DNA from: Eubacteriales bacterium
Lineage (GTDB): Bacteria > Bacillota > Clostridia > Lachnospirales > Lachnospiraceae
Length of the DNA stretch: 64,000 nt
Reading direction: 5' to 3'
NCBI GenBank assembly: GCA_030524745.1
Contig: JAUNGC010000019.1
Location: 1-64,000, forward strand
The position numbers and the translations under genes are program-made. Positions within the stretch are counted from its first letter, which is position 1. The number at the start of each line of letters is the position of its first letter. The notes below the pieces were generated by a model, which was not told the DNA's origin, did no database searches, and saw nothing but the letters and a program-made list of their open reading frames with translations. Below, piece by piece: positions 1 through 64,000 of the stretch.

Positions 1-52
1 GACTGTAAATCTGCTGCAAATTGCTTCGGTGGTTCGAATCCACCTCCATCCA
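1..52 (+). tRNA. tRNA-Tyr (GTA), 3' part only
   Basis: The window opens inside a tRNA. The anticodon loop CTGTAAA with anticodon GTA is followed by the 3' anticodon arm TCTGC, a variable arm longer than the class I type, and a T arm with loop TTCGAAT closed by GGTGG/CCACC. The acceptor 3' strand TCCATCC and discriminator A end at 52. No CCA follows, so the end is presumably added by the cca product. The long variable arm fits tRNA-Tyr. Confidence 0.9.
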
Positions 53-103
53 TTTTCTTTTAAGAATATTTCTTGAAAGAATGCATAAAATATTATATAG
101 TGC

Positions 104-177
104 CGCGGGGTGGAGCAGTCTGGAAGCTCGTCGGGCTCATAACCCGAAGGTCATAGGTTCAAATCCTATTCCCGCTA
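104..177 (+). tRNA. initiator tRNA-fMet (CAT)
   Basis: Full cloverleaf with anticodon CAT. The three G-C pairs closing the anticodon stem (GGG/CCC) and an unpaired first acceptor position (C104 against T176) are the marks of the initiator tRNA rather than elongator Met. The T arm is ATAGG/CCTAT. CCA is not encoded. Confidence 0.93.
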
Positions 178-182
178 CTTAT

Positions 183-255
<73 letters not shown>

Positions 256-268
256 TTTATTTATGAAG

Positions 269-297
269 ATAGAAAGTTCGCAGGGCGGACTTTCTAT
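269..297 (+). terminator. stem-loop between tRNA-Phe and tRNA-Lys
   Basis: ATAGAAAGT (269-277) pairs with ACTTTCTAT (289-297) around a 9-11 nt loop. No run of T follows, so it may be a processing signal or a weak terminator rather than a strong intrinsic one. Confidence 0.4.
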
Positions 298-326
298 TAT
301 ATATTGTAAAACAATGATAAATTTAT

Positions 327-399
327 GGAGCACTAGCTCAGTCGGTAGAGCACCTGACTTTTAATCAGGTTGTCGGGGGTTCGAATCCCCCGTGCTTCA
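327..399 (+). tRNA. tRNA-Lys (TTT)
   Basis: Acceptor GGAGCAC pairs with GTGCTTC, including one G-T pair. Anticodon loop is CTTTTAA with anticodon TTT, and the T arm is GGGGG/CCCCC. This is the last tRNA of the cluster and is followed directly by a terminator. Confidence 0.95.
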
Positions 400-404
400 T
401 TGTG

Positions 405-434
405 AAAGACCTTGATTTTGCAGGGTCTTTTTTA
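405..434 (+). terminator. terminator of the tRNA cluster
   Basis: AAAGACC (405-411) pairs with GGTCTTT and is followed by a T-rich tail to about 434. It closes the tRNA transcript before ogt. Confidence 0.75.
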
Positions 435-509
435 TTTTATGCTGCATTTCGTGTTATAATCATATCAAAACGAAAGACCGGCGCTCAGCAGACGCAAGAG
501 GAGACAATT

Positions 510-962
510 ATGAAGTATTATATTTATGAATCGGCAGTTGGCCCGCTTACGATAGCAGAGGAGAACGGGATTCTCACTAACGTATGCTTCGGAGAATGGG
601 AATATGGGGAAAAGGAGGAAACGCCTTTCCTTGCGGAAGTGTGGAAGCAATTGCAGGAGTATTTCGCGGGACAACGGAAATGTTTTGATTTGCCGCTTGC
701 GCCAGCAGGGACTGAATTTCAGAAGAAAGTATGGGAAGCGCTTATGACGATTCCCTATGGCGAAGTGCGTACATATGGGCAGATTGCAGCGCAGATTGGA
801 AATCCGAAGGCCAGCCGGGCAGTAGGGATGGCGAATTATAATAATCCCATCGGAATTATCATTCCGTGTCACCGCGTCATTGGCGCTGACGGGAAATTAA
901 CCGGGTATGCAGGAGGGATGGAAAAGAAGGAACAGCTTTTGCATTTGGAAGGAACATATTAA
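510..962 (+). CDS. ogt: methylated-DNA--protein-cysteine S-methyltransferase
   Basis: Repairs O6-methylguanine and O4-methylthymine by moving the alkyl group onto its own cysteine, in a suicide reaction. The 150-residue protein has a short N-terminal ribonuclease-like domain and a C-terminal DNA-binding domain starting near TEFQKKVWEAL. The PYGEVRTYGQIA helix-turn-helix region and the active-site motif IIPCHRVIG are both intact. The start at ATG 510 is chosen because AGAGGAG lies just upstream; the open frame upstream to 402 runs through the tRNA-cluster terminator and is not coding. It lacks the AraC-type Ada domain, so it is a plain Ogt/MGMT. Confidence 0.93.
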   Translation: MKYYIYESAVGPLTIAEENGILTNVCFGEWEYGEKEETPFLAEVWKQLQEYFAGQRKCFDLPLAPAGTEFQKKVWEALMTIPYGEVRTYGQIAAQIGNPKASRAVGMANYNNPIGIIIPCHRVIGADGKLTGYAGGMEKKEQLLHLEGTY

Positions 963-1044
963 CAATTTGACGGACGAAATGCCGGCCGGAAGAAAAGGCA
1001 CTGCATGACGTCCGATTTTGGAGAGTTCCGGAGGGGAGAATCCT

Positions 1045-2013
1045 ATGCTTGGCAGGCAGCTTGGAATCGTATATCTTTTACTTTCTAAAAAGTGCATAAA
1101 GGCGGCCGAATTGGCGGAACATTTTGAAGTCTCGGTGAGAACTATTTACAGGGACGTGGAAGCGCTTTCCCTTGCCGGAATTCCTGTGTATACGCAGAAG
1201 GGAAAAAACGGCGGAATCAGTCTGACGGAAAATTTTGTCCTGAACAAAATGATGTTGTCGAAGCAGGAGCAGGAAACAATATTGGCGGCTTTGAACGGCA
1301 TGCGGGCGACGGGAGCAGTTGAAGAGGAGGAAATGCTCCGCAAGCTGGGAGGTTTTTTCCAATTGGAAGAAGAAAGCTGGGTCTCCATAGATTTTTCGGA
1401 TTGGAGCGACAGAAGAAGAGAACTGTTTGAACTGATTAAGAAAGCAATTCTGCAAAAAAAACTGCTTCGATTTGACTATTACGGACAGAATAATGTGATG
1501 AAAAGCAGGGTTGTGGAGCCGGTTCAGCTTTTGTATAAGGATTACGCCTGGTATTTGAGGGGGTATTGCCGGGAAAGAAAAGCGATGCGCATGTTTAAGA
1601 TTATGCGCATGAAGCGTACGGAATGTCTGGACGAGAATTTTGTGCCGAATCCTGCGAAGTACAGCGGACCGGAAGAAAATAGCTTTGGAGAGGCGGCGGC
1701 CGGATGTCCCGGAAAGAGACAGAAAACGGGAAATACCTCCCTGAAAGCGCCGGTTGATTTTTCGGAAGAAATACGGATTCATATAGCTGCGTCGGAAGCA
1801 TGGCGCGTTTATGATCGGTTTGAGGAGGAAGAAGTGACCTGTCTGGAGGACGGCAGCTTTTTGATTTGTATGCGCGTTATTGTGGATGAGTGGGTGTATG
1901 GAATGATTTTGTCCTTTGGGCCTGCGGCGGAGGTGATTGCGCCGGTTTCTGTAAAGGAAGAGATTTGCCGGCGATTATGGGAAACGTTGGAAAATTATAA
2001 TTTGCGTTCATAA
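1045..2013 (+). CDS. HTH/WYL-domain transcriptional regulator (YafY type)
   Basis: The 322-residue regulator has an N-terminal winged helix (residues about 5-60; the segment AAELAEHFEVSVRTIYRDVEAL is typical of HTH_11 proteins), a central WYL domain (LLRFDYYGQNN... VEPVQLLYKDYAWYLRGYC), and a C-terminal WCX-like part. A low-complexity linker near residues 210-245 interrupts the C-terminal half. WYL domains are thought to sense ligands or nucleic acid. ATG 1045 has AGGGGAG upstream. A perfect dyad at 2016-2031 just downstream is a candidate operator, and the next gene, a zinc-ribbon protein, may be the regulated partner. Confidence 0.85.
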   Translation: MLGRQLGIVYLLLSKKCIKAAELAEHFEVSVRTIYRDVEALSLAGIPVYTQKGKNGGISLTENFVLNKMMLSKQEQETILAALNGMRATGAVEEEEMLRKLGGFFQLEEESWVSIDFSDWSDRRRELFELIKKAILQKKLLRFDYYGQNNVMKSRVVEPVQLLYKDYAWYLRGYCRERKAMRMFKIMRMKRTECLDENFVPNPAKYSGPEENSFGEAAAGCPGKRQKTGNTSLKAPVDFSEEIRIHIAASEAWRVYDRFEEEEVTCLEDGSFLICMRVIVDEWVYGMILSFGPAAEVIAPVSVKEEICRRLWETLENYNLRS

Positions 2014-2015
2014 TA

Positions 2016-2031
2016 TGACATGCTGATGTCA
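2016..2031. promoter_or_regulatory. candidate operator dyad TGACAT-N4-ATGTCA
   Basis: A perfect 6-bp inverted repeat with a 4-bp spacer lies directly after the WYL regulator stop and upstream of a weak -10-like GATACT (2047-2052) that could drive the zinc-ribbon gene. The position, overlapping the expected -35, fits a repressor site. Binding by the adjacent WYL protein is inference. Confidence 0.4.
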
Positions 2032-2151
2032 GATTTAGAATGATAGGATACTCTTGTAAACAGCCGACAGGAAGCAGCCAGCATGGCGGATAAATGCCTG
2101 CCGGAGTATGGAAATCAGACACAGGCGCAGAGCGCCGGAAGGAGAGTACCT

Positions 2152-2418
2152 ATGGAAATGAAAATCTGTCAGAGCTGCGGCATGCCGATGGAAGCAGCAG
2201 AACAATTTGGAACCGACGCGGACGGCGGCCGCAATGAGGATTATTGCTGCTATTGTTACAAAAACGGGGAATTTGAACAGAAATGTACGATGGAAGAGAT
2301 GGCGGATTTCTGTGCGCCGTTTGAAGTGGAAGGCGGCCGGGCGAAGACAAAGGAAGAGGCGAAAGCGGGACTGATGCGGTATTTTGCAACGCTGAAGCGG
2401 TGGAAAAAAGAAGTTTAA
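2152..2418 (+). CDS. small zinc-ribbon protein
   Basis: 88 residues. The N-terminal half carries CQSCGMPM and CCYCYKNGEF, a four-cysteine zinc ribbon of the putative zinc-ribbon family common in Firmicutes and often found beside YafY/WYL regulators. The C-terminal half is helical and charged (MADFCAPFEVEGG, then EEAKAGLMRYFATLKRW). GGAGAG precedes ATG 2152, which sets the start; the longer open frame lacks a ribosome site. The molecular role is unknown. Small secreted or membrane segments are absent, so it is cytoplasmic. Confidence 0.75.
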   Translation: MEMKICQSCGMPMEAAEQFGTDADGGRNEDYCCYCYKNGEFEQKCTMEEMADFCAPFEVEGGRAKTKEEAKAGLMRYFATLKRWKKEV

Positions 2419-2496
2419 GGCAGAAGTCCGAAAGAAATGCTGCGAAGAACGCTAAAGACAGTTAATGACCGGTTAAAGAATCGCTAAAAACAGAGA

Positions 2497-2546
2497 AAAG
2501 GCACAGCCGGGAACGCTTTAAACAGCTTCCCGGCTGCGCCTTTGTT
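2497..2546. terminator. bidirectional terminator
   Basis: AAAGGC-A-CAGCCGGGAA pairs with TTCCCGGCTG-C-GCCTTT around a short loop, with A-rich and T-rich flanks on both sides. It separates the zinc-ribbon gene (plus) from the ABC operon (minus), which converge here. Confidence 0.75.
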
Positions 2547-2593
2547 TCATTGCAGGACAAATTTGCAGAGCGTACTTTTCCCCGCTTTTTCTT

Positions 2594-3324
2594 TCAGGCT
2601 TTCACATCCCGGGTCCGGAGAAGATAAATTGCGACGGCGGAAAATAACAGACAATAAATGCCGCAGCTTGCGAAAAACGGAAAGATGCTCCCGGCCAGCT
2701 TGTCGTCATAGGTGTTGGAGTTCATACCGAAAGCGATAAGGGAAAAGGGAAAGTACAGTCCCCAGCCTTTATTGGAACATAAAAATCCGATGGCCGACAG
2801 GATCAGGGAAAACCCGATCGGCAGGGCGAAGCTTCTGATACACATGGAAAGTAAAAGCATGGCGGCGGCACATACCAGTCCGCCCAGCGTACCGCGCAGA
2901 CACCAGCTTAAGATCTGTAAAGGCGGGAGCCCCGGCAATTGCGCGTACTTTCCGGCGGCCGTATAAAGGAAAAACACCCATATCTGCGTAATGAGAGTGA
3001 CGATTGCGGTAACGGTAAGCTTTCCCAGAAAAATACAGGAGAAGGATACCGGCGCGGTCATGAGGACATTGCGGTTATGGCCGAAATTTTCCACACGCCA
3101 TAAATAGGCGCAGTAAACGGAGATCAGCGGCGCAAAAAAAAAGCCGGCGTAAAAAAGCGTGTGCTGACTCCAGAGAGAATACCAGCCGTTTTTTACATAT
3201 CACGATAGGCGACATAATTTAAGGTTCCCAGGATGGCGGGAATCAGAGGGAGAACAAAGCATACCAGCCAGACAAAAGAGCGTCTCAGCTTCATAAATTC
3301 AGTTTTGATACAGATAAAAAGCAT
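2594..3324 (-). pseudogene. lantibiotic-immunity ABC permease (LanE/G type), frameshifted
   Basis: An ABC-2 permease of about 240 residues is split into two frames. Reading from ATG 3324 gives MLFICIKTEFMKLRRSF..., then a stop (TAA) within the A6 run (plus-strand T6 at 3189-3194). One frame over, the protein continues with KNGWYSLWSQHTLFYAGFFF, then WRVENFGHNRN and further membrane helices to the stop at 2594. The WYSLW-QHTLFY and WR-E--HN elements are hallmarks of MutE/EpiE/SpaE-type permeases. One extra base near the A run would restore the gene, so it is either a true frameshift, a phase-variable tract or a sequencing error. It is the last gene of the ATPase-permease-permease operon; AAGGA of the preceding gene's 3' end serves as ribosome site. 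Confidence 0.75.
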
Positions 3325-3328
3325 AGAA

Positions 3329-4084
3329 TCACACATCCTTTCTCAAAAAATAACCGCGGACGGCCAGGAAGGAAATCAACAGCATCGCTGTCAGCACGGC
3401 AAAGCCTGCGGCATTGAAGGGAATGCGGATGAAGTAAGCGGTTTTGGCCGTTTCGTCATAACGCATGAGGGAGGAAGCGCCGTAAGCAAAATATCCCCAG
3501 GGAAGAAAATAGCGTATAGGGCTGTACGGGGAAAGCAGTTGCGTAAAGAGTCCCACAAAGCTGCCCAGCAGTCCGAAGAAAAGCGGATATAGCTGATTTT
3601 CAAAGGCCAGAGAAAAGAAAATCTGCAGAATAAAAAGGAGCACGGTGGTCAGCAGGCTGACGCCCTGCAGCAGCAGGTAATCCCGAAGGGGAAAAGGCTC
3701 GGTCAGCCCAACCGCCTGCCCCATCAGGAAGAGGATAAATCCCTGGATGGCAAAATAAAGTGTCAGATGCGCAGCCGCCACGGCAAGCTTACAGGCAAAA
3801 ATCGAGGATTTTTTCTGAAGCGTACACAGCAGCTTATAGGTATTTCCCTTGTTTTCCATGTCCATCATGCGGCTGGCCATGACTGCAGCGGTGGCCGGCA
3901 TAAAGATGCAATTTAACAGGATCAGGGTAGAAGTCATATAGGTATAACCGTCCTGCAGCTTTTCCGCATCCGGATCGTGAATCAGCCAGAAAATCCAGAC
4001 CAAAAGCAGGGTCAGAACGGGCAGGAGAATGGAAACAAGCTTTCCCTTTGTTTTTTTCCACTCACACAGAAATTGCTTTGTCAT
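3329..4084 (-). CDS. lantibiotic-immunity ABC transporter permease
   Basis: A 251-residue membrane protein with six predicted helices in ABC-2 arrangement. The N-terminus MTKQFLCEWKKTKGK resembles MutG/EpiE-type immunity permeases, and the ENKGNTYKLL element after the second helix sits where these permeases carry a W/M-E-N motif. It would form the membrane part of an exporter that expels lantibiotics or related peptides. The start overlaps the ATPase stop by 4 bp (ATGA), indicating translational coupling, and the frameshifted second permease follows after only 4 bp. Which of E or G it represents cannot be decided by eye. Confidence 0.8.
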   Translation of the reverse strand: MTKQFLCEWKKTKGKLVSILLPVLTLLLVWIFWLIHDPDAEKLQDGYTYMTSTLILLNCIFMPATAAVMASRMMDMENKGNTYKLLCTLQKKSSIFACKLAVAAAHLTLYFAIQGFILFLMGQAVGLTEPFPLRDYLLLQGVSLLTTVLLFILQIFFSLAFENQLYPLFFGLLGSFVGLFTQLLSPYSPIRYFLPWGYFAYGASSLMRYDETAKTAYFIRIPFNAAGFAVLTAMLLISFLAVRGYFLRKDV

Positions 4085-4995
4085 AAACTCACCTGCTTTC
4101 CGGTCAGACTTAAGAAAATTTCTTCCAGGCTTTTTTGCTGTTCTTCAATGCGCAGAACGCCGATTCCCTCCCGTACAAGGACGGAGACGAAATAGGCGGT
4201 CTGGTCGTCGGAAAGGTCCGGCAGAATTAACTGACCGCCCTGATTTTTACAGACAATTTTCCGGTCCTGAAGTATGCGGGCGGCCGCTTCATTGTTTTGG
4301 GTGCGCAGGAGCAGCTTTTTGCGGCTGTGCATATGAAGCTGGGAGAGTTCTCCCTGAAAGATCATTTTTCCGTGGTCGATAATGCCGGTATAGTCGGCCA
4401 TCTGATCGATTTCGGAAAGAAGGTGGCTGCTTACCAGAACGGTTATGCCGTATTTGGACGGCAAAGAGCAGATTAATTCCCGCATTTCCTGAATGCCGGC
4501 GGGATCCAGGCCGTTGGTCGGCTCGTCCAGAAGAAGCACCTGCGGGTGTCCCAGCAGGGCGCAGGCCAGACCGAGACGCTGCTTCATGCCCAGAGAATAT
4601 TGGGAAACCTTCTTTCTCTGCTGATTTTCCAGCCGCACGATGCGCAGAACTTCCTGAATTTCCTTTTCCGGCACACCCTTTAGCATGGCGATGATCTGCA
4701 GGTTTTCTTTTCCCGTCAGATGTCCGTAGTAGGAAGGGGATTCGATCAGCGAACCGGTCTTTTTTAAAATTTCCAGGCGGTTTGTATCGTTGACCGCAGA
4801 TTCCAGAACCTTCACGCTTCCTGTATCGGGTTTTACAAGGCCCAGGATCATTTTCATTGTGGTGCTCTTTCCGGCGCCGTTTGGTCCCAGAAAGCCATAG
4901 ATGCTTCCTTCCGGCACTTCCATGTTAAGGGATTCCACCGCGTTTGATTTGCCGTATTTTTTGGTCAGGGTAAATGTTTCGATTGCATTTTTCAT
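4081..4995 (-). CDS. ABC transporter ATP-binding protein (LanF/bacitracin type)
   Basis: 304 residues. Walker A GPNGAGKST (about residues 37-45), ABC signature YSLGMKQRLGLA, Walker B VLLLDEPTNGLDP and switch His in VSSHLL are intact. A C-terminal extension of about 80 residues matches the LanF/BcrA class. It powers the two permeases encoded after it. ATG 4995 is chosen over an in-frame upstream codon at 5016 because GAAGGAG sits 6-8 bp before it. The operon diverges from the response-regulator gene; the 160-bp gap should hold both promoters and the response-regulator target site. Confidence 0.9.
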   Translation of the reverse strand: MKNAIETFTLTKKYGKSNAVESLNMEVPEGSIYGFLGPNGAGKSTTMKMILGLVKPDTGSVKVLESAVNDTNRLEILKKTGSLIESPSYYGHLTGKENLQIIAMLKGVPEKEIQEVLRIVRLENQQRKKVSQYSLGMKQRLGLACALLGHPQVLLLDEPTNGLDPAGIQEMRELICSLPSKYGITVLVSSHLLSEIDQMADYTGIIDHGKMIFQGELSQLHMHSRKKLLLRTQNNEAAARILQDRKIVCKNQGGQLILPDLSDDQTAYFVSVLVREGIGVLRIEEQQKSLEEIFLSLTGKQVSL

Positions 4996-5155
4996 GTCAC
5001 ATTCTCCTTCTGTCAATTGGTTTGATAAGACTTAGCATAGAAGGGCTGCCTTTCTACAGGCTGACCGGAAGCTTACTTTTTCCTTACTTTTTTTACGAAC
5101 AGATGCGAAAAAGGAGAAAAAAGATTATACTGGATTTGTGAGTAAGGAGGAAAAC

Positions 5156-5896
5156 ATGCAGCACGGATACATTTACGACTGCCGGATTCGGCTGGTGGAT
5201 GATAATGCGCAGCTTCGGCAGATGGTGAAGGATATTTTGAAAAAAGAAGGATTTCTTCATGTGGATACCGCTACAAACTGTGGAGAGTGCCGTCAGAAAT
5301 GCAGGGAAGGAGCGCCGGATCTGATCATTCTGGATGTGGGGCTGCCCGACGGCGACGGTTTTTCTTTGATGAATGAAATCCGGGCGCAATTTAATATGCC
5401 GGTGTTGTTCCTGTCAGCGCGGGACGAGGACTGTGACCGGCTACTGGGACTGGGGCTGGGCGCGGACGACTATATGACGAAGCCATTTTTGCCGCGGGAG
5501 TTGGTGCTCCGGCTGTCTGCAATTCTGAAACGTACTTATTTCCCGCCGGGGATGGCGGAGCGGCAGCAGGAGGATGTGCTGAAGCTGGGAAACAGGATTG
5601 TGGATTTCGGGGAAGGGTGCGTCAGAAGCAGCGGCACAAAGGATGACGGCAAGACGGAACAGATTTGGAAGCTGACGGCCAAGGAAATTACCATTTTAAA
5701 GAAGCTGAATGAAAACAGGGGAAGGATCGTGACCTTTGATGCGCTCAGTCAGGCGTTGTGGGGCGACTTTTACTATGGATATGAAAATTCGCTGATGGTG
5801 CATATCCGGAGGCTGCGGGAAAAAATTGAGGAAAACCCTTCGCAGCCGCGCTTTTTGACGACGGCGAGAGGGCTGGGATATAAACTGGAAAAATAG
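5156..5896 (+). CDS. OmpR-family response regulator
   Basis: 246 residues. The receiver domain (1-120) has the acidic pair VDDN, phospho-acceptor Asp in IILDVGLPDG (residue 60), Ser in LFLSAR and Lys in DYMTKPF. A linker is followed by a winged-helix DNA-binding domain ending MVHIRRLREKIEENP...TTARGLGYKLEK. ATG 5156 is set by AAGGAGG at 5144-5150. The unusual ILVVEDD-to-CRIRLVDDN N-terminus still keeps the acidic residues. Together with the kinase 23 bp downstream and the divergent immunity transporter it forms a LanRK-LanFEG-type peptide-sensing resistance module. Confidence 0.9.
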   Translation: MQHGYIYDCRIRLVDDNAQLRQMVKDILKKEGFLHVDTATNCGECRQKCREGAPDLIILDVGLPDGDGFSLMNEIRAQFNMPVLFLSARDEDCDRLLGLGLGADDYMTKPFLPRELVLRLSAILKRTYFPPGMAERQQEDVLKLGNRIVDFGEGCVRSSGTKDDGKTEQIWKLTAKEITILKKLNENRGRIVTFDALSQALWGDFYYGYENSLMVHIRRLREKIEENPSQPRFLTTARGLGYKLEK

Positions 5897-5919
5897 CGCT
5901 TTGTGCGTGTGGAGTCGAT

Positions 5920-7332
5920 ATGAAAAGTATATTTAAAATATTTCGCCGCTATGTGATGACAGCATGTCTGCTGGTGGGAGTTGTCGTTTTTATCAATCTG
6001 GCGGTGCTGATCGGATTTTATGTGCAGGCGGCATTGGGAGGGCGTTTTCCGAACTCCTGGAATGTCAGAACCGGAGGCTATCAGAGCGCGGCGGATGCGC
6101 TGGTATATGAAAACGGCGAATATGTGATGAAGGATACGGGAATGGAGATTCTGGAGCAGAACGGCTGTGCGTTTTCGATGCTTTTGGATGGGAGCGGAAA
6201 GGTGGTTTGGGAATGGCGGAAGCCGGAGGAACTGCCCTCTTCGTATTCCGCCGGAGATATCGCCGCATTTTCCAGATGGTATCTTTATGATTATCCGGTC
6301 AGCGTCTGGCGCTATGGAGAAGCGGGAATACTGGTATTGGCCTATCCGAAAGGGAGCGTGGTGCGCTATAACTGGATTTGGAAAAGAAATGAATTGGAGG
6401 CGAATGTGGCCTATTTGTGGGTTTTTTTGCTTTTTAATGCGGCGCTGGTCTTTATGCTCGCGCTCCTGTTCGGCTATCGGTTTTACCGTTCCTTAAAGCC
6501 GGTGGGCGAAGGAATCGACGCGCTGGCCGAAGGGAAAAGCGTGCGTCTTGTGGAAAAGGGGCTGACGCTGTATTTGCGGGAAAAAATCAATCAGACTTCC
6601 ATGCTTTTAGAGAATCAGAAGCAGGAACTGGAGCGCAGGGATACGGCGCGCACGGAATGGATTGCGGGCGTGTCTCACGATATCCGCACGCCGCTTTCCC
6701 TGATCGTGGGCTATGCGGATGAAATGGAAACGGATGAGAAACTTACGCCGGATGCGCGGCAGAAAGCAGGGATTATCCGGGGACAAAGCCTGTACATTAA
6801 AAAGCTGATCGAAGATCTGAATCTGACCTCCAGGCTTTCCTACCGCATGCGGCCGCTTCGACGGGAGACTTATGTCCCGACCGTATGGCTGCGGCAGACA
6901 GTCGCGTTGATGTTAAACGGCGGGGAAATACCGGATGAATGTGAACTGGAATTGGAACTGGATCCGGAACTGGAACAGATGCATATGACAGGCGACGTTT
7001 CACTTTTGACGCGGGCGCTGCAGAATCTTTTAGGAAACAGCGTGCGGCACAATTCCAAAGGCTGTCATATCCGGGTGTCGGCGCAGAAAACGGAGGAAGG
7101 CTTCTGCTTTTGCGTGGAGGATAGCGGCGCAGGGATACCGGAACAGGTGAGAAAAGTTTTGCAGGGCGATGCCGGACGGAGCGATGCCGGATCGGAGGGC
7201 GTTTCGGATCAAACGCCTCATGTGATGGGACTGAGAGTGGTCAGACAGATCGCATTGGCTCATGGCGGAAGTCTCTGGTTTGAAAAAGACGGAAAACAGG
7301 TATGGATGAGTGTGAAGGATCAGGCCGGATGA
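5920..7332 (+). CDS. sensor histidine kinase of the LanK type
   Basis: 470 residues. Two membrane helices (about 13-38 and 165-190) flank an extracellular domain of roughly 125 residues, followed by a short HAMP-like region and coiled coil, the dimerisation box GVSHDIRTPLSLIVGY with phospho-His 253, and a HATPase domain (LLGNSVRHNSKG as N box, DSGAGIP as G1). The G2 region is poorly conserved and preceded by an inserted VLQGDAGRSDAGSEG segment. It would phosphorylate the upstream regulator. The short sensor domain suggests direct or transporter-assisted detection of a membrane-active peptide, which is inference from family architecture. Confidence 0.88.
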   Translation: MKSIFKIFRRYVMTACLLVGVVVFINLAVLIGFYVQAALGGRFPNSWNVRTGGYQSAADALVYENGEYVMKDTGMEILEQNGCAFSMLLDGSGKVVWEWRKPEELPSSYSAGDIAAFSRWYLYDYPVSVWRYGEAGILVLAYPKGSVVRYNWIWKRNELEANVAYLWVFLLFNAALVFMLALLFGYRFYRSLKPVGEGIDALAEGKSVRLVEKGLTLYLREKINQTSMLLENQKQELERRDTARTEWIAGVSHDIRTPLSLIVGYADEMETDEKLTPDARQKAGIIRGQSLYIKKLIEDLNLTSRLSYRMRPLRRETYVPTVWLRQTVALMLNGGEIPDECELELELDPELEQMHMTGDVSLLTRALQNLLGNSVRHNSKGCHIRVSAQKTEEGFCFCVEDSGAGIPEQVRKVLQGDAGRSDAGSEGVSDQTPHVMGLRVVRQIALAHGGSLWFEKDGKQVWMSVKDQAG

Positions 7333-7417
7333 GGAAATTTATCCCTTCAGAAATAGTAAGAAAATTTTGTGATATTTGCAGGGAAAAAGCGTCTTATAAG
7401 AGAAAGGGGGAAGCGAG

Positions 7418-7900
7418 GTGGATAAGTCTGATATTTCATTTGAAGAATATTATGAAGATGTGCTGCGATTCCTTAGAGGGCTTTCAAGAGACGAATATCT
7501 GGCAGAAGAACTGACCCAGGAAACATTTTACCGTGCAATGAAATCCATCCATAGTTTCCGGGGGGATTCCGATTTGCGCATATGGCTGTGCTCCATAGCC
7601 AAAAATCTCTTTTATACATATCAAAGAAAGCAGCAGCGCACCGGGGCCGGAGAACTGCTGGAAGATTATGAGTCAGATAAGAAAATGCTTATTCAGATTA
7701 TAGAAGATAAAGAAACGGCAAGGCAGCTACACAGGATTTTACACGATCTGAAAGAACCCTATAAAGAGATATTTTCCCTGAGAATTTTTGGGGAGTTATC
7801 TTTTAAGGAAATTGCAGAACTTTTTCATAAATCGGAACATTGGGCGTGCGTAACATACCATAGAGCAAAAGAAATGATCCGAAAGGGGCTGCAGGGGTGA
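7418..7900 (+). CDS. ECF-type RNA polymerase sigma factor
   Basis: 160 residues with region 2 (AEELTQETFYRAMKSIHSFRGDSDLRIWLCSIAKNLF) and region 4 (LKEPYKEIFSLRIFGELSFKEIAELF). Start is GTG 7418 with AAAGGGGG upstream. The next gene is its anti-sigma factor, 40 bp away. Region 4.2 reads FHKSEHWACVTYHRAKEMI, the usual DNA-reading helix with variations. A CGTC element at 7390-7393 upstream could be an autoregulated ECF -10, but its -35 partner is not clear. The signal sensed is unknown. Confidence 0.88.
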   Translation: MDKSDISFEEYYEDVLRFLRGLSRDEYLAEELTQETFYRAMKSIHSFRGDSDLRIWLCSIAKNLFYTYQRKQQRTGAGELLEDYESDKKMLIQIIEDKETARQLHRILHDLKEPYKEIFSLRIFGELSFKEIAELFHKSEHWACVTYHRAKEMIRKGLQG

Positions 7901-7940
7901 ACTGCGAAAGGAACAGGAGGACGCAGTGAAAGGAGAGTAT

Positions 7941-8786
7941 ATGAAATTGGAATGCAGTATCATAAAAGATCTGTTACCATTATATGTAGAGCAGCTTGCC
8001 AGTGAAGCGAGTTGCCGGGCAATAGAGGAGCATTTAAAAGAATGTGAAGAGTGCAGAACGGCATATTTGAATATGAAAACGCCGGAATTGCATATTCAAT
8101 ATGACAGGACACCGGCAGAAAGTCTGAAAAAATATGTGACAAAGAAAAAATGGAGGCTTGGAATTAAGGTTGCGGCCGCTACGGCAGCAGTTGTTTTTCT
8201 GATTGTTTTCATACGCCTGGCGCTGATAGGATCGCTGGTTGGCTTTTTGGCGCTGGACAGTATGAATGCCAGAGTATATGAGGATACGGATGTGAACCAT
8301 TATCTGCGGTATATGGGGAATGGCGCACAGGAAGAATATGCCGACAAATGGGGAATGGATGAAAGTATTTTCCCGAAAGAAATTTCAGAAGAGATGAACG
8401 TAACGGACTATAAGATGGTGTATTATAATCCGTGGGATGCACAGTATTTGAGTTATCTTGTTGTGGAATATCAGGAAGAGGAATATCAGGCGGAAGAGAA
8501 GCGGCTTAAAAGTTATGCATCCACAGAATATGCGGGATATTATGGAGCAGAGGGATTTGCAGAAAGTTATGAGTTGCTTGCAATGGAAGCGGACCCATAT
8601 TATGGATTTGTATATGCATTGAAAGCAGAGGGCAGGAAAATCATATATGTGGAGTTGATATTCTGCAATTATTTCATGGATTTGGAATATGACGAGATAA
8701 TTCCGAAAGAGTATCTTCCGGTAGGATTTGACGCTACAGAGAATAATTTTTATAGAAAACGGCAACTGGGAAAGGAATTCCATTGA
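7941..8786 (+). CDS. membrane anti-sigma factor with zinc-finger domain
   Basis: 281 residues. The N-terminal cytoplasmic anti-sigma domain has C-x(27)-HLKECEEC, the zf-HC2 pattern. One or two membrane helices follow (about residues 78-115), then a Tyr/Glu-rich extracellular domain of about 165 residues with many aromatic residues and the repeat-like YQEEEYQAEEKRLKSYASTEYAGYYGAEGF. It should hold the upstream ECF factor at the membrane until signal-dependent release. ATG 7941 follows AAAGGAG; an in-frame GTG at 7926 has no ribosome site. No hit can be named for the outer domain. Confidence 0.82.
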   Translation: MKLECSIIKDLLPLYVEQLASEASCRAIEEHLKECEECRTAYLNMKTPELHIQYDRTPAESLKKYVTKKKWRLGIKVAAATAAVVFLIVFIRLALIGSLVGFLALDSMNARVYEDTDVNHYLRYMGNGAQEEYADKWGMDESIFPKEISEEMNVTDYKMVYYNPWDAQYLSYLVVEYQEEEYQAEEKRLKSYASTEYAGYYGAEGFAESYELLAMEADPYYGFVYALKAEGRKIIYVELIFCNYFMDLEYDEIIPKEYLPVGFDATENNFYRKRQLGKEFH

Positions 8787-8847
8787 ATTATTTTGTGCGC
8801 ATGGAATTTAACAGTGCGAGTTCATAAAAAACTCTCCTATTGTTGAA

Positions 8848-8885
8848 ACAGGTCCGCTTATTTGCTGTGCGGACCTGTAAATGAT
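8848..8885. terminator. hairpin between convergent genes
   Basis: ACAGGTCCGC (8848-8857) pairs perfectly with GCGGACCTGT (8869-8878). T-rich sequence is short on both sides. It lies between the anti-sigma gene and the convergent hydrolase gene and probably terminates both. Confidence 0.6.
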
Positions 8886-8891
8886 GATTCG

Positions 8892-9998
8892 TTATTCCAA
8901 ATATGTATCTAACATGTTTTTTAGTATATTACAAAACTCCTCCGGTGCATCATATTGCGGGGAATGTCCGCAGCCGTCAATGCAATGAAACTGTTTGTCA
9001 GGAGCGGAAATGGCATCGCAATAATCTTCTGAAAATTTAACCGGCGTTGTCCAATCATCAGAACCAGAGATAAATCCTACCGGTATCTGATATTCCAGTC
9101 CGTAATCCCGCACGTCGGCAGTCATTATGTAATCAAACAGATGCTGATTCAATTGAATATAATCCTGAAAATCTCCCGCCTGTTTCAAAAACCACCGTAG
9201 ATCGTCAATCCCCATATAGGGAGATGCGATTCCAAGCCATATGGTGTTGGCTTCTTTTTCGGCGACATGATACTTACTGACCTGACTTCTTAAATTTATC
9301 ATATTGATTAAAGTGTTATTTTCAGCGAATGTCTGATATGCCATTTCCATTGCGCTTGTATCATCGCCGTTTTCCTTCGCAATCTTTAAGGCATCTTCAT
9401 AGCTGTAGATATCAGATTCCATAGTGACAATCTGTCCGACGCCAATGTAAGCGGCAGTCTTATCAGGATGGGCAAGTGCGTACTGGCTGCCCAGCATTGT
9501 TCCATAGGAGTGTCCGATAATAATTACTTTTTCTGTATGGAATCGGTCGCATGCGTAGTTAACAAGTTCATTCAGGTCAGATTGTGCCTGCTCAAAGGAT
9601 GCCGTTTCGTTTCCGGGATCCTTTTCAATGTTCTGAAAATATGTCCTGCCGCATCCCCTCTGGTCCCAGTTTATAATGGTGTATTCATCTATAAGATATT
9701 TTTCGAAAGTGTAATTTACAAAGGAATCCGGACTGGAAGGGCCGCCATGAAGCCAGATTATGACCGGGTTATTTATATTTTCTCCCCGGATCAGCAAATA
9801 TTGATCCTGTCCGCCCAATGTGACATATACCCCTTCGTCTATTCCGTTTTCGGTACGGATATGATTGGCAAACCAGGTTATGGCCCGTATGATTCCAAGA
9901 AACAGGATTAGCGTGAGGAGCAGAACGATAACAGCAGTCCCAATCCATTTTAGTATCAAACAAAAACGTACTTTTCTTTTTATCCTGGCTTTTCTCAT
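8892..9998 (-). CDS. membrane-anchored alpha/beta hydrolase (proline iminopeptidase-like)
   Basis: 368 residues. An N-terminal basic stretch and one membrane helix (VLLLTLILFLGIIRAI) are followed by an alpha/beta-hydrolase fold: oxyanion region WLHGGPSSPD, WDQRGCGRTYF, nucleophile elbow GHSYGT, catalytic Asp in SGSDDWTTP and His in GCGHSPQYD. HGGP and WDQRGCGRS are characteristic of the S33 proline iminopeptidase family. The catalytic domain probably faces outward. AAGGAG lies 12 bp before ATG 9998; a TTG directly abutting the site would add four residues. Substrate unknown. Confidence 0.85.
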   Translation of the reverse strand: MRKARIKRKVRFCLILKWIGTAVIVLLLTLILFLGIIRAITWFANHIRTENGIDEGVYVTLGGQDQYLLIRGENINNPVIIWLHGGPSSPDSFVNYTFEKYLIDEYTIINWDQRGCGRTYFQNIEKDPGNETASFEQAQSDLNELVNYACDRFHTEKVIIIGHSYGTMLGSQYALAHPDKTAAYIGVGQIVTMESDIYSYEDALKIAKENGDDTSAMEMAYQTFAENNTLINMINLRSQVSKYHVAEKEANTIWLGIASPYMGIDDLRWFLKQAGDFQDYIQLNQHLFDYIMTADVRDYGLEYQIPVGFISGSDDWTTPVKFSEDYCDAISAPDKQFHCIDGCGHSPQYDAPEEFCNILKNMLDTYLE

Positions 9999-10466
9999 TA
10001 ATTTCCGCAACTCCTTCTGGATTTATTAACATTCCTGCTGTTTATTTGCGAAATAATTATAGCCTATAAATATGAATAAAACCATCGTTTTCTTTCATGC
10101 CATAACAAATTCATATTAGTTTATACAGCAAAAAGGGGGATTCGATTGTATGATAAGCAAATGCGAGTTTATGGAGAGGAGACAAAAATTTTATGCCGTA
10201 AATAAAATGAGTAGGGATTAGGAAAAAGATTGTGCCGGAGAAATTATCGTGATAAGATAATGGCGAGCATAAATTTTCGGAAAATCCAGATCACGGACCG
10301 TCTTATTCAAAATGATAGAAAGCGGACGAAGCGTGCTTTCTATTGTGTCTATTATTCATTTCAGAAACCAATGCGGGATCGATACAGGAATTTGCGGAAG
10401 CTGTTCCGGCGAATTTCTGCCGGAAATAAATGATCCGGTGTGAAAAAGAGAATGAGGGAAAACAGG
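9999..10466. other. 468-bp intergenic region, AT-rich
   Basis: Between the divergent hydrolase and cca genes. It holds AT-rich promoter-like DNA at 10030-10130, a tiny open frame at 10150-10221, and two stem-loops: 10315-10343 (ATAGAAAGC/GCTTTCTAT) and 10404-10425 (TTCCGGC/GCCGGAA). Neither stem-loop has a T tail. Open frames such as 10230-10433 have basic, low-information translations and no ribosome site and are not accepted as genes. Confidence 0.5.
10150..10221 (+). CDS. possible 23-residue small ORF
   Basis: ATG 10150 is preceded by AAAAGGGGG and starts a 23-codon frame (MISKCEFMERRQKFYAV...), ending in TAG. There is no homology I recognise. It could be a leader peptide or the remnant of a decayed gene; equally it may be chance. 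Confidence 0.15.
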   Translation: MISKCEFMERRQKFYAVNKMSRD

Positions 10467-11873
10467 ATGAACATTGCGCGGTTTGACACATTGCCGGAGA
10501 CAGCAAATAAATATGATGCGGAATTGCAGAAAAATTTTAAGATCCGGCTGCCGGAAGCGGTAACCGGGATTATTCATACGTTACAGGCGGCAGGATTTGA
10601 GGCCTATGCGGTGGGCGGATGCGTCCGGGACAGCATTCTGGGCCGCGTGCCGGATGACTGGGATATCACGACGTCGGCAAAGCCGGAGCAGGTCAAGGCG
10701 CTGTTTCACAGAACCGTTGATACGGGCATTCAGCATGGCACGGTGACGGTATTGGCGGACAGATGCGGTTATGAGGTGACGACCTACCGGATCGACGGGG
10801 AATATGAGGACGGACGGCATCCGAAGGATGTCGTCTTTACTGCGTCGCTGGAAGAGGATTTAAAGCGGCGGGATTTTACGATCAACGCCATGGCCTATAA
10901 CGAAGAAGACGGCCTGGTGGATATGTTTGACGGCATTGGGGATATTCAAAGGAAGGTGCTGCGCTGCGTGGGCGATCCGAAGGCGCGTTTTTGTGAGGAT
11001 GCGCTGCGCATGATGCGGGCCGTGCGTTTTTCCGCGCAGCTTGATTATGAGATTGAAGAAAAAACGAAAGCGGCTATCGGGGAACTGGCGCAGACGCTCT
11101 CCAGGATCAGCGCGGAGCGCATACAGGTGGAACTTACAAAGCTTCTGGTGAGCGCCCATCCGGAGCGGATCAGGGTATGTTATGAGACCGGATTGACGGC
11201 GGTTTTCTTCCCGGAGTTTGACCGCATGATGGAGACGGAGCAGAACAATCCTCACCATTGTTATAATGTAGGAGAGCATACGATCCGCGCGCTGACGGGC
11301 GTGCGGGCGGACAAGTCGATGCGGCTGGCAATGCTTTTGCACGATTCCGGAAAAATTTTGACGAAGACGACCGATGAAAACGGCGTGGATCATTTTCACG
11401 GGCATGCGGAGGAAAGCGGGCGGATTGCACGAACCATGTTGCGGCGTCTGAAATTTGATAACGATACGACAGACCGGGTGGTGCGTCTGGTGCGCGCTCA
11501 TGATGTGAAGATTGAACGCGGCGCAAAATATATGCGCAGGGCATTGAGCCGCCTCGGAGAAGATCTGTTTCCGGATCTGTTCGAGGTAAAAGAGGCGGAT
11601 ATGCGGGCGCAGAGCATGTATCAGCGGGCCGAAAAAGAGGCGGATCTGGCGGAACGGCGGCGTATTTATGAAGAAGTGAAGGATGCGGGCGACTGTGTCA
11701 GCTTAAAATCTCTGGCGGTCAACGGCAGCGATCTGATTGCGGCGGGGATGAAACCGGGGAAGGAATTGGGGGAGATTTTGAAGGCGCTTCTGGAAGAAGT
11801 GCTGGAAGATCCTTCCTGTAATGAGAAAGAAATTCTGTTAAAAAAAGCGAAGGAGTCAAAAATCGGTCATTAA
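10467..11873 (+). CDS. cca: CCA tRNA nucleotidyltransferase
   Basis: Adds or repairs the 3' CCA of tRNAs, which matters here because none of the four tRNAs at the window start encodes CCA. About 468 residues. The nucleotidyltransferase domain has AVGGCVRDSILGRVPDDWDITTSA with the catalytic DD-type carboxylates, then RRDFTINAMAYN and the EDALRMMRAVRFSAQLDYEIE neck signature. A C-terminal HD domain (MLLHDSGKI, HFHGHAEESG) makes it the PcnB/Cca-HD form. ATG 10467 was chosen near AGGGAAAACAGG; an in-frame GTG at 10440 is possible. Confidence 0.92.
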   Translation: MNIARFDTLPETANKYDAELQKNFKIRLPEAVTGIIHTLQAAGFEAYAVGGCVRDSILGRVPDDWDITTSAKPEQVKALFHRTVDTGIQHGTVTVLADRCGYEVTTYRIDGEYEDGRHPKDVVFTASLEEDLKRRDFTINAMAYNEEDGLVDMFDGIGDIQRKVLRCVGDPKARFCEDALRMMRAVRFSAQLDYEIEEKTKAAIGELAQTLSRISAERIQVELTKLLVSAHPERIRVCYETGLTAVFFPEFDRMMETEQNNPHHCYNVGEHTIRALTGVRADKSMRLAMLLHDSGKILTKTTDENGVDHFHGHAEESGRIARTMLRRLKFDNDTTDRVVRLVRAHDVKIERGAKYMRRALSRLGEDLFPDLFEVKEADMRAQSMYQRAEKEADLAERRRIYEEVKDAGDCVSLKSLAVNGSDLIAAGMKPGKELGEILKALLEEVLEDPSCNEKEILLKKAKESKIGH

Positions 11874-11898
11874 GGTAACATAACCTGATTTTTTCTCT

Positions 11899-11907
11899 CA
11901 TAAGATA
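11899..11907 (+). promoter_or_regulatory. CATAAGATA, candidate sporulation-sigma -10 before cotS-like gene
   Basis: The nonamer fits the CATANNNTA -10 pattern of mother-cell sigma factors (sigma-K type). An AACA at 11877-11880 could be the -35, but its 18-bp spacing is one longer than usual. It is placed about 34 bp ahead of a spore-coat-like gene, which is the main reason to list it. Confidence 0.3.
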
Positions 11908-11940
11908 GGTAATACCTAAGGTATGGGAGGGAATTGGAAG

Positions 11941-12924
11941 GTGAATGACAGAGCGGTGAGCGTACTGGAAAATTATGAGTTTGAGGTGATTCGGACGCAG
12001 AAAAGCCGGAACGCTTTTTTGTGTGAAACGAATAAAGGATGGGTAATCCTGAAAGAATATAAAGGACCGGTATTTCGGCTGGAACTTTTGGATAAGCTAT
12101 TGACGAGGACTTCCCAAAACGGCTGCAGCCGGATTGAACAACTCATCAGAACCAGAGAGGGAGAACTGTTCTGTACGGATCAGGAGCAGACGCGCTGCAT
12201 CGTGAAAACCTGGCCGGGAGGCAGGGAATGCAGCTTAAAAGACGGGCAGGAGTGCAGAATGGCGATGAACGCGCTGGCCCAATTGCATAAAGCCATGAGC
12301 CTGCCGTCCCTGGCCGCCGAAAATGGCCTTCATGCGATTAGCCTTCTGGAGGATTATGAGAAAAGAAACCGGGAATTGAAAAAGGTCCGGAAATTTTTAA
12401 AGGAAAAGGGACAGAAAACCGCTTTTGAAATTTATCTGCAGCAGAACTTTGACGTTTTTTTTGAGGAAGCGCTGCAGGTGACGGAAGAGGTAAAGGCCTA
12501 CGGGCAGGTTCTGGGGACGAGGGAATATGAGGAGGGCGGCGCTTTCTGCCACGGAGATTTCCAGCATCATAATCTGCTGTGCGCAGGCGGCGTTTCTATC
12601 GTCAATTTCGAAAAGTTTACGATGGACTGTCAGATGAGAGATTTATACCTGTTTTTGCGGAAACTGTTAGAAAAAACAAACTGGTCGGTTCCGCTGGCAA
12701 GAGGCCTTCTGGATGTTTATGACAGGGAAAAGAAGCTGACGGCGGTGGATATGCTGCAGTTGTATTACCGCTTCGCTTATCCGGAAAAGTTCTGGAAAAT
12801 CGTCAATTTTTATTATAACAGCGGGAAGGCCTGGATCCCGGGAAGGCACATGGAAAAACTCCGGAAACTGTTGGATTTAAGAGCGGTCCAAAAAGCCTTT
12901 TTGGAACAGACATTTTCCCTGTAA
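11941..12924 (+). CDS. CotS-family spore coat kinase-like protein
   Basis: 327 residues with an aminoglycoside-phosphotransferase/choline-kinase fold. The catalytic-loop-like FCHGDFQHHNLLC and the following VNFEKF match CotS/YsxE/YutH spore coat proteins; in that group the kinase metal-binding Asp motif is often altered, and here IVNFEKF replaces the usual IDFD. GTG 11941 has GGGAGG 9-10 bp upstream; ATG 11923 overlaps that site and is less likely. It likely coats the outer spore or takes part in coat assembly, and it sits next to the hup-yabPQ-spoIIE sporulation block. Confidence 0.75.
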   Translation: MNDRAVSVLENYEFEVIRTQKSRNAFLCETNKGWVILKEYKGPVFRLELLDKLLTRTSQNGCSRIEQLIRTREGELFCTDQEQTRCIVKTWPGGRECSLKDGQECRMAMNALAQLHKAMSLPSLAAENGLHAISLLEDYEKRNRELKKVRKFLKEKGQKTAFEIYLQQNFDVFFEEALQVTEEVKAYGQVLGTREYEEGGAFCHGDFQHHNLLCAGGVSIVNFEKFTMDCQMRDLYLFLRKLLEKTNWSVPLARGLLDVYDREKKLTAVDMLQLYYRFAYPEKFWKIVNFYYNSGKAWIPGRHMEKLRKLLDLRAVQKAFLEQTFSL

Positions 12925-12927
12925 CTA

Positions 12928-12956
12928 TTGACAAACAGAGGAAGTGCGGGTATAAA
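12928..12956 (+). promoter_or_regulatory. sigma-A promoter of hup
   Basis: TTGACA (12928-12933), a 17-bp spacer and TATAAA (12951-12956): near-perfect. The leader of about 75 nt contains a small hairpin (CGGGAA...TTCCCG, about 12974-12991) before the AGGAGG of hup. Confidence 0.85.
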
Positions 12957-13036
12957 TAGAATATGGTGTTTTCGGGAAGAAATTTTTCCCGGCATTGAAA
13001 GATACATTTGACTAAGAATTACAGGAGGAGTTCATA

Positions 13037-13309
13037 ATGAACAAAACAGAATTAGTAGCAGCTATGGCTGAAGAAGCTGGTTTATCTAAGAAAGATGCTG
13101 AAAAGGCCCTGAAGGCTTTCACAGATGTTGTTACAGCACAGTTACAGAAGGGCGAGAAGATCCAGTTGGTTGGCTTCGGCACTTTTGAAGTTACCGAGAG
13201 AGCGGCAAGAGAGGGCAGAAATCCTCAGACTGGCGAAGCAATGCCTATCGCAGCTTCCAAGTCCCCCAAGTTCAAAGCTGGTAAAGCATTAAAGGATTCT
13301 CTCAACTAA
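13037..13309 (+). CDS. hup: HU-type DNA-binding protein
   Basis: 90 residues, the full HU length. MNKTELVAAMAEEAGLSKKDAEKALKAF dimerises, and the beta arm GFGTFEVTERAAREGRNPQTGEAM inserts in the DNA minor groove. It bends and compacts the nucleoid. AGGAGG precedes ATG 13037. Codon use (many GCT, GTT, AAG, GGC, few rare codons) is biased compared with neighbours, as expected for a very highly expressed gene, and the promoter upstream is near consensus. A hairpin follows before rqcP. Confidence 0.96.
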   Translation: MNKTELVAAMAEEAGLSKKDAEKALKAFTDVVTAQLQKGEKIQLVGFGTFEVTERAAREGRNPQTGEAMPIAASKSPKFKAGKALKDSLN

Positions 13310-13369
13310 GAGACAGAGGGAATAAGAGTTACTGGTCACAGGATGAACAGTGACGAAGCGGAAAATGTG

Positions 13370-13395
13370 AAGCGGTTGCCTGAGGGCAGCCGCTT
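13370..13395 (+). terminator. hairpin between hup and rqcP (partial terminator)
   Basis: AAGCGGTTGCC pairs with GGCAGCCGCTT (13370-13395) around a short loop, followed by AGTTGTTT. It could reduce read-through from the strong hup promoter into the low-level rqcP gene. Confidence 0.5.
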
Positions 13396-13426
13396 AGTTG
13401 TTTCAGCAGAAAAGAGGAGAACCATT

Positions 13427-13666
13427 ATGAGACTGGATAAATATTTAAAGGTATCCCGTCTGATCAAGCGAAGGACGGTAGCCAATGAAGCCTGCGACGC
13501 AGGACGCGTCATGATTAACGGTAAAACAGCCAAAGCATCTGCGGACGTAAAGGTCGGCGACACGATTGCGATTCAGTTCGGCAATAAGGAAGTGACGGTA
13601 GAAGTGCTTTCCGTGCAGGAGACGGTGCGGAAGGAAGAAGCGAAGGAAATGTTCCAATATCTGTAA
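13427..13666 (+). CDS. rqcP: S4-domain ribosome-associated protein RqcP (YabO)
   Basis: 79 residues, almost entirely an S4 RNA-binding domain (MRLDKYLKVSRLIKRRTVANEACDAGRVMINGK). In Bacillus, RqcP works with RqcH on stalled 50S subunits to add alanine tails. The size, the VSRLIKRRT motif and the position between hup and yabP match yabO. AGAGGAG precedes ATG 13427; the longer upstream frame crosses the hairpin and lacks a start signal. Confidence 0.88.
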   Translation: MRLDKYLKVSRLIKRRTVANEACDAGRVMINGKTAKASADVKVGDTIAIQFGNKEVTVEVLSVQETVRKEEAKEMFQYL

Positions 13667-13672
13667 AAAGGG

Positions 13673-13702
13673 GCATATTCTGTGCCGGCTGCCGCGTATA
13701 CT
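13673..13702 (+). promoter_or_regulatory. candidate sigma-E promoter for yabPQ
   Basis: GCATATT (13673-13679), a 15-bp spacer and CGTATACT (13695-13702) agree with the sigma-E pattern (GNATATT, 14-15 bp, CATACANT), with two mismatches in the -10. It lies about 100 bp before yabP, which is under sigma-E in Bacillus. Confidence 0.45.
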
Positions 13703-13799
13703 CTATAAGGATGATTGTTGTTACAGTTTCGCAATGAGCCGTAACTGATTTCCGGTCCGGCTGTGCGGCCGGGCATAACAGGCATTTCGGGAGGGCGCG

Positions 13800-14090
13800 A
13801 TGGAAGAACTAAATGGCGGCAGAAGCAGACAGCACAGAGTGAGTTTGATAAACAGGCAGACCTGTACCTTAAGCGGCGTTTCGGATGTGCTTTCCTTTGA
13901 CGTGGGAGAAGTGCTGCTGGAGACGGAGCAGGGAATGCTGATGATAAAGGGGAATGATCTGCATGTGAGCCGGCTGACGCTGGAAAAAGGGGAAGTGGAC
14001 GTGGACGGCAGGATCGACAGTCTCACTTATTCTGAAAACGTCAGCATGGGCGGAAAGGCGGAATCCCTTTTTGCCAGATTGTTCAGGTAG
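13800..14090 (+). CDS. yabP: sporulation protein YabP
   Basis: 96 residues, a YabP/YqfC-family beta-rich protein. RQHRVSLINRQTCTLSGVSDVLSFDVGEVLLETEQGMLMIKGNDLHVSRLTLEKGEVDVDGRIDSLTY is typical. It is made in the mother cell in Bacillus and is needed for efficient sporulation. GGGAGG lies 3-4 bp before ATG 13800. yabQ starts 3 bp after its stop. Confidence 0.9.
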   Translation: MEELNGGRSRQHRVSLINRQTCTLSGVSDVLSFDVGEVLLETEQGMLMIKGNDLHVSRLTLEKGEVDVDGRIDSLTYSENVSMGGKAESLFARLFR

Positions 14091-14093
14091 CCC

Positions 14094-14723
14094 ATGAGTT
14101 TTTTTATTGTGGAAGAGGGGCGGTTCCTTTTATACTCCATCGTTCTCGGGATCGGCATTACGTTTGTTTACGACTGCTTCAGAATTATCAGAAGAGTGAT
14201 TCCTCACGGAATTATCTGGGTTTCGCTGGAAGATTTTGTGTATTGGATTTTTGTGGCCTGCAGCATTTTTTATCTGCTGTATTATGAGAATAACGGGGCG
14301 TTCCGCTGGTTTGCAATTCTGGGAACGCTTTTGGGAATGGTCCTGTTCCGGACAACGCTGAGCGGATTTTTTGTCAAATATTGTTCCCGTTTTTTCTTGT
14401 GGATCAAAAAGCTGCTGACAGGTTTTTTTGCCCTTTTGAGCAGGCCGCTGCGGGCGGCAGGGCGCGCTACGGGGAAAATGGCCGCGCGCGGCAGGAGAAA
14501 ATCGCTGCAAATGCTCCGAATGATGAAAAAGCGGTTGACTGTTTGGCTGAGAATGGCTAAAATAATTTTATGTAAACGTTATAGCAATACACGACGGGGC
14601 AGGAGAAATGGTAAAGAGAAAAATCGTATTCCGCCAGAAGAAAAAAGAAAACAGGCTCGGTATGCTGATGGTCACAATTACCGTACTGATGCTGCTGATA
14701 GTCGTTTCCGTCAAGGGCGTTGA
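14094..14723 (+). CDS. yabQ: sporulation membrane protein YabQ, with extended C-terminus
   Basis: 209 residues. Helices at about 10-30, 45-65 and 72-92 with the signature FVYDCFRIIRRVIPH...EDFVYWIF match YabQ, which is needed for spore cortex formation. The Arg/Lys-rich tail after residue 120 is longer than usual: the frame stays open across the divIC ribosome site and overlaps divIC by 116 bp. The last 45 or so residues are read in another frame of divIC and have no recognisable structure. Confidence 0.85.
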   Translation: MSFFIVEEGRFLLYSIVLGIGITFVYDCFRIIRRVIPHGIIWVSLEDFVYWIFVACSIFYLLYYENNGAFRWFAILGTLLGMVLFRTTLSGFFVKYCSRFFLWIKKLLTGFFALLSRPLRAAGRATGKMAARGRRKSLQMLRMMKKRLTVWLRMAKIILCKRYSNTRRGRRNGKEKNRIPPEEKRKQARYADGHNYRTDAADSRFRQGR

Positions 14724-14919
14724 ACTGTATCATAAATTGCAGGTCAATCAGGCGCGCATCGCGCAGCTTGAACAGCAGTTGGCGGATGAGGAGAAGCGGA
14801 CAGCGGAAATAGAAGAATATGAGAAGTACACTCAGACCAAGAAATTTGTGGAAGAAGTGGCCAAAGATAAGCTGGGGCTGGTGTATGAAGGTGAAATCAT
14901 TTTTAAACCGGAGAATTAA
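14608..14919 (+). CDS. divIC: septum formation initiator DivIC/FtsL-like
   Basis: 103 residues: a short basic cytoplasmic tail, one membrane helix (LGMLMVTITVLMLLIVVSV), an outer coiled coil (LQVNQARIAQLEQQLADEEKRTAEIEEYEKYTQTKKFVEEVA) and the KDKLGLVYEGEIIF motif of the family. It joins the FtsL-FtsQ-DivIC division complex. GGAGAA precedes ATG 14608, which lies within the end of the yabQ frame. It is in the classic position after yabQ. Confidence 0.92.
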   Translation: MVKRKIVFRQKKKENRLGMLMVTITVLMLLIVVSVKGVELYHKLQVNQARIAQLEQQLADEEKRTAEIEEYEKYTQTKKFVEEVAKDKLGLVYEGEIIFKPEN

Positions 14920-14921
14920 AC

Positions 14922-14973
14922 ATAATCGGCATGATAACGTCAAAAAAATATAATCGGCATGATAGCGTCAAAA
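14922..14973 (+). repeat. two tandem 24-bp repeats, period 28
   Basis: A 24-bp unit starting ATAATCGGCATGATA occurs at 14922-14945 and again at 14950-14973 with a single A/G difference. The second copy runs directly into the divIC terminator stem. It is possibly a small duplication or a pair of protein-binding sites. Confidence 0.7.
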
Positions 14974-15005
14974 TGCGGTACCGCAATATCGGTACTGCAT
15001 TTTTT
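14970..15005 (+). terminator. divIC terminator
   Basis: AAATGC-G-GTACC pairs with GGTAC-T-GCATTT (one G-T pair) around an 8-nt loop, followed by a T run to 15005. It isolates spoIIE from the upstream operon. Confidence 0.85.
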
Positions 15006-15036
15006 GTCTGTAAAAAAGGAAGAAGGATCTCCCATC

Positions 15037-15070
15037 TTCGACAAAACCTGCGCTTTGGACAGGCTATACT
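15037..15070 (+). promoter_or_regulatory. Spo0A box and sigma-A promoter with long spacer, upstream of spoIIE
   Basis: TTCGACA (15037-15043) is the exact complement of the Spo0A box TGTCGAA, in the context TTTTGTCGAAGAT on the minus strand. TCGACA within it can act as -35, followed by a 21-bp spacer and -10 TATACT (15065-15070). A Spo0A box overlapping -35 with a 21-22 bp spacer is the known arrangement of Bacillus spoIIE and spoIIG promoters. A second weaker box, TTGGACA, lies at 15055-15061. Confidence 0.65.
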
Positions 15071-15109
15071 GATGGTAATGACAGGAAAGCCGGAAGGGAG
15101 AAACGAATC

Positions 15110-16324
15110 ATGAAGAGCAAAACCGCAGATTATGATGCGCTGCAATCCGCCTATCTGCTGGAATATGACAGGCGGCGTATTTTAAATTGTGCCGACACCT
15201 TTGAAAATCTTGCGGCAGTATTTGCCGAGATGAACAGGGACGAGGATGGAAACGTCCGGGACAGAGAAGGCGAATGCGACCGGGAAGCGGCGTGGCGGAT
15301 GAAACGCGCGCAGGAAAACCGCAGGCATTATGCTTCTTATATGAAGCAATTGGCCGGACTGATGCAGGCGGTGGCAGGCACGTCGGTACAGATGATCCGG
15401 CTGGGCGGGCGGAAGGAAAAGCAGATTTTCAGAGCGCTTGACGGAGAGGGCATCATCGTGCAGGACATCTTTTTGCTGAGGGGGCAGAAGGATAAGCTGG
15501 AAATTTCCGTATCGCTCTGTACGAAAAAGGATACCAGCGTGACAATCGAGGAAATCGCGGGTTACTTATCCGTTTTAATGGACATCAGGCTGATGCCGGA
15601 AAAAAGAAATCCTTATTTTGTCGGGAAGGATATGGTGAATCTTTATTTTGAAGAGGAACCGGCGTATTGCTGCATGACGGCGGCGGCAACTGCGGTCAAG
15701 GAGAATGAAACGGTATCGGGAGACTGTTATTCTTTTTTTGAGGAAGACGACGCGGTTACGATGATTTTGTCCGACGGAGTCGGGTCCGGAGAAAGCGCGG
15801 CAAAGGATTCCAGCCGGATTGTGGATTTGACGGAGCAGATTCTGGATGCCGGGCTGGGAGAGAAAATGGCGGTGCAGATGTTAAACGGCATGGTAGGAAC
15901 GGAGGGGGACGAGACGCACATGGCGACGCTGGACGTATGCCGCGTAGACTTGATGACGGGGGAATGCGCGCTGATAAAGGCGGGCGCCGCCAGTACCTTT
16001 ATCAAAAGGGGAGACCAGGTGGAACGGGTCAGTTCCGATACTCTGCCGCTGGGAATGATGGCGGAAGAAGAGGAGAAGGAGATGCGGCGGCAGTTAAAAG
16101 ACGGAGATATGGTCATTCTGGTATCCGACGGCGTGACGCAGGACTGGCCATGCGGGGACGGCGATTTTTTCCTGGCGCAGCAGATTGGAAAGCTTTCCGT
16201 TTCTTCGCCCGTGGATATGGCGAATCATCTTCTTCGCTATGCGATCGGCCAATGTCAGGGAAAAATCCGGGACGATATGACGATACTGGTGACCGGAATC
16301 TGGGAAAATCGTGAGGATATGTAG
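15110..16324 (+). CDS. spoIIE: SpoIIE-type PP2C phosphatase, short soluble form
   Basis: 404 residues. The C-terminal 210 residues form a PP2C/SpoIIE phosphatase: VSGDCYSFFEEDDAVTMILSDGVGSGESAAKDS, HMATLDVCRVDLMTGECALIKAGAA, VILVSDGVTQ and DDMTILV carry the metal-binding Asp residues. Upstream is a regulatory region of about 190 residues. The ten-helix membrane domain of Bacillus SpoIIE (about 800 residues) is missing, and there is no hydrophobic stretch. SpoIIE dephosphorylates SpoIIAA to release sigma-F in the forespore. The location between divIC and tilS and the Spo0A-type promoter support the identity. GGGAG precedes ATG 15110. Confidence 0.85.
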   Translation: MKSKTADYDALQSAYLLEYDRRRILNCADTFENLAAVFAEMNRDEDGNVRDREGECDREAAWRMKRAQENRRHYASYMKQLAGLMQAVAGTSVQMIRLGGRKEKQIFRALDGEGIIVQDIFLLRGQKDKLEISVSLCTKKDTSVTIEEIAGYLSVLMDIRLMPEKRNPYFVGKDMVNLYFEEEPAYCCMTAAATAVKENETVSGDCYSFFEEDDAVTMILSDGVGSGESAAKDSSRIVDLTEQILDAGLGEKMAVQMLNGMVGTEGDETHMATLDVCRVDLMTGECALIKAGAASTFIKRGDQVERVSSDTLPLGMMAEEEEKEMRRQLKDGDMVILVSDGVTQDWPCGDGDFFLAQQIGKLSVSSPVDMANHLLRYAIGQCQGKIRDDMTILVTGIWENREDM

Positions 16325-16362
16325 GATACCGGATGACGGTTCGGCCATAGTCTCACAAAGCC

Positions 16363-16387
16363 AAAACCGCGCCCTGGGCGCGGCTTT
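16363..16387 (+). terminator. spoIIE terminator
   Basis: AAAA-CCGCGCC (16367-16373) pairs with GGCGCGG (16377-16383) followed by CTTT. It is a very GC-rich short stem that may act in both directions. Confidence 0.55.
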
Positions 16388-16429
16388 GCGAGGGGCGGAC
16401 CGGTTCGCCGGAAACGGCGCAAAAATAAA

Positions 16430-16458
16430 TTGAGGTCTTGTCCGAAATAGCGTATACT
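16430..16458 (+). promoter_or_regulatory. sigma-A promoter of tilS-hpt
   Basis: TTGAGG (16430-16435), a 17-bp spacer and TATACT (16453-16458). The predicted transcription start falls at or right next to ATG 16466, and no ribosome site is visible, so the tilS message may be leaderless. Confidence 0.6.
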
Positions 16459-16465
16459 GAACAGT

Positions 16466-18031
16466 ATGATGATGGACAAAATTTTGACTTATATGGATGA
16501 ATATCATATGTGGCCTGAGAACGGCAACGTGGTGGCGGGCGTATCGGGCGGGGCGGACTCCGTCTGCCTGCTGTCTTTGCTGGTGCGGCTGCGCAACAGC
16601 AGCGGGCAGATTTCATGCAGCGGACACGGCCGGGAACAGCGCCCCTTCTGCGGACTGAAGCTGACGGTGGTGCATGTCAATCATAAAATCCGGCGGGAAG
16701 CGGCGGAAGACGCTGCATATGTCCGCATGCTCTGCGAAGGGTGGCAGGTCCCGTTTATACTGGTAGAGGAAGACGTGGAAGCGCTTGCCCAAAAGGAGAA
16801 GATCTCCTGTGAAGAAGCCGGGCGGCAGGTGCGGTACCGGGCTTTTAGACAGGCGCTTTCCGAAATGGACGAAGGCAGCGGGACGAGGGGGTGTATTGCG
16901 GTCGCCCATAACAGAGACGACAGGGCGGAAACGCTGCTGTTTCATATGTTCCGGGGGAGCGGTCTGGAAGGCATGGGAAGCATCCGGCCGGTGCGGAAAA
17001 ATGAAGACGGCAGCAGGATCATCCGGCCGCTTTTGTCCTGCAGCAGAAAAGAAATTGAGGATTTCTTAAGAGCGGAAGGGCTGGAATGGAAAACCGACCG
17101 CACAAACGCAGAGGACCTTTATACGAGAAACCGGATACGCAATCGGGTGCTTCCCTATGTGGAAAAAGAGATCTGCCCGCAGGCGAAAGGGCATCTGGCC
17201 CGGGAAGCGGCGCTGCTTGCGGATACGGCGGACTTTGTGAGAAAGAAAACGCAGGAGGCTCTTGCGCGGTGCTCGAAAGACTTTTCAGAGAAAGGGGAGC
17301 GGCATTTTGAAGCCGCCGCCTTTTTGCGGGAAGACCCTTTTTTACAGGATCACATGCTGATGGATTCTGTAGAGAAGTTCGGACAAAAAAAGGATATGAC
17401 GACGGCGCACATCGAGCAGATTAAAAAGCTGTTTCTGCCGTCCTGTACCAGCGGCAGGCGGATTGCGCTGCCGATTTTGCAGCTTTGCGTATATCGGCAG
17501 TTTCATCAGGTTATCTTCAAAAAGGAGACGGAACCGGCGAAAACTGCAAAAAAGGACGCTGACCGGGAGAAAACGGAAATTTTGCTGACTGCCGGCAGTT
17601 TTTTCGTGCCGGGAATGGGAGAAGTCAGGGCTCGTTTTTTGCCGGGACCTGCCGCGGAGGGAAGAAAAGAGGGGGATAGGGCGGTCTTTTTGCAAAATAT
17701 CCCGGAAAAAAAGTATACGAAATGGTTTGATTATGATAAAATAATACAATCCGCCATGTTTCGGACGCGCAGGACGGGAGACTATCTGACGATTAACGAC
17801 GCGCTTGAAAAAAAAAGCCTGAAGCGTTACATGATTGAAGAAAAGATACCCGCAGAGCGAAGAAACGGGCTGATGCTGTTTGCGGACGGGGCGCATGTGA
17901 TCTGGGTGCCCGGACACAGAATCAGCGCAGTCTATAAGGTGAGTGCAAAAACCAAAACTGTGCTGGAAATCGTAATCTCACAGGAGACGGAAAAGGAAAT
18001 ATACGCAGAGGAGGAAAGCGAAGATGGCTGA
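16466..18031 (+). CDS. tilS: tRNA(Ile)-lysidine synthase
   Basis: 521 residues. The N-terminal PP-loop ATPase has VSGGADSVCLL, VVHVNHKIRREAAEDA, AHNRDDRAET and NRIRNRVLP. It converts C34 of the CAT-anticodon tRNA-Ile to lysidine, an essential step. The C-terminal TilS domain (RTRRTGDYLTIND...KSLKRYMIEEKIP) is present. A Lys/Glu-rich insertion near residues 350-390 varies between species. The protein starts MMMDK with three successive ATGs and no Shine-Dalgarno. It overlaps hpt by 8 bp. Confidence 0.94.
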   Translation: MMMDKILTYMDEYHMWPENGNVVAGVSGGADSVCLLSLLVRLRNSSGQISCSGHGREQRPFCGLKLTVVHVNHKIRREAAEDAAYVRMLCEGWQVPFILVEEDVEALAQKEKISCEEAGRQVRYRAFRQALSEMDEGSGTRGCIAVAHNRDDRAETLLFHMFRGSGLEGMGSIRPVRKNEDGSRIIRPLLSCSRKEIEDFLRAEGLEWKTDRTNAEDLYTRNRIRNRVLPYVEKEICPQAKGHLAREAALLADTADFVRKKTQEALARCSKDFSEKGERHFEAAAFLREDPFLQDHMLMDSVEKFGQKKDMTTAHIEQIKKLFLPSCTSGRRIALPILQLCVYRQFHQVIFKKETEPAKTAKKDADREKTEILLTAGSFFVPGMGEVRARFLPGPAAEGRKEGDRAVFLQNIPEKKYTKWFDYDKIIQSAMFRTRRTGDYLTINDALEKKSLKRYMIEEKIPAERRNGLMLFADGAHVIWVPGHRISAVYKVSAKTKTVLEIVISQETEKEIYAEEESEDG

Positions 18032-18551
18032 AAGAATCGAAGTCTTATTGACGGAGAAGGAAGTGGATGACAGAATCCAGGCGATTGGAGAACAGATCAG
18101 CAGGGATTATGCAGGAAGACAGGTGCATCTTGTCTGTGTGTTAAAGGGCGGCAGCTTCTTTATGTGCGAACTGGCAAAACGGATTACCGTTCCGGTTTCG
18201 CTGGATTTTATGTCCGTGTCCAGCTACGGAAGCGATACCAAGTCCAGCGGCGTGATTAAGATTGTGAAGGATTTGGATGAATCCTTAAAGGATAAGGACG
18301 TCATTGTGGTAGAGGATATTGTGGATTCCGGACGCACGCTGAGTTATCTTTTGAAGATGTTAAACGCAAGGGGACCTGAGAGCCTGGCGCTGTGCACGCT
18401 TCTGGACAAACCGGACAGGCGCGTTGTGGAAGTAAATGTGGATTATACGGGCTTTCAGATTCCGGATGAATTTGTGGTGGGTTACGGACTGGATTATGAC
18501 CAGAGGTACCGGAACCTGCCTTATATCGGCGTAGTGAAATTTGATGAATAA
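18024..18551 (+). CDS. hpt: hypoxanthine phosphoribosyltransferase
   Basis: 175 residues, full length. The PRPP-binding loop VIVVEDIVDSGRTLSYL, the LVCVLKGGSFF motif and the C-terminal DEFVVGYGLDYDQRYRNLPYIG are diagnostic. It salvages hypoxanthine and guanine to IMP and GMP. GAGGAAAG within the tilS 3' end serves as ribosome site and the start overlaps the tilS stop, so they are coupled. The tilS-hpt-ftsH order is as in Bacillus. Confidence 0.95.
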   Translation: MAERIEVLLTEKEVDDRIQAIGEQISRDYAGRQVHLVCVLKGGSFFMCELAKRITVPVSLDFMSVSSYGSDTKSSGVIKIVKDLDESLKDKDVIVVEDIVDSGRTLSYLLKMLNARGPESLALCTLLDKPDRRVVEVNVDYTGFQIPDEFVVGYGLDYDQRYRNLPYIGVVKFDE

Positions 18552-18612
18552 GTGATGGCCTTGCCTATGTATGGACGGAAGGTGAAGAAGGCTTTGGCCG
18601 AAGGAGGATGCA

Positions 18613-20427
18613 GTGAATAAAAACAGCAGAGGAATTAATCTGGTTATTTCCCTGTTGCTTATTGCCATGCTGTTTTTCTGGTTTTCCAGCACATTGCGGA
18701 GAATGGAGAACACATGCACGCAGGCAGAATTTGATCAGATGCTGGATTCCGGTGTGATTTCAGGCGTTTTGATTGAGCAGAACAGGGAGGTCCCGACAGG
18801 GTCCGCGCATATTAATCTGACAGACGGCGGCGAGAAGGTTTTGAATGTGACGGACGTCAACGTTCTGATTGCGCAATTAGAAGAGGCGGGCATCAGTCCG
18901 GTCATTGAAGATGTGCCCGGTGAGAATGTGTTTCTGACTTCCATTTTGCCGGCGCTTATCATGGTAGGCGGCATATTTTTGATACTCATGATGATGAACG
19001 CCCAGAACGCGCAGGTGAACGGCGGCGGGAAAATGATGAATTTCGGCAAAAGCCGCGCGCGCATGAGCGTTGCCGGGGATCATAAGATCACTTTAAAGGA
19101 TGTTGCCGGACTGAAAGAGGAGAAAGAAGATCTGCAGGAAATTGTGGATTTTTTACGGGACCCGGCTAAATTTACCAGGGTGGGCGCAAGAATCCCCAAA
19201 GGGGTTTTGCTGGAAGGCCCTCCCGGAACCGGCAAGACGCTGCTGGCAAAGGCCATAGCGGGAGAGGCCAACGTTCCGTTTTTCTCCATTTCGGGATCTG
19301 ATTTTGTGGAAATGTTTGTCGGCGTCGGCGCATCCCGTGTGAGGGATCTGTTTGAGGAAGCGAAGAAAAATGCGCCCTGTATCGTGTTTATTGATGAAAT
19401 CGATGCGGTGGCGCGCAGGAGAGGCACCGGTATGGGCGGCGGTCATGATGAACGCGAGCAGACGCTGAATCAGATGCTGGTGGAAATGGATGGGTTTGGC
19501 GTCAACGAGGGAATTATTGTCCTGGCGGCGACGAACCGTGTGGATATCCTGGACCCGGCCATTCTGCGTCCCGGACGTTTTGACCGCAAGATCAGCGTCG
19601 GCGCGCCGGATGTGGGCGGAAGAGAGGATATTCTGAAGGTTCATGCAAAGAATAAGCCGCTTTCCGACGATGTGGATTTAAAGCAGATTGCGCAGACGAC
19701 AGCCGGATTTACCGGCGCGGATCTTGAGAATCTTCTGAATGAGGCTGCCATTGTGGCGGCCAAGGCCGACAGGGCTTTTGTGAATCAGGAGGATATCAAA
19801 AAGGCGTTTATCAAGGTAGGAATCGGCGCGGAGAAGAAGAGCCGCATCATTTCGGATAAGGAAAAGAAGATTACGGCTTATCATGAGGCGGGGCATGCGA
19901 TTTTATTCCATGTGCTGCCGGATGTGGGGCCTGTCTATACCGTATCCATCATTCCCACGGGACAGGGCGCGGCCGGCTATACGATGCCGCTGCCGGAGCG
20001 GGACGATATGTTCATGACCAAAGGAAGAATGCTTCAGGAGATCATGGTTTCCTTAGGCGGCCGGATTGCGGAGGAGATCATCTTTGACGATATTACCACC
20101 GGGGCGTCCAGCGATATCAAAAAAGCGACCCAGATCGCCAAAAAGATGGTGACGCGTTTCGGAATGTCCGAGAATGTGGGTGTAATCTGCTATGACGACG
20201 ATGACGATGAAGTGTTTATCGGACGGGATCTGGCGCATGCGAAAGCGCACAGCGAACTGGTCAGCGGAGAGATCGACCGGGAAGTGAAGCGGATCATCGA
20301 CGAGTGCTATGTGAAAGCGAAAGAACTGATTCTTCAGCATGAAAAGGTGCTGCATAGCTGCGCGCAGATCCTTCTGGAAAAGGAAAAGATCAACCGTGCG
20401 GAGTTTGAAGCGCTGTTTGTATCATAA
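18613..20427 (+). CDS. ftsH: ATP-dependent zinc metalloprotease FtsH
   Basis: 604 residues. Two N-terminal membrane helices (about 8-26 and 112-130) flank a small outer domain. The AAA+ ATPase has Walker A GPPGTGKT, pore loop [14 protein letters not shown], Walker [10 protein letters not shown], and [23 protein letters not shown]. The M41 protease has HEAGH. It degrades membrane and short-lived cytosolic proteins and in Bacillus is needed for Spo0A activation. Start is GTG 18613 with AAGGAGG at 18601-18607. An acidic patch ([11 protein letters not shown]) near residue 535 is unusual but harmless. Confidence 0.96.
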
Positions 20428-20514
20428 CGATTGGTGAAAATAGACAAAAATAAAGGAATAAATTTGTGATATTTGTGAAAACGGGGTATGTACAAAAAAG
20501 ATTGGGTCTGCTAT

Positions 20515-20520
20515 TATAAT
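20515..20520 (+). promoter_or_regulatory. TATAAT -10 upstream of the GH13 gene
   Basis: A consensus -10 follows ftsH; no clear -35 is seen 16-18 bp upstream (TGTACA lies about 20 bp away). The terminator at 20587-20616 lies between it and the next gene, so it either drives a short RNA or an attenuated leader. Confidence 0.4.
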
Positions 20521-20586
20521 ACTCGTAACCCCCCCAATACATTATATAGTTTTTTGCTATACCCCATAAGAAGAAATACCTTCTCT

Positions 20587-20618
20587 AAAAAGGACAGCTT
20601 AACCGCTGTTCTTTTTAC
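20587..20618 (+). terminator. intrinsic terminator upstream of GH13 gene
   Basis: AAAAAGGACAGC (20587-20598) pairs with GCTGTTCTTTTT (20605-20616; one G-T pair) around TTAACC, ending in the T run. It probably ends the ftsH transcript or attenuates a transcript from 20527. Confidence 0.8.
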
Positions 20619-20704
20619 TTTGAAGAAATAAAACCATGTGGGGAAAGGCTTGCGAATCTCTCTGTTCTGGGATAAAATATTCATAATAAAGGGGAGTATG
20701 TGCG

Positions 20705-22840
20705 ATGAATCTGAAAGATCTCATTAAAGGCCAGCAGTATGTGAATGAGATGCGGCCTGTTTTCGCCAAGAGGGCGCTTTACAGCGATACGACGGAAAAT
20801 TATGTTACGCCTGCGGAGCCGGCGCCTTATACGAAAGTGAAGATCCGTTTCCGTTCCAAACGGAGTAATATCGACAGGGTATTTTTGATTTGTAAGGGAC
20901 AGCGCTATCTGATGTTTAAGGTGTTTTCCGACGCGCAGTTTGATTATTATGAAGTGAAACTGCAGCTTGATAACGAGAAGATTACCTATTATTTTGAAGT
21001 ACAGGCAGGAGCCATTATCTGCTATTACGATTACAGGGGCGTGGCAAAGCGGCCGGATGAGCATTACAATTTTGTGATTATTCCCGGATTTGAAACGCCG
21101 GACTGGGCCAAGGGCGCGGTCATGTATCAGATTTATGTGGACCGGTTCTGCAATGGAGATCCTTCCAATGATGTTATGACCGGTGAATATCAGTATATCG
21201 GGGAGAAGACCCATCGGGTGGAGGACTGGTATCAATATCCCGCGTCCATGGACGTCAGGAATTTTTACGGCGGCGACTTGCAGGGCGTTTTGGATAAGAT
21301 GGATTATCTGGAAGGGCTGGGCGTGGAGGTCCTTTACTTTAATCCGCTTTTCGTATCTCCCTCCAATCATAAATATGATATTCAGGATTATGACCACATC
21401 GATCCCCATTACGGAAAGATTGTAAACGATGGCGGCCGTCTGCTGGAACAGTGGGAGACCGACAATACCCATGCGGAGCGTTATATCAGGCGGGTGACGG
21501 ACTCTGAAAATCTGCAGGCCAGCGACGAGTTGTTTATTCAGGTGGTGCAGGAGGCGCACAAACGGGGCATGCGCGTCATATTAGACGGCGTTTTCAATCA
21601 CTGCGGTTCTTTTAACAAATGGCTGGACAGGGAACGCATTTACGAGAATGCCCCCGGCTATGAGAAGGGCGCTTATGTGTCCGGAGAAAGCCCGTATCAT
21701 GGTTATTTCAATTTCCGTGACCAGAACAGATTTCCGTATAATCCGACTTATGACGGCTGGTGGGGACATGATACGCTGCCCAAGCTGAATTATGAAGGTT
21801 CCCGGCAGTTGGAGGAATACATTTTATATATTGCAAGAAAATGGGTATCCCCGCCTTTTTGCGCGGACGGATGGCGGCTGGATGTGGCGGCTGACTTAGG
21901 GTATTCGCCGGAGTATAACCACCGGTTCTGGAGAAAGTTCAGAGACGCGGTCAAGGAGGCGAATCCGGAAGCGCTGATTCTGGCGGAGCATTACGGGGAT
22001 CCGTCGAGTTGGCTTCAGGGCGATCAGTGGGATACGATCATGAATTACGACGCCTTCATGGAGCCGGTCACGTGGTTTTTGACCGGCATGGAGAAGCACA
22101 GTGACGACCGCCGTTCTGATCTGATGGGAAATGCGGACAGCTTTGTGAATGCGATGAAATATCATGGCGCGGCAATGGCGATGCCGTCTCTGCTGACTTC
22201 CATGAACGAACTTTCCAATCATGATCATTCCCGTTTCCTGACAAGGACGAATTATAAGGTGGGCCGCACGAACAGCCTGGGATCTGAAGCGGCGAATCAG
22301 GACGTGAACAAGGCGGTGCTCCGGGAGGCCGTTGTCATGCAGATGACCTGGCCGGGAGCGCCCACGGTTTATTACGGAGATGAAGCGGGATTATGCGGTT
22401 TTACGGATCCGGATAACCGCAGAACGTATCCCTGGGGAAGGGAAGACCGTCAGCTTATCGATTTCCACAGGGCGGCGATCCGGATGCACCGGGATAACCC
22501 TGAATTGAAGAAGGGATCTTTGAAGTGGCTGCTGTCGGATTATAATTTTATCGCCTATGGCCGTTTCGATTTCAAACACCAGTCCGTCGTGTTGATTAAC
22601 AATAATGACCGCGAGGTCACAAAGGAAGTGTCGGTATGGGAACTGGGGATTCCGAAAGCGGCGTGGCTGAAGCGCCTGATATTTACGGATGAAAGAGGCT
22701 TTAATGTGGAGCCTGTCACATACAGGGTGGAAGCGGGAAAAATCAGCGTGACAATGCCCAAAACTTCCGCGATGGTTTTGCGGTATGTGAATGAGGAATT
22801 TTGTCTGGAACGCCAGAAAGTGCGCAAGAATTTCTGGTGA
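20705..22840 (+). CDS. GH13 alpha-glycosidase (neopullulanase/cyclomaltodextrinase-like)
   Basis: 711 residues, cytoplasmic (no signal peptide). The N-terminal CBM34-like beta domain (about 30-125) precedes the TIM barrel. Catalytic residues are visible: nucleophile D393 in DGWRLDVA, acid/base E428 in LILAEHYGDP and D507 in NELSNHDHSR. The GH13_20 segment MPKLNYEGS appears here as LPKLNYEGS. It would cleave alpha-1,4 bonds of maltodextrins or pullulan-derived oligosaccharides. GGGGAG lies upstream of ATG 20705. It appears monocistronic, and the sugar ABC ATPase at 46762 could supply the substrate. The exact specificity cannot be told by eye. Confidence 0.9.
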   Translation: MNLKDLIKGQQYVNEMRPVFAKRALYSDTTENYVTPAEPAPYTKVKIRFRSKRSNIDRVFLICKGQRYLMFKVFSDAQFDYYEVKLQLDNEKITYYFEVQAGAIICYYDYRGVAKRPDEHYNFVIIPGFETPDWAKGAVMYQIYVDRFCNGDPSNDVMTGEYQYIGEKTHRVEDWYQYPASMDVRNFYGGDLQGVLDKMDYLEGLGVEVLYFNPLFVSPSNHKYDIQDYDHIDPHYGKIVNDGGRLLEQWETDNTHAERYIRRVTDSENLQASDELFIQVVQEAHKRGMRVILDGVFNHCGSFNKWLDRERIYENAPGYEKGAYVSGESPYHGYFNFRDQNRFPYNPTYDGWWGHDTLPKLNYEGSRQLEEYILYIARKWVSPPFCADGWRLDVAADLGYSPEYNHRFWRKFRDAVKEANPEALILAEHYGDPSSWLQGDQWDTIMNYDAFMEPVTWFLTGMEKHSDDRRSDLMGNADSFVNAMKYHGAAMAMPSLLTSMNELSNHDHSRFLTRTNYKVGRTNSLGSEAANQDVNKAVLREAVVMQMTWPGAPTVYYGDEAGLCGFTDPDNRRTYPWGREDRQLIDFHRAAIRMHRDNPELKKGSLKWLLSDYNFIAYGRFDFKHQSVVLINNNDREVTKEVSVWELGIPKAAWLKRLIFTDERGFNVEPVTYRVEAGKISVTMPKTSAMVLRYVNEEFCLERQKVRKNFW

Positions 22841-22896
22841 CAGGATTTAACAGAAGGAGATACTCGGGCGGCTGTCAGAGAAGGCGGCTGTAGCAT

Positions 22897-22974
22897 AAAC
22901 GGGCCGGGAGGCACAGGGGATGCTGACTGTCAGAAAATGGCGTCTGATCCGGTGTTCCCGGCCCGGCGTTTTCG
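22897..22974 (+). terminator. large stem-loop after the GH13 gene
   Basis: GGGCCGGGA (22901-22909) pairs with TCCCGGCCC (22956-22964), flanked by AAAC and GTTTTC. The 46-nt loop contains further short inverted repeats. It is a probable terminator with an unusually large loop. Confidence 0.4.
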
Positions 22975-23110
22975 GTGGTCCGGCGCGGCAAAGCCATTAT
23001 CCCTGGCGCACCGGCAGTCCATGGAATATTTTTGGAAAAAAGAACCTACACTGAATATGTACATGATATGTAGTGAAAATGCGTGGAAAATCAGTGGAGG
23101 GATTTATGAC

Positions 23111-24457
23111 ATGATATCATTGTGGGCTGATAAGACAAAGCTTGAACAGTTTCCGGCGGCGGACAGGGACCTTCAGACGGATGTGCTCATCGTCGGCGGC
23201 GGGATAACCGGTATTTTATGCGCTCATTTTCTGCAGGAAGCGGGTGTGAATTATGTGCTCGCGGAGGCGGGACGGATCTGCATGGGCACGACGGGAAATA
23301 CGACGGCCAAGATTACGGCGCAGCACGGGCTGATTTATGAAAAGCTGGTTTCGGACTGGGGCGAAGAACTGGCGGGGATGTATCTGCGCGCAAATTGCGG
23401 GGCTGTTGAGGCATACCGGAATCTCTGCGCCGGAATTGATTGCGGATGGAGGGAGCAGGCTTCTTATGTGTATTCCAGAAATGCCCAGGGAAAGCTGGAG
23501 CGGGAAATCAGAGCGCTTGAAAAGCTGCATTTTGGCGCTCAGTTCGCCGACGCGCTGGGCCTGCCGTTTTCGGTAGTCGGCGCGGTGCGTTTTCAGGGAC
23601 AGGCCCAGTTTGATCCGCTCCGGTTTTTAAAAGCGGTCAGCAGGAAGCTGACAATCTATGAAAATACCAGAATCGTTTCCGTCAAAGGAAACGAAGCCGT
23701 AACCGCGCAGGGAAAGAAGATTGCGGCGGAGAAAATCATTTTTGCCACACATTTTCCGATTATCAATACGCATGGCTTTTACTTTATGAAAATGTACCAG
23801 CAGCGTTCTTATGTCATTGCGTTGGAAAACGCCCAGACGGTAAACGGCATGTTTATCGATGAAGCGCAGGGAGGCCTGTCGTTTCGGAATGCGGACGGTA
23901 TGCTCCTGTTGGGCGGGGGAGGCCACCGCACGGGAAAACAGGGCGGATGCTGGCAGGAACTCAGGGATTTTGCGGGAAAATATTATCCGAAAGCGCGGGA
24001 GCAATATCATTGGGCGGCTCAGGACTGCATGACGCTGGATGGAATTCCTTATATCGGCCGTTATGCAGGGAAAGGGCAGGAATGGTATGTCGCCACCGGG
24101 TTCAACAAATGGGGAATGACTTCGGCGATGGCGGCGGCACAGATTCTGAGAGATTATGTGCTGGAAAAAGAAAATCCATATGCGCCGGTATTTTCGCCTT
24201 CCCGGCGTATGCTGAAGCCGCAGCTTATGGCCAATATGATGGAGGCCGCGGCGGATCTGGCTGTTTTTTCCAAAAAGAGGTGTCCGCATATGGGCTGCGC
24301 GCTGAAATGGAACAGCGCCGAACATAGCTGGGACTGTCCCTGCCATGGCTCGCGTTTCACGCCGGACGGCGCGCTGCTGGATGAACCGGCGAATAAGGAT
24401 AGTATAGGAGAATGGACGCGGGAAGAAGAGTTTCCTATTTACAAAGAGGGTAAATGA
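23111..24457 (+). CDS. FAD-dependent oxidoreductase with C-terminal Rieske [2Fe-2S] domain
   Basis: 448 residues. The DAO-type FAD-binding motif DVLIVGGGITGILCAHFLQEAG begins near residue 23, and TTGNTTAKITAQHGL is shared with YoaJ/YhfW-like Rieske oxidoreductases. A DAO fold continues to about 370, then a Rieske domain with CPHMGCAL and CPCHGSRF (the C-x-H and C-x2-H ligands: CPHMGC and CPCHGS). It should carry out two-electron oxidation of an unknown amine or sugar-type substrate. ATG 23111 follows GGAGGG by about 10 bp; the longer frame to 22937 crosses the preceding stem-loop. An Rrf2 regulator follows 90 bp downstream. Confidence 0.85.
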   Translation: MISLWADKTKLEQFPAADRDLQTDVLIVGGGITGILCAHFLQEAGVNYVLAEAGRICMGTTGNTTAKITAQHGLIYEKLVSDWGEELAGMYLRANCGAVEAYRNLCAGIDCGWREQASYVYSRNAQGKLEREIRALEKLHFGAQFADALGLPFSVVGAVRFQGQAQFDPLRFLKAVSRKLTIYENTRIVSVKGNEAVTAQGKKIAAEKIIFATHFPIINTHGFYFMKMYQQRSYVIALENAQTVNGMFIDEAQGGLSFRNADGMLLLGGGGHRTGKQGGCWQELRDFAGKYYPKAREQYHWAAQDCMTLDGIPYIGRYAGKGQEWYVATGFNKWGMTSAMAAAQILRDYVLEKENPYAPVFSPSRRMLKPQLMANMMEAAADLAVFSKKRCPHMGCALKWNSAEHSWDCPCHGSRFTPDGALLDEPANKDSIGEWTREEEFPIYKEGK

Positions 24458-24547
24458 ATAGTATCATATACATGAGAAAAGATTGGAGCAATCCGGTGGA
24501 AGATACAGCGGCCGGTAACGGCGGTTAAGATTAGGGAGGGTACCAGG

Positions 24548-24979
24548 ATGATGGTTTCTACAAGAGGGCGTTACGCCCTGAGAGTGATGATTGATCTGGC
24601 GAAACAGGACAGAGGAAGTTTTATTCCGTTGAAGGATACGGCCCAGAGACAGGGGATATCTGAAAAATATCTGGAAAGCATCGTAAAGGCGCTGACAAGG
24701 GCAGGGCTGCTGGAGGGACTTCGCGGAAAAGGCGGCGGGTACCGGCTGACAAGGCCTGCGGAAGAATATACGGTATATGAGATTCTGAAACTGACGGAAG
24801 GCAGTCTCGCGCCGGTTTCCTGCCTGGAGTGCGAAGGAAAGACCTGTGAAAGAGCGGCGCAGTGTCCGACTTTGCCGGTCTGGCAGAAGCTGGATCAGAT
24901 GATCCGGGAGTATTTTGAGGGGATCACGGTTGCGGATCTGGCCTTCGGTCAACAGGAAGGAAACGATTATGTGATATAG
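24548..24979 (+). CDS. Rrf2-family transcriptional regulator (IscR/CymR-like)
   Basis: 143 residues. The winged helix begins MVSTRGRYALRVMIDLA and includes the ISEKYLESIVKALTRAGLLEGLRGKGGGYRL recognition region. CLECEGKTCERAAQC offers three or four cysteines where Fe-S Rrf2 proteins bind a cluster. It probably senses Fe-S status, redox or cysteine supply. GGGAGG lies before ATG 24548 (or the next ATG at 24551). It may control the Rieske oxidoreductase upstream, but no site was identified. Confidence 0.88.
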   Translation: MMVSTRGRYALRVMIDLAKQDRGSFIPLKDTAQRQGISEKYLESIVKALTRAGLLEGLRGKGGGYRLTRPAEEYTVYEILKLTEGSLAPVSCLECEGKTCERAAQCPTLPVWQKLDQMIREYFEGITVADLAFGQQEGNDYVI

Positions 24980-25054
24980 TTGATATAGTAAGGAAGGAAA
25001 TAGTGTGTTATACTAAACACGGTAAAAGCGGTAAAAACGGAGGATGAAACGGTT

Positions 25055-26542
25055 ATGGAGAAAGACCGGGATTTGATTTCCGGGCTGGAGAAATATTCGC
25101 AGCGTGATTTTTATCCGTTCCACATGCCGGGACATAAGAGAAATCTGAAAGATCTTTTGCCGGGAATACTGGCGGAAGCGGCGGCGGTCGATATTACGGA
25201 AATTGACGGTTTTGACAACCTTCATGAGCCGGAAGGAATCCTTTTTGACGCCATGGAACGGGCGGCGCGGCTCTATGGAGCGGATCATGCATTTTACAGC
25301 GTCAACGGCAGCACGGCAGGGCTTCTGACCGCCATATCGGCGGCGGCGCCCGACGGCGGAACGCTGATTATGGCGCGCAATTGCCACAAGGCGGTATATC
25401 ATGGAGTATATTTGAGACGGCTGAAACCTGTTTATCTGTATCCGGAGACGGTGAAAGGTCTGGGGATTGCGGGCGGAATCAGCCCTGCGCAGGTGGAAGA
25501 GGCGCTGCGGGCGCATCCGGATGCAAAAGCCGTTTTGCTCACATCGCCCACCTATGACGGCATTGTGTCCGATGTGGAAGAAATTGCGCGGATTGCGCAT
25601 GCGTTTCATGTTCCGCTGATCGTGGATGCGGCGCACGGCGCTCATTTCGGGTTCCATCCGGGTTTCCCGGACAGCCCCGTACATCAGGGCGCGGATCTGA
25701 CGGTGGTGAGCCTGCATAAGACGATGCCCTGTATGACGCAGACCGCGCTTTTGCTTGTACGCAAAGGCCGTGTGAGTTTGGAACGGCTGCGCCTGTTTGA
25801 AGGAATTTATCAGACCAGTTCGCCTTCCTATTTGCTGATGGCGGGAATGGACTCCTGCATAGGAATTGTGGAGGAAAAAAGACAGACGCTTTGGAATGAT
25901 TTTTTCCGGGACAGGGAAGACTTTTTAAAAAAGTGCGGCAGTCTTAAGGCTCTGCAGGTTGTCACACAGGGAAGTCCGGCCGGCGCAAGCAAGGAATTTT
26001 CGGAAGAAGCGGCGTTAAAACGGATGGATCCGGGCAAAATTCTGATCGATTGTTCCCATACGGATTTGACGGGAAAGCAATTATACGATATTCTTTTGGA
26101 GCGGTATCATTTACAGATGGAGATGGCGGCGGGGGATTATGTGACGGCGATCATGACCTGCTGCGACAGAAAAGAAGGCTGGGAACGGCTGGAAAAGGCG
26201 CTGCGCGAGATTGAGGAACAATACGGGCTGCGCCGCATAGATAGAGTAGAGAAAGCATTTTTATATCCGAGGGCGGAAACCGGATGCAGTCTGAGCGAAG
26301 CGCTGGATGCGCCGGCGGAGGAAGTTGTGCTTTCCGAAGCTGCCGGTAGAATTTCGGGGGATTTTGTCAATTTATATCCGCCGGGAATTCCGATTATGGT
26401 GCCGGGCGAGCGTGTGAGCGAAGAAGCGATAGAACTGCTGACGCGCTGCCATCGGCAGAATCTGCCCCTTTGCGGACTGAAAGAAGGCGCTTTGACGGTC
26501 GTAAAAGGGGAAATTTCAGGCGAGGATAACAGCCGGGCATGA
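25055..26542 (+). CDS. Orn/Lys/Arg decarboxylase family protein (YaaO-like)
   Basis: 495 residues, PLP fold type I. FHMPGHKRN at the N-terminus, FYSVNGSTAGLLTAI, the Schiff-base region VSLHKTMPCMTQTALL with K222, and DAAHGAHFG are characteristic. It probably makes a polyamine precursor, cadaverine or agmatine. At under 500 residues it is the short form, without the wing domain of the acid-induced enzymes. In Bacillus, yaaO sits ahead of tmk and holB, and here the gmk-like and holB genes also follow after an inserted pyk-glpK pair. The specificity is not predictable by eye. Confidence 0.88.
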   Translation: MEKDRDLISGLEKYSQRDFYPFHMPGHKRNLKDLLPGILAEAAAVDITEIDGFDNLHEPEGILFDAMERAARLYGADHAFYSVNGSTAGLLTAISAAAPDGGTLIMARNCHKAVYHGVYLRRLKPVYLYPETVKGLGIAGGISPAQVEEALRAHPDAKAVLLTSPTYDGIVSDVEEIARIAHAFHVPLIVDAAHGAHFGFHPGFPDSPVHQGADLTVVSLHKTMPCMTQTALLLVRKGRVSLERLRLFEGIYQTSSPSYLLMAGMDSCIGIVEEKRQTLWNDFFRDREDFLKKCGSLKALQVVTQGSPAGASKEFSEEAALKRMDPGKILIDCSHTDLTGKQLYDILLERYHLQMEMAAGDYVTAIMTCCDRKEGWERLEKALREIEEQYGLRRIDRVEKAFLYPRAETGCSLSEALDAPAEEVVLSEAAGRISGDFVNLYPPGIPIMVPGERVSEEAIELLTRCHRQNLPLCGLKEGALTVVKGEISGEDNSRA

Positions 26543-26579
26543 GCGTGGCTGTTTGTGATAAAGAAAAAGGAGATTTTGT

Positions 26580-27995
26580 ATGAGGAGAACGAAAATTGTC
26601 TGCACGATCGGACCGACGTCACAGGAAGAGGAGATTTTACGGGAACTGATAGAATCCGGGATGAATGTGGCGAGGTTCAATTTTTCCCACGGAAGTCATG
26701 AGGAGCACGGCGTGAAGCTGGAAAGAGTCAGAAAACTCAGCAGAGAACTGAATCAGCCGGTCGCAGTGCTTCTGGATACGAGAGGGCCGGAAATCCGTCT
26801 CCGGGATTTTGAAGGCGGAAGGGCGGAACTTACGGAAGGGCAGAAATTCACTTTGACGACAGAAGAAATCATGGGAAATTCGGAACGGGCGAGCATCACC
26901 TATAAAAATCTGGTGAACGATGTAAAGCCCGGAAAGGCGGTTCTGATCGACGACGGACTGATCGGCCTGCGCGTGGAGGAAGTGACGGATACGGATATTA
27001 TCTGCACCGTATTGAACGGCGGTCCGGTTTCCAATCACAAAGGAATCAACGTGCCCGGAACGACGCTGACGATGCCGTATATCGATGAGAAGGACCGTCA
27101 GGATATTATTTTCGGCTGTGAGAGAGGCTTTGATTTTATTGCGGCGTCCTTTGTCCGTTGTAAGGAAGATATCCTGGAAATCCGGGAGATTTTAAAGGAG
27201 CACAATTCCAAAATGCAGATTATTGCCAAAATTGAAAATCTGCAGGGGATTGAAAATCTGGCGGAGATCGTGGAGGTTTCCGACGGCATCATGGTGGCCC
27301 GCGGCGATATGGGAGTGGAGGTGCCGTTTGAAGAGGTGCCGATCATTCAAAAGAAGATGATTAAGATGGCGGTGCATGCGGGCAAGCATGTCATCACAGC
27401 GACACAGATGCTGGATTCCATGATTAAGAATCCCCGTCCTACCCGCGCCGAGACGACTGACGTTGCAAATGCGATTTATGACGGTACGACGGCAATCATG
27501 CTGTCGGGCGAGACGGCAAACGGCGCGTATCCGGTGGAATCCGTGCGGACGATGGCCAGAATTGCCGAGCGCGCGGAGCAGGATATCGATTATACGGGAC
27601 GGATGCAGAAAGAGACCGTAACGCTGTTCCAGCAGGATACCACGTCCTCCATCTGCCATGCAACCTGCAGCATTGCGGCGGAATTGAACGCAGCGGCGAT
27701 TATTACGGTCACCATGTCCGGCTTCACTTCCAGCATGATCGCGCGTTTTAAGCCGGAATGTCCGATCATCGGCTGTACCACCAGCAAGATGGTATGGAGA
27801 CAAATGAACCTGCAGTGGGGCGTCAGACCGCTGTTGATCGCGGAGGAAAACACCGCGGAAGAACTGTTCAGCGAGGCTGTTTATGCGGCGCTGAAAGCGG
27901 GATATGTCAAGCAGGGAGACCGCGTGGTGCTGACCGCGGGTATGCCTCTGGGAGTATCCGGAAAGACCAACATGCTGCGCGTTGTGGAAGTTTAG
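26580..27995 (+). CDS. pyk: pyruvate kinase
   Basis: 471 residues. [12 protein letters not shown] and [15 protein letters not shown] open the barrel, with [13 protein letters not shown] holding the catalytic Lys, VARGDMGVE, and [27 protein letters not shown]. The C-terminal domain ends [14 protein letters not shown]. The extra PEP-utiliser domain found on Bacillus pyruvate kinase is absent. It makes ATP from phosphoenolpyruvate. AAAAGGAG precedes ATG 26580. glpK follows 28 bp downstream, so glycerol entry and lower glycolysis are in one operon. Confidence 0.96.
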
Positions 27996-28023
27996 GGGGA
28001 TATGCCAGAAGGGGGATTACGGC

Positions 28024-29538
28024 ATGAAGAAGTATGTGATGGCGCTGGATCAGGGAACGACCAGTTCCCGCTGCATTTTATTTGACCGGCAGGGGCAGAT
28101 CTGCTCCATGGCGCAGAAAGAATTTACGCAGTATTATCCGCAGCCCGGATGGGTGGAGCACGATCCGCTGGAAATCTGGTCGTCCCAGCTTTCCGTGGCG
28201 GTGGAAGCTATGGGAAAGATCGCCGCGGATATCGGAGAGATCGCGGCGATCGGAATTACCAATCAGCGGGAGACGACGATCTGCTTTTCCAAAAAGACGG
28301 GAAAGCCGGTTTATCCGGCGATCGTCTGGCAGTGCCGGCGCACAGCCGGTATGATCGACCGCCTGAAGGAAGACGGTTTTGACAGGGTGATAAAGGAACG
28401 CACCGGACTTGTGCCGGACGCTTATTTTTCCGGAACGAAGATCAGGTGGATTCTGGACAATGTGGAAGGCGCAAGAAGGATGGCCGAAGAAGGAGAACTG
28501 CTTTTCGGCACGGTGGACACCTGGCTGATCTGGAATCTCACCAAGGGAAAGGTGTTTGTGACAGATTATACGAACGCTTCCCGGACCATGCTGTTTGATA
28601 TATATAAAAGGGAATGGGATGAGGAGATTCTCAACTATTTCGGGATTCCAAAAAGCATGCTTCCCGAAGTGAAGTCTTCCAGTTGCGTTTACGGCCTGTC
28701 GGATGAAACGGTGATCGGCGGGGAAATTCCGATCAGCGGAGCGGCGGGGGATCAGCAGGCGGCTCTTTTCGGACAGTGTTGTTTTGAAGCCGGCGAGGCC
28801 AAAAATACATATGGGACAGGCTGTTTCTTGCTGATGAATACGGGCGAAAAACCAATCGTGTCCCGGAACGGACTGCTGACCACAATCGCGGCGAGCCGCG
28901 AGGGAGAGATCCGGTATGCGCTGGAGGGCAGCGTTTTTGTGGCCGGCGCGGCGATCCAGTGGCTGCGGGATGAACTGCGGATGATTAAAACGGCGGCGCA
29001 GTGCGAGGAATATGCGGCTGCGGTGGAGGATACGGCAGGCGTTTATGTGGTTCCAGCCTTTACGGGACTGGGCGCGCCTTACTGGAATCCTTATGCGAGA
29101 GGGATTGTGACGGGACTGACCCGCGGCGTGTCGAAGGAACATTTTATCAGGGCGACGCTGGAATCGCTGGCGTTTCAGACGGAAGAAGTGATTGAAGCGA
29201 TGAGGAAGGATGCGGAGATTGAACTGTCCGGCCTGCGCGTGGACGGCGGCGCTTCCGCCAATAATTTCCTCATGCAGTTTCAGGCGGATATTCTGGCAAA
29301 GCCGGTGCTGAGGCCAAAGTGCATCGAGACGACCGCGTTGGGCGCCGCTTACCTGGCGGGACTTGCCGTCGGCTTCTGGAAGGATGAAGAGGATATTCGT
29401 GCCAACTGGGCGCTGGAAAATACATTTGAGCCGCAGATGGAGCAGGAAATGAGAAAAGAACGTCTGAAAGGATGGAAACGGGCCGTACGCGCGGCGCTGG
29501 CCTGGAGCAAAGACGAAGAGGACCAGGAAAAGCGATGA
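28024..29538 (+). CDS. glpK: glycerol kinase
   Basis: 504 residues, FGGY family. [16 protein letters not shown] binds phosphate, [10 protein letters not shown] and the WQCRRTAGM region bind glycerol, and [13 protein letters not shown] and [18 protein letters not shown] complete the fold. It forms glycerol-3-phosphate from imported glycerol. ATG 28024 is preceded by GGGGGA. No glpF or glpD is nearby. The stop overlaps the gmk-like start (ATGA). Confidence 0.95.
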
Positions 29539-30131
29539 GCAGAATTTTTTACATCATGGGAAAGAGTTCTTCCGGAAAGGATACGATTTACAGAAAGCTT
29601 CTGGAAGAAAAAGAATTTGATTTTCATACGCTGGTGCCCTATACGACCAGACCGATGCGTAGCCGGGAAAAAAACGGCGAGGACTATTTTTTTACCGACG
29701 AAGAAGGGCTTTGCAGAATACGGAAGGAGGGCAGGCTGATTGAATTGCGCTCCTATCAGACCGTGTATGGGATATGGAATTATTTTACGGTAGACGACGG
29801 GCAGATTGATCTGGCAAACTATAATTATCTGATGGTTGGGACGCTGGAATCTTACCGGGCAGTCCGGAAGTATTTCGGAGAGGAGGCTTTGGCGCCGGTC
29901 CTGATTGAATTGGACGACGGCGTGCGGCTGCAGCGGGCGCTGGATCGGGAAAAGCTGCAGGAAAATCCGAAATATGCGGAGATGTGCCGGCGGTTTTTGG
30001 CGGACGCAGAAGATTTTTCGGAGTCTAAAATACGGGAAGCGGGCATTGAGAGACGCTTTCAGAACGATGTGCTGGAGGACTGTCTGGAGGAAATAAGAGA
30101 CTATATCAGGGCGAATACGGATAAGAAATAA
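29535..30131 (+). CDS. guanylate-kinase-like protein
   Basis: 198 residues. The P-loop [10 protein letters not shown] and the GMP-binding [18 protein letters not shown] are guanylate-kinase signatures. The P-loop lacks the usual second Gly (GPSGSGKST type), and [15 protein letters not shown] differs from the usual NYYGT. It may act on GMP or a related nucleotide; a housekeeping gmk elsewhere is likely. It takes the place where tmk lies in Bacillus, just ahead of holB, and is translationally coupled to glpK by a 4-bp overlap. Confidence 0.8.
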
Positions 30132-30178
30132 GCGTCCGGGATGTTGAAAGCAGGAGTTCGGGTGAGGAGGTTGAGAGT

Positions 30179-31171
30179 ATGGCACAGTTTAAGGATATAA
30201 TCGGCCAGGAGCAGATTCGGGAGCATTTGCAGACGGCGCTGCGGCTGCATAAAGTATCCCATGCTTATATTATCAACGGGGAACGCAGTTCCGGAAAGGA
30301 ATTTATCGCTAAAATTTTTGCCATGGCTCTGCAGTGCGAGCGGGGCGGCGAAGAGCCGTGTCAGGAATGCCATTCCTGCAAGCAGGCTCTGTCCGGCAAT
30401 CATCCGGACATCATCCGTCTGATCCATGAAAAGCCCAACACGATCAGCGTGGAGGACATCCGGACGCAGATCAATCAGGATATGGGCATTAAGCCCTATC
30501 AGGGGCCGTATAAGGTCTATCTGATCAACGAAGGGGAGAAGATGACGGTACAGGCGCAGAACGCGCTGCTGAAGACGCTGGAGGAGCCGCCGGAATACGG
30601 GGTGATTCTGATTCTGACTTCCAGCCTGGAATCGCTGCTTCCCACCATACTGAGCCGCTGCGTTGTGCTCAATATGCGCCCTGTCAGGGACGATCTGGTG
30701 AAAAAATATCTGATGGAAACGCTGCGGATTCCGGATTATAAGGCGGAAGTGTGCACGGCCTTCGCACGCGGAAATATCGGACGCGCAAAGCTTCTGGCTT
30801 CCAGCGAAGAATTTGAAAAAGTCCGGGAAGAGGCGGTGACGCTCTTAAAATATATCAACGAGATGGAGATCTCGGAAATCGTGGCCGCGATCAGAAAAAT
30901 AACGGAGTACCAGTTCGATGTGACGGATTATCTGGATATTCTTTCCATCTGGTACCGGGACGTTTTGATGTTCAAAGCCATGAATGATGCAAATCACTTG
31001 ATTTTCAGGGAAGAAATACAGTATATTAAAAAGGTGGCGGACAGAAGTTCCTATGAGGGCATTGAAACGGTTCTGGGCGCGCTTGACAAGGCGAAAGCCA
31101 GGCTGGCCGCAAACGTCAGCTTTGATCTGACGATGGAACTGCTGCTTCTGACCATCAAGGAAAATTCGTAA
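30179..31171 (+). CDS. holB: DNA polymerase III delta' subunit
   Basis: 330 residues. The clamp-loader AAA+ fold begins FKDIIGQEQIREHLQTAL and KVSHAYIINGERSSGKEF; the zinc-binding CQECHSCKQALSGNHPD follows, then VYLINEGEKMTVQAQNALLKTLEEPPEYGVIL and a SRC-like LSRCVVL. The P-loop ends GKE instead of GKT/S, as expected for a delta' that does not hydrolyse ATP. GAGGAGG lies before ATG 30179. ricT follows, as in Bacillus. Confidence 0.93.
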   Translation: MAQFKDIIGQEQIREHLQTALRLHKVSHAYIINGERSSGKEFIAKIFAMALQCERGGEEPCQECHSCKQALSGNHPDIIRLIHEKPNTISVEDIRTQINQDMGIKPYQGPYKVYLINEGEKMTVQAQNALLKTLEEPPEYGVILILTSSLESLLPTILSRCVVLNMRPVRDDLVKKYLMETLRIPDYKAEVCTAFARGNIGRAKLLASSEEFEKVREEAVTLLKYINEMEISEIVAAIRKITEYQFDVTDYLDILSIWYRDVLMFKAMNDANHLIFREEIQYIKKVADRSSYEGIETVLGALDKAKARLAANVSFDLTMELLLLTIKENS

Positions 31172-31209
31172 AAAGAAGCGCGCCGAATGCGGATGACGGA
31201 GGTTTATAG

Positions 31210-32130
31210 ATGATTAAAGTAATCGGAGTGAGATTTCGGACGGCGGGTAAAATTTATTATTTTGATCCGTTGCAGTTACGGGTAAGAAGAGGCGACCATG
31301 TGATTGTGGAAACAGTCCGGGGTGTGGAGTACGGCACCGTGGTATGCGATCCGAAAGAGGTGGAAGACTCTAAAGTGATCCAGCCGCTCAAGCCGGTTCT
31401 GCGCATCGCCACAGAGCGGGACGATGAGCAGGAGGCGGGGAATAAGGTAAAAGAGAAGGAAGCGTTCCGGATCTGCCAGGAAAAGATCGCCAAACACGGA
31501 CTGGAAATGAAGCTGATCGACGCGGAGTATACGTTTGACAATAACAAGGTGCTGTTTTATTTCACGGCGGACGGAAGGATCGACTTCCGCGAACTGGTGA
31601 AGGATCTGGCCAGCGTGTTTAAGACCAGAATCGAATTACGACAGATCGGCGTGCGCGACGAGACCAAGATTCTGGGAAGCATCGGCATCTGCGGCCGGGT
31701 CCTGTGCTGTCACAGTCACCTCTCGGAGTTTGTGCCGGTTTCCATCAAAATGGCGAAGGAACAGAATCTTTCCCTGAATCCGACGAAAATTTCCGGCGTC
31801 TGCGGCAGACTGATGTGCTGCTTAAAGCATGAAGAAGAAACTTACGAGGAACTAAACCGCAGGCTGCCCGGCGTGGGAGATTATGTGACCACGGACGACG
31901 GCTGCAAGGGCGAGGTGTCTTCCGTCAATGTGCTTCGCCAACTGGTGAAGGTGATTGTGGACGTAAACGACGAGAAAGAAATCCGGGAATACCGCGCGGA
32001 TCAGCTTAAGTTTAAAAAACGGCATGGCCGCGGACGGAAGAATGAAACGGCGGACGAGAAAGAATTAAAAGAACTTGAGAAGCTGGAACGGGAAGATAAA
32101 AAGGGAGGAAAATCGAAGCTGGATGACTGA
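31210..32130 (+). CDS. ricT: PSP1-domain protein RicT (YaaT)
   Basis: 306 residues. The PSP1 domain includes GICGRVLCCHSHLSEFVPVSIKMAKEQNLSLNPTKISGVCGRLMCCLKHE, with cysteines that ligate an Fe-S cluster in the Bacillus RicAFT complex. RicT assists RNase Y processing and the sporulation phosphorelay. The C-terminal tail is Lys/Glu-rich. GGAGG precedes ATG 31210. The 3' end overlaps the trmN6 start by 8 bp. Confidence 0.93.
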   Translation: MIKVIGVRFRTAGKIYYFDPLQLRVRRGDHVIVETVRGVEYGTVVCDPKEVEDSKVIQPLKPVLRIATERDDEQEAGNKVKEKEAFRICQEKIAKHGLEMKLIDAEYTFDNNKVLFYFTADGRIDFRELVKDLASVFKTRIELRQIGVRDETKILGSIGICGRVLCCHSHLSEFVPVSIKMAKEQNLSLNPTKISGVCGRLMCCLKHEEETYEELNRRLPGVGDYVTTDDGCKGEVSSVNVLRQLVKVIVDVNDEKEIREYRADQLKFKKRHGRGRKNETADEKELKELEKLEREDKKGGKSKLDD

Positions 32131-32890
32131 TCGTAGCTTATCGGAAGACATGTCGATACTGCGTCCGGGCGAGCGGCTGGATGATTTGCAGCGGAACGGT
32201 TATCGGATCATACAGGATCCGGAACGGTTCTGCTTTGGCATGGATGCGGTTCTGCTTTCCGGCTTTGCGAAAGATTCCATAAAGCCGGGAGCGAAGCTTC
32301 TGGACCTGGGGACTGGCACGGGGATCATTCCGATCCTTCTGGAAGCGCGCAGCAAAGCGTCCCACCTGACGGGACTGGAAATCCAGGCGCAGAGCGCGGA
32401 TATGGCGCGCCGCAGCGTGGCGCTGAACCATCTGGAAGAGAAAATTTCGATCATACAGGGAGATATCAGAGAAGCAGGTGAACTTTTTGCGGCTGCTTCT
32501 TTTGACGTTGTAACCTGTAATCCGCCCTATATGATCGGGCAGCATGGTTTGACGAATCCCGACGCGCCCAAGGCGATCGCGCGGCATGAGATTTTGTGTA
32601 CCTTTGAAGATGTGGCGGCCAATGCGGCGAAGCTGCTGTGCACGGGCGGCAGCTTTTTTCTGGTGCACCGTCCGTTCCGGCTGGCGGAAATCATGATGAC
32701 GCTCATGCGTTATAAGCTGGAGCCGAAGAGAATGCAGCTTGTCTATCCGTTTGTGGACAGAGAACCGAACATGGTGCTCCTGCAGGCGGTGCGCGGGGGA
32801 AAATCCCGGCTGAAGGTGGAAAAGCCGCTTATTATTTACCGGGAGGCCGGCGTTTATACGGATGAAATATATGAGATTTATGGATATTAA
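32123..32890 (+). CDS. trmN6: tRNA1(Val) adenine-37 N6-methyltransferase (YabB)
   Basis: 255 residues. The SAM motif I LLDLGTGTGIIPILL, the N6-adenine catalytic motif CNPPYM and the N-terminal GYRIIQDPERFCFGMDAVLLSGF match TrmN6/YabB. It methylates A37 of a valine tRNA. Both ATG 32123 and ATG 32150 are possible; the former overlaps the ricT end and is preceded by GGGAGG. It overlaps the next gene by 29 bp. Confidence 0.88.
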   Translation: MTDRSLSEDMSILRPGERLDDLQRNGYRIIQDPERFCFGMDAVLLSGFAKDSIKPGAKLLDLGTGTGIIPILLEARSKASHLTGLEIQAQSADMARRSVALNHLEEKISIIQGDIREAGELFAAASFDVVTCNPPYMIGQHGLTNPDAPKAIARHEILCTFEDVAANAAKLLCTGGSFFLVHRPFRLAEIMMTLMRYKLEPKRMQLVYPFVDREPNMVLLQAVRGGKSRLKVEKPLIIYREAGVYTDEIYEIYGY

Positions 32891-34343
32891 GAAAAGCAGA
32901 GTGAAAAAATATGCGGGACTTCTTGCGGCAGCAGTCCTTCTGACAGGCGTTGCGTCCGCGCTTTCAGGGTGCGCGCAGGCGGATCAGGACGTGTTTGGAG
33001 AAGGGGCTGGGATAACCGCTGCGACAGAATCCGTGGAAGCGGAGGAAAACGGACGGATAACGGAACCGGAGGAAGCAGGCGGCGAAACAGAGAATTTTAC
33101 CGGAGAAGAAGAGCGAGCGGCGGAAGCGCCGGCGGACGGAGAAATACAGAACGAAAAAGAGCGCGTGAAAGTGCGGGGAATTTATGTGACGGGGCCCATG
33201 GCGGGAACCGCAAACATGGACGCGCTGATCGATCTGGTGGACAGGACGGAACTGAATACAATGGTGATCGACATCAAAAACGACGAAGGTTATGTGGTGT
33301 GCGATATGGACGCCAAGATCATACAGGAAGTCGGTTCCGTCCGGCGTTATGTGAGAGATATGCCGGCGCTGGTGCAGAAGTGTAAGGAAAAGGACATTTA
33401 TCTGATCGCCAGGATTGTCGCTTTTAAGGACCCGGTGCTGGCGGAGGCGAAGCCCGAATGGTGTCTGCATAAGGAAGACGGAACGGTGTTTCTGGATAAG
33501 AGCGGACAGCCGTGGCTGAATCCCTATGAAAAGGAAGTGTGGGAGTATTTGACGGAAGTGGCGGGCGGAGCCGTCGATCTGGGGTTTGACGAAGTGCAGT
33601 TTGATTATATCCGGTTTTCCACCGACAGCGGAATGGAACAGGTGGATTTCGGCGATTTGGAAAAAGAGGCGTCCAGAGAAGAGATCATTGCAGAATTTGC
33701 AGCTTACGCGGTTCAGAAGCTGCATGATAAGGGCGCCTTTGTTTCCGCGGATGTGTATGGCAGCGTGATCGACAGCGAGGTGGATCAGCAGATCGTAGGG
33801 CAGGATTATCTGGCGCTGGCAGAGTGTCTGGACTATATCAGTCCGATGGTATATCCGTCCCATTACGGCGCAAACAGTTACCGGATACCGGTGCCGGACG
33901 CCCAGCCTTATGAGACCGTGCTGTCAGCGATGCAGGCTTCTAAAAAGGCGCTGGCGGGGATGCCGCCGATGAAAGCAGGGGAGGATGCGGAAGAAGAAAC
34001 GGTATCGGCAAATGCCGCACCGGTATCCGGAAATGCCGTATCGGAAAGTCCGGATGATAAATGGAAGAACATGACGGCAGAAGAAATCGCCGTTTTGGAG
34101 CCGCTGAAAACGGTACAGGCGGATGTGCGCCCGTGGCTGCAGGATTTTACGGCGAGTTGGGTGAAGGGACATATCAGCTACGGCCCCGAACAGATCCGGG
34201 CGCAGATTCAGGCGGTCTATGACGCGGGATATGAGGAATGGATCCTCTGGAACGCGGCAAACCGTTATACGGAAGATGGACTGAATGCTGCAGAGCGGCC
34301 GGAAGAAAAAACGGACGAGCAGCCGGAAGAGGGAGGTGCATGA
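32862..34343 (+). CDS. lipoprotein with DUF4015 putative glycoside hydrolase domain
   Basis: 493 residues. A signal sequence ends in lipobox LSGC (about residues 34-37), predicting attachment to the outer face of the membrane. A Glu-rich linker (to about 105) leads into a TIM-barrel-like domain with VRGIYVTGPMAG, NTMVIDIKNDEGYV, DEVQFDYIRFSTD, DYISPMVYPSHYG and EEWILWNAANRY, typical of the DUF4015 putative glycosidases. An extra Ala/Glu-rich insert occurs near 370-400. Three in-frame ATGs (32862, 32871, 32880) are possible. It may act on cell-wall glycan or a polysaccharide; no activity is known for certain. It is coupled to rsmI. Confidence 0.78.
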   Translation: MKYMRFMDIKKSRVKKYAGLLAAAVLLTGVASALSGCAQADQDVFGEGAGITAATESVEAEENGRITEPEEAGGETENFTGEEERAAEAPADGEIQNEKERVKVRGIYVTGPMAGTANMDALIDLVDRTELNTMVIDIKNDEGYVVCDMDAKIIQEVGSVRRYVRDMPALVQKCKEKDIYLIARIVAFKDPVLAEAKPEWCLHKEDGTVFLDKSGQPWLNPYEKEVWEYLTEVAGGAVDLGFDEVQFDYIRFSTDSGMEQVDFGDLEKEASREEIIAEFAAYAVQKLHDKGAFVSADVYGSVIDSEVDQQIVGQDYLALAECLDYISPMVYPSHYGANSYRIPVPDAQPYETVLSAMQASKKALAGMPPMKAGEDAEEETVSANAAPVSGNAVSESPDDKWKNMTAEEIAVLEPLKTVQADVRPWLQDFTASWVKGHISYGPEQIRAQIQAVYDAGYEEWILWNAANRYTEDGLNAAERPEEKTDEQPEEGGA

Positions 34344-35188
34344 TGGCGGGGACTTTATATTTGTGCGCGACGCCGATCGGAAATCTGCAGGATATGACGC
34401 CCCGCGTCGTGGAGGCGTTGAAAAATGCAGATCTGATAGCGGCGGAGGATACCAGGAACAGCATAAAGCTGCTGAATCATTTTGACATTCATACGCCGAT
34501 GACCAGTTATCATGAATATAATAAGGTGGAAAAAGCGCATACGCTGATTGCGCAGATGCAGGCGGGTAAAAATGTCGCGCTGATTACCGATGCGGGAACG
34601 CCTGCCATCTCCGATCCGGGGGAGGTGCTGGTGAAGCTGTGTCATGAAGCGGGAATTACGGTGACGAGCCTGCCCGGTCCGGCAGCCTGCATTACGGCGC
34701 TGACTCTGTCGGGCCTGTCCACAAGAAGATTTTGCTTTGAAGGTTTTTTGCCTTCCGATAAGAAGGAAAAAGCAGACGTGCTGGAGGACTGCCGGGAGGA
34801 ATCCAGGACCATGATTTTTTATGAAGCGCCGCACCGCTTGAAACGGACCCTGCAGGAACTATACGATGCGATGGGCGACAGGAATATCACGCTTTGCAGG
34901 GAACTGACGAAAAAATTTGAGAGCGTGATGCCAACCACATTTGCAGATGCGATCGCCTGGTATGAAGAAAAAGAACCCCGCGGCGAATATGTGCTTGTGA
35001 TAGAGGGCAGAAGCCGGGAGGAAAAAAAGAAAGCGGCGCAGATGTCCTGGCAGGAAATGTCTGTGGCGGAACATGTGAAGCTGTATGAACGGCAGGGAAT
35101 GGACCGGAAATCCGCCATGAAGCAGGCCGCTAAGGACCGGGGAATCAGCAAAAGGGACGTTTATCAGATCCTGCTGGAAGACGAATAA
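34340..35188 (+). CDS. rsmI: 16S rRNA cytidine-1402 2'-O-methyltransferase
   Basis: 282 residues. TLYLCATPIGNLQDMTPR, AAEDTRNSIKLLNHF, LITDAGTPAISDPGEVLV and SLPGPAACITALTLSGL are the hallmarks of RsmI (YabC/YraL). It modifies the ribosomal P site together with RsmH. GGGAGG lies 3 bp before ATG 34340 and 6 bp before ATG 34343, so the second may be the real start. It ends the yaaO-to-rsmI block. Confidence 0.95.
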   Translation: MMAGTLYLCATPIGNLQDMTPRVVEALKNADLIAAEDTRNSIKLLNHFDIHTPMTSYHEYNKVEKAHTLIAQMQAGKNVALITDAGTPAISDPGEVLVKLCHEAGITVTSLPGPAACITALTLSGLSTRRFCFEGFLPSDKKEKADVLEDCREESRTMIFYEAPHRLKRTLQELYDAMGDRNITLCRELTKKFESVMPTTFADAIAWYEEKEPRGEYVLVIEGRSREEKKKAAQMSWQEMSVAEHVKLYERQGMDRKSAMKQAAKDRGISKRDVYQILLEDE

Positions 35189-35269
35189 ACATTTTCTAAA
35201 AAGCGGCGCGGAAGCGGCGCCGGCATTTGAGGCTCAGTATAGAATTGCGAAAGTCCGGGAAAAAATAGG

Positions 35270-35298
35270 TTGACAGATTCCGGGAAATCCATTACACT
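35270..35298 (+). promoter_or_regulatory. sigma-A promoter upstream of the ATP-grasp cluster
   Basis: TTGACA (35270-35275), a 17-bp spacer and TACACT (35293-35298). Transcription would start near 35305, just before two successive terminator-like hairpins. Confidence 0.7.
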
Positions 35299-35315
35299 TT
35301 TATTCATAAGAAACG

Positions 35316-35349
35316 AAGGCGTTCTGCTTATATGCGGAGCGCCTTTTTT
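35316..35349 (+). terminator. terminator or attenuator 1
   Basis: AAGGCG-T-TCTGC pairs with GCGGA-G-CGCCTT around TTATAT, followed by TTTTTT. It lies within 15 nt of the predicted start of the promoter at 35270. Confidence 0.75.
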
Positions 35350-35356
35350 AATTCCG

Positions 35357-35379
35357 AAAAGTCTTTGTAAGGACTTTTT
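35357..35379 (+). terminator. terminator or attenuator 2
   Basis: AAAAGTC (35357-35363) pairs with GACTTTT around an 8-nt loop and ends in TTTTT. It follows hairpin 1 by 8 bp, ahead of the ATP-grasp gene. Confidence 0.55.
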
Positions 35380-35405
35380 GCTGCCGGAAGAGGGATGGTG
35401 AGGAC

Positions 35406-36734
35406 ATGGTAGAAACTTTGAATGTGGATCTGTATGACCGGACGGATACGGTGAATGAATTACTGGCGCGCTACGGCGTGAAGTTCGGCATCTACAAAAA
35501 CGGGACGTTTAAGGAACAGCTTTTTCCTTTTGACGCGGTGCCGCGGGTGATTGCAAAAGAGGAATTTGCTTATCTGGAACGCGGGCTGAAGCAGCGGGTT
35601 TGGGCGCTGAATCTGTTTCTGAAGGATATCTATAATGAAAAGAAAATCCTGAAGGATAAGGTGGTGCCGGAAGAATTTATCTATGCTTCCAGCGGTTATC
35701 TCGCCCAGTGCGAGGGCATTGTGCCGCCCAAAGGCGTATATTCCCACATTTCAGGAATCGACCTGGTGCTCGGGAAAGACGGCGTGTGGTACATATTGGA
35801 GGATAATCTGCGGGTGCCCTCCGGCGCTTCCTATCCGATGATCGCCAGGGAACTGTGCAGGAGATCCAGTCCCAGAACCTTTCAGAGCATTTCTGTCGCG
35901 GACAACAGAAACTATGCGGCGATCTTAAAGCATACGCTGGATTACGTCAACACAGGAGGTCTGACTGTGGTGATGACGCCGGGACGGTACAATGCGGCTT
36001 ATTTCGAGCATTCCTATCTGGCGGAGCGCATGCACGTGCCGCTTGTCACCTGCAATGATCTGGTGGTGGAAAATGATTACCTTTATTTTGTGGACTATGA
36101 CGGGAAAAAAGAGCGGGTAGGCGCGGTCTACCGCCGGATTTCCGACGAATATATGGATCCGATGAACTTTAAGAAGGAGTCCGTCATCGGCATTCCGCAT
36201 ATTTTTGATATTTACCGCAAGGGCAATGTGGCGCTGGTGAATGCGCCCGGCAACGGCATTGCGGATGATAAGGGGATTTATTACTTTGTGCCGAAGATGA
36301 TCCGCTATTATCTGGGCGAGGAGCCGATTCTGCACAACGCGCCGACTTACCTGCCTTATTATGAGGCGGACATGGAATATGTGCTGGAGAAATTCGACAA
36401 GCTGGTATTAAAGGACGTGGCCGAAGCGGGAGGCTACGGCGTGGTATTCGGAAACAGCATGAGCGCCGGGCAGAAGGAGGACTTTATCGCGCTGCTCAAG
36501 CGGGAGCCGCGCCGTTTCATTGCACAGGAAGTCATCGATTTCTGCGATCTGCCGATTCTGGAAAAAGAAGGAAGAGTGGAGCGGAAAGCGGATTTGCGGG
36601 CGTTTGTTCTGACTTCGGAAAAACCTGTGGTCTGGAAGAGCGGGCTGACACGGTTTTCCAGAAATCCGGATTCCTTTATTGTCAATTCGTCTCAGGGAGG
36701 AGGTTTTAAGGATACATGGGTGTTAAATCAGTAG
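35406..36734 (+). CDS. circularly permuted ATP-grasp type 2 protein
   Basis: 442 residues, close to the usual length for the family. SGIDLVLGKDGVWYILEDNLRVPSGASYPMIARELCRR is the permuted ATP-grasp signature, and KLVLKDVAEAGGYGVVFG is the nucleotide-binding loop part. Such proteins are predicted to form amide bonds to an unknown acceptor and nearly always occur with an alpha-E protein and a transglutaminase-like protease, as here. It overlaps the alpha-E gene by 19 bp. The Shine-Dalgarno is weak (GGGATGGTGAGGAC), with ATG 35406 the first good codon. Confidence 0.88.
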   Translation: MVETLNVDLYDRTDTVNELLARYGVKFGIYKNGTFKEQLFPFDAVPRVIAKEEFAYLERGLKQRVWALNLFLKDIYNEKKILKDKVVPEEFIYASSGYLAQCEGIVPPKGVYSHISGIDLVLGKDGVWYILEDNLRVPSGASYPMIARELCRRSSPRTFQSISVADNRNYAAILKHTLDYVNTGGLTVVMTPGRYNAAYFEHSYLAERMHVPLVTCNDLVVENDYLYFVDYDGKKERVGAVYRRISDEYMDPMNFKKESVIGIPHIFDIYRKGNVALVNAPGNGIADDKGIYYFVPKMIRYYLGEEPILHNAPTYLPYYEADMEYVLEKFDKLVLKDVAEAGGYGVVFGNSMSAGQKEDFIALLKREPRRFIAQEVIDFCDLPILEKEGRVERKADLRAFVLTSEKPVVWKSGLTRFSRNPDSFIVNSSQGGGFKDTWVLNQ

Positions 36735-37384
36735 AAAATATGGACCGCCTGTATTGGCTTGGCCGCTATTCGGAGCGCGTTTATACGACTTTGAAATTAT
36801 ACGGGCAGCGGTTTGACAGCATGCTGGAAGAGGGAACGGAGGGCTATGACGAATTCTGCCGCTCTCTGGAAATACCCAATATTTATGCGTCGGCGGAAGA
36901 TTTCAGGAAACAGTATCCGTTCGGGCACGAGGACCCGAATTCCATTTACAGCAATTTACGAAGGGCCTATGACAATGCGATTGAACTGCGGGAGGAGATC
37001 GGCAGCGAGACGCTGGCATATATTCAACTTGCGGTATATGAACTCAACAAGGCTTCGCTCAGCGAAGCGCCGATGATTGAATTTCAGCGCATTCTGGATG
37101 ATATACTCGCGTTCTGGGGCATCGTGGATGACCAGATTGAGGATGAAGACACCAGAAATATCATTAAAGTGGGCAAACGGGTGGAGCGGATCGATTTATA
37201 CGGAAGGCTCAACATCGATCGCGTTTCCATGATCCGGGAAGTGAACCGCCTGTGCGGCAGAATTGAACGCTGCAGCCTGCATTATAACAAGGCGGTGCCG
37301 GACCGTTTAAAGAGTCTGGTTGCGAAACAGGAACTGGATTATCCGGAAATCGTCAGAGAAATCGAGAGAATTCTGGAAGTATAA
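36716..37384 (+). CDS. alpha-E domain protein
   Basis: 222 residues, all-helical. MGVKSVENMDRLYWLGRYSERVYTTLKLY is the conserved start of alpha-E (formerly DUF403) proteins, and EEIGSETLAYIQLAVYELNKAS and the RVERIDLYGRL segment follow. The alpha-E protein is the regular partner of the circularly permuted ATP-grasp protein, sometimes fused to it. It may carry or hold the substrate; the function is not established. GGAGG lies upstream of ATG 36716. Confidence 0.85.
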   Translation: MGVKSVENMDRLYWLGRYSERVYTTLKLYGQRFDSMLEEGTEGYDEFCRSLEIPNIYASAEDFRKQYPFGHEDPNSIYSNLRRAYDNAIELREEIGSETLAYIQLAVYELNKASLSEAPMIEFQRILDDILAFWGIVDDQIEDEDTRNIIKVGKRVERIDLYGRLNIDRVSMIREVNRLCGRIERCSLHYNKAVPDRLKSLVAKQELDYPEIVREIERILEV

Positions 37385-37437
37385 GAAAAACGGAATGATT
37401 ATACGGGATAAGACGTCAATCAGTGTGGAGGTTTGTT

Positions 37438-38229
37438 TTGAAAACGCTGAAGTATCGCTATTATCTGAGGATAGATTTTGACCGGCCTGTGACGCAGCAC
37501 AGTTTTACGGTGCGGTGCATGCCGCAGGCGGATGACAGGCAGATGCCCCTGCAGCAGAATATTTCGATTATGCCGAAGGAATTCCTGCGTGAAAACAGGG
37601 ATTCCTTTGACAACGCTTATTTTTTCGGAAGAGCCCAGAACCCTCATACTCTGTTTGAAGTGGTCTCGGAAGGGCTCATCCGTACGGGGCTGTCGAATGC
37701 GGTAAAGGCGCAGGAAACATATCGCCTGGGCATGTTTGCCCTGCAGACGGACTATACGAGGCCGGGAACCGGTTTAAGGGCCTTTTTTGATGCGCTGACA
37801 GTTCCGGCTGTTGGCGGCAGCGTGGAAAAAAGCCTATATTTAATGGAAAAACTGTGCGCCGCTTTTTCCTACGCGCAGGGAAAAACGGATATTTCCACGA
37901 CGGCGGAGCAGGCATGGCGGCTTGGCTGCGGCGTCTGCCAGGATTATTCCCATATTCTGCTTTCGCTCTGCCGGATGGCCGGCATAAAGGCCCGGTATGT
38001 GGCGGGCATGCTGATCGGGGAAGGCTTGAGCCATGCCTGGATAGAGGTGGAAGACGGCGGGTACTGGTATGGACTGGACCCGACGAACGGAGTACGGGTT
38101 GCAGAGGATCATATAAAAATATCCCATGGAAGGGATTATGCGGACTGCCTGCTCAATCAGGGCGTTTTTACGGGAACGGCACAGCAGAAGCAGACCGTCA
38201 GCGTCAGTGTGGAGGAAGCCGAACACTGA
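37438..38229 (+). CDS. transglutaminase-like cysteine protease
   Basis: 263 residues. The transglutaminase core has Cys in WRLGCGVCQDYSHILLSLCRMAGI, His in GLSHAWIEVED and Asp in WYGLDPTNG. An N-terminal beta domain of about 90 residues precedes it. Partners in such clusters are thought to cleave or transfer the product of the ATP-grasp enzyme. The start is TTG 37438, 7 bp after GGAGG; the frame upstream from GTG 37423 contains that site and is not used. It is cytoplasmic by sequence. Confidence 0.85.
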   Translation: MKTLKYRYYLRIDFDRPVTQHSFTVRCMPQADDRQMPLQQNISIMPKEFLRENRDSFDNAYFFGRAQNPHTLFEVVSEGLIRTGLSNAVKAQETYRLGMFALQTDYTRPGTGLRAFFDALTVPAVGGSVEKSLYLMEKLCAAFSYAQGKTDISTTAEQAWRLGCGVCQDYSHILLSLCRMAGIKARYVAGMLIGEGLSHAWIEVEDGGYWYGLDPTNGVRVAEDHIKISHGRDYADCLLNQGVFTGTAQQKQTVSVSVEEAEH

Positions 38230-38272
38230 CGGCCCCGGGAGAATTCCTGCGGCATATGGAAAAGAGGAAAAT

Positions 38273-39214
38273 ATGATGATGACAGTAGCGAGCGTATCCC
38301 TGCCGGTGGATGAGACGCTTGAAATCAGGAAAAACCGGTTTTGTCCGAAAGACGGCGGCAACGGAAGAAGAATCAGCATTGTGACCGGCACGCACGGGGA
38401 CGAGCTGGAGGGCCAGCTTGTCTGCTATGAGGTGGCGAAAACGATTCGGGAAAATCCGGAAAAGCTTTTGGGAACCGTTGATCTTTATCCGGCGTTAAAT
38501 CCGTTGGGAATCGACTCCGTAACCCGCGGAATCCCGGGCTTTGATCTGGATATGAACCGGATCTTTCCGGGAAATCCGGACGGATCCATGACGGAATATG
38601 TGGCGACCAGAATTGTGGAAGATCTGGTGGGAGCGGATTTGTGTCTGGATATTCATGCGAGCAATATTTTTCTGACCGAATTGCCGCAGATCCGCATCAA
38701 TGAGTTGCATAAGGAAAAGCTGGTGTCGCTTGCCATGGAAGCGAATGTGGATTTTATATGGGTGCATGGCGCCAATACGGTGCTGGAATCCACCCTCGCG
38801 CACACCATGAACAGCCGGGGCGTTCCCACGCTGGTGGTGGAGATGGGAGTAGGCATGCGGCTGACGAAGGAATATGGAGACCAACTGACAAAAGGAATTT
38901 TCAATCTCATGCGGAAACTTCATATCTGGAAAGGAGAAGAAGAACCGGTCAAGACTCCTGTAGTATCGGAGAAGCCGGATGAAGTATGTTACCTGAACGC
39001 GCCGGTTTCCGGCATTTTTCTGAAGGAAAAAGAGCACGGCAGCATGGTGTGCGCGGGAGAAGAGATCGGCGCGATTATCAATCCTTTTACGGGAGAATGT
39101 ATGAAGGCCGTAACGGCGCCCCATGACGGTCTGCTTTTCACAATCCGGGAATATCCGGTGGTGGACGAAGGATCGCTGCTTGCCAGAATTCTCATGAAGG
39201 GAGACGCTGTGTGA
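38273..39214 (+). CDS. M14-family deacylase/peptidase, AstE/aspartoacylase-like
   Basis: 313 residues. IVTGTHGDELEG provides the first zinc His and Glu, LDMNRIFPG binds the substrate carboxylate, and LCLDIHAS provides the second His. A C-terminal beta domain with NAPVSGIFLKEKEHGSMVCAGEEIG follows, as in succinylglutamate desuccinylase/aspartoacylase proteins. It probably cleaves an N-acyl amino acid or an isopeptide. AGAGGAAA precedes a run of three ATGs at 38273. The stop overlaps the next gene. Confidence 0.85.
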   Translation: MMMTVASVSLPVDETLEIRKNRFCPKDGGNGRRISIVTGTHGDELEGQLVCYEVAKTIRENPEKLLGTVDLYPALNPLGIDSVTRGIPGFDLDMNRIFPGNPDGSMTEYVATRIVEDLVGADLCLDIHASNIFLTELPQIRINELHKEKLVSLAMEANVDFIWVHGANTVLESTLAHTMNSRGVPTLVVEMGVGMRLTKEYGDQLTKGIFNLMRKLHIWKGEEEPVKTPVVSEKPDEVCYLNAPVSGIFLKEKEHGSMVCAGEEIGAIINPFTGECMKAVTAPHDGLLFTIREYPVVDEGSLLARILMKGDAV

Positions 39215-40137
39215 TGGAAAAAGAACTCATTTATACCATACCCTCCCTTTACAGGGAAGATTTCCGCATTAACGGTTACCGGTTCGGCAGCGGGAAAAAG
39301 GCGCTGTGCGTGGTGGGAAGCCTGCGGGGAAACGAGTATCAGCAAATTTATACCTGTTCCCAGTTGATCCGGCGCTTACGGCAGTTGGAAGCGGCAGGCC
39401 GGCTGAATGAGGAAAAAGAGATTCTGGTGATCCCGTCTCTGAATCCGGTTTCCATGAACATTGAGAAGCGGTTCTGGCCCACGGACAACACGGATATCAA
39501 CCGGATGTTTCCCGGGTACAAGCTGGGGGAGACGACCCAGCGGATTGCGGCAGGCGTGTTCGATGTGGTGTCGGAATATGAGAACGGAATCCAGTTCGCC
39601 TCCTTTTATATGCCCGGCTGCTTCTGCCCTCATGTACGAATTATGAAGACGGGATATGAAAATGTGAAAAAGGCCCGGCAGTTCGGCCTGCCTTATATTG
39701 TGCTCAAGGTTCCAAAGCCCTATGATACGACGACCCTGAATTATAACTGGCAGATTTGGGAAACCGACGCTTTCAGCCTGTACGGAACGACGACGGAACG
39801 GCTGGAAGAGGAAAGCGCGGTGGAAATCGTGGATGCGATCCTGCGGTTTATGGCGGAAAATGATATTTTGAAGGACGAAAGACCGAAAGGACAGGAGGCA
39901 AGGGTGTTTTCAGACCGGGAACTTTTGTCCGTCAGACCGAAAAAAGCGGGCATTTTCCAAAGCGCGGTACAGGTGCGCCAGCAGGTGAAAAAGGATCAGC
40001 TTCTGGCGAGAATTGTGGATACCTGCGTGGGAGATGTGATTGAAGAACTGTATGCGCCCGCGGACTCGGTGGTGTTCTTTCTGCACGACAAGCCGCTGGT
40101 ATACGCCAATACGGCGGCGATTAAGCTGTTGCCATGA
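39214..40137 (+). CDS. M14/AstE-like paralogue lacking metal-ligand residues (probable pseudoenzyme)
   Basis: 307 residues, collinear with the preceding protein: SLRGNEYQQ aligns with THGDELEG, TDINRMFPGYKLGETT with LDMNRIFPG, and KKAGIFQSAVQVRQQVKKDQLLARI with the C-terminal beta domain. At the first zinc position Arg replaces His, and the DIHAS segment is replaced by QFASFYMPG, so two of three zinc ligands appear lost. It may be a non-catalytic partner of the upstream enzyme. GTG 39211 is an alternative start; AAGGGAG lies upstream. It is last in the cluster. Confidence 0.78.
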   Translation: MEKELIYTIPSLYREDFRINGYRFGSGKKALCVVGSLRGNEYQQIYTCSQLIRRLRQLEAAGRLNEEKEILVIPSLNPVSMNIEKRFWPTDNTDINRMFPGYKLGETTQRIAAGVFDVVSEYENGIQFASFYMPGCFCPHVRIMKTGYENVKKARQFGLPYIVLKVPKPYDTTTLNYNWQIWETDAFSLYGTTTERLEEESAVEIVDAILRFMAENDILKDERPKGQEARVFSDRELLSVRPKKAGIFQSAVQVRQQVKKDQLLARIVDTCVGDVIEELYAPADSVVFFLHDKPLVYANTAAIKLLP

Positions 40138-40165
40138 ATACGAAAACCGTTCGCCTGCTGGCTTA

Positions 40166-40194
40166 TTGACAATTTCCACCGTTTGTGCTACGCT
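40166..40194 (+). promoter_or_regulatory. sigma-A promoter of the metG leader
   Basis: TTGACA (40166-40171), a 17-bp spacer and TACGCT (40189-40194), about 30 bp before the T-box leader. Confidence 0.75.
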
Positions 40195-40204
40195 TTATTG
40201 CAGT

Positions 40205-40666
40205 TAAACTTACAGAAAAAAGCGGTGACGGAGAGAGTAGATCTGTCGGCAAGTTCTACAGAGAAGATTTCCGATTTGTTCTGTTGCGCGTATGAAAGTG
40301 GCGCGGCAGTGCAGAGGGCTGAGAGAAATCGGATGGAAGCGGATTGAACATGGCTCCTGAGCAGCGCACCGAGCCGGAATGCTCATTTGGATGGTCAAAT
40401 GGGCGATCCAGAAAAAGGGAGATACGGTTTGCGTACTACCCGAAACTGGTGATAAACGGTTAGATTGCGACAGGTTCCGCCTGTTACAGCGGCAGGGTAT
40501 TTTCGTGCAAAGTACAGCGTGCGGCAGTTCGTACAGGAAATTGCCGGCAATGAACATGACGAAAGCACCCGCTAAGATATGCGCCGTGAGACGCATATGA
40601 ACAGAAGTGGTACCACGGATGATAAACCCGTCTTCTTTATGGAATAATGAAGAAGACGGGTTTTTT
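40205..40666 (+). promoter_or_regulatory. T-box riboswitch controlling metG (specifier AUG)
   Basis: The T-box core AGAAGTGGTACCACG lies at about 40603-40617, preceded by stem III TATGCG...CGCATA (40579-40598). The long stem I region starts near 40222, and GAAC-ATG at 40346-40352 gives a methionine specifier codon in the expected 3' side of stem I. A strong terminator (AAACCCGTCTTC...GAAGACGGG, then T6, 40624-40666) follows. Uncharged tRNA-Met would stabilise the antiterminator and raise metG transcription. Confidence 0.88.
40624..40666 (+). terminator. T-box terminator
   Basis: AAACCCGTCTTC pairs with GAAGACGGGTTT around a loop of about 13-16 nt, followed by six T. It is the regulated terminator of the metG leader. 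Confidence 0.9.
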
Positions 40667-40668
40667 GC

Positions 40669-40814
40669 GCGACAGGCAGAGAAGAATAAGGTGGTTGGCG
40701 CGGAAAATGCTTGCATTTTTCCGCGGGAAACGCCTTATTCGGCGAGCAACGCGAGCCCTGCGGCGCATAGCGCTGCAGGGCTGCCTGCCGGGCGACAGGC
40801 AGAGAAGAATAAGG
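40669..40814 (+). repeat. two 23-bp direct repeats with inverted elements in the metG leader
   Basis: A 23-bp unit beginning GCGACAGGCAGAG occurs at 40669-40691 and 40792-40814, 123 bp apart. Between them are a long stem-loop (GAATAAGG at 40684 and CCTTATTC at 40733-40740, with an inner GCGGAAAATGC/GCATTTTTCCGC stem) and a second hairpin AGCCCTGC...GCAGGGCT (about 40754-40782). This palindrome-rich insert lies after the T-box terminator and before the metG ribosome site. Confidence 0.75.
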
Positions 40815-40877
40815 CGACCGCCGCGACAACGAGGCGGAGCCGGGCGCGTAACCCCGGCAAACGGAAAGGAGAAGAGA

Positions 40878-42854
40878 ATGAGCAAAGGGAAATTTTACAT
40901 GACAACAGCGATTGCCTATGCGTCGGGCAAACCCCACATCGGCAACACCTATGAAGCGGTGCTGGCGGACAGTATCGCGCGTTTTAAAAGAAAAGACGGT
41001 TATGATGTTTTTATGCAGACCGGCACGGATGAGCACGGACAGAAGGTGGAGTTAAAGGCGGCGGAAGCCGGCGTAACCCCGCAGGAATATGTGGATAATG
41101 CGGCGGGAGAGATTAAGAGAATCTGGGATTTGATGGGGACCTCTTACGATAAATTTATCCGCACCACGGATCCGGACCACAAAAAGCAGGTGCAGAAGAT
41201 TTTTAAAAGATTATATGACCAGGGGGATATTTATAAAGGCGCTTACGAGGGAATGTATTGTACGCCCTGTGAATCCTTCTGGACAGAATCCCAGTTAAAG
41301 GACGGCAAGTGTCCGGACTGCGGAAGGGAATGCAAACCCGCCAGAGAAGAAGCGTATTTCTTTAAAATGAGCAAATATGCGCAGCGGCTGATCGATCATA
41401 TCAACAGCCATCCGGAGTTCATTCAGCCGGTATCCCGCAAGAATGAGATGATGAACAACTTCCTTCTGCCGGGCCTGCAGGATCTGTGCGTTTCCAGAAC
41501 ATCCTTCAAGTGGGGCGTTCCGGTGGATTTTGACGACAAGCATGTGGTTTATGTGTGGCTGGATGCGCTCACCAACTATATTACGGGAATCGGCTATGAT
41601 GCGGATGGGAACAGTTCGGAGCAGTATAAAAAGCTGTGGCCTGCAGACCTGCATCTGATCGGGAAGGATATCATCCGTTTCCATACGATTTACTGGCCGA
41701 TCTTTCTGATGGCGCTGGGCGAGCCTTTGCCGAAGCAGGTGTTCGGACATCCGTGGCTTTTGCAGGGCGACGGCAAGATGAGCAAATCCAAGGGCAACGT
41801 TTTATATGCGGATGATCTGGTGGATTTCTTCGGCGTGGATGCGGTGCGCTATTTCGTGCTGCATGAGATGCCTTTCGACAATGACGGCGTAATAAGCTGG
41901 GAACTTCTGGTGGAGCGTTTGAATTCCGATCTGGCAAACACTTTGGGAAATCTGGTAAACCGCACGATTTCCATGAGCAACAAATACTTTGGCGGCGTGG
42001 TTGCGGATAAGGGCGCTGCGGAAGCGGTGGATGAGGATCTCAAAGCGGTTGCGGTGGACACCTACAATCGGGTGGAAGCGAAGATGGAAACGCTGCGCGT
42101 GGCGGACGCTATCACGGAGATTTTTGTTCTATTCAAGCGCTGCAACAAATATATCGATGAAACGGAGCCGTGGGTGCTGGCAAAGGACCCTGCCAAAGCG
42201 GACCGTCTTTCCACTGTGCTTTACAATCTGGTGGAAGGAATTCTGATCGGCGCATCCCTGCTGGAACCTTATCTTCCCGGCACGGCGGAGAAGATCGCCA
42301 AACAGCTTCATACGACGCTTCGCAGCTTTGATGACTGCCAGAAATTCGGCCTGTATCCGTCCGGCAACAAGGTGACGGAGAAGCCGGAAATCCTGTTCGC
42401 AAGGCTGGATGTAAAGGAAGTGGTGGAAAAAGCGGACGCCATGTTTGCCGCGAGAAAGGCAGAAACGCAAGCCGACGGGGCGGCAGACGAAAAGAAAGAA
42501 GAGCCCGTGATCGAACTGGAGAAAAAGCCGGAGATCACTTTTGAAGAGTTTGGAAAAATGCAGTTTGCAGTGGGCGAGATTATCAAGTGCGAGGAAGTGC
42601 CCAAGTCCAGAAAACTGCTCTGCTCGCAGGTGAAGATCGGCAGCGAGGTAAAGCAGATCGTATCCGGCATTAAGCAATATTACAGCGCGGAGGAAATGGT
42701 AGGCAAAAAGGTCATGGTGCTGGTGAACTTAAAGCCTGCAAAGTTGGCTGGCGTGCTTTCCGAAGGCATGCTTTTGTGCGCGGAGGATGCAGAGGGCAAT
42801 CTGGCGCTCATGACGCCGGAAAAAGACATGCCCGCAGGCGCAGAAATCTGCTGA
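40878..42854 (+). CDS. metG: methionyl-tRNA synthetase
   Basis: 658 residues, class I. The HIGH motif appears as KPHIGNTY, and KMSKSKG is intact. Zinc-site cysteines CTPCESFW and CPDCGRECKP are present. The C-terminal tRNA-binding EMAPII-like domain (FGKMQFAVGEIIKCEEVPKSRKLLCSQVKIG) makes it the long form. It charges both methionine tRNAs. AAAGGAG sets ATG 40878; an in-frame Arg-rich extension to 40647 begins within the terminator hairpin and is judged untranslated. Expression is controlled by the T-box upstream. Confidence 0.96.
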   Translation: MSKGKFYMTTAIAYASGKPHIGNTYEAVLADSIARFKRKDGYDVFMQTGTDEHGQKVELKAAEAGVTPQEYVDNAAGEIKRIWDLMGTSYDKFIRTTDPDHKKQVQKIFKRLYDQGDIYKGAYEGMYCTPCESFWTESQLKDGKCPDCGRECKPAREEAYFFKMSKYAQRLIDHINSHPEFIQPVSRKNEMMNNFLLPGLQDLCVSRTSFKWGVPVDFDDKHVVYVWLDALTNYITGIGYDADGNSSEQYKKLWPADLHLIGKDIIRFHTIYWPIFLMALGEPLPKQVFGHPWLLQGDGKMSKSKGNVLYADDLVDFFGVDAVRYFVLHEMPFDNDGVISWELLVERLNSDLANTLGNLVNRTISMSNKYFGGVVADKGAAEAVDEDLKAVAVDTYNRVEAKMETLRVADAITEIFVLFKRCNKYIDETEPWVLAKDPAKADRLSTVLYNLVEGILIGASLLEPYLPGTAEKIAKQLHTTLRSFDDCQKFGLYPSGNKVTEKPEILFARLDVKEVVEKADAMFAARKAETQADGAADEKKEEPVIELEKKPEITFEEFGKMQFAVGEIIKCEEVPKSRKLLCSQVKIGSEVKQIVSGIKQYYSAEEMVGKKVMVLVNLKPAKLAGVLSEGMLLCAEDAEGNLALMTPEKDMPAGAEIC

Positions 42855-42886
42855 TAAGGATAGCGGATTTCTGATTTATATGATAT

Positions 42887-42892
42887 TATAAT
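42887..42892 (+). promoter_or_regulatory. TATAAT -10 upstream of structured leader
   Basis: A consensus -10 with no good -35 match lies 7 bp before a 62-nt rod-like stem structure. It is listed because the predicted transcription start coincides with the first base of that structure. Confidence 0.35.
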
Positions 42893-42899
42893 AAATTGA

Positions 42900-42961
42900 G
42901 GGGCCGCAGAAGAGGAAATGCCGTCAGAGAAAGACGGCGTGCTTGCTCTTGCTGCGGTCCC
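42900..42961 (+). ncRNA. stable 62-nt rod-like RNA structure (leader element)
   Basis: Three stems in series: GGGGCCGCAG/CTGCGGTCCC (10 bp with one G-T), AAGAG/CTCTT (5 bp), and GCCGTC/GACGGC (6 bp) closing a 7-nt loop. No T run follows, so it is not an ordinary terminator. It sits in the 5' leader of the hydrolase gene at 43005. Confidence 0.4.
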
Positions 42962-43004
42962 GACTATTATGGGGCTCAAAAGCCAGGGACAGGGGAGGCA
43001 TTGG

Positions 43005-43964
43005 ATGAGGAGAGAAGAGTTTTATTTCGATTCCAGAGACGGGGAAACGAAAATACATGCGGTAAAATGGATACCGGACGGGAAGCCGGTCTGCATTTTG
43101 CAGATCGTACACGGTATGGCCGAATATATCGCGCGTTACGACAGGCTGGCGCAGAAGCTTGCAAAAGAAGGCATTCTGGTGACGGGAGAAGATCATCTCG
43201 GACATGGTCTGAGCGTTTGCGGCAAGGCCGGGGAAACGGATCATCCGCTGGGGTATTTTTGCAGCCATGATCCTGCTACCGTGGTGGTGCGGGATGTGCA
43301 CCGTTTAAAGAAGATCGTGCAGGAACAATATCCGGGAACGCCCTATCTGATTATGGGGCACAGCATGGGGTCTTTTATCACGCGCAATTATCTGTGCCGT
43401 TACGGAACCGGAATTGACGGCGTTATCATTATGGGAACCGGCATGCAGCCGCGGATTGTGGTAAAAGCTGCCAAAGGGCTTTCTGTGATTTTGGGAAAAA
43501 TCCAGGGTGAAAAGCATGTGAGCAAATTTGTGGACAGACTGGCCTTTGGCAGCTATAATAAGCGGATTGACAACCCGGCGTCCGGCATGGACTGGCTTTC
43601 GGGGGATGCCGGCGAGGTGCAGAAATATCTGGACGATCCGCTCTGCGGATTTACCTTCACGCTGAACGGGTTTTCAACGCTGTTTGAACTGATCGACAGG
43701 CTTTATGACCGGGACAGTCTGGCGAAGATGCCGCCGGAACTTCCAGTGCTTTTTGTGGCGGGAGAGAAGGACCCGGTGGGAGATTACGGCCGGGCGGTGA
43801 AACAGGTGGCGGAAAGCTTCCGGGCGCTCGGCATGCGGAAGGTGGAGTGTAAGCTTTATCCCGAAATGCGCCATGAACTGGTCAACGAAACCGGAAGGGA
43901 AACGGTGGATGAGGATATCCTGAACTGGGTCCGCAAGACGGTGGAAGAACAAAAAGAGCAGTGA
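43005..43964 (+). CDS. alpha/beta hydrolase, monoacylglycerol-lipase-like
   Basis: 319 residues. The oxyanion segment QIVHGMAEYIARYDRLA, DHLGHG, the nucleophile elbow MGHSMGSF, catalytic Asp in VAGEKDPVGDYG and His in EMRHELVNE match the hydrolase_4/PldB-like lipases. There is no signal peptide, so it is cytoplasmic or loosely membrane-attached. It may act on lysophospholipids or monoglycerides. ATG 43005 follows GGGGAGG by 6 bp. A frame open to 42918 runs through the structured leader and is not accepted. Confidence 0.87.
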   Translation: MRREEFYFDSRDGETKIHAVKWIPDGKPVCILQIVHGMAEYIARYDRLAQKLAKEGILVTGEDHLGHGLSVCGKAGETDHPLGYFCSHDPATVVVRDVHRLKKIVQEQYPGTPYLIMGHSMGSFITRNYLCRYGTGIDGVIIMGTGMQPRIVVKAAKGLSVILGKIQGEKHVSKFVDRLAFGSYNKRIDNPASGMDWLSGDAGEVQKYLDDPLCGFTFTLNGFSTLFELIDRLYDRDSLAKMPPELPVLFVAGEKDPVGDYGRAVKQVAESFRALGMRKVECKLYPEMRHELVNETGRETVDEDILNWVRKTVEEQKEQ

Positions 43965-43986
43965 CGGAAAGAAAAGAGGATTTTTC

Positions 43987-44622
43987 GTGAAAGAAAGTAT
44001 AGCAGGAATACGAATCAAAATACGGACTGCCGGTCTGATATTCCTATTTATCCTGACGGCGTGGGCGACGCCGGTCCGCGCCGCAGAATTGCAGAGCGGC
44101 GAAGCTACATCGGGACAGGAAGCCGAAGTTTTACAGGCGGAAGCCGGGGAATCCGGTGAGGAAGAGGAACCGGCGCACAGCCTGAGCAAAGAGGAATTGT
44201 CTGCTTTATTGGATTTTGTGAAGGAAAAATGGGACGCCGGAGAACTGGAAAATGAAGAGACGATTCAAAAGGCGATTGAAGAGGGCGAAGAAAAGTTTGA
44301 CGTTGTATTGCAGGAGAGCGAGAGAAATCAACTCACGGATGTGATACAAAAGCTGGATGCGCTGGGACTCAATCACGATACGGCGATCGATCTGGCCGGG
44401 AAGCTGTATGAAGAGCATGGCGATAAGCTGGCGGAGAACTTTCAGAGTTTGTACGAAGAATTTGGAGAAAAGCTGGCGGACAGCGCGGAACAGATCCTTC
44501 AGGAACAGGTGGTGGAACCTGCGAAGGAAACCGCAAAGGCGGTCGTGGAAGATACGGCGAAGAACTTCTGGCAGGATTTGAAAAACAGCGTAGTTTCCTT
44601 TTTCCGGAATATATTTTCCTGA
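43987..44622 (+). CDS. secreted helical protein of unknown function
   Basis: 211 residues. An N-terminal signal peptide (IRTAGLIFLFILTAWATPVRAA) is followed by a Glu-rich linker and a mostly helical domain: SLSKEELSALLDFVKEKWDAGELE, ESERNQLTDVIQKLDALGL, and an amphipathic C-terminus ending NSVVSFFRNIFS that may contact the membrane. I do not recognise the family. GTG 43987 has AGAGGA upstream and lies 23 bp after the hydrolase gene, so they are probably co-transcribed. Confidence 0.7.
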   Translation: MKESIAGIRIKIRTAGLIFLFILTAWATPVRAAELQSGEATSGQEAEVLQAEAGESGEEEEPAHSLSKEELSALLDFVKEKWDAGELENEETIQKAIEEGEEKFDVVLQESERNQLTDVIQKLDALGLNHDTAIDLAGKLYEEHGDKLAENFQSLYEEFGEKLADSAEQILQEQVVEPAKETAKAVVEDTAKNFWQDLKNSVVSFFRNIFS

Positions 44623-44705
44623 GAAAGGAATACTTAATAGGCAAAGAAAGAATTGCGCCGTCATGCGGTCATTTTACCCGCTTATGCGCAGAAAAGAGGG
44701 AAAAT

Positions 44706-45683
44706 ATGAGAATAGCTTTTTTTTCAACCAAACCGTATGATAAGATATGGTTTGAGCCGATGGGCAGAGATTACGGATATGATATGCATTTCATAGAACT
44801 GCCTTTCAATGAAGACACGGTCTATCTGGCAAAGGGGCATGATTTTGTATGTATTTTCGTCAATGATTATGTCAATGCGCATATGATCGATCAATTGTGC
44901 GAGATGGGCGTGAAAGCTTTGCTTTTGCGAAGCGCAGGATTTAATAATGTGGATTTTCAGTCCGCTAAAGGCAGGCTGCCCGTGCTCAGGGTTCCCAGCT
45001 ACAGTCCGGAGGCGGTTGCGGAATATGCGATGGCGATGCTTCTGACGGTAAACCGCTATACGCACAAGGCATATAACCGGACCAGAGATTTTAACATGAA
45101 TATCAACGGATTTATCGGAACGGATTTAAATCATAAGGTTGCAGGCGTGATCGGAACCGGAAAGATCGGACAGGCGATGATCCGGATTTTCAAAGGATTT
45201 AATATGCAGGTGCTGGCTTATGATCCCTACCCGAATCCGAATCTGGACGTGAAGTATGTGGAACTGAATGAACTGCTTTCAAAGGCGGATTTTATATCGC
45301 TGCATTGTCCGCTGACTGACAGCACGAAATATATCATTAACAGGGAAAGCATTGCGCTGATGAAGGACGGCGTATATCTGGTCAATACTTCCAGAGGGGC
45401 GCTGGTGGATACGGAGGCGCTCATAGAGGGATTAAAAAACAAAAAATTCGGCGGCGTCGGTCTGGATGTTTACGAAGAGGAGGAAGGGCTTTTCTTTGAG
45501 GACAAATCTGCGGATATCATGCAGGACGAACATCTTGCCAGACTGATGACATTTCCGAACGTGCTGGTCACTTCCCATATGGGATTTTTTACAGTGGAAG
45601 CGATGCAGGCGATTGCGACGGAAACGCTGGAAAACGCATATGCGGTGGAGCACGGTCTGCCGCTGAATAATCTGGTGAGTTAA
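44706..45683 (+). CDS. D-2-hydroxyacid (D-lactate-type) dehydrogenase
   Basis: 325 residues. NAD motif GVIGTGKIGQ, then catalytic Arg in NTSRGALVDTEAL, Glu in GVGLDVYEEE and His in SHMGFFT. LLLRSAGFNNVD and VPSYSPEAVAEYAMAMLLTVNR match the fermentative D-lactate dehydrogenase (LdhA/VanH) group. It probably reduces pyruvate to D-lactate to recycle NADH, or a bulkier 2-keto acid. AGAGGG precedes ATG 44706. A DUF624 gene follows. Confidence 0.92.
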   Translation: MRIAFFSTKPYDKIWFEPMGRDYGYDMHFIELPFNEDTVYLAKGHDFVCIFVNDYVNAHMIDQLCEMGVKALLLRSAGFNNVDFQSAKGRLPVLRVPSYSPEAVAEYAMAMLLTVNRYTHKAYNRTRDFNMNINGFIGTDLNHKVAGVIGTGKIGQAMIRIFKGFNMQVLAYDPYPNPNLDVKYVELNELLSKADFISLHCPLTDSTKYIINRESIALMKDGVYLVNTSRGALVDTEALIEGLKNKKFGGVGLDVYEEEEGLFFEDKSADIMQDEHLARLMTFPNVLVTSHMGFFTVEAMQAIATETLENAYAVEHGLPLNNLVS

Positions 45684-45736
45684 GGCGGCCGGTATATACC
45701 GCCGGGAAAAACAAGAGAGAAAGAGGGAAACGAGAA

Positions 45737-46537
45737 ATGAAACTATTTAACCTTGACAGCCCCATAATGGTTTTTCTGACAAAGGTCGGAAATCTGATGA
45801 TTCTGAATGTTCTGACGATTGTGCTTTGCATCCCTGTGATAACGGCCGGAGATGCGGTCACAGCGTTGTACTATGTAACGATCAAGATGGCCAGGGGGGA
45901 CGATCCTTACATTATAAGGAATTATTTTAAATCTTTTAAAGAGAATTTCAGGCAGGCGACGATATTGTGGATTCTCATGCTGATTGTGACCGCGGTTCTT
46001 TATGCGGATATCAGGATTGTTTTTTCCGGAATGGAGGGGACCATTGCGACGGTCATGAAAGTGGTTATTATCGTCGTAACCGCCTTTGCTGTGTTGACCG
46101 GGCTTTACATTTTCCCGGTATTGTCCAGGTTTGAAAATACGATAAAACAGACGATCAAGAATGCGTTTCTGATGAGCATTCTGAGCCTGCCGAGAAGCAT
46201 TCTCATTATCGTGATCCATCTGTTGCCGGTGCTTCTTGTCCTGATTTCCGTGAATACGCTTCCCATCATGTTCCTGCTGGGATTTTCTACGGTGGCCTAC
46301 TTATGCAGCATGAATTATGTGAAAGTATTCAAGCGGTTTGAGCCGGAGGAAGAAGATCCGGCAGGCGGTGAAGATCTGGCTCCGCTGTCTTTTATCGTTG
46401 AAGAGGAAAGGGCGAAGCAGGAAGAGATCGCGGCGAAAGAGGCGGCCCAAAAGGCTGCGGAGGAGGCCGGGGCGGATGTCCGGCAGGCGGAAGACAATAT
46501 TGAAAATCAGGCTGAAACAGAGCGGTCCGAATCCTGA
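45737..46537 (+). CDS. DUF624 (YesL-type) membrane protein
   Basis: 266 residues. Five or so membrane helices; the N-terminus MKLFNLDSPIMVFLTKVGNLMILNVLTIVLCIPVITAGDAVTALYYVTIKM is typical of the YesL family, often found near sugar ABC transporters. The C-terminal 60 residues are charged and Glu/Ala-rich (KQEEIAAKEAAQKAAEEAGA), likely cytosolic coiled coil. The role is unknown. AGAGGGAAACG precedes ATG 45737. The sugar ABC ATPase gene follows 224 bp downstream. Confidence 0.82.
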   Translation: MKLFNLDSPIMVFLTKVGNLMILNVLTIVLCIPVITAGDAVTALYYVTIKMARGDDPYIIRNYFKSFKENFRQATILWILMLIVTAVLYADIRIVFSGMEGTIATVMKVVIIVVTAFAVLTGLYIFPVLSRFENTIKQTIKNAFLMSILSLPRSILIIVIHLLPVLLVLISVNTLPIMFLLGFSTVAYLCSMNYVKVFKRFEPEEEDPAGGEDLAPLSFIVEEERAKQEEIAAKEAAQKAAEEAGADVRQAEDNIENQAETERSES

Positions 46538-46761
46538 AAACCGACATGGAATGGCGGCGGGACAAAATGTACAGTTGAAAAGAATACAATTTGTTCAACT
46601 TGACGGGAGTTTATGGGGACAAAAATATTTTTTAGCATTTTTAACAACCTTCTAAAAAAAGTTTGTGGAATACTGGTATAGCCAAAGTGAAATGATTCAG
46701 GTATACTTGTCATAGACTTAGTTGAGGGGCACTCGACAAAAATTAAAGGGAGGCAACAAAA

Positions 46762-47871
46762 ATGGCAAGTTTATCTTTAAAGAACATCTGCAAAGTTTAT
46801 CCCAACGGTTTTGAAGCGGTTAAGAACTTCAACCTTGAGATCGCAGACAAAGAGTTCATCATCTTCGTAGGACCTTCAGGTTGTGGTAAATCCACCACCC
46901 TTCGTATGATCGCAGGTCTGGAAGATATCTCTTCCGGCGAACTGAAGATCGGCGACAGAGTTGTGAACGACGTAGAACCCAAGGACAGAGATATCGCAAT
47001 GGTATTCCAGAACTACGCTCTGTATCCTCATATGACTGTATATGATAACATGGCTTTCGGTCTGAAGTTAAGAAAAGTACCGAAGGATGAAATTGATAAG
47101 ATGGTGAAAGAAGCTGCGAAGATCCTCGACCTGACACAGTTGCTTGACCGTAAACCGAAGGCTCTGTCCGGTGGTCAGAGACAGCGTGTTGCTATGGGAC
47201 GTGCTATCGTTCGTAACCCCAAGGTATTCCTGATGGACGAACCTCTGTCCAACCTGGATGCTAAGCTGCGTGTACAGATGCGTATTGAGATCGCTAAGCT
47301 GCATCAGAGACTGGGCACCACCATCATCTATGTAACACATGACCAGACAGAAGCTATGACACTGGGTACCAGAATCGTAGTTATGAAGGACGGCGTTGTT
47401 CAGCAGGTTGATACACCTCAGAACCTGTATGAGAAGCCTCAGAACCTGTTCGTAGCAGGATTCATGGGATCTCCTCAGATGAACTTTATGGATGCTAAGG
47501 TTAAGATCAGCGGCAGCAATGCAAGCCTTGAAGTAGCAGGTAAGGAAATTCCGTTACCGCCCGCTAAGGCGAAGAAGCTGATCGACGGCGGCTATGATGG
47601 AAAGACAGTTACCATGGGTATCCGTCCTGAAGATGTTTACGATTCCGAGATGTTCATTGAAACAGCGAAATGCGTATTCACATCTACCATCAGAGTATAC
47701 GAACTGCTCGGTGCAGAAGTGTTCCTGTATTTCGATCTTGGCGACTTCCCGATCACTGCAAGAGTTGATCCTCGTACAACTGCAAGACCGGGTGATGAAG
47801 TTAGATTTGCATTCGATATCGAGAAGATTCATATCTTTGACAAAGAGACAGAGCAGACCATCACAAACTAA
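46762..47871 (+). CDS. msmX: sugar ABC transporter ATPase (MsmX/UgpC type)
   Basis: 369 residues. Walker A GPSGCGKST, signature LSGGQRQRVAMGRAIVR, Walker B VFLMDEPLSNLDAKLR, H-loop VTHDQTEAM, and a C-terminal OB-type MalK domain (VTMGIRPEDVYDSEMF). These orphan ATPases energise several carbohydrate permeases. No sugar permease is nearby. The codon use (GCT, GTT, CGT, AAG, CTG; few GCG/CCG) differs from the neighbours and resembles hup, pointing to high expression. GGGAGG precedes ATG 46762. The 224-bp region upstream has A/T-rich tracts and a TATACT (46702-46707) but no clear -35. Confidence 0.93.
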   Translation: MASLSLKNICKVYPNGFEAVKNFNLEIADKEFIIFVGPSGCGKSTTLRMIAGLEDISSGELKIGDRVVNDVEPKDRDIAMVFQNYALYPHMTVYDNMAFGLKLRKVPKDEIDKMVKEAAKILDLTQLLDRKPKALSGGQRQRVAMGRAIVRNPKVFLMDEPLSNLDAKLRVQMRIEIAKLHQRLGTTIIYVTHDQTEAMTLGTRIVVMKDGVVQQVDTPQNLYEKPQNLFVAGFMGSPQMNFMDAKVKISGSNASLEVAGKEIPLPPAKAKKLIDGGYDGKTVTMGIRPEDVYDSEMFIETAKCVFTSTIRVYELLGAEVFLYFDLGDFPITARVDPRTTARPGDEVRFAFDIEKIHIFDKETEQTITN

Positions 47872-47881
47872 AAGAAACGGC

Positions 47882-47912
47882 AAGGGGAGATGCGAAAGCG
47901 TCTCCCCTTTTT
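47882..47912 (+). terminator. msmX terminator
   Basis: AAGGGGAGA (47882-47890) pairs with TCTCCCCTT (47901-47909) around a GCGAAAGC-like loop and ends with a six-T run. A textbook terminator. Confidence 0.92.
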
Positions 47913-48075
47913 TCATGGCGCCAGGCGTGGGCTGGTAACGGTGCGGCCGGAGGGGGAACTGTTGCAGGGGGCCTGTTACTGACAAAATTATCTTGCATAA
48001 TGCATAAGCATGTTTTATTATTAATGTGTAGTTTTGTTAATTATATCTGAACATTTAAGAATGAGAGGAACAGAC

Positions 48076-49164
48076 ATGATTTCTAATCAGGTAATTCAGA
48101 CCAGTATTGATGAACTGAGAGCTATCACAAAGGTTGACATCTATATTTTTGATCTGGATGGAATGAAGATAGCGAGCACTTCGGATGAAATTGGGATTTC
48201 CAGGGATATCGTCTCCAGCTTTGCCAGTTCTCCGGCGGACAGCCAGGTGGTTGGCGGATATCATTTCCTGAAAATTCTGGATGACGGGGAAGTTGCATAT
48301 GTATTGGCGGCAAAGGGCGGCAATGACGACGCTTACATGATTGGAAAGATTGCAGTAAGCCAGATTCAGAATCTGATCGTAGCATATAAGGAGCGTTTTG
48401 ACCGGAACAACTTCTTCCAGAATTTGATTCTGGATAACCTGCTGCTCGTGGATATTTATAATCGCGCGCAGAAACTCCATATTGAAGTAGAAGGACCGCG
48501 CATCGTCTATATTGTTGAGACGAGGCTGGAAAAGGATAACAGCGCGATGGAACTGTTAAAGAGCCTTTTTACCAGTCAGAATGGGGACTACATTACGGCT
48601 GTGGATGAGAAATATATCATCCTGATCAAGTCTCTGGACAGGGATACGTCGCCGGAGACGCTGCAGCAGATTGCGGATACGATTGTGGATATGATGAACA
48701 GCGAAGCGATGCTGAATGTCCGCGTCGCTTACGGTACGGTGGTACATGAACTGCGCGAGGTATCCAAATCTTATAAGGAAGCGACGATGGCCATGGATGT
48801 GGGCCGCATCTTCTATGCGGAAAAGAATGTGATCGCGTACTCCACGCTTGGAATCGGACGTTTGATTTATCAGCTTCCCGTGAATCTGTGCCGTATTTTT
48901 ATCGAAGAGATTTTCGATGGAAACCAGGTTTACGACATGGATGAAGAAACTCTGACCACGATCAATAAATTTTTCGAAAACAATCTGAACGTATCGGAAA
49001 CGAGCCGTCAGCTTTTTATCCACCGCAATACGCTGGTATACCGGATTGAGAAGCTTCAGAAAGCGACCGGACTGGATATCCGCACGTTTGATGACGCGCT
49101 GACGTTCAAAATTGCGATGATGGTCGTAAATTATATGAAATATCTGGATACATTGGACTATTGA
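48076..49164 (+). CDS. CdaR/PucR-type transcriptional regulator
   Basis: 362 residues. The N-terminal sugar-diacid-recognition-like domain (IDELRAITKVDIYIFDLDGMKIAST) and a GGDEF-like central region are followed by a C-terminal PucR helix-turn-helix (LNVSETSRQLFIHRNTLVYRIEKLQKATGLDIRTFDDALTFKIAMM). CdaR relatives regulate use of sugar acids. GAGAGGAAC precedes ATG 48076; ATG 48061 would add five residues. It is read in the same direction as msmX, after its terminator, so its target genes are not obvious. Confidence 0.85.
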   Translation: MISNQVIQTSIDELRAITKVDIYIFDLDGMKIASTSDEIGISRDIVSSFASSPADSQVVGGYHFLKILDDGEVAYVLAAKGGNDDAYMIGKIAVSQIQNLIVAYKERFDRNNFFQNLILDNLLLVDIYNRAQKLHIEVEGPRIVYIVETRLEKDNSAMELLKSLFTSQNGDYITAVDEKYIILIKSLDRDTSPETLQQIADTIVDMMNSEAMLNVRVAYGTVVHELREVSKSYKEATMAMDVGRIFYAEKNVIAYSTLGIGRLIYQLPVNLCRIFIEEIFDGNQVYDMDEETLTTINKFFENNLNVSETSRQLFIHRNTLVYRIEKLQKATGLDIRTFDDALTFKIAMMVVNYMKYLDTLDY

Positions 49165-49178
49165 TTTTTGCGGATGAC

Positions 49179-49210
49179 GAGCCGGACCGACCCGTTTGGA
49201 ACGGGACCGG
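49179..49210 (+). terminator. hairpin after the CdaR-like gene
   Basis: GCCGGACCGACCCGTT pairs with AACGGGACCGGC (one internal asymmetric loop). There is no T run; it may be part of the tandem terminator that follows. Confidence 0.45.
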
Positions 49211-49240
49211 CATGTTATAAACGGGATAGTATTTCAGGGA

Positions 49241-49280
49241 AGAACCGGAAAGGGAGTCTGCTCTCGATCCGGTTCTTTGT
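49241..49280 (+). terminator. terminator before the SUFU-domain gene
   Basis: AGAACCGGA (49241-49249) pairs with TCCGGTTCT (49268-49276) followed by TTG. The loop of 18 nt is large. Confidence 0.6.
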
Positions 49281-49306
49281 AAGAGGAAGGGAAGGAGAGG
49301 ATTTTT

Positions 49307-50230
49307 ATGAAAAATCCGGATAATCCGTCGGGCGTTTTGTGCCAGGCTATTATAGAGAGCGTTATGCTGTTAAAAGACGGAAGTATCGTTGCAGGATGTA
49401 ATCTGCTGTCCGGAACAGTAAAAGAAGGGGATAAGCTGTTTTGTATTGACGGCGTGGGGAGACAGTGTGTTCCGGTCACGGTTGCGGGAATTGTGATTCC
49501 GCAGAAAGGCGTGGCCGCGAGCATTACGGCCGGACAGGAAAAAGGAAACCGCGCTGCTTTTAAAATGACAGAATGTAAGATTACGGACCTGCACGTGGGA
49601 CATATGCTGCAAAATGAACCGGAGGAAATTCTTTATACGGAGGCGCCGGGATGGGATGCGATTACGGCGCTTTTTGAAAAACAGTATCCGGGACAGAAGC
49701 ATCCGGCGCACTTTGGAATATATGCATGTTTGAAAGCGGGTGAAACGGGGCCGCTGGACGGCATCAGCGTCTATCAGGCAAAAGAATATTTTCATTTTGT
49801 CACATACGGACTTTCGGAATTATATGAAAAACAAAACGGCAATCCAAATAGAAGCGGCTATGGTTTCGAACTGACCGTAAAACTGAAAAAAGAGGGATTG
49901 GAAAATCCGGCGCTGGAAGTTCGCCATATGTGCAGTATTTTGCAGATGATCGCGGGTATTACGACGAACGGCGGACATCAGTTTCTGCCGGGGCAGATTC
50001 TGCCGCTGAGTAAGCAGCGGGGACTGGACGTAAACGGAAAATCACGAATCACGGGATTTATCACCAGGGCGGATGAAATCGGAAACCTGGTTACGCCGTT
50101 TGGAAACGTGGCTTTGATACAACTGGCCGGCGTGACAACGGATGAGATGGAACAACTGAAAAATAAGGAACTGACGCTGAAACAGATGGAAGAAAGGATT
50201 CCGGCGGGAATAACAGATTACAAAAGATAA
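49307..50230 (+). CDS. EF-Tu-domain-2-like barrel fused to a SUFU domain
   Basis: 307 residues. Residues 114-300 match the suppressor-of-fused (SUFU) domain: PGWDAITALFEKQYPGQ, HFGIYACLK, GPLDGISVYQAKEYFHFVTYGLSELYE, GYGFELTVKL and VTPFGNVALIQLAGVT. Residues about 11-88 (LLKDGSIVAGCNLLSGTVKEGDKLFCIDG...TVAGIV...ASITAGQEKG) resemble the second beta-barrel of EF-Tu-like GTPases, without any GTPase domain. Bacterial SUFU proteins are often toxin-immunity or polymorphic-system partners. GGAGAGGA precedes ATG 49307. No toxin is adjacent. Confidence 0.75.
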   Translation: MKNPDNPSGVLCQAIIESVMLLKDGSIVAGCNLLSGTVKEGDKLFCIDGVGRQCVPVTVAGIVIPQKGVAASITAGQEKGNRAAFKMTECKITDLHVGHMLQNEPEEILYTEAPGWDAITALFEKQYPGQKHPAHFGIYACLKAGETGPLDGISVYQAKEYFHFVTYGLSELYEKQNGNPNRSGYGFELTVKLKKEGLENPALEVRHMCSILQMIAGITTNGGHQFLPGQILPLSKQRGLDVNGKSRITGFITRADEIGNLVTPFGNVALIQLAGVTTDEMEQLKNKELTLKQMEERIPAGITDYKR

Positions 50231-50234
50231 AAAA

Positions 50235-50260
50235 TTCCCGGCTCATGAAATTTCGGGAAC
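50235..50260 (+). terminator. weak hairpin after the SUFU gene
   Basis: TTCCCG...CGGGAA pairs across a loop of about 14 nt. It is followed by a stronger stem 15 bp further on. Confidence 0.35.
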
Positions 50261-50274
50261 GAACGCGTGCTGCA

Positions 50275-50308
50275 GTAACAGTTCAGAAAAATCGGAACTG
50301 TTACTTTT
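50275..50308 (+). terminator. terminator after the SUFU gene
   Basis: AGTAACAGTTC (about 50274-50284) pairs with GAACTGTTACT (50294-50304) around ten bases, then TTTT. Confidence 0.75.
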
Positions 50309-50369
50309 GACATGCGGTCGCCTGTCGGTCGGCTTTTTTGTCGGCCAGCGGGCGGCTTGCTTTCTCCGC

Positions 50370-50398
50370 TTGACAGGACACTGTGCAAAGTGTAGGAT
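50370..50398 (+). promoter_or_regulatory. sigma-A promoter of the HMA-domain gene
   Basis: TTGACA (50370-50375), a 17-bp spacer and TAGGAT (50393-50398). A terminator and an operator-like dyad lie between it and the gene at 50508. Confidence 0.65.
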
Positions 50399-50421
50399 AT
50401 AAATGTATCAAAGAACAATAT

Positions 50422-50446
50422 CCGCCGTTTGAAAAGGCGGTTTTTT
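50422..50446 (+). terminator. terminator/attenuator in the HMA leader
   Basis: CCGCC (50422-50426) pairs with GGCGG (50436-50440), loop of nine, then six T. It lies about 20 nt after the predicted start. Confidence 0.6.
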
Positions 50447-50454
50447 ATCAACAT

Positions 50455-50476
50455 TTGGTTAGTTTTAACTAATCAA
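50455..50476. promoter_or_regulatory. operator-like dyad TTGGTTAGTT-TT-AACTAATCAA
   Basis: A 10-bp inverted repeat with one mismatch around a 2-bp centre, 31 bp before the HMA gene start. The TTAG...CTAA core looks like sites of DtxR/Fur-type metalloregulators. Which regulator binds is unknown. Confidence 0.5.
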
Positions 50477-50507
50477 AAAGCGGATGCATGGCAGAAAGGA
50501 GAAACAT

Positions 50508-50879
50508 ATGTCAGGAGAAATTTCAACTGCGATTATAGTGGCGGGACTTGTGGTGATTTGTGTGCTTTCGGTGAAGAGTTATATGAAAAAGCTGCGAAAC
50601 GGATGCTGCGGCGGCGGAGACGGTCCGGAAAAGAAGGTTAAGGTTGCCGATAAGAATAAGGAACATTATTCTTATACCGTTCAAGCCGTAATTGACGGCA
50701 TGGTCTGCGGAAACTGCGCGACCCGTGTGGAAAACGCTTTTAACCGTATGGACGGCGTTTGGGCCAGAGTGGATCTGGGGCAGAAGCAGGCGACGATACG
50801 GAGCAAAGAACCGCTGAAAGAGGAGGACATTAAAGATGTGGTCCGGCAGGCGGGCTATACGGTAATGAAAATCAGTTGA
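50508..50879 (+). CDS. membrane-anchored HMA metal-binding protein
   Basis: 123 residues. One N-terminal helix (STAIIVAGLVVICVLSVKSY) runs into a Cys-rich motif NGCCGGG, as in FeoB-associated Cys-rich membrane proteins. A C-terminal heavy-metal-associated domain follows, with GMVCGNCATRVENAF (the C-x2-C ligands), DGVWARVDLGQKQATI and VRQAGYTV. It could bind Cu, Zn or Fe at the membrane. AAAGGAG precedes ATG 50508. No transporter follows directly, so it is not a broken CopA by context. The upstream dyad suggests metal-dependent regulation. Confidence 0.82.
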   Translation: MSGEISTAIIVAGLVVICVLSVKSYMKKLRNGCCGGGDGPEKKVKVADKNKEHYSYTVQAVIDGMVCGNCATRVENAFNRMDGVWARVDLGQKQATIRSKEPLKEEDIKDVVRQAGYTVMKIS

Positions 50880-50889
50880 AACTATTTTG

Positions 50890-50926
50890 ACGGCTTCGGG
50901 CTATTGCAGTCCGGGGCCGTTTTACC
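50890..50926 (+). terminator. terminator after the HMA gene
   Basis: CGGC-TT-CGG pairs with CCG-G-GGCCG and is followed by TTTT. It lies directly before a large perfect palindrome. Confidence 0.5.
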
Positions 50927-50970
50927 CTCCGTATACAAAGTGATACACGCTTCTTTGTATACGGAGGGTA
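50923..50970. repeat. 18-bp perfect inverted repeat
   Basis: TACCCTCCGTATACAAAG (50923-50940) is perfectly complementary to 50953-50970 around a 12-nt loop. Flanks are T-rich on both sides. It may be a bidirectional terminator or a palindromic repeat element. Confidence 0.8.
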
Positions 50971-51033
50971 TTATATTACGTTTTCATACCTGACCCAATA
51001 GATGAATAGAATAAGAATGAAGGAGGGACAGGC

Positions 51034-52071
51034 ATGACTGGATATCAGAAATCGATCGCTTACCTGGATTATCTGGAAAATGGTATGAAGACAGGAAACG
51101 CCGGGTTTGTGCGGCTGGAAGCAAATAACGGACAAATGCGTCTGGAAATGAAAGTAAAAAATATTCCGGAAAAATTTTCCGGGGAATATGAGTTGAAGGC
51201 GGATGCAGGGGGAACGATAGGCCGTATAGAATTGAACGAAGGCACCGGAAGCTGCTGCATCGTCCAAAAAACGGGAATGGGAGATTGGAAAGGAAAAAAA
51301 ACGGTACAGGCAAAGGGCCTTTACATACGCTTGCCCGGAAGGCGTCTGCTGCAGGCTGCGTGGCCGTTACCGATGGAATTTTTCACGGAAGAAGAAGGGG
51401 AACTTTCCCAAACGGAAGAAGCGGATGTGGAGGAAACCGCCGCTCCGGAACCTGTATCAGCCCTTACGGCTTCGGATGTAGTACCGGAAAATTCACTGCT
51501 GGATACCGTGCCGGCTACTGTAGCGGAGGAGGTATTGCCGGATGCGGTGCCAACTGCTGTAGCGGAGAGGGCATTGCTGGCTGCAGAGCCGGCGGCGCCT
51601 GCATCTGAAACGGATCAGGAGAGAGAAAATACGGCGGATACCAAGACGGCGGGCGGGAGCCTGAATGGGCAAGAAGAAGGAGCGGCACAGGCGGAGAGAA
51701 GGGAGGAGGAGCCTGTCTGCTATGGGGATAAATGGGAACAACTCAGCCATATGTACGCGCAGATCCATCCTTTCGGGGATGAGAGAGAATACTTGTCCAT
51801 CGCGCCGAAGGATTTTGTCGTTTTGCGCCAGGAGTATCAGAAAATGGTGCATAACAGCTTTTTGCTGCACGGCTATTATAATTATAAACATCTGATTCTG
51901 GGCAAAATCAAAGAAAAGGACGGATGGAGTTACTATCTGGGCGTGCCGGGAAATTTTTATAAGCGGGAAAAAATGGTGGCGGAAATGTTTGGATTTGAAG
52001 CTTTTGAAGGAGAAAAAAATCCGGCGAAGGCAGGCGACTTCGGATACTTTATGAAAAGGGTGGAAATTTAA
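51034..52071 (+). CDS. uncharacterised two-domain protein with a repetitive linker
   Basis: 345 residues. An N-terminal beta-rich domain (about 1-112) and a C-terminal domain of about 110 residues (WEQLSHMYAQIHPFGDEREYLSIAPKDFVVLRQEYQKM, NSFLLHGYYNYKHLILGKI, YYLGVPGNFYKREKMVAEMFGFEAF) are joined by an acidic/Ala-Pro linker. The linker holds degenerate repeats such as TVPATVAEEVLPDAVPTAVAERALLAAEPA. I recall this architecture as common in Lachnospiraceae, without known function. AGGAGG precedes ATG 51034. No signal peptide is present. Confidence 0.7.
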   Translation: MTGYQKSIAYLDYLENGMKTGNAGFVRLEANNGQMRLEMKVKNIPEKFSGEYELKADAGGTIGRIELNEGTGSCCIVQKTGMGDWKGKKTVQAKGLYIRLPGRRLLQAAWPLPMEFFTEEEGELSQTEEADVEETAAPEPVSALTASDVVPENSLLDTVPATVAEEVLPDAVPTAVAERALLAAEPAAPASETDQERENTADTKTAGGSLNGQEEGAAQAERREEEPVCYGDKWEQLSHMYAQIHPFGDEREYLSIAPKDFVVLRQEYQKMVHNSFLLHGYYNYKHLILGKIKEKDGWSYYLGVPGNFYKREKMVAEMFGFEAFEGEKNPAKAGDFGYFMKRVEI

Positions 52072-52167
52072 AGGCAGTTTTGAGAAGGACGCCGTTGCAT
52101 AAAGAAGCCTTCGCTGTTATGCTAAGAGAAGGAAAAACGGCGATGTGACGGAAGGCGGCAAAACGGT

Positions 52168-52731
52168 ATGGCGAGAATCAGGACAGAAGAGGAAAAGGCG
52201 GCGGCCAGGCTGGCGTCCAAAGAAGCGGAAAAAAATAGCTGGCTGAGGGCGCAGGAAGAAAAGCGCGGTATCCATGAAGGTTATATGAAGGAAGCGGTGA
52301 AACAGGCGAAAAAGGCGGCGGCGCTCGGAGAAGTACCGATCGGCTGCGTGATCGTTCATGAGGGGAAGATCATCGGCAGGGGATATAACCGGCGCAATAC
52401 GGATAAAAGTACGCTCTCTCATGCGGAAATTGCAGCGATCAGAAAGGCGAGCAAAAAGCTGGACGACTGGAGATTGGAGGAATGCACGCTTTATGTGACG
52501 CTGGAGCCGTGTCAGATGTGCGCGGGCGCTATTGTGCAGGCGCGCATCCCGGAAGTTGTGATCGGCTGTATGAATCCGAAAGCCGGATGCGCAGGCTCTA
52601 TTTATAACATGCTGGAGGAACCCGCTTTTAATCATCAGGTCCGCGTGTTAAGGGGGATTATGGAAGCGGAATGCAGCCAGATGTTGAAACTGTTTTTTAA
52701 GGGACTCCGGCAGAGATTGAAAACGCAGTAG
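52168..52731 (+). CDS. tadA: tRNA-specific adenosine deaminase TadA
   Basis: 187 residues. Zinc/catalytic motifs LSHAEIAAI and LEPCQMCAGA are intact, and GCMNPKAGCAGS follows. It converts A34 of tRNA-Arg(ACG) to inosine, an essential step. About 39 extra residues (MARIRTEEEKAAARLASKEAEKNSW...) precede the usual start near MKEAVKQAKKA (52285), where GAAGG could also act as ribosome site. The true start is therefore uncertain. Confidence 0.92.
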   Translation: MARIRTEEEKAAARLASKEAEKNSWLRAQEEKRGIHEGYMKEAVKQAKKAAALGEVPIGCVIVHEGKIIGRGYNRRNTDKSTLSHAEIAAIRKASKKLDDWRLEECTLYVTLEPCQMCAGAIVQARIPEVVIGCMNPKAGCAGSIYNMLEEPAFNHQVRVLRGIMEAECSQMLKLFFKGLRQRLKTQ

Positions 52732-52761
52732 CATAAGGAAGATTAGGAAGGGAAATCCGGG

Positions 52762-52789
52762 CGCAGGCAAAATATTTGCCTGCGTTTGT
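52762..52789 (+). terminator. tadA terminator
   Basis: CGCAGGCAAA (52762-52771) pairs with TTTGCCTGCG (52775-52784) around three bases and is followed by TTTGTTT. Confidence 0.85.
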
Positions 52790-52903
52790 TTGGCTAAAAT
52801 TGCACTTTCAGCAGACGGCAAAACGTGCTAAGATAAAAAGCAACAGTGCAGAAAGAGAGAAAGATTTCTCACGGCTGATTTTTGAATGAGAGAGGAATGA
52901 AAT

Positions 52904-53647
52904 ATGAACGAGTATGTATCGAACGTAAACGCCGGTATTTTTTATCTGATTGTAGCCGGCGTACTCGGCTTTATTACCATCATGTGTTTTGTTTTTCTGG
53001 TAAAAAGCTATCGGGCCGGAATACGGATCGGAATGGACAAAAAAGCGCTCAAAAAGACGATCACAGCCAGCGCGACGTTTACGTTGCTGCCTTCTATCAG
53101 CATTTTGCTGGGCGTTGTCGCCCTGAGCGGCACGCTGGGCGTTCCCTTTTCCTGGCTGCGCCTGTCCGTCATCGGCGCGCTGCAGTACGAACTCAATGTG
53201 GCGGAGATCGCGGCGCAGAGTTACGGGCTGTCCGGTCTTCGGGTGGGAGAGATGAATATGAGCGCATTTGTGACGATCGCGCTGGTGATGACGGTCGGCA
53301 TTTTGGGCGGCGTGTTCTGCTGCATCTTTTTCCTGAAAAAGTATCTGGGGAAAATACAGAAGGCGCCTAAAAAGGAAAGCGGCGGGAAGCCGGGCTTTGG
53401 AGCGCACGCTACGACGGCGATGTTCATCGGACTTTGCGGGGCGTATATCGGTTCCTATGTGGGAAAGGCCGTACCGCGGGAGGGCTCTGACGTGATGCCT
53501 CTTATTGTGGCGGCAGTTGCGGCTCTGGCAATGGCGGTGTTTGAGTATTTTATTCAGAAAAAAGGGAAAACCGTACTGGAAAATTTCAGTCTGGCGGCGA
53601 GCATGCTGATCGCCATGGCGGCGGCAGTGCTGATCCGGATGGTGTGA
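52904..53647 (+). CDS. DUF5058-family membrane protein
   Basis: 247 residues with six or seven helices. LKKTITASATFTLLPSISILLGVVALSGTLGVPFSWLRLSVIGALQYEL is the conserved core of DUF5058 proteins. They sit in operons with a second small membrane protein and an M20 peptidase, as here, and are suspected transporters for amino acids or dipeptides. The function is not established. AGAGGAATG precedes ATG 52904. The partner gene follows 15 bp downstream. Confidence 0.85.
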   Translation: MNEYVSNVNAGIFYLIVAGVLGFITIMCFVFLVKSYRAGIRIGMDKKALKKTITASATFTLLPSISILLGVVALSGTLGVPFSWLRLSVIGALQYELNVAEIAAQSYGLSGLRVGEMNMSAFVTIALVMTVGILGGVFCCIFFLKKYLGKIQKAPKKESGGKPGFGAHATTAMFIGLCGAYIGSYVGKAVPREGSDVMPLIVAAVAALAMAVFEYFIQKKGKTVLENFSLAASMLIAMAAAVLIRMV

Positions 53648-53662
53648 CGGAGGTGAGTAAAA

Positions 53663-54379
53663 TTGGAAGAAGCTAAAATTACAATGGAAAATAATGCGCT
53701 CACGGAAGAGGAAAAAAAGCAGTTTTTTGAAGAATTTAACAATGGTCTGCACAGGATCGGCAAACTCATGCTGATTGCCGCAGTCATACTGCTTGTGGCG
53801 GTTCCTTTCCTCATCGGCGCGATCAATGGCGTGATGCCGGAAGGAAAGGGCTTTTTAAGCGGCTTTGCAAAGGTGGGGATCATCTATATTCCGGTGGCGA
53901 TCGTGGAATTTCTGGTATATTCCCCGATGCTGGGCGTGGGCGGAAGCTACCTGTCGTTTATTACCGGGAATGTGACAAATATGAAAATCCCCTGCGCCAT
54001 GAATGCAAGAGATATTGCCGACACGCAGGTAGGAACGCCGGAAAACGAAATTGTGTCCACCATCAGCGTGGCGACCAGCGCCATTGTGACGACGCTGGTA
54101 ATTGTGGCGGGGGTTATTCTGCTGGTACCTTTACAGCCGGTATTGCAGAGCGAGATTTTGTTACCGGCATTTGACAATGTGGTTCCGGCTCTGTTTGGGG
54201 CGCTGGGATTGAAATATTTTGCAAAAAGCCCGCAGATCGCCTTTATTCCGGTGTTGTTGATGACGCTTTTGTGCGTGTTTGTACCGGCGGCCATCTCCCA
54301 GACCAGCCTTTTGATGATTCCCTGCGGCGGGCTGGCGCTGCTGATTGGCTACGTGCTGTTTAAAAAGGGAAAACTGTGA
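53663..54379 (+). CDS. membrane partner of the DUF5058 protein
   Basis: 238 residues. After a charged N-terminus (LTEEEKKQFFEEFNNGLHRIGK) about six helices follow, with the conserved-looking GVGGSYLSFITGNVTNMKIPCAMNARDIADTQVGTPENEIVSTI between helices. I take it as the second subunit of a DUF5058 transporter-like complex. TTG 53663 is chosen because GGAGGT lies 8 bp upstream; ATG 53684 would remove seven residues. Confidence 0.75.
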   Translation: MEEAKITMENNALTEEEKKQFFEEFNNGLHRIGKLMLIAAVILLVAVPFLIGAINGVMPEGKGFLSGFAKVGIIYIPVAIVEFLVYSPMLGVGGSYLSFITGNVTNMKIPCAMNARDIADTQVGTPENEIVSTISVATSAIVTTLVIVAGVILLVPLQPVLQSEILLPAFDNVVPALFGALGLKYFAKSPQIAFIPVLLMTLLCVFVPAAISQTSLLMIPCGGLALLIGYVLFKKGKL

Positions 54380-54413
54380 GTTCTGGTGAGGAAGCGGAAA
54401 GGAGCCATTACAT

Positions 54414-55847
54414 ATGAAAATATTGCTTGTTATTTTACTGATTCTGGTCATTCTGGCAGCGGTGGTGCTGCTACGGGCGGCTATGTTGAAGCCGACGCCC
54501 GCGCTGACGGCGAAAGTGGAACTGGATGAAACGCCCCGGGCGGAGAAATATGGGAAACGGCTTGCGCAGATGATTCAGAAGGAGACGGTTTCCAGCCGTT
54601 TTGATCCGGACAGAAGCAAGTTCCTGGATTTTCATAAAACGCTGGAGGAATTGTTTCCCAATATCCACAGGACCTGCGAAAAGCATGTGTTTAACGGAAG
54701 CCTGTTATTCAAATGGAGCGGCAGGGGCAATCATGAGCCGATTCTTCTGATGAGCCATCATGACGTGGTGGAGGCAAACGGAGACTGGGAGCATGAACCG
54801 TTTTCCGGAGATATCGACGAGCAGGGAAAAGTCTGGGGACGCGGCACGGTGGATACCAAGGCGAGCCTGTTCTGCCTGCTGACGGCTGCGGAGGAACTGA
54901 TCGCGGAAGGCTTTGAGCCGGAGTGCGACGTATACCTTGCCAGCAGTTGTACCGAAGAATGGAGCGGCGAAGGCGCGCCGCTGACCGTTCAATACTTAAA
55001 GGAGCAGGGCGTAAAACTGGCGCTCTTGATCGACGAGGGCGGTATGATTATCGAGGAACCGATCGCCGGCGTGAAGGGCACCTACGGCATGGTGGGCGTT
55101 CTGGAAAAAGGCTACGGCGATCTCCGTTTTACGGCAAAAGGCAAAGGCGGACACGCCAGCGCGCCAGGGAAAAACACCCCGCTGGTGCGCCTTGGAAAGT
55201 TCATGGCGGAAGCGGAGAAGCACAGCCCGTTTCAGAACAAATTCAATCCTACGGTGAAAGAGATGTTCCGGCGGACAGCGCCCAATATGAATTTCGGCAT
55301 GAAGGTGATCTTCGCCAATATGTGGCTGTTTGAACCTCTTTTGACCAGGCTTCTGCCCGCCATCAGTCCGGCTGCCGGCGCCATGCTTCATACCACGCTG
55401 GCTTTCACCATGGCGAAGGGAGCGGACGGCTTAAACGTGCTGCCTCAGGAAGCATATGTGACCGGAAATATGCGATTTATTCCGCACGAGCCGAATGAAG
55501 AAAGTATTGCGCTGATCAGCGCCCTTGCAAAAAAATTTGATATCGAAACAGAGGTTATTTATCAGGATCATCCCTGCCCGGTTGTGGATTATCAGGGCGC
55601 GGCTTTTCATAAAGTGGAAGAGGCCATGGCCGAAATTTATCCGGGCGTCGGCGTCTGCCCTTACGTGATGACAGGCGGAACGGATGCAAAATATTATAAA
55701 GAGGTAAGCGACAACTGCCTGCGTTTCGCCCCCCTTTATATTAACGAGCAGCAATACGCGAGCATCCATGGATTGAATGAAAATATCTTCCAGGGGACGC
55801 TGCCAAAAGGAGTGGACTTTTACAAAAAAATGATCCGGATGGGTTGA
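54414..55847 (+). CDS. M20-family peptidase, membrane-anchored
   Basis: 477 residues. The N-terminal helix (LLVILLILVILAAVVLLRA) is followed by the M20 catalytic domain: LLMSHHDVVEANGDW, WGRGTVDTKASL and SCTEEWSGEGA carry the metal and catalytic residues, with GGHASAPGKNTPLVRLGKFM in the dimerisation domain. It probably cleaves dipeptides or N-acyl amino acids, and the helix suggests it works next to the two membrane proteins upstream. GAAAGGAG precedes ATG 54414. Confidence 0.9.
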   Translation: MKILLVILLILVILAAVVLLRAAMLKPTPALTAKVELDETPRAEKYGKRLAQMIQKETVSSRFDPDRSKFLDFHKTLEELFPNIHRTCEKHVFNGSLLFKWSGRGNHEPILLMSHHDVVEANGDWEHEPFSGDIDEQGKVWGRGTVDTKASLFCLLTAAEELIAEGFEPECDVYLASSCTEEWSGEGAPLTVQYLKEQGVKLALLIDEGGMIIEEPIAGVKGTYGMVGVLEKGYGDLRFTAKGKGGHASAPGKNTPLVRLGKFMAEAEKHSPFQNKFNPTVKEMFRRTAPNMNFGMKVIFANMWLFEPLLTRLLPAISPAAGAMLHTTLAFTMAKGADGLNVLPQEAYVTGNMRFIPHEPNEESIALISALAKKFDIETEVIYQDHPCPVVDYQGAAFHKVEEAMAEIYPGVGVCPYVMTGGTDAKYYKEVSDNCLRFAPLYINEQQYASIHGLNENIFQGTLPKGVDFYKKMIRMG

Positions 55848-55859
55848 GAGAAATGATGA

Positions 55860-55888
55860 TTGACAATTGCCATAAAAAGGAATATTCT
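55860..55888 (+). promoter_or_regulatory. sigma-A promoter of rbr
   Basis: TTGACA (55860-55865), a 17-bp spacer and TATTCT (55883-55888), about 90 bp before the rubrerythrin start. No PerR-like box was seen. Confidence 0.75.
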
Positions 55889-55980
55889 CCTGATATAGGG
55901 GCATAATGAAAATATTCCGGGCGATAGACGGCGGGGGTTGCAGGCTATCTATCGTCAATAAAAAGAAAGAGGGTAAAGAA

Positions 55981-56517
55981 ATGGAATTAAAAGGAAGTAA
56001 AACAGAAGCAAACCTGCTTACGGCTTTTGCAGGAGAATCACAGGCGACCAACAAATATACTTATTTTGCATCCAAAGCAAAAAAGGACGGTTATGTACAG
56101 ATCGCCAAAATTTTTGAAGAGACAGCCGGAAATGAGAGAGAACATGCGAAGATCTGGTTCAAGCTGTTAAATGGCGGCATCGGCACCACGGCGGAGAACT
56201 TGAAGATCGCTGCGGAAGGCGAGAACTACGAATGGACAGACATGTATGCGACCTTCGCAAAAGAAGCCCGCGAAGAAGGCTTTGAAAAGATTGCCAGACT
56301 GTTTGAACAGGTAGGAGAGATTGAAAAAGAGCACGAGAAGAGATATTTAAAGCTGTTGTCCAATGTGGAAAACGGCCTGGTCTTCTCCAAAGAGGGCGAC
56401 ACCATATGGCAGTGCTCCAACTGCGGACACATCGTGATCGGCAAAAAGGCCCCTGAGGTCTGCCCCGTATGCGCTCACCCCCAGGCATACTTCGAAGTTA
56501 AGGCTGACAACTACTAA
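55981..56517 (+). CDS. rbr: rubrerythrin
   Basis: 178 residues. The diiron four-helix bundle has [37 protein letters not shown] and [10 protein letters not shown], with the usual Glu/His ligands. The C-terminal rubredoxin-like domain [29 protein letters not shown] has the four Fe-binding cysteines. It reduces peroxide in strict anaerobes. ATG 55981 follows GAGGG; an upstream in-frame ATG at 55906 lacks a ribosome site. Codon use is biased, fitting high expression. Confidence 0.95.
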
Positions 56518-56522
56518 GCAAT

Positions 56523-56548
56523 AAAACCCCGCGAAAGCGGGGTTTTAT
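56523..56548 (+). terminator. rbr terminator
   Basis: AAAACCCCGC-GAAA-GCGGGGTTTT (56523-56546), a perfect stem with a GAAA tetraloop. Confidence 0.92.
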
Positions 56549-56641
56549 TGCGCTACTTTGCGATTTGCGAAGGCAAATTGCAAAGGTTCCGCCGAGCGCA
56601 GCGAGCCGGCTGCGCGAAAGCGGGGTTTTATTGCGCTGCTT
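56531..56641 (+). repeat. 28-bp direct repeat and inverted elements between convergent genes
   Basis: The right half of the rbr terminator and its tail (56531-56558) recurs at 56614-56641 with one A/G change. Between the copies lies the stem TTTGCGATTTGC/GCAAATTGCAAA (about 56557-56585) and a GC-rich palindromic stretch. It resembles a local duplication and ends 5 bp before the nitroreductase stop. Confidence 0.75.
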
Positions 56642-56645
56642 TATT

Positions 56646-57311
56646 TTAAGCCCATTCAAAGTTTTCCTTCCCGGCGCCGATCTCAAAGTGATATTTGACA
56701 ATGCCAAGGTCGAGTTTGGTGTAGAAGCCCATCTGGGCTTTTGCGGTTACCTGTCTGCCTTTTTGGGTGAGGAGAAATTTCTGCTGATTCATCGCTGTTG
56801 GAGCCAGCAGAGCGGCTTCGATACCGCGTTGAAACCATTCGGGAATTGTTCCTTCCGCCTGCATGACCATAGAGGCAGGTTTGGATTTGTGTGCGATTCC
56901 CTGCGTTTGCCCATAGCCAAGCGCGATGACGACGCAGAGTTTTTCCCCTGCATCAATTACAAAAGCCGTTTTGACCTTGCTGTATGTCATGGCAACCCAG
57001 CAGGTATTTAAGCCCAATTGCTGTAGAAATAGTACGAGACGTTCCCCGTAATAGCCGCACTTTTCATCCAGATCAGGGGATTTCTTCCCGATCATGGCAA
57101 TATAATTCGTAACGCCGCTGAATTTTCCATAATGCGCCATAAAGCCGTTAAAGGCTTTCGGCTCATTTGCCACAAGCTGGATATGCAGGCCGCTTTCCTG
57201 ATTGCAGGCGTTGATTTCCTGCGTCAATTTTGAGATTAATTCCCCGTCCAGAGGTTTGTCCGCATATTGGCGGACGCTGTGACGGACGTTCATTGCTTCT
57301 GTCAGAGTCAT
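56646..57311 (-). CDS. nitroreductase-family protein
   Basis: 221 residues. MTLTEAMNVRHSVRQYADKPL is the start of an FMN-dependent nitroreductase, and CGYYGERLVLFLQQLGLNTCWVAMTYSK and the GYGQTQG region fit. Half of the family's C-terminal FMN-site residues cannot be judged by eye. It would use NAD(P)H to reduce nitro- or quinone-like compounds. AAGGGAGAAC lies before ATG 57311. It shares a transcript with the ArsR gene upstream. Confidence 0.85.
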   Translation of the reverse strand: MTLTEAMNVRHSVRQYADKPLDGELISKLTQEINACNQESGLHIQLVANEPKAFNGFMAHYGKFSGVTNYIAMIGKKSPDLDEKCGYYGERLVLFLQQLGLNTCWVAMTYSKVKTAFVIDAGEKLCVVIALGYGQTQGIAHKSKPASMVMQAEGTIPEWFQRGIEAALLAPTAMNQQKFLLTQKGRQVTAKAQMGFYTKLDLGIVKYHFEIGAGKENFEWA

Positions 57312-57338
57312 TTTGTTCTCCCTTCTGTGATATAGAGT

Positions 57339-57698
57339 TCAATTCCCGCCGGTCCGGTCCGGCAACTGTTCCATGAGCGTTTTCGCATGATTAAGCATGT
57401 TCAAAAGCCTGTTGATCGCTTCGGTATCCGAATCAAAATAATAATAATTTCTGGTGCCCTCACGCCGCATCTTTAAAAGACCGGCTTCCTTGAGAATCCG
57501 GATATGATGGGATACAGCGGGACGGGAAAGATTTGTCTTTTTTGTAATTTCTCCTACGCGCACGCCGCCGCATTCGCCCATTGTCATCATTTCAAGAATA
57601 AGATGCTGACGGTTCTCATCGCCGAATGCCAGTAATATTTTCCGGCAGCTATCGAATTCCTCCGCCAGATGCAGGACGCTTTCTTTAAATTCCGGCAT
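57339..57698 (-). CDS. ArsR-family transcriptional regulator
   Basis: 119 residues. The winged helix reads VGEITKKTNLSRPAVSHHIRILKEAGLLKMRREGTRNYYYF. Metal-binding cysteines typical of ArsR/SmtB sites are not obvious (C18 and C43 by rough count only). It could repress the nitroreductase gene downstream of it. ATG 57698 follows GAGGTG. It reads away from the KAP-methyltransferase gene, so the shared 200-bp gap contains both promoters. Confidence 0.82.
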   Translation of the reverse strand: MPEFKESVLHLAEEFDSCRKILLAFGDENRQHLILEMMTMGECGGVRVGEITKKTNLSRPAVSHHIRILKEAGLLKMRREGTRNYYYFDSDTEAINRLLNMLNHAKTLMEQLPDRTGGN

Positions 57699-57897
57699 AA
57701 ATTTCACCTCTTTGGTTCGTTTCTTTAAACCATTATACACTATAATTGAATAAAAATCTCATTGGGAAAGAAAATCGAGACGAACTTTTAAGTTATCGAA
57801 AAAAAGTGTTGAAAAATATTTTCAATTCCCTTACGCTGTTTGTGGATGTATTATCCGCCGTTTACAGGATGTAATAAGCGACAGAATGGAGTTTGGT

Positions 57898-60063
57898 ATG
57901 GAAAAAAGAGATATTCCCGTTGAGTCATTGGAACAGGATGAATTTGGCATTGGCAGATATGTAAAAGCATTATGTAAATTTATCCGCGACAGTGACACGC
58001 CGATGACAATAGCGCTTCAGGGGGAGTGGGGAAGCGGAAAAACGTCATTTATGAAAATGATAGAGACCTCTTTGTGCTCTGCGGAACTGCCGCAGGAAGA
58101 CAGGTATGATTCGATCTGGCTGCATACATGGGATCTATTTCTGGAAAACGACTATGACACAGCGGTAAAAAAACTGATTACAAGTCTGTTTTCACAGATG
58201 GAAGAACATTTTGACACGCTTCACTCAAAGCAGAAAAGCGAACAGCGGATCAAACTGATGAAGGAATATGTGAAAGGAATTTCCAGCATGATGCTGACGG
58301 CGGTCAATGTGGAACTGGAAGCGTCGGGGAAGGTGCTGGATCAGATATTCGGCGGGAACAGCACCGCGTCTGTCAGAAAGCTGAAACGTGATTTTGAGAA
58401 TTACGTGGTGCGCGAGGTGAATGAGCGCGATAACGGCGTGACGGATCAGGCGTTTTTGATATTTGTGGATGATCTGGACCGTCTGGAGCCAAGGATGGCG
58501 GTCACTCTTTTAGAAGCGCTGAAAAATTTATTCGATATTGAAAAATGCATTTTTATTCTGTCCATCGATTATGATGTGGTGGCGATGGGAATTGAGCAGA
58601 AATATGGCGTGAGTACGCTGGTGAACCGCAATATCGGGCAGGACTTTTTTGACAAACTGATTCAGGTCCCCTATGTGCTTCCGGTGGCGAAATACGACAT
58701 CAGCGATATGGTTATGAGCCGCCTGAAGGAGATTGGTTTTTTCGAGCGGGAATATGATTATGTAAAATATGAAGGGAAGATCGTGGAAATTGTCCAGCTT
58801 GCGACCAACAAAAATCCGAGAGCCATTAAGCGGCTGCTGAACATGATCCATCTTCTTACCGCTATGGAGATCGGGGAAGCGGGACGTCATGCAGAACTTC
58901 GGATGATGGAAATTCTGTTGATGGCGCTGCAGATGACGTTTCCCAAGGTCTATAACATGCTGGCCCGCAATAACAATCTGGATACATGGAAGCGCAGATT
59001 CCATGTGCCCGATTCGCAGGCGGCAATTTCGGATCATATCCGCCAACAATACGATCTGGACGAGGAATGGAAGGAAATTATTTATCTGACAGTTGCGCAG
59101 GATGAAGTGATTCGCCGCAATTATTACCGGATCGCCCGCCTGCTTGAAATTTATGAGAATTTGCAGGACCGGTGTCACCGGGTTGGGGAACGCGTGGAGG
59201 ATGCGCTGGGAATTGTGAATGTGATGTGCATGAACAATGACAACCAGAATGCGGTGAAGTATGACGGCGAAGCATATGACAAGTCCTCCCAGACACAGTA
59301 CAGGCAGGGCGCCCGGCTGGTAAATTCCATCGATTTCAGTTGCTATACAAACGTGCTGGATGTGGGATGCGGAAACGGGAGCACGACGCTGGATATGTGG
59401 AACCAGAACCGGGATATGCACGTATTTGCGTTCGATCTGGCGGCAAGTCAGATCGACAAAGCGCGTGAGAAATATGAAGAGATCTTTTTAAAGGAAAATA
59501 CGGAGGAGTTTAAGGGCGATATTGATTTTGAAGTGATGAACGCCTTGGATCTGAAGGCAAAAGCGGAATATGATCTGGTGTTTTCCAACGCCACGCTGCA
59601 CTGGATAACGGATGAAAAGCGGATGTACAGCCTGCTTTTTGAAGCGTTGGAACCGGGCGGCACGCTTGCGGTGCATCAGGGCGGTTACGGCACGTATGCA
59701 GGGCTGCATCAGATGGCGCGCGACGCAATCAGGAATATCGGCCTGGAAGAGAAATTTAAGAGATGGATATTCCCGGCTTTTTATCCGAAAAAAGAAGAGA
59801 TGGAACTTTTGCTGAGAGAAATTGGCTTTACGGATATTAGAGTGGAAAGCGTATATTCGGATGAAAAGGACAATGAAAATCTGGTTGATAATTTTGCAAA
59901 AGCCAGCCTGATTTTCTACCGTCAGGCGGCGCTTACGGACGATGAATATGAAGCGCTGGAAGCAGAGTATTTCAGATTGTGCAAGACGGAACCGGTCAAC
60001 AAGTCCTCTCACCGGCTCTATATTTATGCGGAACGGCCGAAGGAAAAGCGGACTGCGGAATAA
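57898..60063 (+). CDS. KAP-family P-loop NTPase fused to a class I SAM methyltransferase
   Basis: 721 residues. The N-terminal 430 residues form a KAP-type NTPase: Walker A GEWGSGKTS (42-50), Walker B AFLIFVDDLDRL (185-196), FILSIDYDVVAMGIEQKYG, and NKNPRAIKRLLNMIH (304-318). A C-terminal methyltransferase of about 260 residues has VLDVGCGNG (486-494), VFAFDLAASQIDKARE, VFSNATLHWI and FEALEPGGTLAV, close to BioC/Tam-like enzymes. The second ATG (57898) has GGAG 6 bp upstream and is preferred over 57886. KAP NTPases are linked to membrane complexes and phage defence; this fusion is unknown to me. Confidence 0.82.
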   Translation: MEKRDIPVESLEQDEFGIGRYVKALCKFIRDSDTPMTIALQGEWGSGKTSFMKMIETSLCSAELPQEDRYDSIWLHTWDLFLENDYDTAVKKLITSLFSQMEEHFDTLHSKQKSEQRIKLMKEYVKGISSMMLTAVNVELEASGKVLDQIFGGNSTASVRKLKRDFENYVVREVNERDNGVTDQAFLIFVDDLDRLEPRMAVTLLEALKNLFDIEKCIFILSIDYDVVAMGIEQKYGVSTLVNRNIGQDFFDKLIQVPYVLPVAKYDISDMVMSRLKEIGFFEREYDYVKYEGKIVEIVQLATNKNPRAIKRLLNMIHLLTAMEIGEAGRHAELRMMEILLMALQMTFPKVYNMLARNNNLDTWKRRFHVPDSQAAISDHIRQQYDLDEEWKEIIYLTVAQDEVIRRNYYRIARLLEIYENLQDRCHRVGERVEDALGIVNVMCMNNDNQNAVKYDGEAYDKSSQTQYRQGARLVNSIDFSCYTNVLDVGCGNGSTTLDMWNQNRDMHVFAFDLAASQIDKAREKYEEIFLKENTEEFKGDIDFEVMNALDLKAKAEYDLVFSNATLHWITDEKRMYSLLFEALEPGGTLAVHQGGYGTYAGLHQMARDAIRNIGLEEKFKRWIFPAFYPKKEEMELLLREIGFTDIRVESVYSDEKDNENLVDNFAKASLIFYRQAALTDDEYEALEAEYFRLCKTEPVNKSSHRLYIYAERPKEKRTAE

Positions 60064-60122
60064 GGCGGACACCGGACAGAAAATAAGCGGACACAGGATG
60101 GAGATAAGGAAGGAAAAAGCAT

Positions 60123-60674
60123 ATGAAAGTGAGATATAAAGGGAATATTCTGAATGAGACGGAAAAAGATGCTATCTGGGAAATTTTATGTCAGTGCGAC
60201 GAGGAATTTTATCCTCCGCTTTCTGCAAGAAACAGTTCTTCCCAAAAACAGTTGAAGGCAGAGGACGGCGGCAGCATGGTACAGACGCAAAAACCTGTTG
60301 CATATTTCGAGGAGATGATCCGGCAGGATTTTCTGTTGGCATATGACGAAAGCGAACGGATCGTGGGATTTATGACCTTTAAGAAGGATTATATATGCGA
60401 GAGTCTGGAGAAATTCGGGAAATCGCTCTATATTACGACCATCTGCGTGCGGAACGAATGCAGGGGGAAAAATATTTTGGGCATGATGTATGAACATATG
60501 GAAGATGAAGTGACAAAGCAGTGTGACTGTCCGCGCATTTCCACGAGGACCTGGTCTTTGAACACAGCGCATATGCATGGACTGGCGAGAAGAGGATATG
60601 AAGTCCTGGATGTACTGAAGGACGACCGGGGAAAGGGCGTGGATACCATATATTATGGAAAAAGCTGCGAATAA
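60123..60674 (+). CDS. GNAT acetyltransferase
   Basis: 183 residues. FLLAYDESERIVGFMTFKK and the acetyl-CoA motif ICVRNECRGKNILGMMYEHM (the R-x2-G-x-G/A type turn) followed by STRTWSLNTAHMHGLARRGYEVLDVLKDDRG support the fold. GAAGGAAA precedes ATG 60123, 59 bp after the NTPase-methyltransferase gene. Target unknown; it could modify a small molecule, a toxin or a protein. It is probably co-transcribed with both neighbours. Confidence 0.8.
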   Translation: MKVRYKGNILNETEKDAIWEILCQCDEEFYPPLSARNSSSQKQLKAEDGGSMVQTQKPVAYFEEMIRQDFLLAYDESERIVGFMTFKKDYICESLEKFGKSLYITTICVRNECRGKNILGMMYEHMEDEVTKQCDCPRISTRTWSLNTAHMHGLARRGYEVLDVLKDDRGKGVDTIYYGKSCE

Positions 60675-60685
60675 GAGGCGTATCG

Positions 60686-61249
60686 ATGGCGATAGAAATG
60701 GGGGCCGCCTGTATGGAAATGCAGATGTTATCAAAATCCCATAAAGTGACCAGACTGGGAGAACAGGATATTCCGGCGGTATTTGAGTTTTGCCGGAAGA
60801 ATCCGCGCTACTACCAATATTGTCCGCCGGAGGTCAGCCCGGAGGGAATCAAAGCGGATATGCGCGCTTTACCGGAGGGGAAAAGCATAGAGGATAAATT
60901 TTATCTGGGATTCTGGGCGGAAGATAAATTGGCGGCGGTTCTGGATCTGATCTTGAATTATCCGGATGATAAGACGGCGTTTATCGGCTTTTTTATGATG
61001 AATGCGGACATGCAGGGAAAAGGAACCGGATCGAAAATCATAGAAGAGATATGCGATTGTTTAGGGGAACCGTTTTCATTTGTCCGGTTGGGATATGTGA
61101 AGGGAAATGAGCAAAGCGAAAGGTTCTGGATGAAAAACGGTTTTCGGCCGATCGGGGAGATATCACAGACGGAGCACTGTGAAATTGTGGTAATGCAAAG
61201 AAAGCTGCGTCATGAAGAAACGGAGCGTTGGAGAAGGAGGAAACGATAA
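60686..61249 (+). CDS. GNAT acetyltransferase
   Basis: 187 residues. FYLGFWAEDKLAAVLDLILNYPDDKTAFIGFFMMNADMQGKGTGSKIIEEI has the QGKGTG acetyl-CoA loop, and VRLGYVKGNEQSERFWMKNGFRPIGE closes the domain. ATG 60686 follows AGAGG by 7 bp; several ATGs lie within the first 14 codons. The Arg-rich tail (EETERWRRRKR) is odd. It lies 11 bp after the previous gene and 1 bp before the PatB-like gene. Confidence 0.85.
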   Translation: MAIEMGAACMEMQMLSKSHKVTRLGEQDIPAVFEFCRKNPRYYQYCPPEVSPEGIKADMRALPEGKSIEDKFYLGFWAEDKLAAVLDLILNYPDDKTAFIGFFMMNADMQGKGTGSKIIEEICDCLGEPFSFVRLGYVKGNEQSERFWMKNGFRPIGEISQTEHCEIVVMQRKLRHEETERWRRRKR

Positions 61250-61250
61250 A

Positions 61251-62447
61251 ATGAAATTCGACTTTACATCCATTATGGACAGGCGGGGAAAGGATGCGAT
61301 TGCTGTTGACGTCATTTCGTTTCCGGATGCTGACATACAGGAGGGGTTCAGCCGCATTCCGATGTGGGTGGCCGACATGAATTTTCCGGTGGTGTCCACC
61401 ATTCAGGAGCGCATGACGGAGAGGATCAGCCATCCGGCCTTCGGATATTACAATCCGTCTGACGAGTATTATGACAGCATTATCAAATGGCAGGAAAAGC
61501 GCAACCATGCGTCTGGACTGACCAGAGGGGAAATCGGCTATGAAAACGGCGTGCTGGGCTGTGTGGCGAGTTCCCTGCAGGCCTTTACGGCGCCGGGGGA
61601 GGCTGTGCTTCTGCATGCGCCCACTTATATCGGCTTTACGCATGTATTGGAGGACAATGGACGGAAAATCGTACTTTCCGATCTGAAACGGGATCAGGAT
61701 GGAATCTGGCGCATGGATTATGACGATATGGACCGGAAACTGAAAGAGAACAAAATCCATCTGGCGATTTTCTGCTCTCCTCATAATCCTGCGGGCAGAG
61801 TTTGGGAAAAAGAAGAAATAGAGGCGGCAATGGAGGTGTACCGCAGGAATGACTGCGTCGTGATTTCTGACGAAATCTGGTCCGATCTGACGCTGGAAGG
61901 CTACCGGCATATTCCGACACAGAGCGTCTCTGAGGACGCCAAAAACAGGACGATCGCGGTTTATGCGCCTTCCAAAACCTTTAATCTGGCGGGATTGATC
62001 GGATCCTATCATATCATTTATAACCGGTATCTGCGGGACCGGGTCCGCAGACAGTCGGCGCTTTCGCACTATAACAGCATGAACGTGTTGTCCATGTATG
62101 CGCTGATCGGCGCCTATCAGCCGGAAGGGTACGAATGGGTGGATGAACTGCGAAGCGTGCTGACCGGAAACGTGGAATATGCTTATGCGTTTATCCGGGA
62201 GCATTTTGAAGGCGTGGAACTGGCAAAGCCGCAGGGAACCTACATGTTATATCTGGATTGTGAGAAATGGTGCAAAAAGAAGGGAATCACCATGGATGAA
62301 CTGATTCGCGCGGGCATCCGCGTCGGTGTGATCTGGCAGGACGGGCGGCCGTTCCATCACCCTTATGCGATCCGCATGAATCTGGCGCTGCCGCTTTCTT
62401 TGGTGAAAGAAGCATTTGAGCGGCTTGCCCAATATGTATTTCTGTGA
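61251..62447 (+). CDS. PatB/MalY-type aminotransferase or C-S lyase
   Basis: 398 residues, PLP fold type I. IPMWVADMNFPV, PAFGYYNPSDEYYDSIIKWQEKRN, IFCSPHNPAGRVW, ISDEIWSDLTLEG and the PLP Lys in APSKTFNLAGL match the MalY/PatB cystathionine beta-lyase group. It may split cysteine conjugates to pyruvate, ammonia and thiol. GAAGGAGG lies 10 bp before ATG 61251. Following two GNATs, it could detoxify or salvage S-conjugated compounds together with them, as inference. Confidence 0.9.
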   Translation: MKFDFTSIMDRRGKDAIAVDVISFPDADIQEGFSRIPMWVADMNFPVVSTIQERMTERISHPAFGYYNPSDEYYDSIIKWQEKRNHASGLTRGEIGYENGVLGCVASSLQAFTAPGEAVLLHAPTYIGFTHVLEDNGRKIVLSDLKRDQDGIWRMDYDDMDRKLKENKIHLAIFCSPHNPAGRVWEKEEIEAAMEVYRRNDCVVISDEIWSDLTLEGYRHIPTQSVSEDAKNRTIAVYAPSKTFNLAGLIGSYHIIYNRYLRDRVRRQSALSHYNSMNVLSMYALIGAYQPEGYEWVDELRSVLTGNVEYAYAFIREHFEGVELAKPQGTYMLYLDCEKWCKKKGITMDELIRAGIRVGVIWQDGRPFHHPYAIRMNLALPLSLVKEAFERLAQYVFL

Positions 62448-62510
62448 AAAAGCCTGTCCGAAAAGACGGGCAGACCGGAGGCGTATTGGCGCGGACAGAT
62501 AACAGCAGAA

Positions 62511-62846
62511 TTAAAAAATGATCTGTACCAATATCATATAAAGCACGGTTCCGCCTGCGATGGATAAAAGCAGATTGTGACGCCATTTGTGCACGGCGAT
62601 GACGAAGACGGAAGCGATCAGTTCCGGCAGGCCGTGAGAACCGGAAAAGAGGGAAACGTTTTTAAAGCAGTAAACCACGAGCATGGCGATTACTGCAAAG
62701 GGAAGAACCGCGCCCAGATAGCGCACGACGGCAGGCGTTTCCTTTCCGACCGGAAACAGAAGAAACGGCAGGGCGCGCGTCAAAATGGTGGCGAAAGCGA
62801 TAATAGCGATGGTAATGCAAAGCTGTAAAGCGGTCTGGGGCGTCAT
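62511..62846 (-). CDS. azlD: branched-chain amino acid export protein AzlD
   Basis: 111 residues, four helices: TALQLCITIAIIAFATILTRALPFLLF is the AzlD start, and AVIAMLVVYCFKNVS and ISVFVIAVHKWRHNLLLSIAGGTVLYMIL-like segments follow. It works with AzlC. GAGGAGA precedes ATG 62846, and it overlaps azlC by 4 bp (ATGA). Confidence 0.9.
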   Translation of the reverse strand: MTPQTALQLCITIAIIAFATILTRALPFLLFPVGKETPAVVRYLGAVLPFAVIAMLVVYCFKNVSLFSGSHGLPELIASVFVIAVHKWRHNLLLSIAGGTVLYMILVQIIF

Positions 62847-63652
62847 GAAAGAATCTCCTCTTTGGTAAACTGATCGGAAGTTTCGGCTTCCCGGCGGGGC
62901 ATTTGCTCCGGCATACATTGTTTTTGAAACAGCAAAAGAGCGGCCAGGATCCCTGCCATGGAAAAAAGCAGAAAATGATCACTTCCGAAAAACAGCAGGC
63001 AAATGAGCGTGATGATGATACCCAGCAGGGCTGGCAGGTGCGCCCTGACAGAAAGCAGAACCTTCGCATGCAGCGCCATGTCCGGAGAGAAGAGTGCGGA
63101 TATCCGGGCCGACATCGTTTCCCATTGTTCCACGAAAATTACCAGAAACAGCGCCGTCATGGCGAAGTCAATGCCCGTCGAATCGAAGGGGATCAGATTT
63201 CCCGCGACTGCGCCGATACAGGAGCCGGCGATCCAATAGAACTGATCCAGCACGGAAATGAAAAAGAGAAACCATTTTTGGTCTACATCCTCAGGCGCTT
63301 TTACGCCGCATAATAAAGAGTAGGTTTCGTCGGTCAGGGAAAAGATCATATAAGGCTTGAGTTTACCCATTTTCCGGAACGGCTCCAGCATGGAAAGGCC
63401 ATAGAAAAGATGACGGGCGTTCACCATGAGCGTCATGAAAAATGCGGTGAGCGGCGCAAAAGGCGCAGTCATGACGCCGATTGCCACAAACTGCATGGAA
63501 CCGGCATAAATAAAGACGCTCATCAGAAGCGCCCACAGCGGGGAAAAGCCTTTCCCGGCCAGCAGAACGCCGAAAGCGATCCCCAAAAAAATATATCCCA
63601 TCAGAACGGGCAGCGTGCAGGGCAGCGCTGCCCGAAATGCTTTTTTCTTCAT
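62843..63652 (-). CDS. azlC: branched-chain amino acid permease AzlC
   Basis: 269 residues, multi-helix. LPVLMGYIFLGIAFGVLLAGKGFSP, FIYAGSMQFVAIGVM and FMTLMVNARHLFYGLSML are diagnostic of AzlC/YgaZ. The pair exports leucine-type amino acids or analogues. ATG 63652 has GGAG 6 bp upstream within an overlapping ATG at 63664; the shorter form is chosen. Confidence 0.92.
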   Translation of the reverse strand: MKKKAFRAALPCTLPVLMGYIFLGIAFGVLLAGKGFSPLWALLMSVFIYAGSMQFVAIGVMTAPFAPLTAFFMTLMVNARHLFYGLSMLEPFRKMGKLKPYMIFSLTDETYSLLCGVKAPEDVDQKWFLFFISVLDQFYWIAGSCIGAVAGNLIPFDSTGIDFAMTALFLVIFVEQWETMSARISALFSPDMALHAKVLLSVRAHLPALLGIIITLICLLFFGSDHFLLFSMAGILAALLLFQKQCMPEQMPRREAETSDQFTKEEILS

Positions 63653-63827
63653 CGTAAACTCCATTATGCTGCTTCTATTTCCTGCCGGATTTGTATGTTT
63701 CCTGCTTTCATGAGTGTACTACCTTTGGCAGCCGGTGTCAAATCTTCCTTTGCTGTCCTGCATCAATCCGGGAACCATTATTGTTTTGCATCTTATTGCC
63801 TTAAAATGTATCTTACCTTCCGGCGCA

Positions 63828-63855
63828 TTGAAAAAATGGGGAAAAGTAGTAAAAT
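63828..63855 (+). promoter_or_regulatory. sigma-A promoter of the final gene
   Basis: TTGAAA (63828-63833), a 16-bp spacer and TAAAAT (63850-63855). Confidence 0.55.
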
Positions 63856-63890
63856 GTCGCCATATTTTACAGAGAGGAAGGATGGATATT

Positions 63891-64000
63891 ATGGGTTTCA
63901 TTTTGCTGATTTTAATGGCCGTTTCTGAAATCGTTCTTATACTCAGAACCTGCCTGAAAGAAAAGGAAAAACAAAAATGGCGTAAAAACCGGATGATTAC
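63891..64000 (+). CDS. N-terminus of a small membrane protein (cut by window end)
   Basis: ATG 63891 (or 63882) follows AGAGGAAGG. The visible 36 codons encode one hydrophobic helix (MGFILLILMAVSEIVLILRT) followed by a Lys-rich cytosolic stretch (CLKEKEKQKWRKNRMI). The family cannot be judged. Confidence 0.5.
   Translation, partial: MGFILLILMAVSEIVLILRTCLKEKEKQKWRKNRMI

What the first reader, a model, noticed from the sequence alone, without database searches (positions are those of the whole stretch)
57898..60063. KAP-family NTPase fused to a SAM methyltransferase
A single 721-residue frame joins an intact KAP P-loop NTPase (Walker A 42-50, Walker B 185-196, NKNPRAIKRLLN 304-315) to an intact class I methyltransferase (VLDVGCGNG 486-494, FSNATLHW). 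KAP NTPases are normally membrane-linked or found in phage-defence and conflict systems; I know of no described KAP-methyltransferase fusion of this form. The family's usual membrane helices are not seen within the NTPase domain, so this looks like a soluble variant. A nucleotide-driven methylation switch is possible.
Basis: partly seen in the sequence, partly recalled or inferred. Interest (0 to 1): 0.75.

Follow-up and report, generated by a model that had tools for sequence, protein, structure and literature searches.

The report
NTPase-methyltransferase fusion with acetyltransferase partner
A gut bacterium carries an ATP-driven switch domain fused to a methylating enzyme and paired with an acetylating enzyme, a rare gene pair shared with other bacteria that looks like an undescribed module for chemically capping some carboxyl-bearing molecule on command.

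Summary
In detail: one 721-residue frame (57898-60063, +) joins a KAP P-loop NTPase (Pfam 138 bits, cut-off 20) to a class I methyltransferase (57 bits, cut-off 27), with no predicted membrane helix. It is not an artefact: eleven loci, the ten others 35-71% identical to the window, encode the fusion.

In 11 of 11 loci a same-strand GNAT acetyltransferase follows within -11 to +59 bases, and it co-diverges with both fused domains. It is absent from 46 non-fusion loci.

One haloarchaeal plasmid carries the same kind of methyltransferase and GNAT, but there the methyltransferase is fused to a class III nucleotidyl cyclase. So methyltransferase plus GNAT may be the core, with an exchangeable nucleotide-handling front end.

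Tyr460, Gln467, His568 and Trp569, conserved in 12 of 12, align with the carboxylate-binding residues of juvenile hormone acid methyltransferase, predicting carboxyl O-methylation.

Role: an NTP-gated modification module, possibly for conflict or stress. Four of 11 loci lie beside TIR, STAND or tubulin genes; seven, the window included, lie among ordinary genes. Substrate and trigger are unknown. No description was found in the papers searched.

The parts
57898..60063 (+). KAP NTPase - methyltransferase fusion gene, 721 aa
   Evidence: Open frame; Pfam hits; 10 full-length relatives aligned with it
57888..57891 (+). GGAG, likely ribosome-binding site for the ATG at 57898
   Evidence: Read from the sequence; spacing 6 bases; inference
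57958..58860 (+). KAP P-loop NTPase domain (residues 21-321)
   Evidence: PF07693, 138.2 bits, cut-off 20
58021..58047 (+). Walker A GEWGSGKTS (residues 42-50)
   Evidence: Position checked; G42, E43, W44, G45, G47, K48 and S50 invariant in 11 of 11
58450..58485 (+). Walker B region AFLIFVDDLDRL (residues 185-196)
   Evidence: Position checked; D191, D192, D194 and R195 invariant in 11 of 11
58933..59253 (+). Faster-evolving linker (residues 346-452) between NTPase and methyltransferase
   Evidence: Highest dN/dS of the fusion's segments in 3 of the 4 pairs where it could be computed (in one of these the methyltransferase value was saturated); shorter in L056-L059
59254..60039 (+). Class I methyltransferase domain (residues 453-714)
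   Evidence: Pfam; profile matches include 3ccf, phosphoethanolamine, juvenile hormone acid, malonyl-ACP and trans-aconitate methyltransferases
59275..59298 (+). Tyr460 ... Gln467: predicted carboxylate-binding residues of the N-terminal helix
   Evidence: Align with Tyr7 and Gln14 of JHAMT; conserved 12 of 12
59353..59379 (+). SAM-binding motif I VLDVGCGNG (residues 486-494)
   Evidence: Invariant in 11 of 11
59581..59604 (+). FSNATLHW (562-569) with His568-Trp569, predicted carboxylate-binding residues
   Evidence: Align with His115-Trp116 of JHAMT; conserved 12 of 12
59665..59682 (+). LAVHQG (590-595), signature of this methyltransferase clade
   Evidence: In 12 of 12 module enzymes and 0 of the 18 other methyltransferases aligned
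60123..60674 (+). GNAT N-acetyltransferase, 183 aa, the conserved partner
   Evidence: PF00583 30.1 bits, cut-off 20.7; same-strand neighbour in 11 of 11 fusion loci

Best explanation
The window holds a two-gene operon encoding an NTP-gated modification module. Protein 1 is a KAP P-loop NTPase without membrane helices, a linker and, fused to it, a SAM-dependent methyltransferase whose active site looks built for a carboxylic acid. Protein 2 is a dedicated GNAT acetyltransferase. Most likely working: the KAP domain binds and hydrolyses ATP when it meets a trigger, changes shape or assembles, and so turns on or positions the methyltransferase. The methyltransferase esterifies a carboxylate, and the GNAT acetylates an amine of the same molecule or the next intermediate, so that both charged ends of an amino-acid- or peptide-like substrate are capped. 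The outcome would be neutralising a toxic or foreign molecule, or making or silencing a signal, in a conflict or stress response. Shown by sequence: the fusion, the GNAT neighbour in every fusion locus found, conserved catalytic motifs, co-divergence, sparse occurrence, and a cyclase in place of the NTPase in one archaeal plasmid. Inferred: ATP gating, carboxylate as the methyl acceptor, a shared substrate. Weakly supported: the conflict role.
For: Fusion in 11 loci. GNAT adjacent in 11 of 11 and absent from 46 fetched non-fusion loci at E 1e-3 (44 distinct places, many with only 1.5 kb flanks). Spacing -11 to +59 bases (the starts in L059 and L068 were uncertain, other ATG or GTG starts lie at 1 and 19-40 bases). 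Pairwise distances of KAP, methyltransferase and GNAT correlate at r 0.94-0.97, 0 of 2000 permutations as high; shared descent alone can give this. In a search of 392 order genomes, 7 of the 9 GNAT hits at E 1.3e-27 or better lie beside the fusion (sequences of those seven loci were in the profile). Fusion methyltransferases form one clade, 100/100, still 100/100 with the Halobellus enzyme inside (the tool warned of long branches). Halobellus limi: cyclase-methyltransferase fusion followed 2 bases later by the same GNAT family. Tyr/Gln/His/Trp conserved 12 of 12 and reported to hold the substrate carboxylate in JHAMT (PMC13223930, passages seen). dN/dS 0.03-0.12 for KAP and methyltransferase. 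KAP hits to PifA, PDC-S20 and QatA models. Four of 11 loci beside TIR, STAND or tubulin genes.
Against: Seven of 11 loci, the window included, lie among what read as ordinary genes (mostly judged by eye). No phage record held 80% of the fusion (6 partial matches) or the GNAT; viral-contig scans gave only KAP-part relatives and no GNAT, which lends nothing to an anti-phage role. Strong purifying selection is unlike a fast arms race. In five GNATs, the window's included, the usual glycine of the acetyl-CoA loop is Asn or His, so acetyltransferase activity is not certain. The Tyr/Gln/His/Trp set also occurs in 7 of 16 free-standing relatives, so it predicts chemistry but not a special role. Solved relatives include a tRNA carboxymethoxyuridine methyltransferase (8joz) and a PHROG labelled tRNA methyltransferase matches (E 1.2e-13), so a carboxyl group on tRNA is not excluded as substrate. 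The cyclase variant rests on one locus. The shared-substrate idea rests on operon structure alone.
Confidence: 0.5

Rival explanations
1. Anti-phage or inter-bacterial conflict system: KAP is a sensor of infection and the methyltransferase/GNAT pair the effector that inactivates a host or invader molecule.
For: KAP matches PifA, PDC-S20 and QatA models; a KAP domain can displace STAND in counter-invader systems (PMC8195603, passage); a GCN5-like N-acetyltransferase is listed among effectors of NTP-dependent conflict systems (PMC7159879, passage); conflict-type neighbours in 4 of 11 loci; cyclase in Halobellus matches PycC models; sparse occurrence.
Against: 7 of 11 loci not beside such genes; no phage or viral record with the pair; low dN/dS.
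Confidence: 0.3
2. Regulated small-molecule metabolism or self-protection: the pair detoxifies or builds an amino-acid-like metabolite, and KAP is an energy-dependent regulator or assembly factor.
For: Carboxyl-methyltransferase active site; a free-standing GNAT homologue lies downstream of genes that read as a peptide ABC transporter (by eye) and an M20 peptidase (Pfam) in G284; ordinary gene neighbours in 7 of 11 loci; purifying selection.
Against: KAP NTPases are not known to me as parts of metabolic enzymes (recalled); neighbours are not conserved between lineages, so no pathway is visible; conflict-type neighbours in 4 of 11.
Confidence: 0.35
3. Macromolecule-modifying regulator: the methyltransferase and GNAT modify a protein end or a carboxyl-bearing tRNA base, with KAP as chaperone-like targeting ATPase.
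For: Weak profile match of the GNAT to N-alpha-acetyltransferases (E 0.003-0.009); tRNA carboxymethoxyuridine methyltransferase among solved relatives (E 4.7e-10); tubulin-like partners at two loci.
Against: GNAT matches are weak and unspecific; the methyltransferase scores better against small-molecule enzymes.
Confidence: 0.15
4. The fusion is a chance or assembly join, or the GNAT is an unrelated neighbour.
For: None found; many separate KAP and methyltransferase genes exist.
Against: 11 loci, 100/100 methyltransferase clade, 11 of 11 GNAT adjacency, co-divergence.
Confidence: 0.01

Closest known systems
KAP NTPase defence proteins (PifA, QatA, PDC-S20, Tmn)
   Same: Same P-loop family; PADLOC matches E 3e-32 (PifA), 1e-29 (PDC-S20), 3e-19 (QatA) in the NTPase part; Tmn is described as a KAP NTPase defence protein (PMC11846954, passage)
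   Different: QatA equivalog score 72.6 against a cut-off of 600; those matches cover the NTPase part, not the methyltransferase; Tmn has two membrane segments, this has none predicted
Carboxylic-acid O-methyltransferases (juvenile hormone acid methyltransferase JHAMT, BioC, trans-aconitate methyltransferase Tam)
   Same: Among the 40 solved relatives at E 1e-5, JHAMT ranking fourth; Tyr/Gln/His/Trp carboxylate set of JHAMT
   Different: Far below the BioC (73.5 against 184.95) and Tam (55.4 against 320) cut-offs; other enzyme types rank as high, e.g. phosphoethanolamine methyltransferases; own signature LAVHQG; fused to KAP or cyclase
NTP-dependent conflict systems of Kaur et al. 2020 (vWA, tubulin, GTPase, TIR)
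   Same: In L033 and L054 the pair is followed by vWA-like and tubulin-like genes on the same strand; that paper lists a GCN5-like N-acetyltransferase among effectors (PMC7159879, passages)
   Different: The word 'methyltransferase' does not occur in its main text; in the window genome the tubulin cluster is on another contig
Pycsar cyclases
   Same: The cyclase in front of the Halobellus methyltransferase matches PycC models, best E 1.5e-16
   Different: No Pycsar effector is annotated beside it; the window protein has no cyclase

Membership tests
KAP P-loop NTPase | Pfam KAP_NTPase profile above curated cut-off | tested here: met
   138.2 bits against 20
KAP P-loop NTPase | Walker A and Walker B intact | tested here: met
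   Key residues invariant in 11 of 11
KAP P-loop NTPase | Membrane segments inserted in the NTPase domain (typical; I recall it is not universal) | tested here: not met
   Max 19-residue hydropathy 1.36-1.91 in 11 fusions, controls 3.0-3.2
Carboxylic-acid O-methyltransferase | Class I SAM methyltransferase profile | tested here: met
   57.4 bits against 27
Carboxylic-acid O-methyltransferase | Tyr, Gln, His, Trp at the JHAMT carboxylate-binding positions | tested here: met
   12 of 12; residue roles from PMC13223930 (passages)
Carboxylic-acid O-methyltransferase | Methyl ester product | not testable with these tools
   Needs enzyme assay
BioC or Tam equivalog | NCBIfam equivalog cut-off | tested here: not met
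   73.5 against 184.95; 55.4 against 320
GNAT acetyltransferase | Pfam Acetyltransf_1 above cut-off | tested here: met
   30.1 against 20.7
GNAT acetyltransferase | Arg-x-x-Gly acetyl-CoA loop (motif recalled) | tested here: inconclusive
   Arg 11 of 11; Gly 6 of 11, Asn or His in 5 including the window
Qat anti-phage system | QatA equivalog cut-off | tested here: not met
   72.6 against 600
vWA/tubulin conflict system (Kaur 2020) | Gene linkage to vWA and tubulin genes | tested here: inconclusive
Anti-phage defence system | Protection against phage | not testable with these tools
   Needs plaque assays

The most novel reading that the evidence does not exclude
A new kind of two-gene switchable double-capping system, shared by bacteria and archaea: a carboxyl methyltransferase and a GNAT act as a pair on one zwitterionic small molecule, and the methyltransferase carries an exchangeable nucleotide-handling front end (KAP NTPase in Clostridia, class III cyclase in a haloarchaeon) that decides when capping occurs.
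Probability: 0.3. Interest if true: 0.85.

Novelty: new variant of a known kind. Interest (0 to 1): 0.6.

Why it matters
If right, it adds an effector chemistry (carboxyl methylation coupled to acetylation) to the NTP-controlled modular systems of prokaryotes. It is a compact two-protein target for biochemistry, with a concrete residue-level prediction (Gln467, His568, Trp569), and it raises the question of which carboxylic acid needs to be capped on command in Clostridia and in a haloarchaeon. It also corrects the unit of study: the pair, not the fusion alone.

Tried and rejected
DNA-base methylation (restriction or BREX-like): not favoured, because the motif IV position reads FSNATLHW rather than the DPPY/NPPY-like motif I recall for amino-methylating DNA enzymes, and most named solved relatives act on small molecules. 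tRNA is not excluded: 8joz, a tRNA 5-carboxymethoxyuridine methyltransferase, is among the hits (E 4.7e-10), and phrog_4752, labelled tRNA methyltransferase, matches (E 1.2e-13). The PADLOC mad2 hit (E 4.5e-18) covers only the SAM core (484-618) and is no better than the BioC hit (E 2.2e-20), so I did not follow it.

Sulfuricurvum LeuA-like/methyltransferase fusion (L113): rejected as a module member; it groups with free-standing enzymes, has Val at the Gln467 position and lacks LAVHQG. TIR-methyltransferase L118: rejected likewise (lacks Gln467, Trp569 and LAVHQG).

Defence-island claim for the window itself: rejected; the predicted genes read as ordinary chromosomal genes (by eye; Pfam only for three). 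The link to vWA/tubulin systems is left open: 4 of 9 fusion genomes have Tubulin_2, all four from the window's family and none of the five others, but the family's background rate could not be measured. The label 'vWA-like' rests on my reading (DNSGSMY near the N-terminus) and on synteny; Pfam gave no hit for two of these proteins. 'Channel-like' rests on a Pfam hit below its cut-off for the L119 copy (20.2 against 26.7); the L033 copy had none. The short TIR-like frame of L033 also had no Pfam hit.

Scans without yield: viral contigs with the fusion (5 KAP-part relatives), with the GNAT (0 relatives) and with the methyltransferase (18 generic ones); these scans work from short peptide patterns and can miss relatives. 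Solved structures for KAP: 0 at E 0.01. Paper searches: KAP NTPase with methyltransferase and GNAT (0 papers), KAP-family fusion terms (7), conflict-system terms (6; 2), 'KAP NTPase' (12), KAP family with phage and defense (3), the 2004 family title (21, 8 listed), cyclase/GNAT terms (2). I saw listings only, except passages of PMC8195603, PMC7159879, PMC11846954 and PMC13223930 (the last found by a JHAMT search). None of this proves absence from print; the 2004 KAP family paper is not held.

The KAP tree gave a weaker result (fusion clade 79/55, with the KAP-only L034 joining at the same unresolved node) than the methyltransferase tree (100/100), so a single fusion event is likely but not proved from the KAP side.
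Full report
What is there. Window 57898-60063 (+) encodes 721 residues without a break. Pfam finds KAP_NTPase at 21-321 (138.2 bits, cut-off 20) and several class I methyltransferase models at about 484-647 (best Methyltransf_25, 57.4 bits, cut-off 27). No segment is hydrophobic enough for a membrane helix: highest 19-residue mean 1.41 here and 1.36-1.91 across 11 fusions, against 3.0-3.2 in two membrane proteins from L033. One match was found in its own genome.

It is a real family. G710 carries the same contig as L032 (same length, 60,076 bases, and same match position), so there are 11 loci counting the window; L031 and L032 are near-copies (dN 0.004 in KAP). Identity to the window is 35-71%. 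The searches, full-length fusions only, the window's own genome counted each time: 2 of 397 family genomes, 7 of 392 order genomes, 2 of 391 class genomes and 1 of 398 phylum genomes; the samples overlap and only the best candidates of each genome were scored. G430 and G510 were reported in two pieces but within one open frame each (693 and 704 aa). The single TGA noted in the G154 and G868 matches is compatible with the gene's own stop, since the frames are open to that point. Mediterraneibacter is in Lachnospiraceae, and G710 is of the window's family, so the window is taken as lachnospiraceal.

The partner. A GNAT gene (window 60123-60674, Pfam Acetyltransf_1 30.1 bits, cut-off 20.7) lies directly downstream on the same strand in all 11 loci. 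The distance from stop to start is 59 bases in the window, -11 in three, and 1 to 52 in the others; for L059 and L068 the start is uncertain, with other in-frame ATG or GTG starts at 1 and at 19-40 bases. The same GNAT query gave no hit at E 1e-3 in the 46 fetched loci that hold only a KAP or only a methyltransferase (44 distinct places, many with only 1.5 kb on each side). Identity distances over the 11 loci correlate at r 0.970 (KAP-methyltransferase), 0.943 (KAP-GNAT) and 0.957 (methyltransferase-GNAT), with 0 of 2000 permutations as high; this is what shared descent as a unit gives, and near-copies help it. Searching 392 order genomes with the GNAT profile gave 7 hits at E 6.8e-84 or better, all beside the fusion (the profile contains sequences of these loci), then one free-standing copy (G284, E 1e-55) and one in a frame with a NERD-like region (G398, E 1.3e-27), then hits at E 9e-12 or weaker. 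The second GNAT of the window (60686-61249) has no relative at E 1e-3 in the other fusion loci.

Selection and descent. dN/dS for KAP and methyltransferase is 0.03-0.12 in the pairs where it could be computed; the linker is looser (0.07-0.21) and the GNAT 0.09-0.33 (saturated pairs gave no value). Fusion methyltransferases form one clade against 16 free-standing relatives, 100/100 (the tool warned of long branches). The KAP parts are less decisive: 79/55, with the KAP-only protein L034, which matches to residue 441 and ends about where the methyltransferase begins, joining them at an unresolved node. In the KAP tree G868, of another order, groups with L033 and the window's family at 97/98, apart from order-mates G416, G430, G496 and G510; the methyltransferase tree gives 85/79, and with Halobellus added the point is unresolved. 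With the sparse occurrence this suggests horizontal spread.

The front end may be exchangeable. A protein search of 72,556 plasmid records with the GNAT gave two hits, both haloarchaeal. In Halobellus limi plasmid NZ_CP031312.1 the GNAT (36.6% identity) starts 2 bases after a 520-residue gene whose methyltransferase falls with the fusion clade, 100/100 (on a long branch), and carries its LAVHQG signature, but whose N-terminus is a class III nucleotidyl cyclase (Guanylate_cyc 43.6 bits, cut-off 21.9; PycC models, best E 1.5e-16). The other hit, Haloarcula marina, is a GNAT with a stop in frame and no methyltransferase recognised beside it. So methyltransferase plus GNAT looks like the conserved core and the KAP one of two nucleotide-handling front ends seen; the second rests on a single locus.

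Chemistry. The methyltransferase profile matches 40 solved sequences at E 1e-5, best 3ccf, then phosphoethanolamine methyltransferases, 3mgg and juvenile hormone acid methyltransferases; BioC, trans-aconitate enzymes and a tRNA carboxymethoxyuridine methyltransferase (8joz) are among them. In the alignment with JHAMT, Tyr460, Gln467, His568 and Trp569 fall on Tyr7, Gln14, His115 and Trp116 (my count; numbering offset by three residues in that chain). The JHAMT paper reports that these four contact the substrate's carboxylate and that Gln14 mutants are inactive (PMC13223930, passages read). All four are present in 12 of 12 module enzymes; 7 of 16 free-standing relatives have all four as well, eight lack the Gln and one has Gln for the His. 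The enzyme is far below the BioC and Tam equivalog cut-offs. I therefore predict carboxyl O-methylation of an unidentified acid, free or carried on a larger molecule. The GNAT's acetyl-CoA loop keeps its Arg in 11 of 11, but the following Gly is Asn or His in five, the window included, a point against taking its activity for granted.

Setting. In L032 a TIR-HD protein precedes the pair, with a DUF4062-AAA(STAND-like)-TPR protein and a second TIR protein downstream. L031, a 3.7 kb contig, holds the last 309 residues of the same TIR-HD protein (98% identical) before the pair. In L033 and L054 vWA-like (by eye) and tubulin-like genes follow on the same strand, and L054 has a TIR protein on the other side. 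In L033 the pair sits between a channel-like gene and the vWA-like gene; the window's genome has the same channel-vWA-tubulin row on contig C56 (tubulin 82%, vWA-like 56%, channel-like 49% identity) without the pair between them. Kaur et al. 2020 describe vWA/tubulin neighbourhoods in Firmicutes among conflict systems and list a GCN5-like N-acetyltransferase among effectors (PMC7159879, passages); Kaur et al. 2021 note KAP displacing STAND in counter-invader systems (PMC8195603, passage). The other seven loci, the window included, lie among genes that read as ordinary and differ between lineages; in the window these are an ArsR-like regulator and a nitroreductase-like gene upstream and a second GNAT, an aminotransferase and AzlCD-like genes downstream (labels partly by eye). 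No phage record held 80% of the fusion, and none held the GNAT.

Reading. The strongest claims are that the fusion is real, that it goes with the GNAT, and that the methyltransferase has a carboxylate-type active site. That ATP controls methylation is the natural reading of the architecture but untested. A conflict role is plausible (0.3) and a regulated metabolic or protective role about as likely (0.35). No structure could be predicted, so the interface and active site rest on alignments. Paper searches found no description of the pair (listings seen, four papers opened for passages).

Noticed in passing
L118 3311-4717 (G696): A 469-residue protein with a class I methyltransferase and an N-terminal TIR-like part (TIR_2 21.2 bits, below its cut-off of 28), about 13 kb from the KAP-MT/GNAT pair; its methyltransferase lacks the LAVHQG signature.
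   Followed up: partly
L119 6130-14427 (window genome, contig C56): Channel-like (CASTOR/POLLUX hit below cut-off), vWA-like and Tubulin_2 genes in a row; the same row in L033 has the KAP-MT/GNAT pair between the channel-like and vWA-like genes.
   Followed up: partly
L113 3963-6014: Sulfuricurvum plasmid gene fusing a 2-isopropylmalate-synthase-like enzyme to a Tam/BioC-like methyltransferase, with NTF2-like, GNAT and serine hydroxymethyltransferase genes nearby; may be a biosynthetic cluster.
   Followed up: partly
L087 5523-6806 (G398): A distant copy of the GNAT fused behind a NERD-like region (Pfam NERD E 0.004, below cut-off).
   Followed up: no
L086 9291-9986 (G284): Free-standing copy of the GNAT downstream of genes that read as a peptide ABC transporter, an M20 peptidase (Pfam) and a CapA-like protein, a hint that its substrate may be peptide- or amino-acid-like.
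   Followed up: partly
L034 7842-9593: Candidatus Anaerobiospirillum KAP protein that matches the fusion through the linker to residue 441 and ends about where the methyltransferase would start.
   Followed up: partly
60686-61249: A second GNAT gene follows the partner GNAT in the window; it has no relative at E 1e-3 in the other fusion loci.
   Followed up: yes
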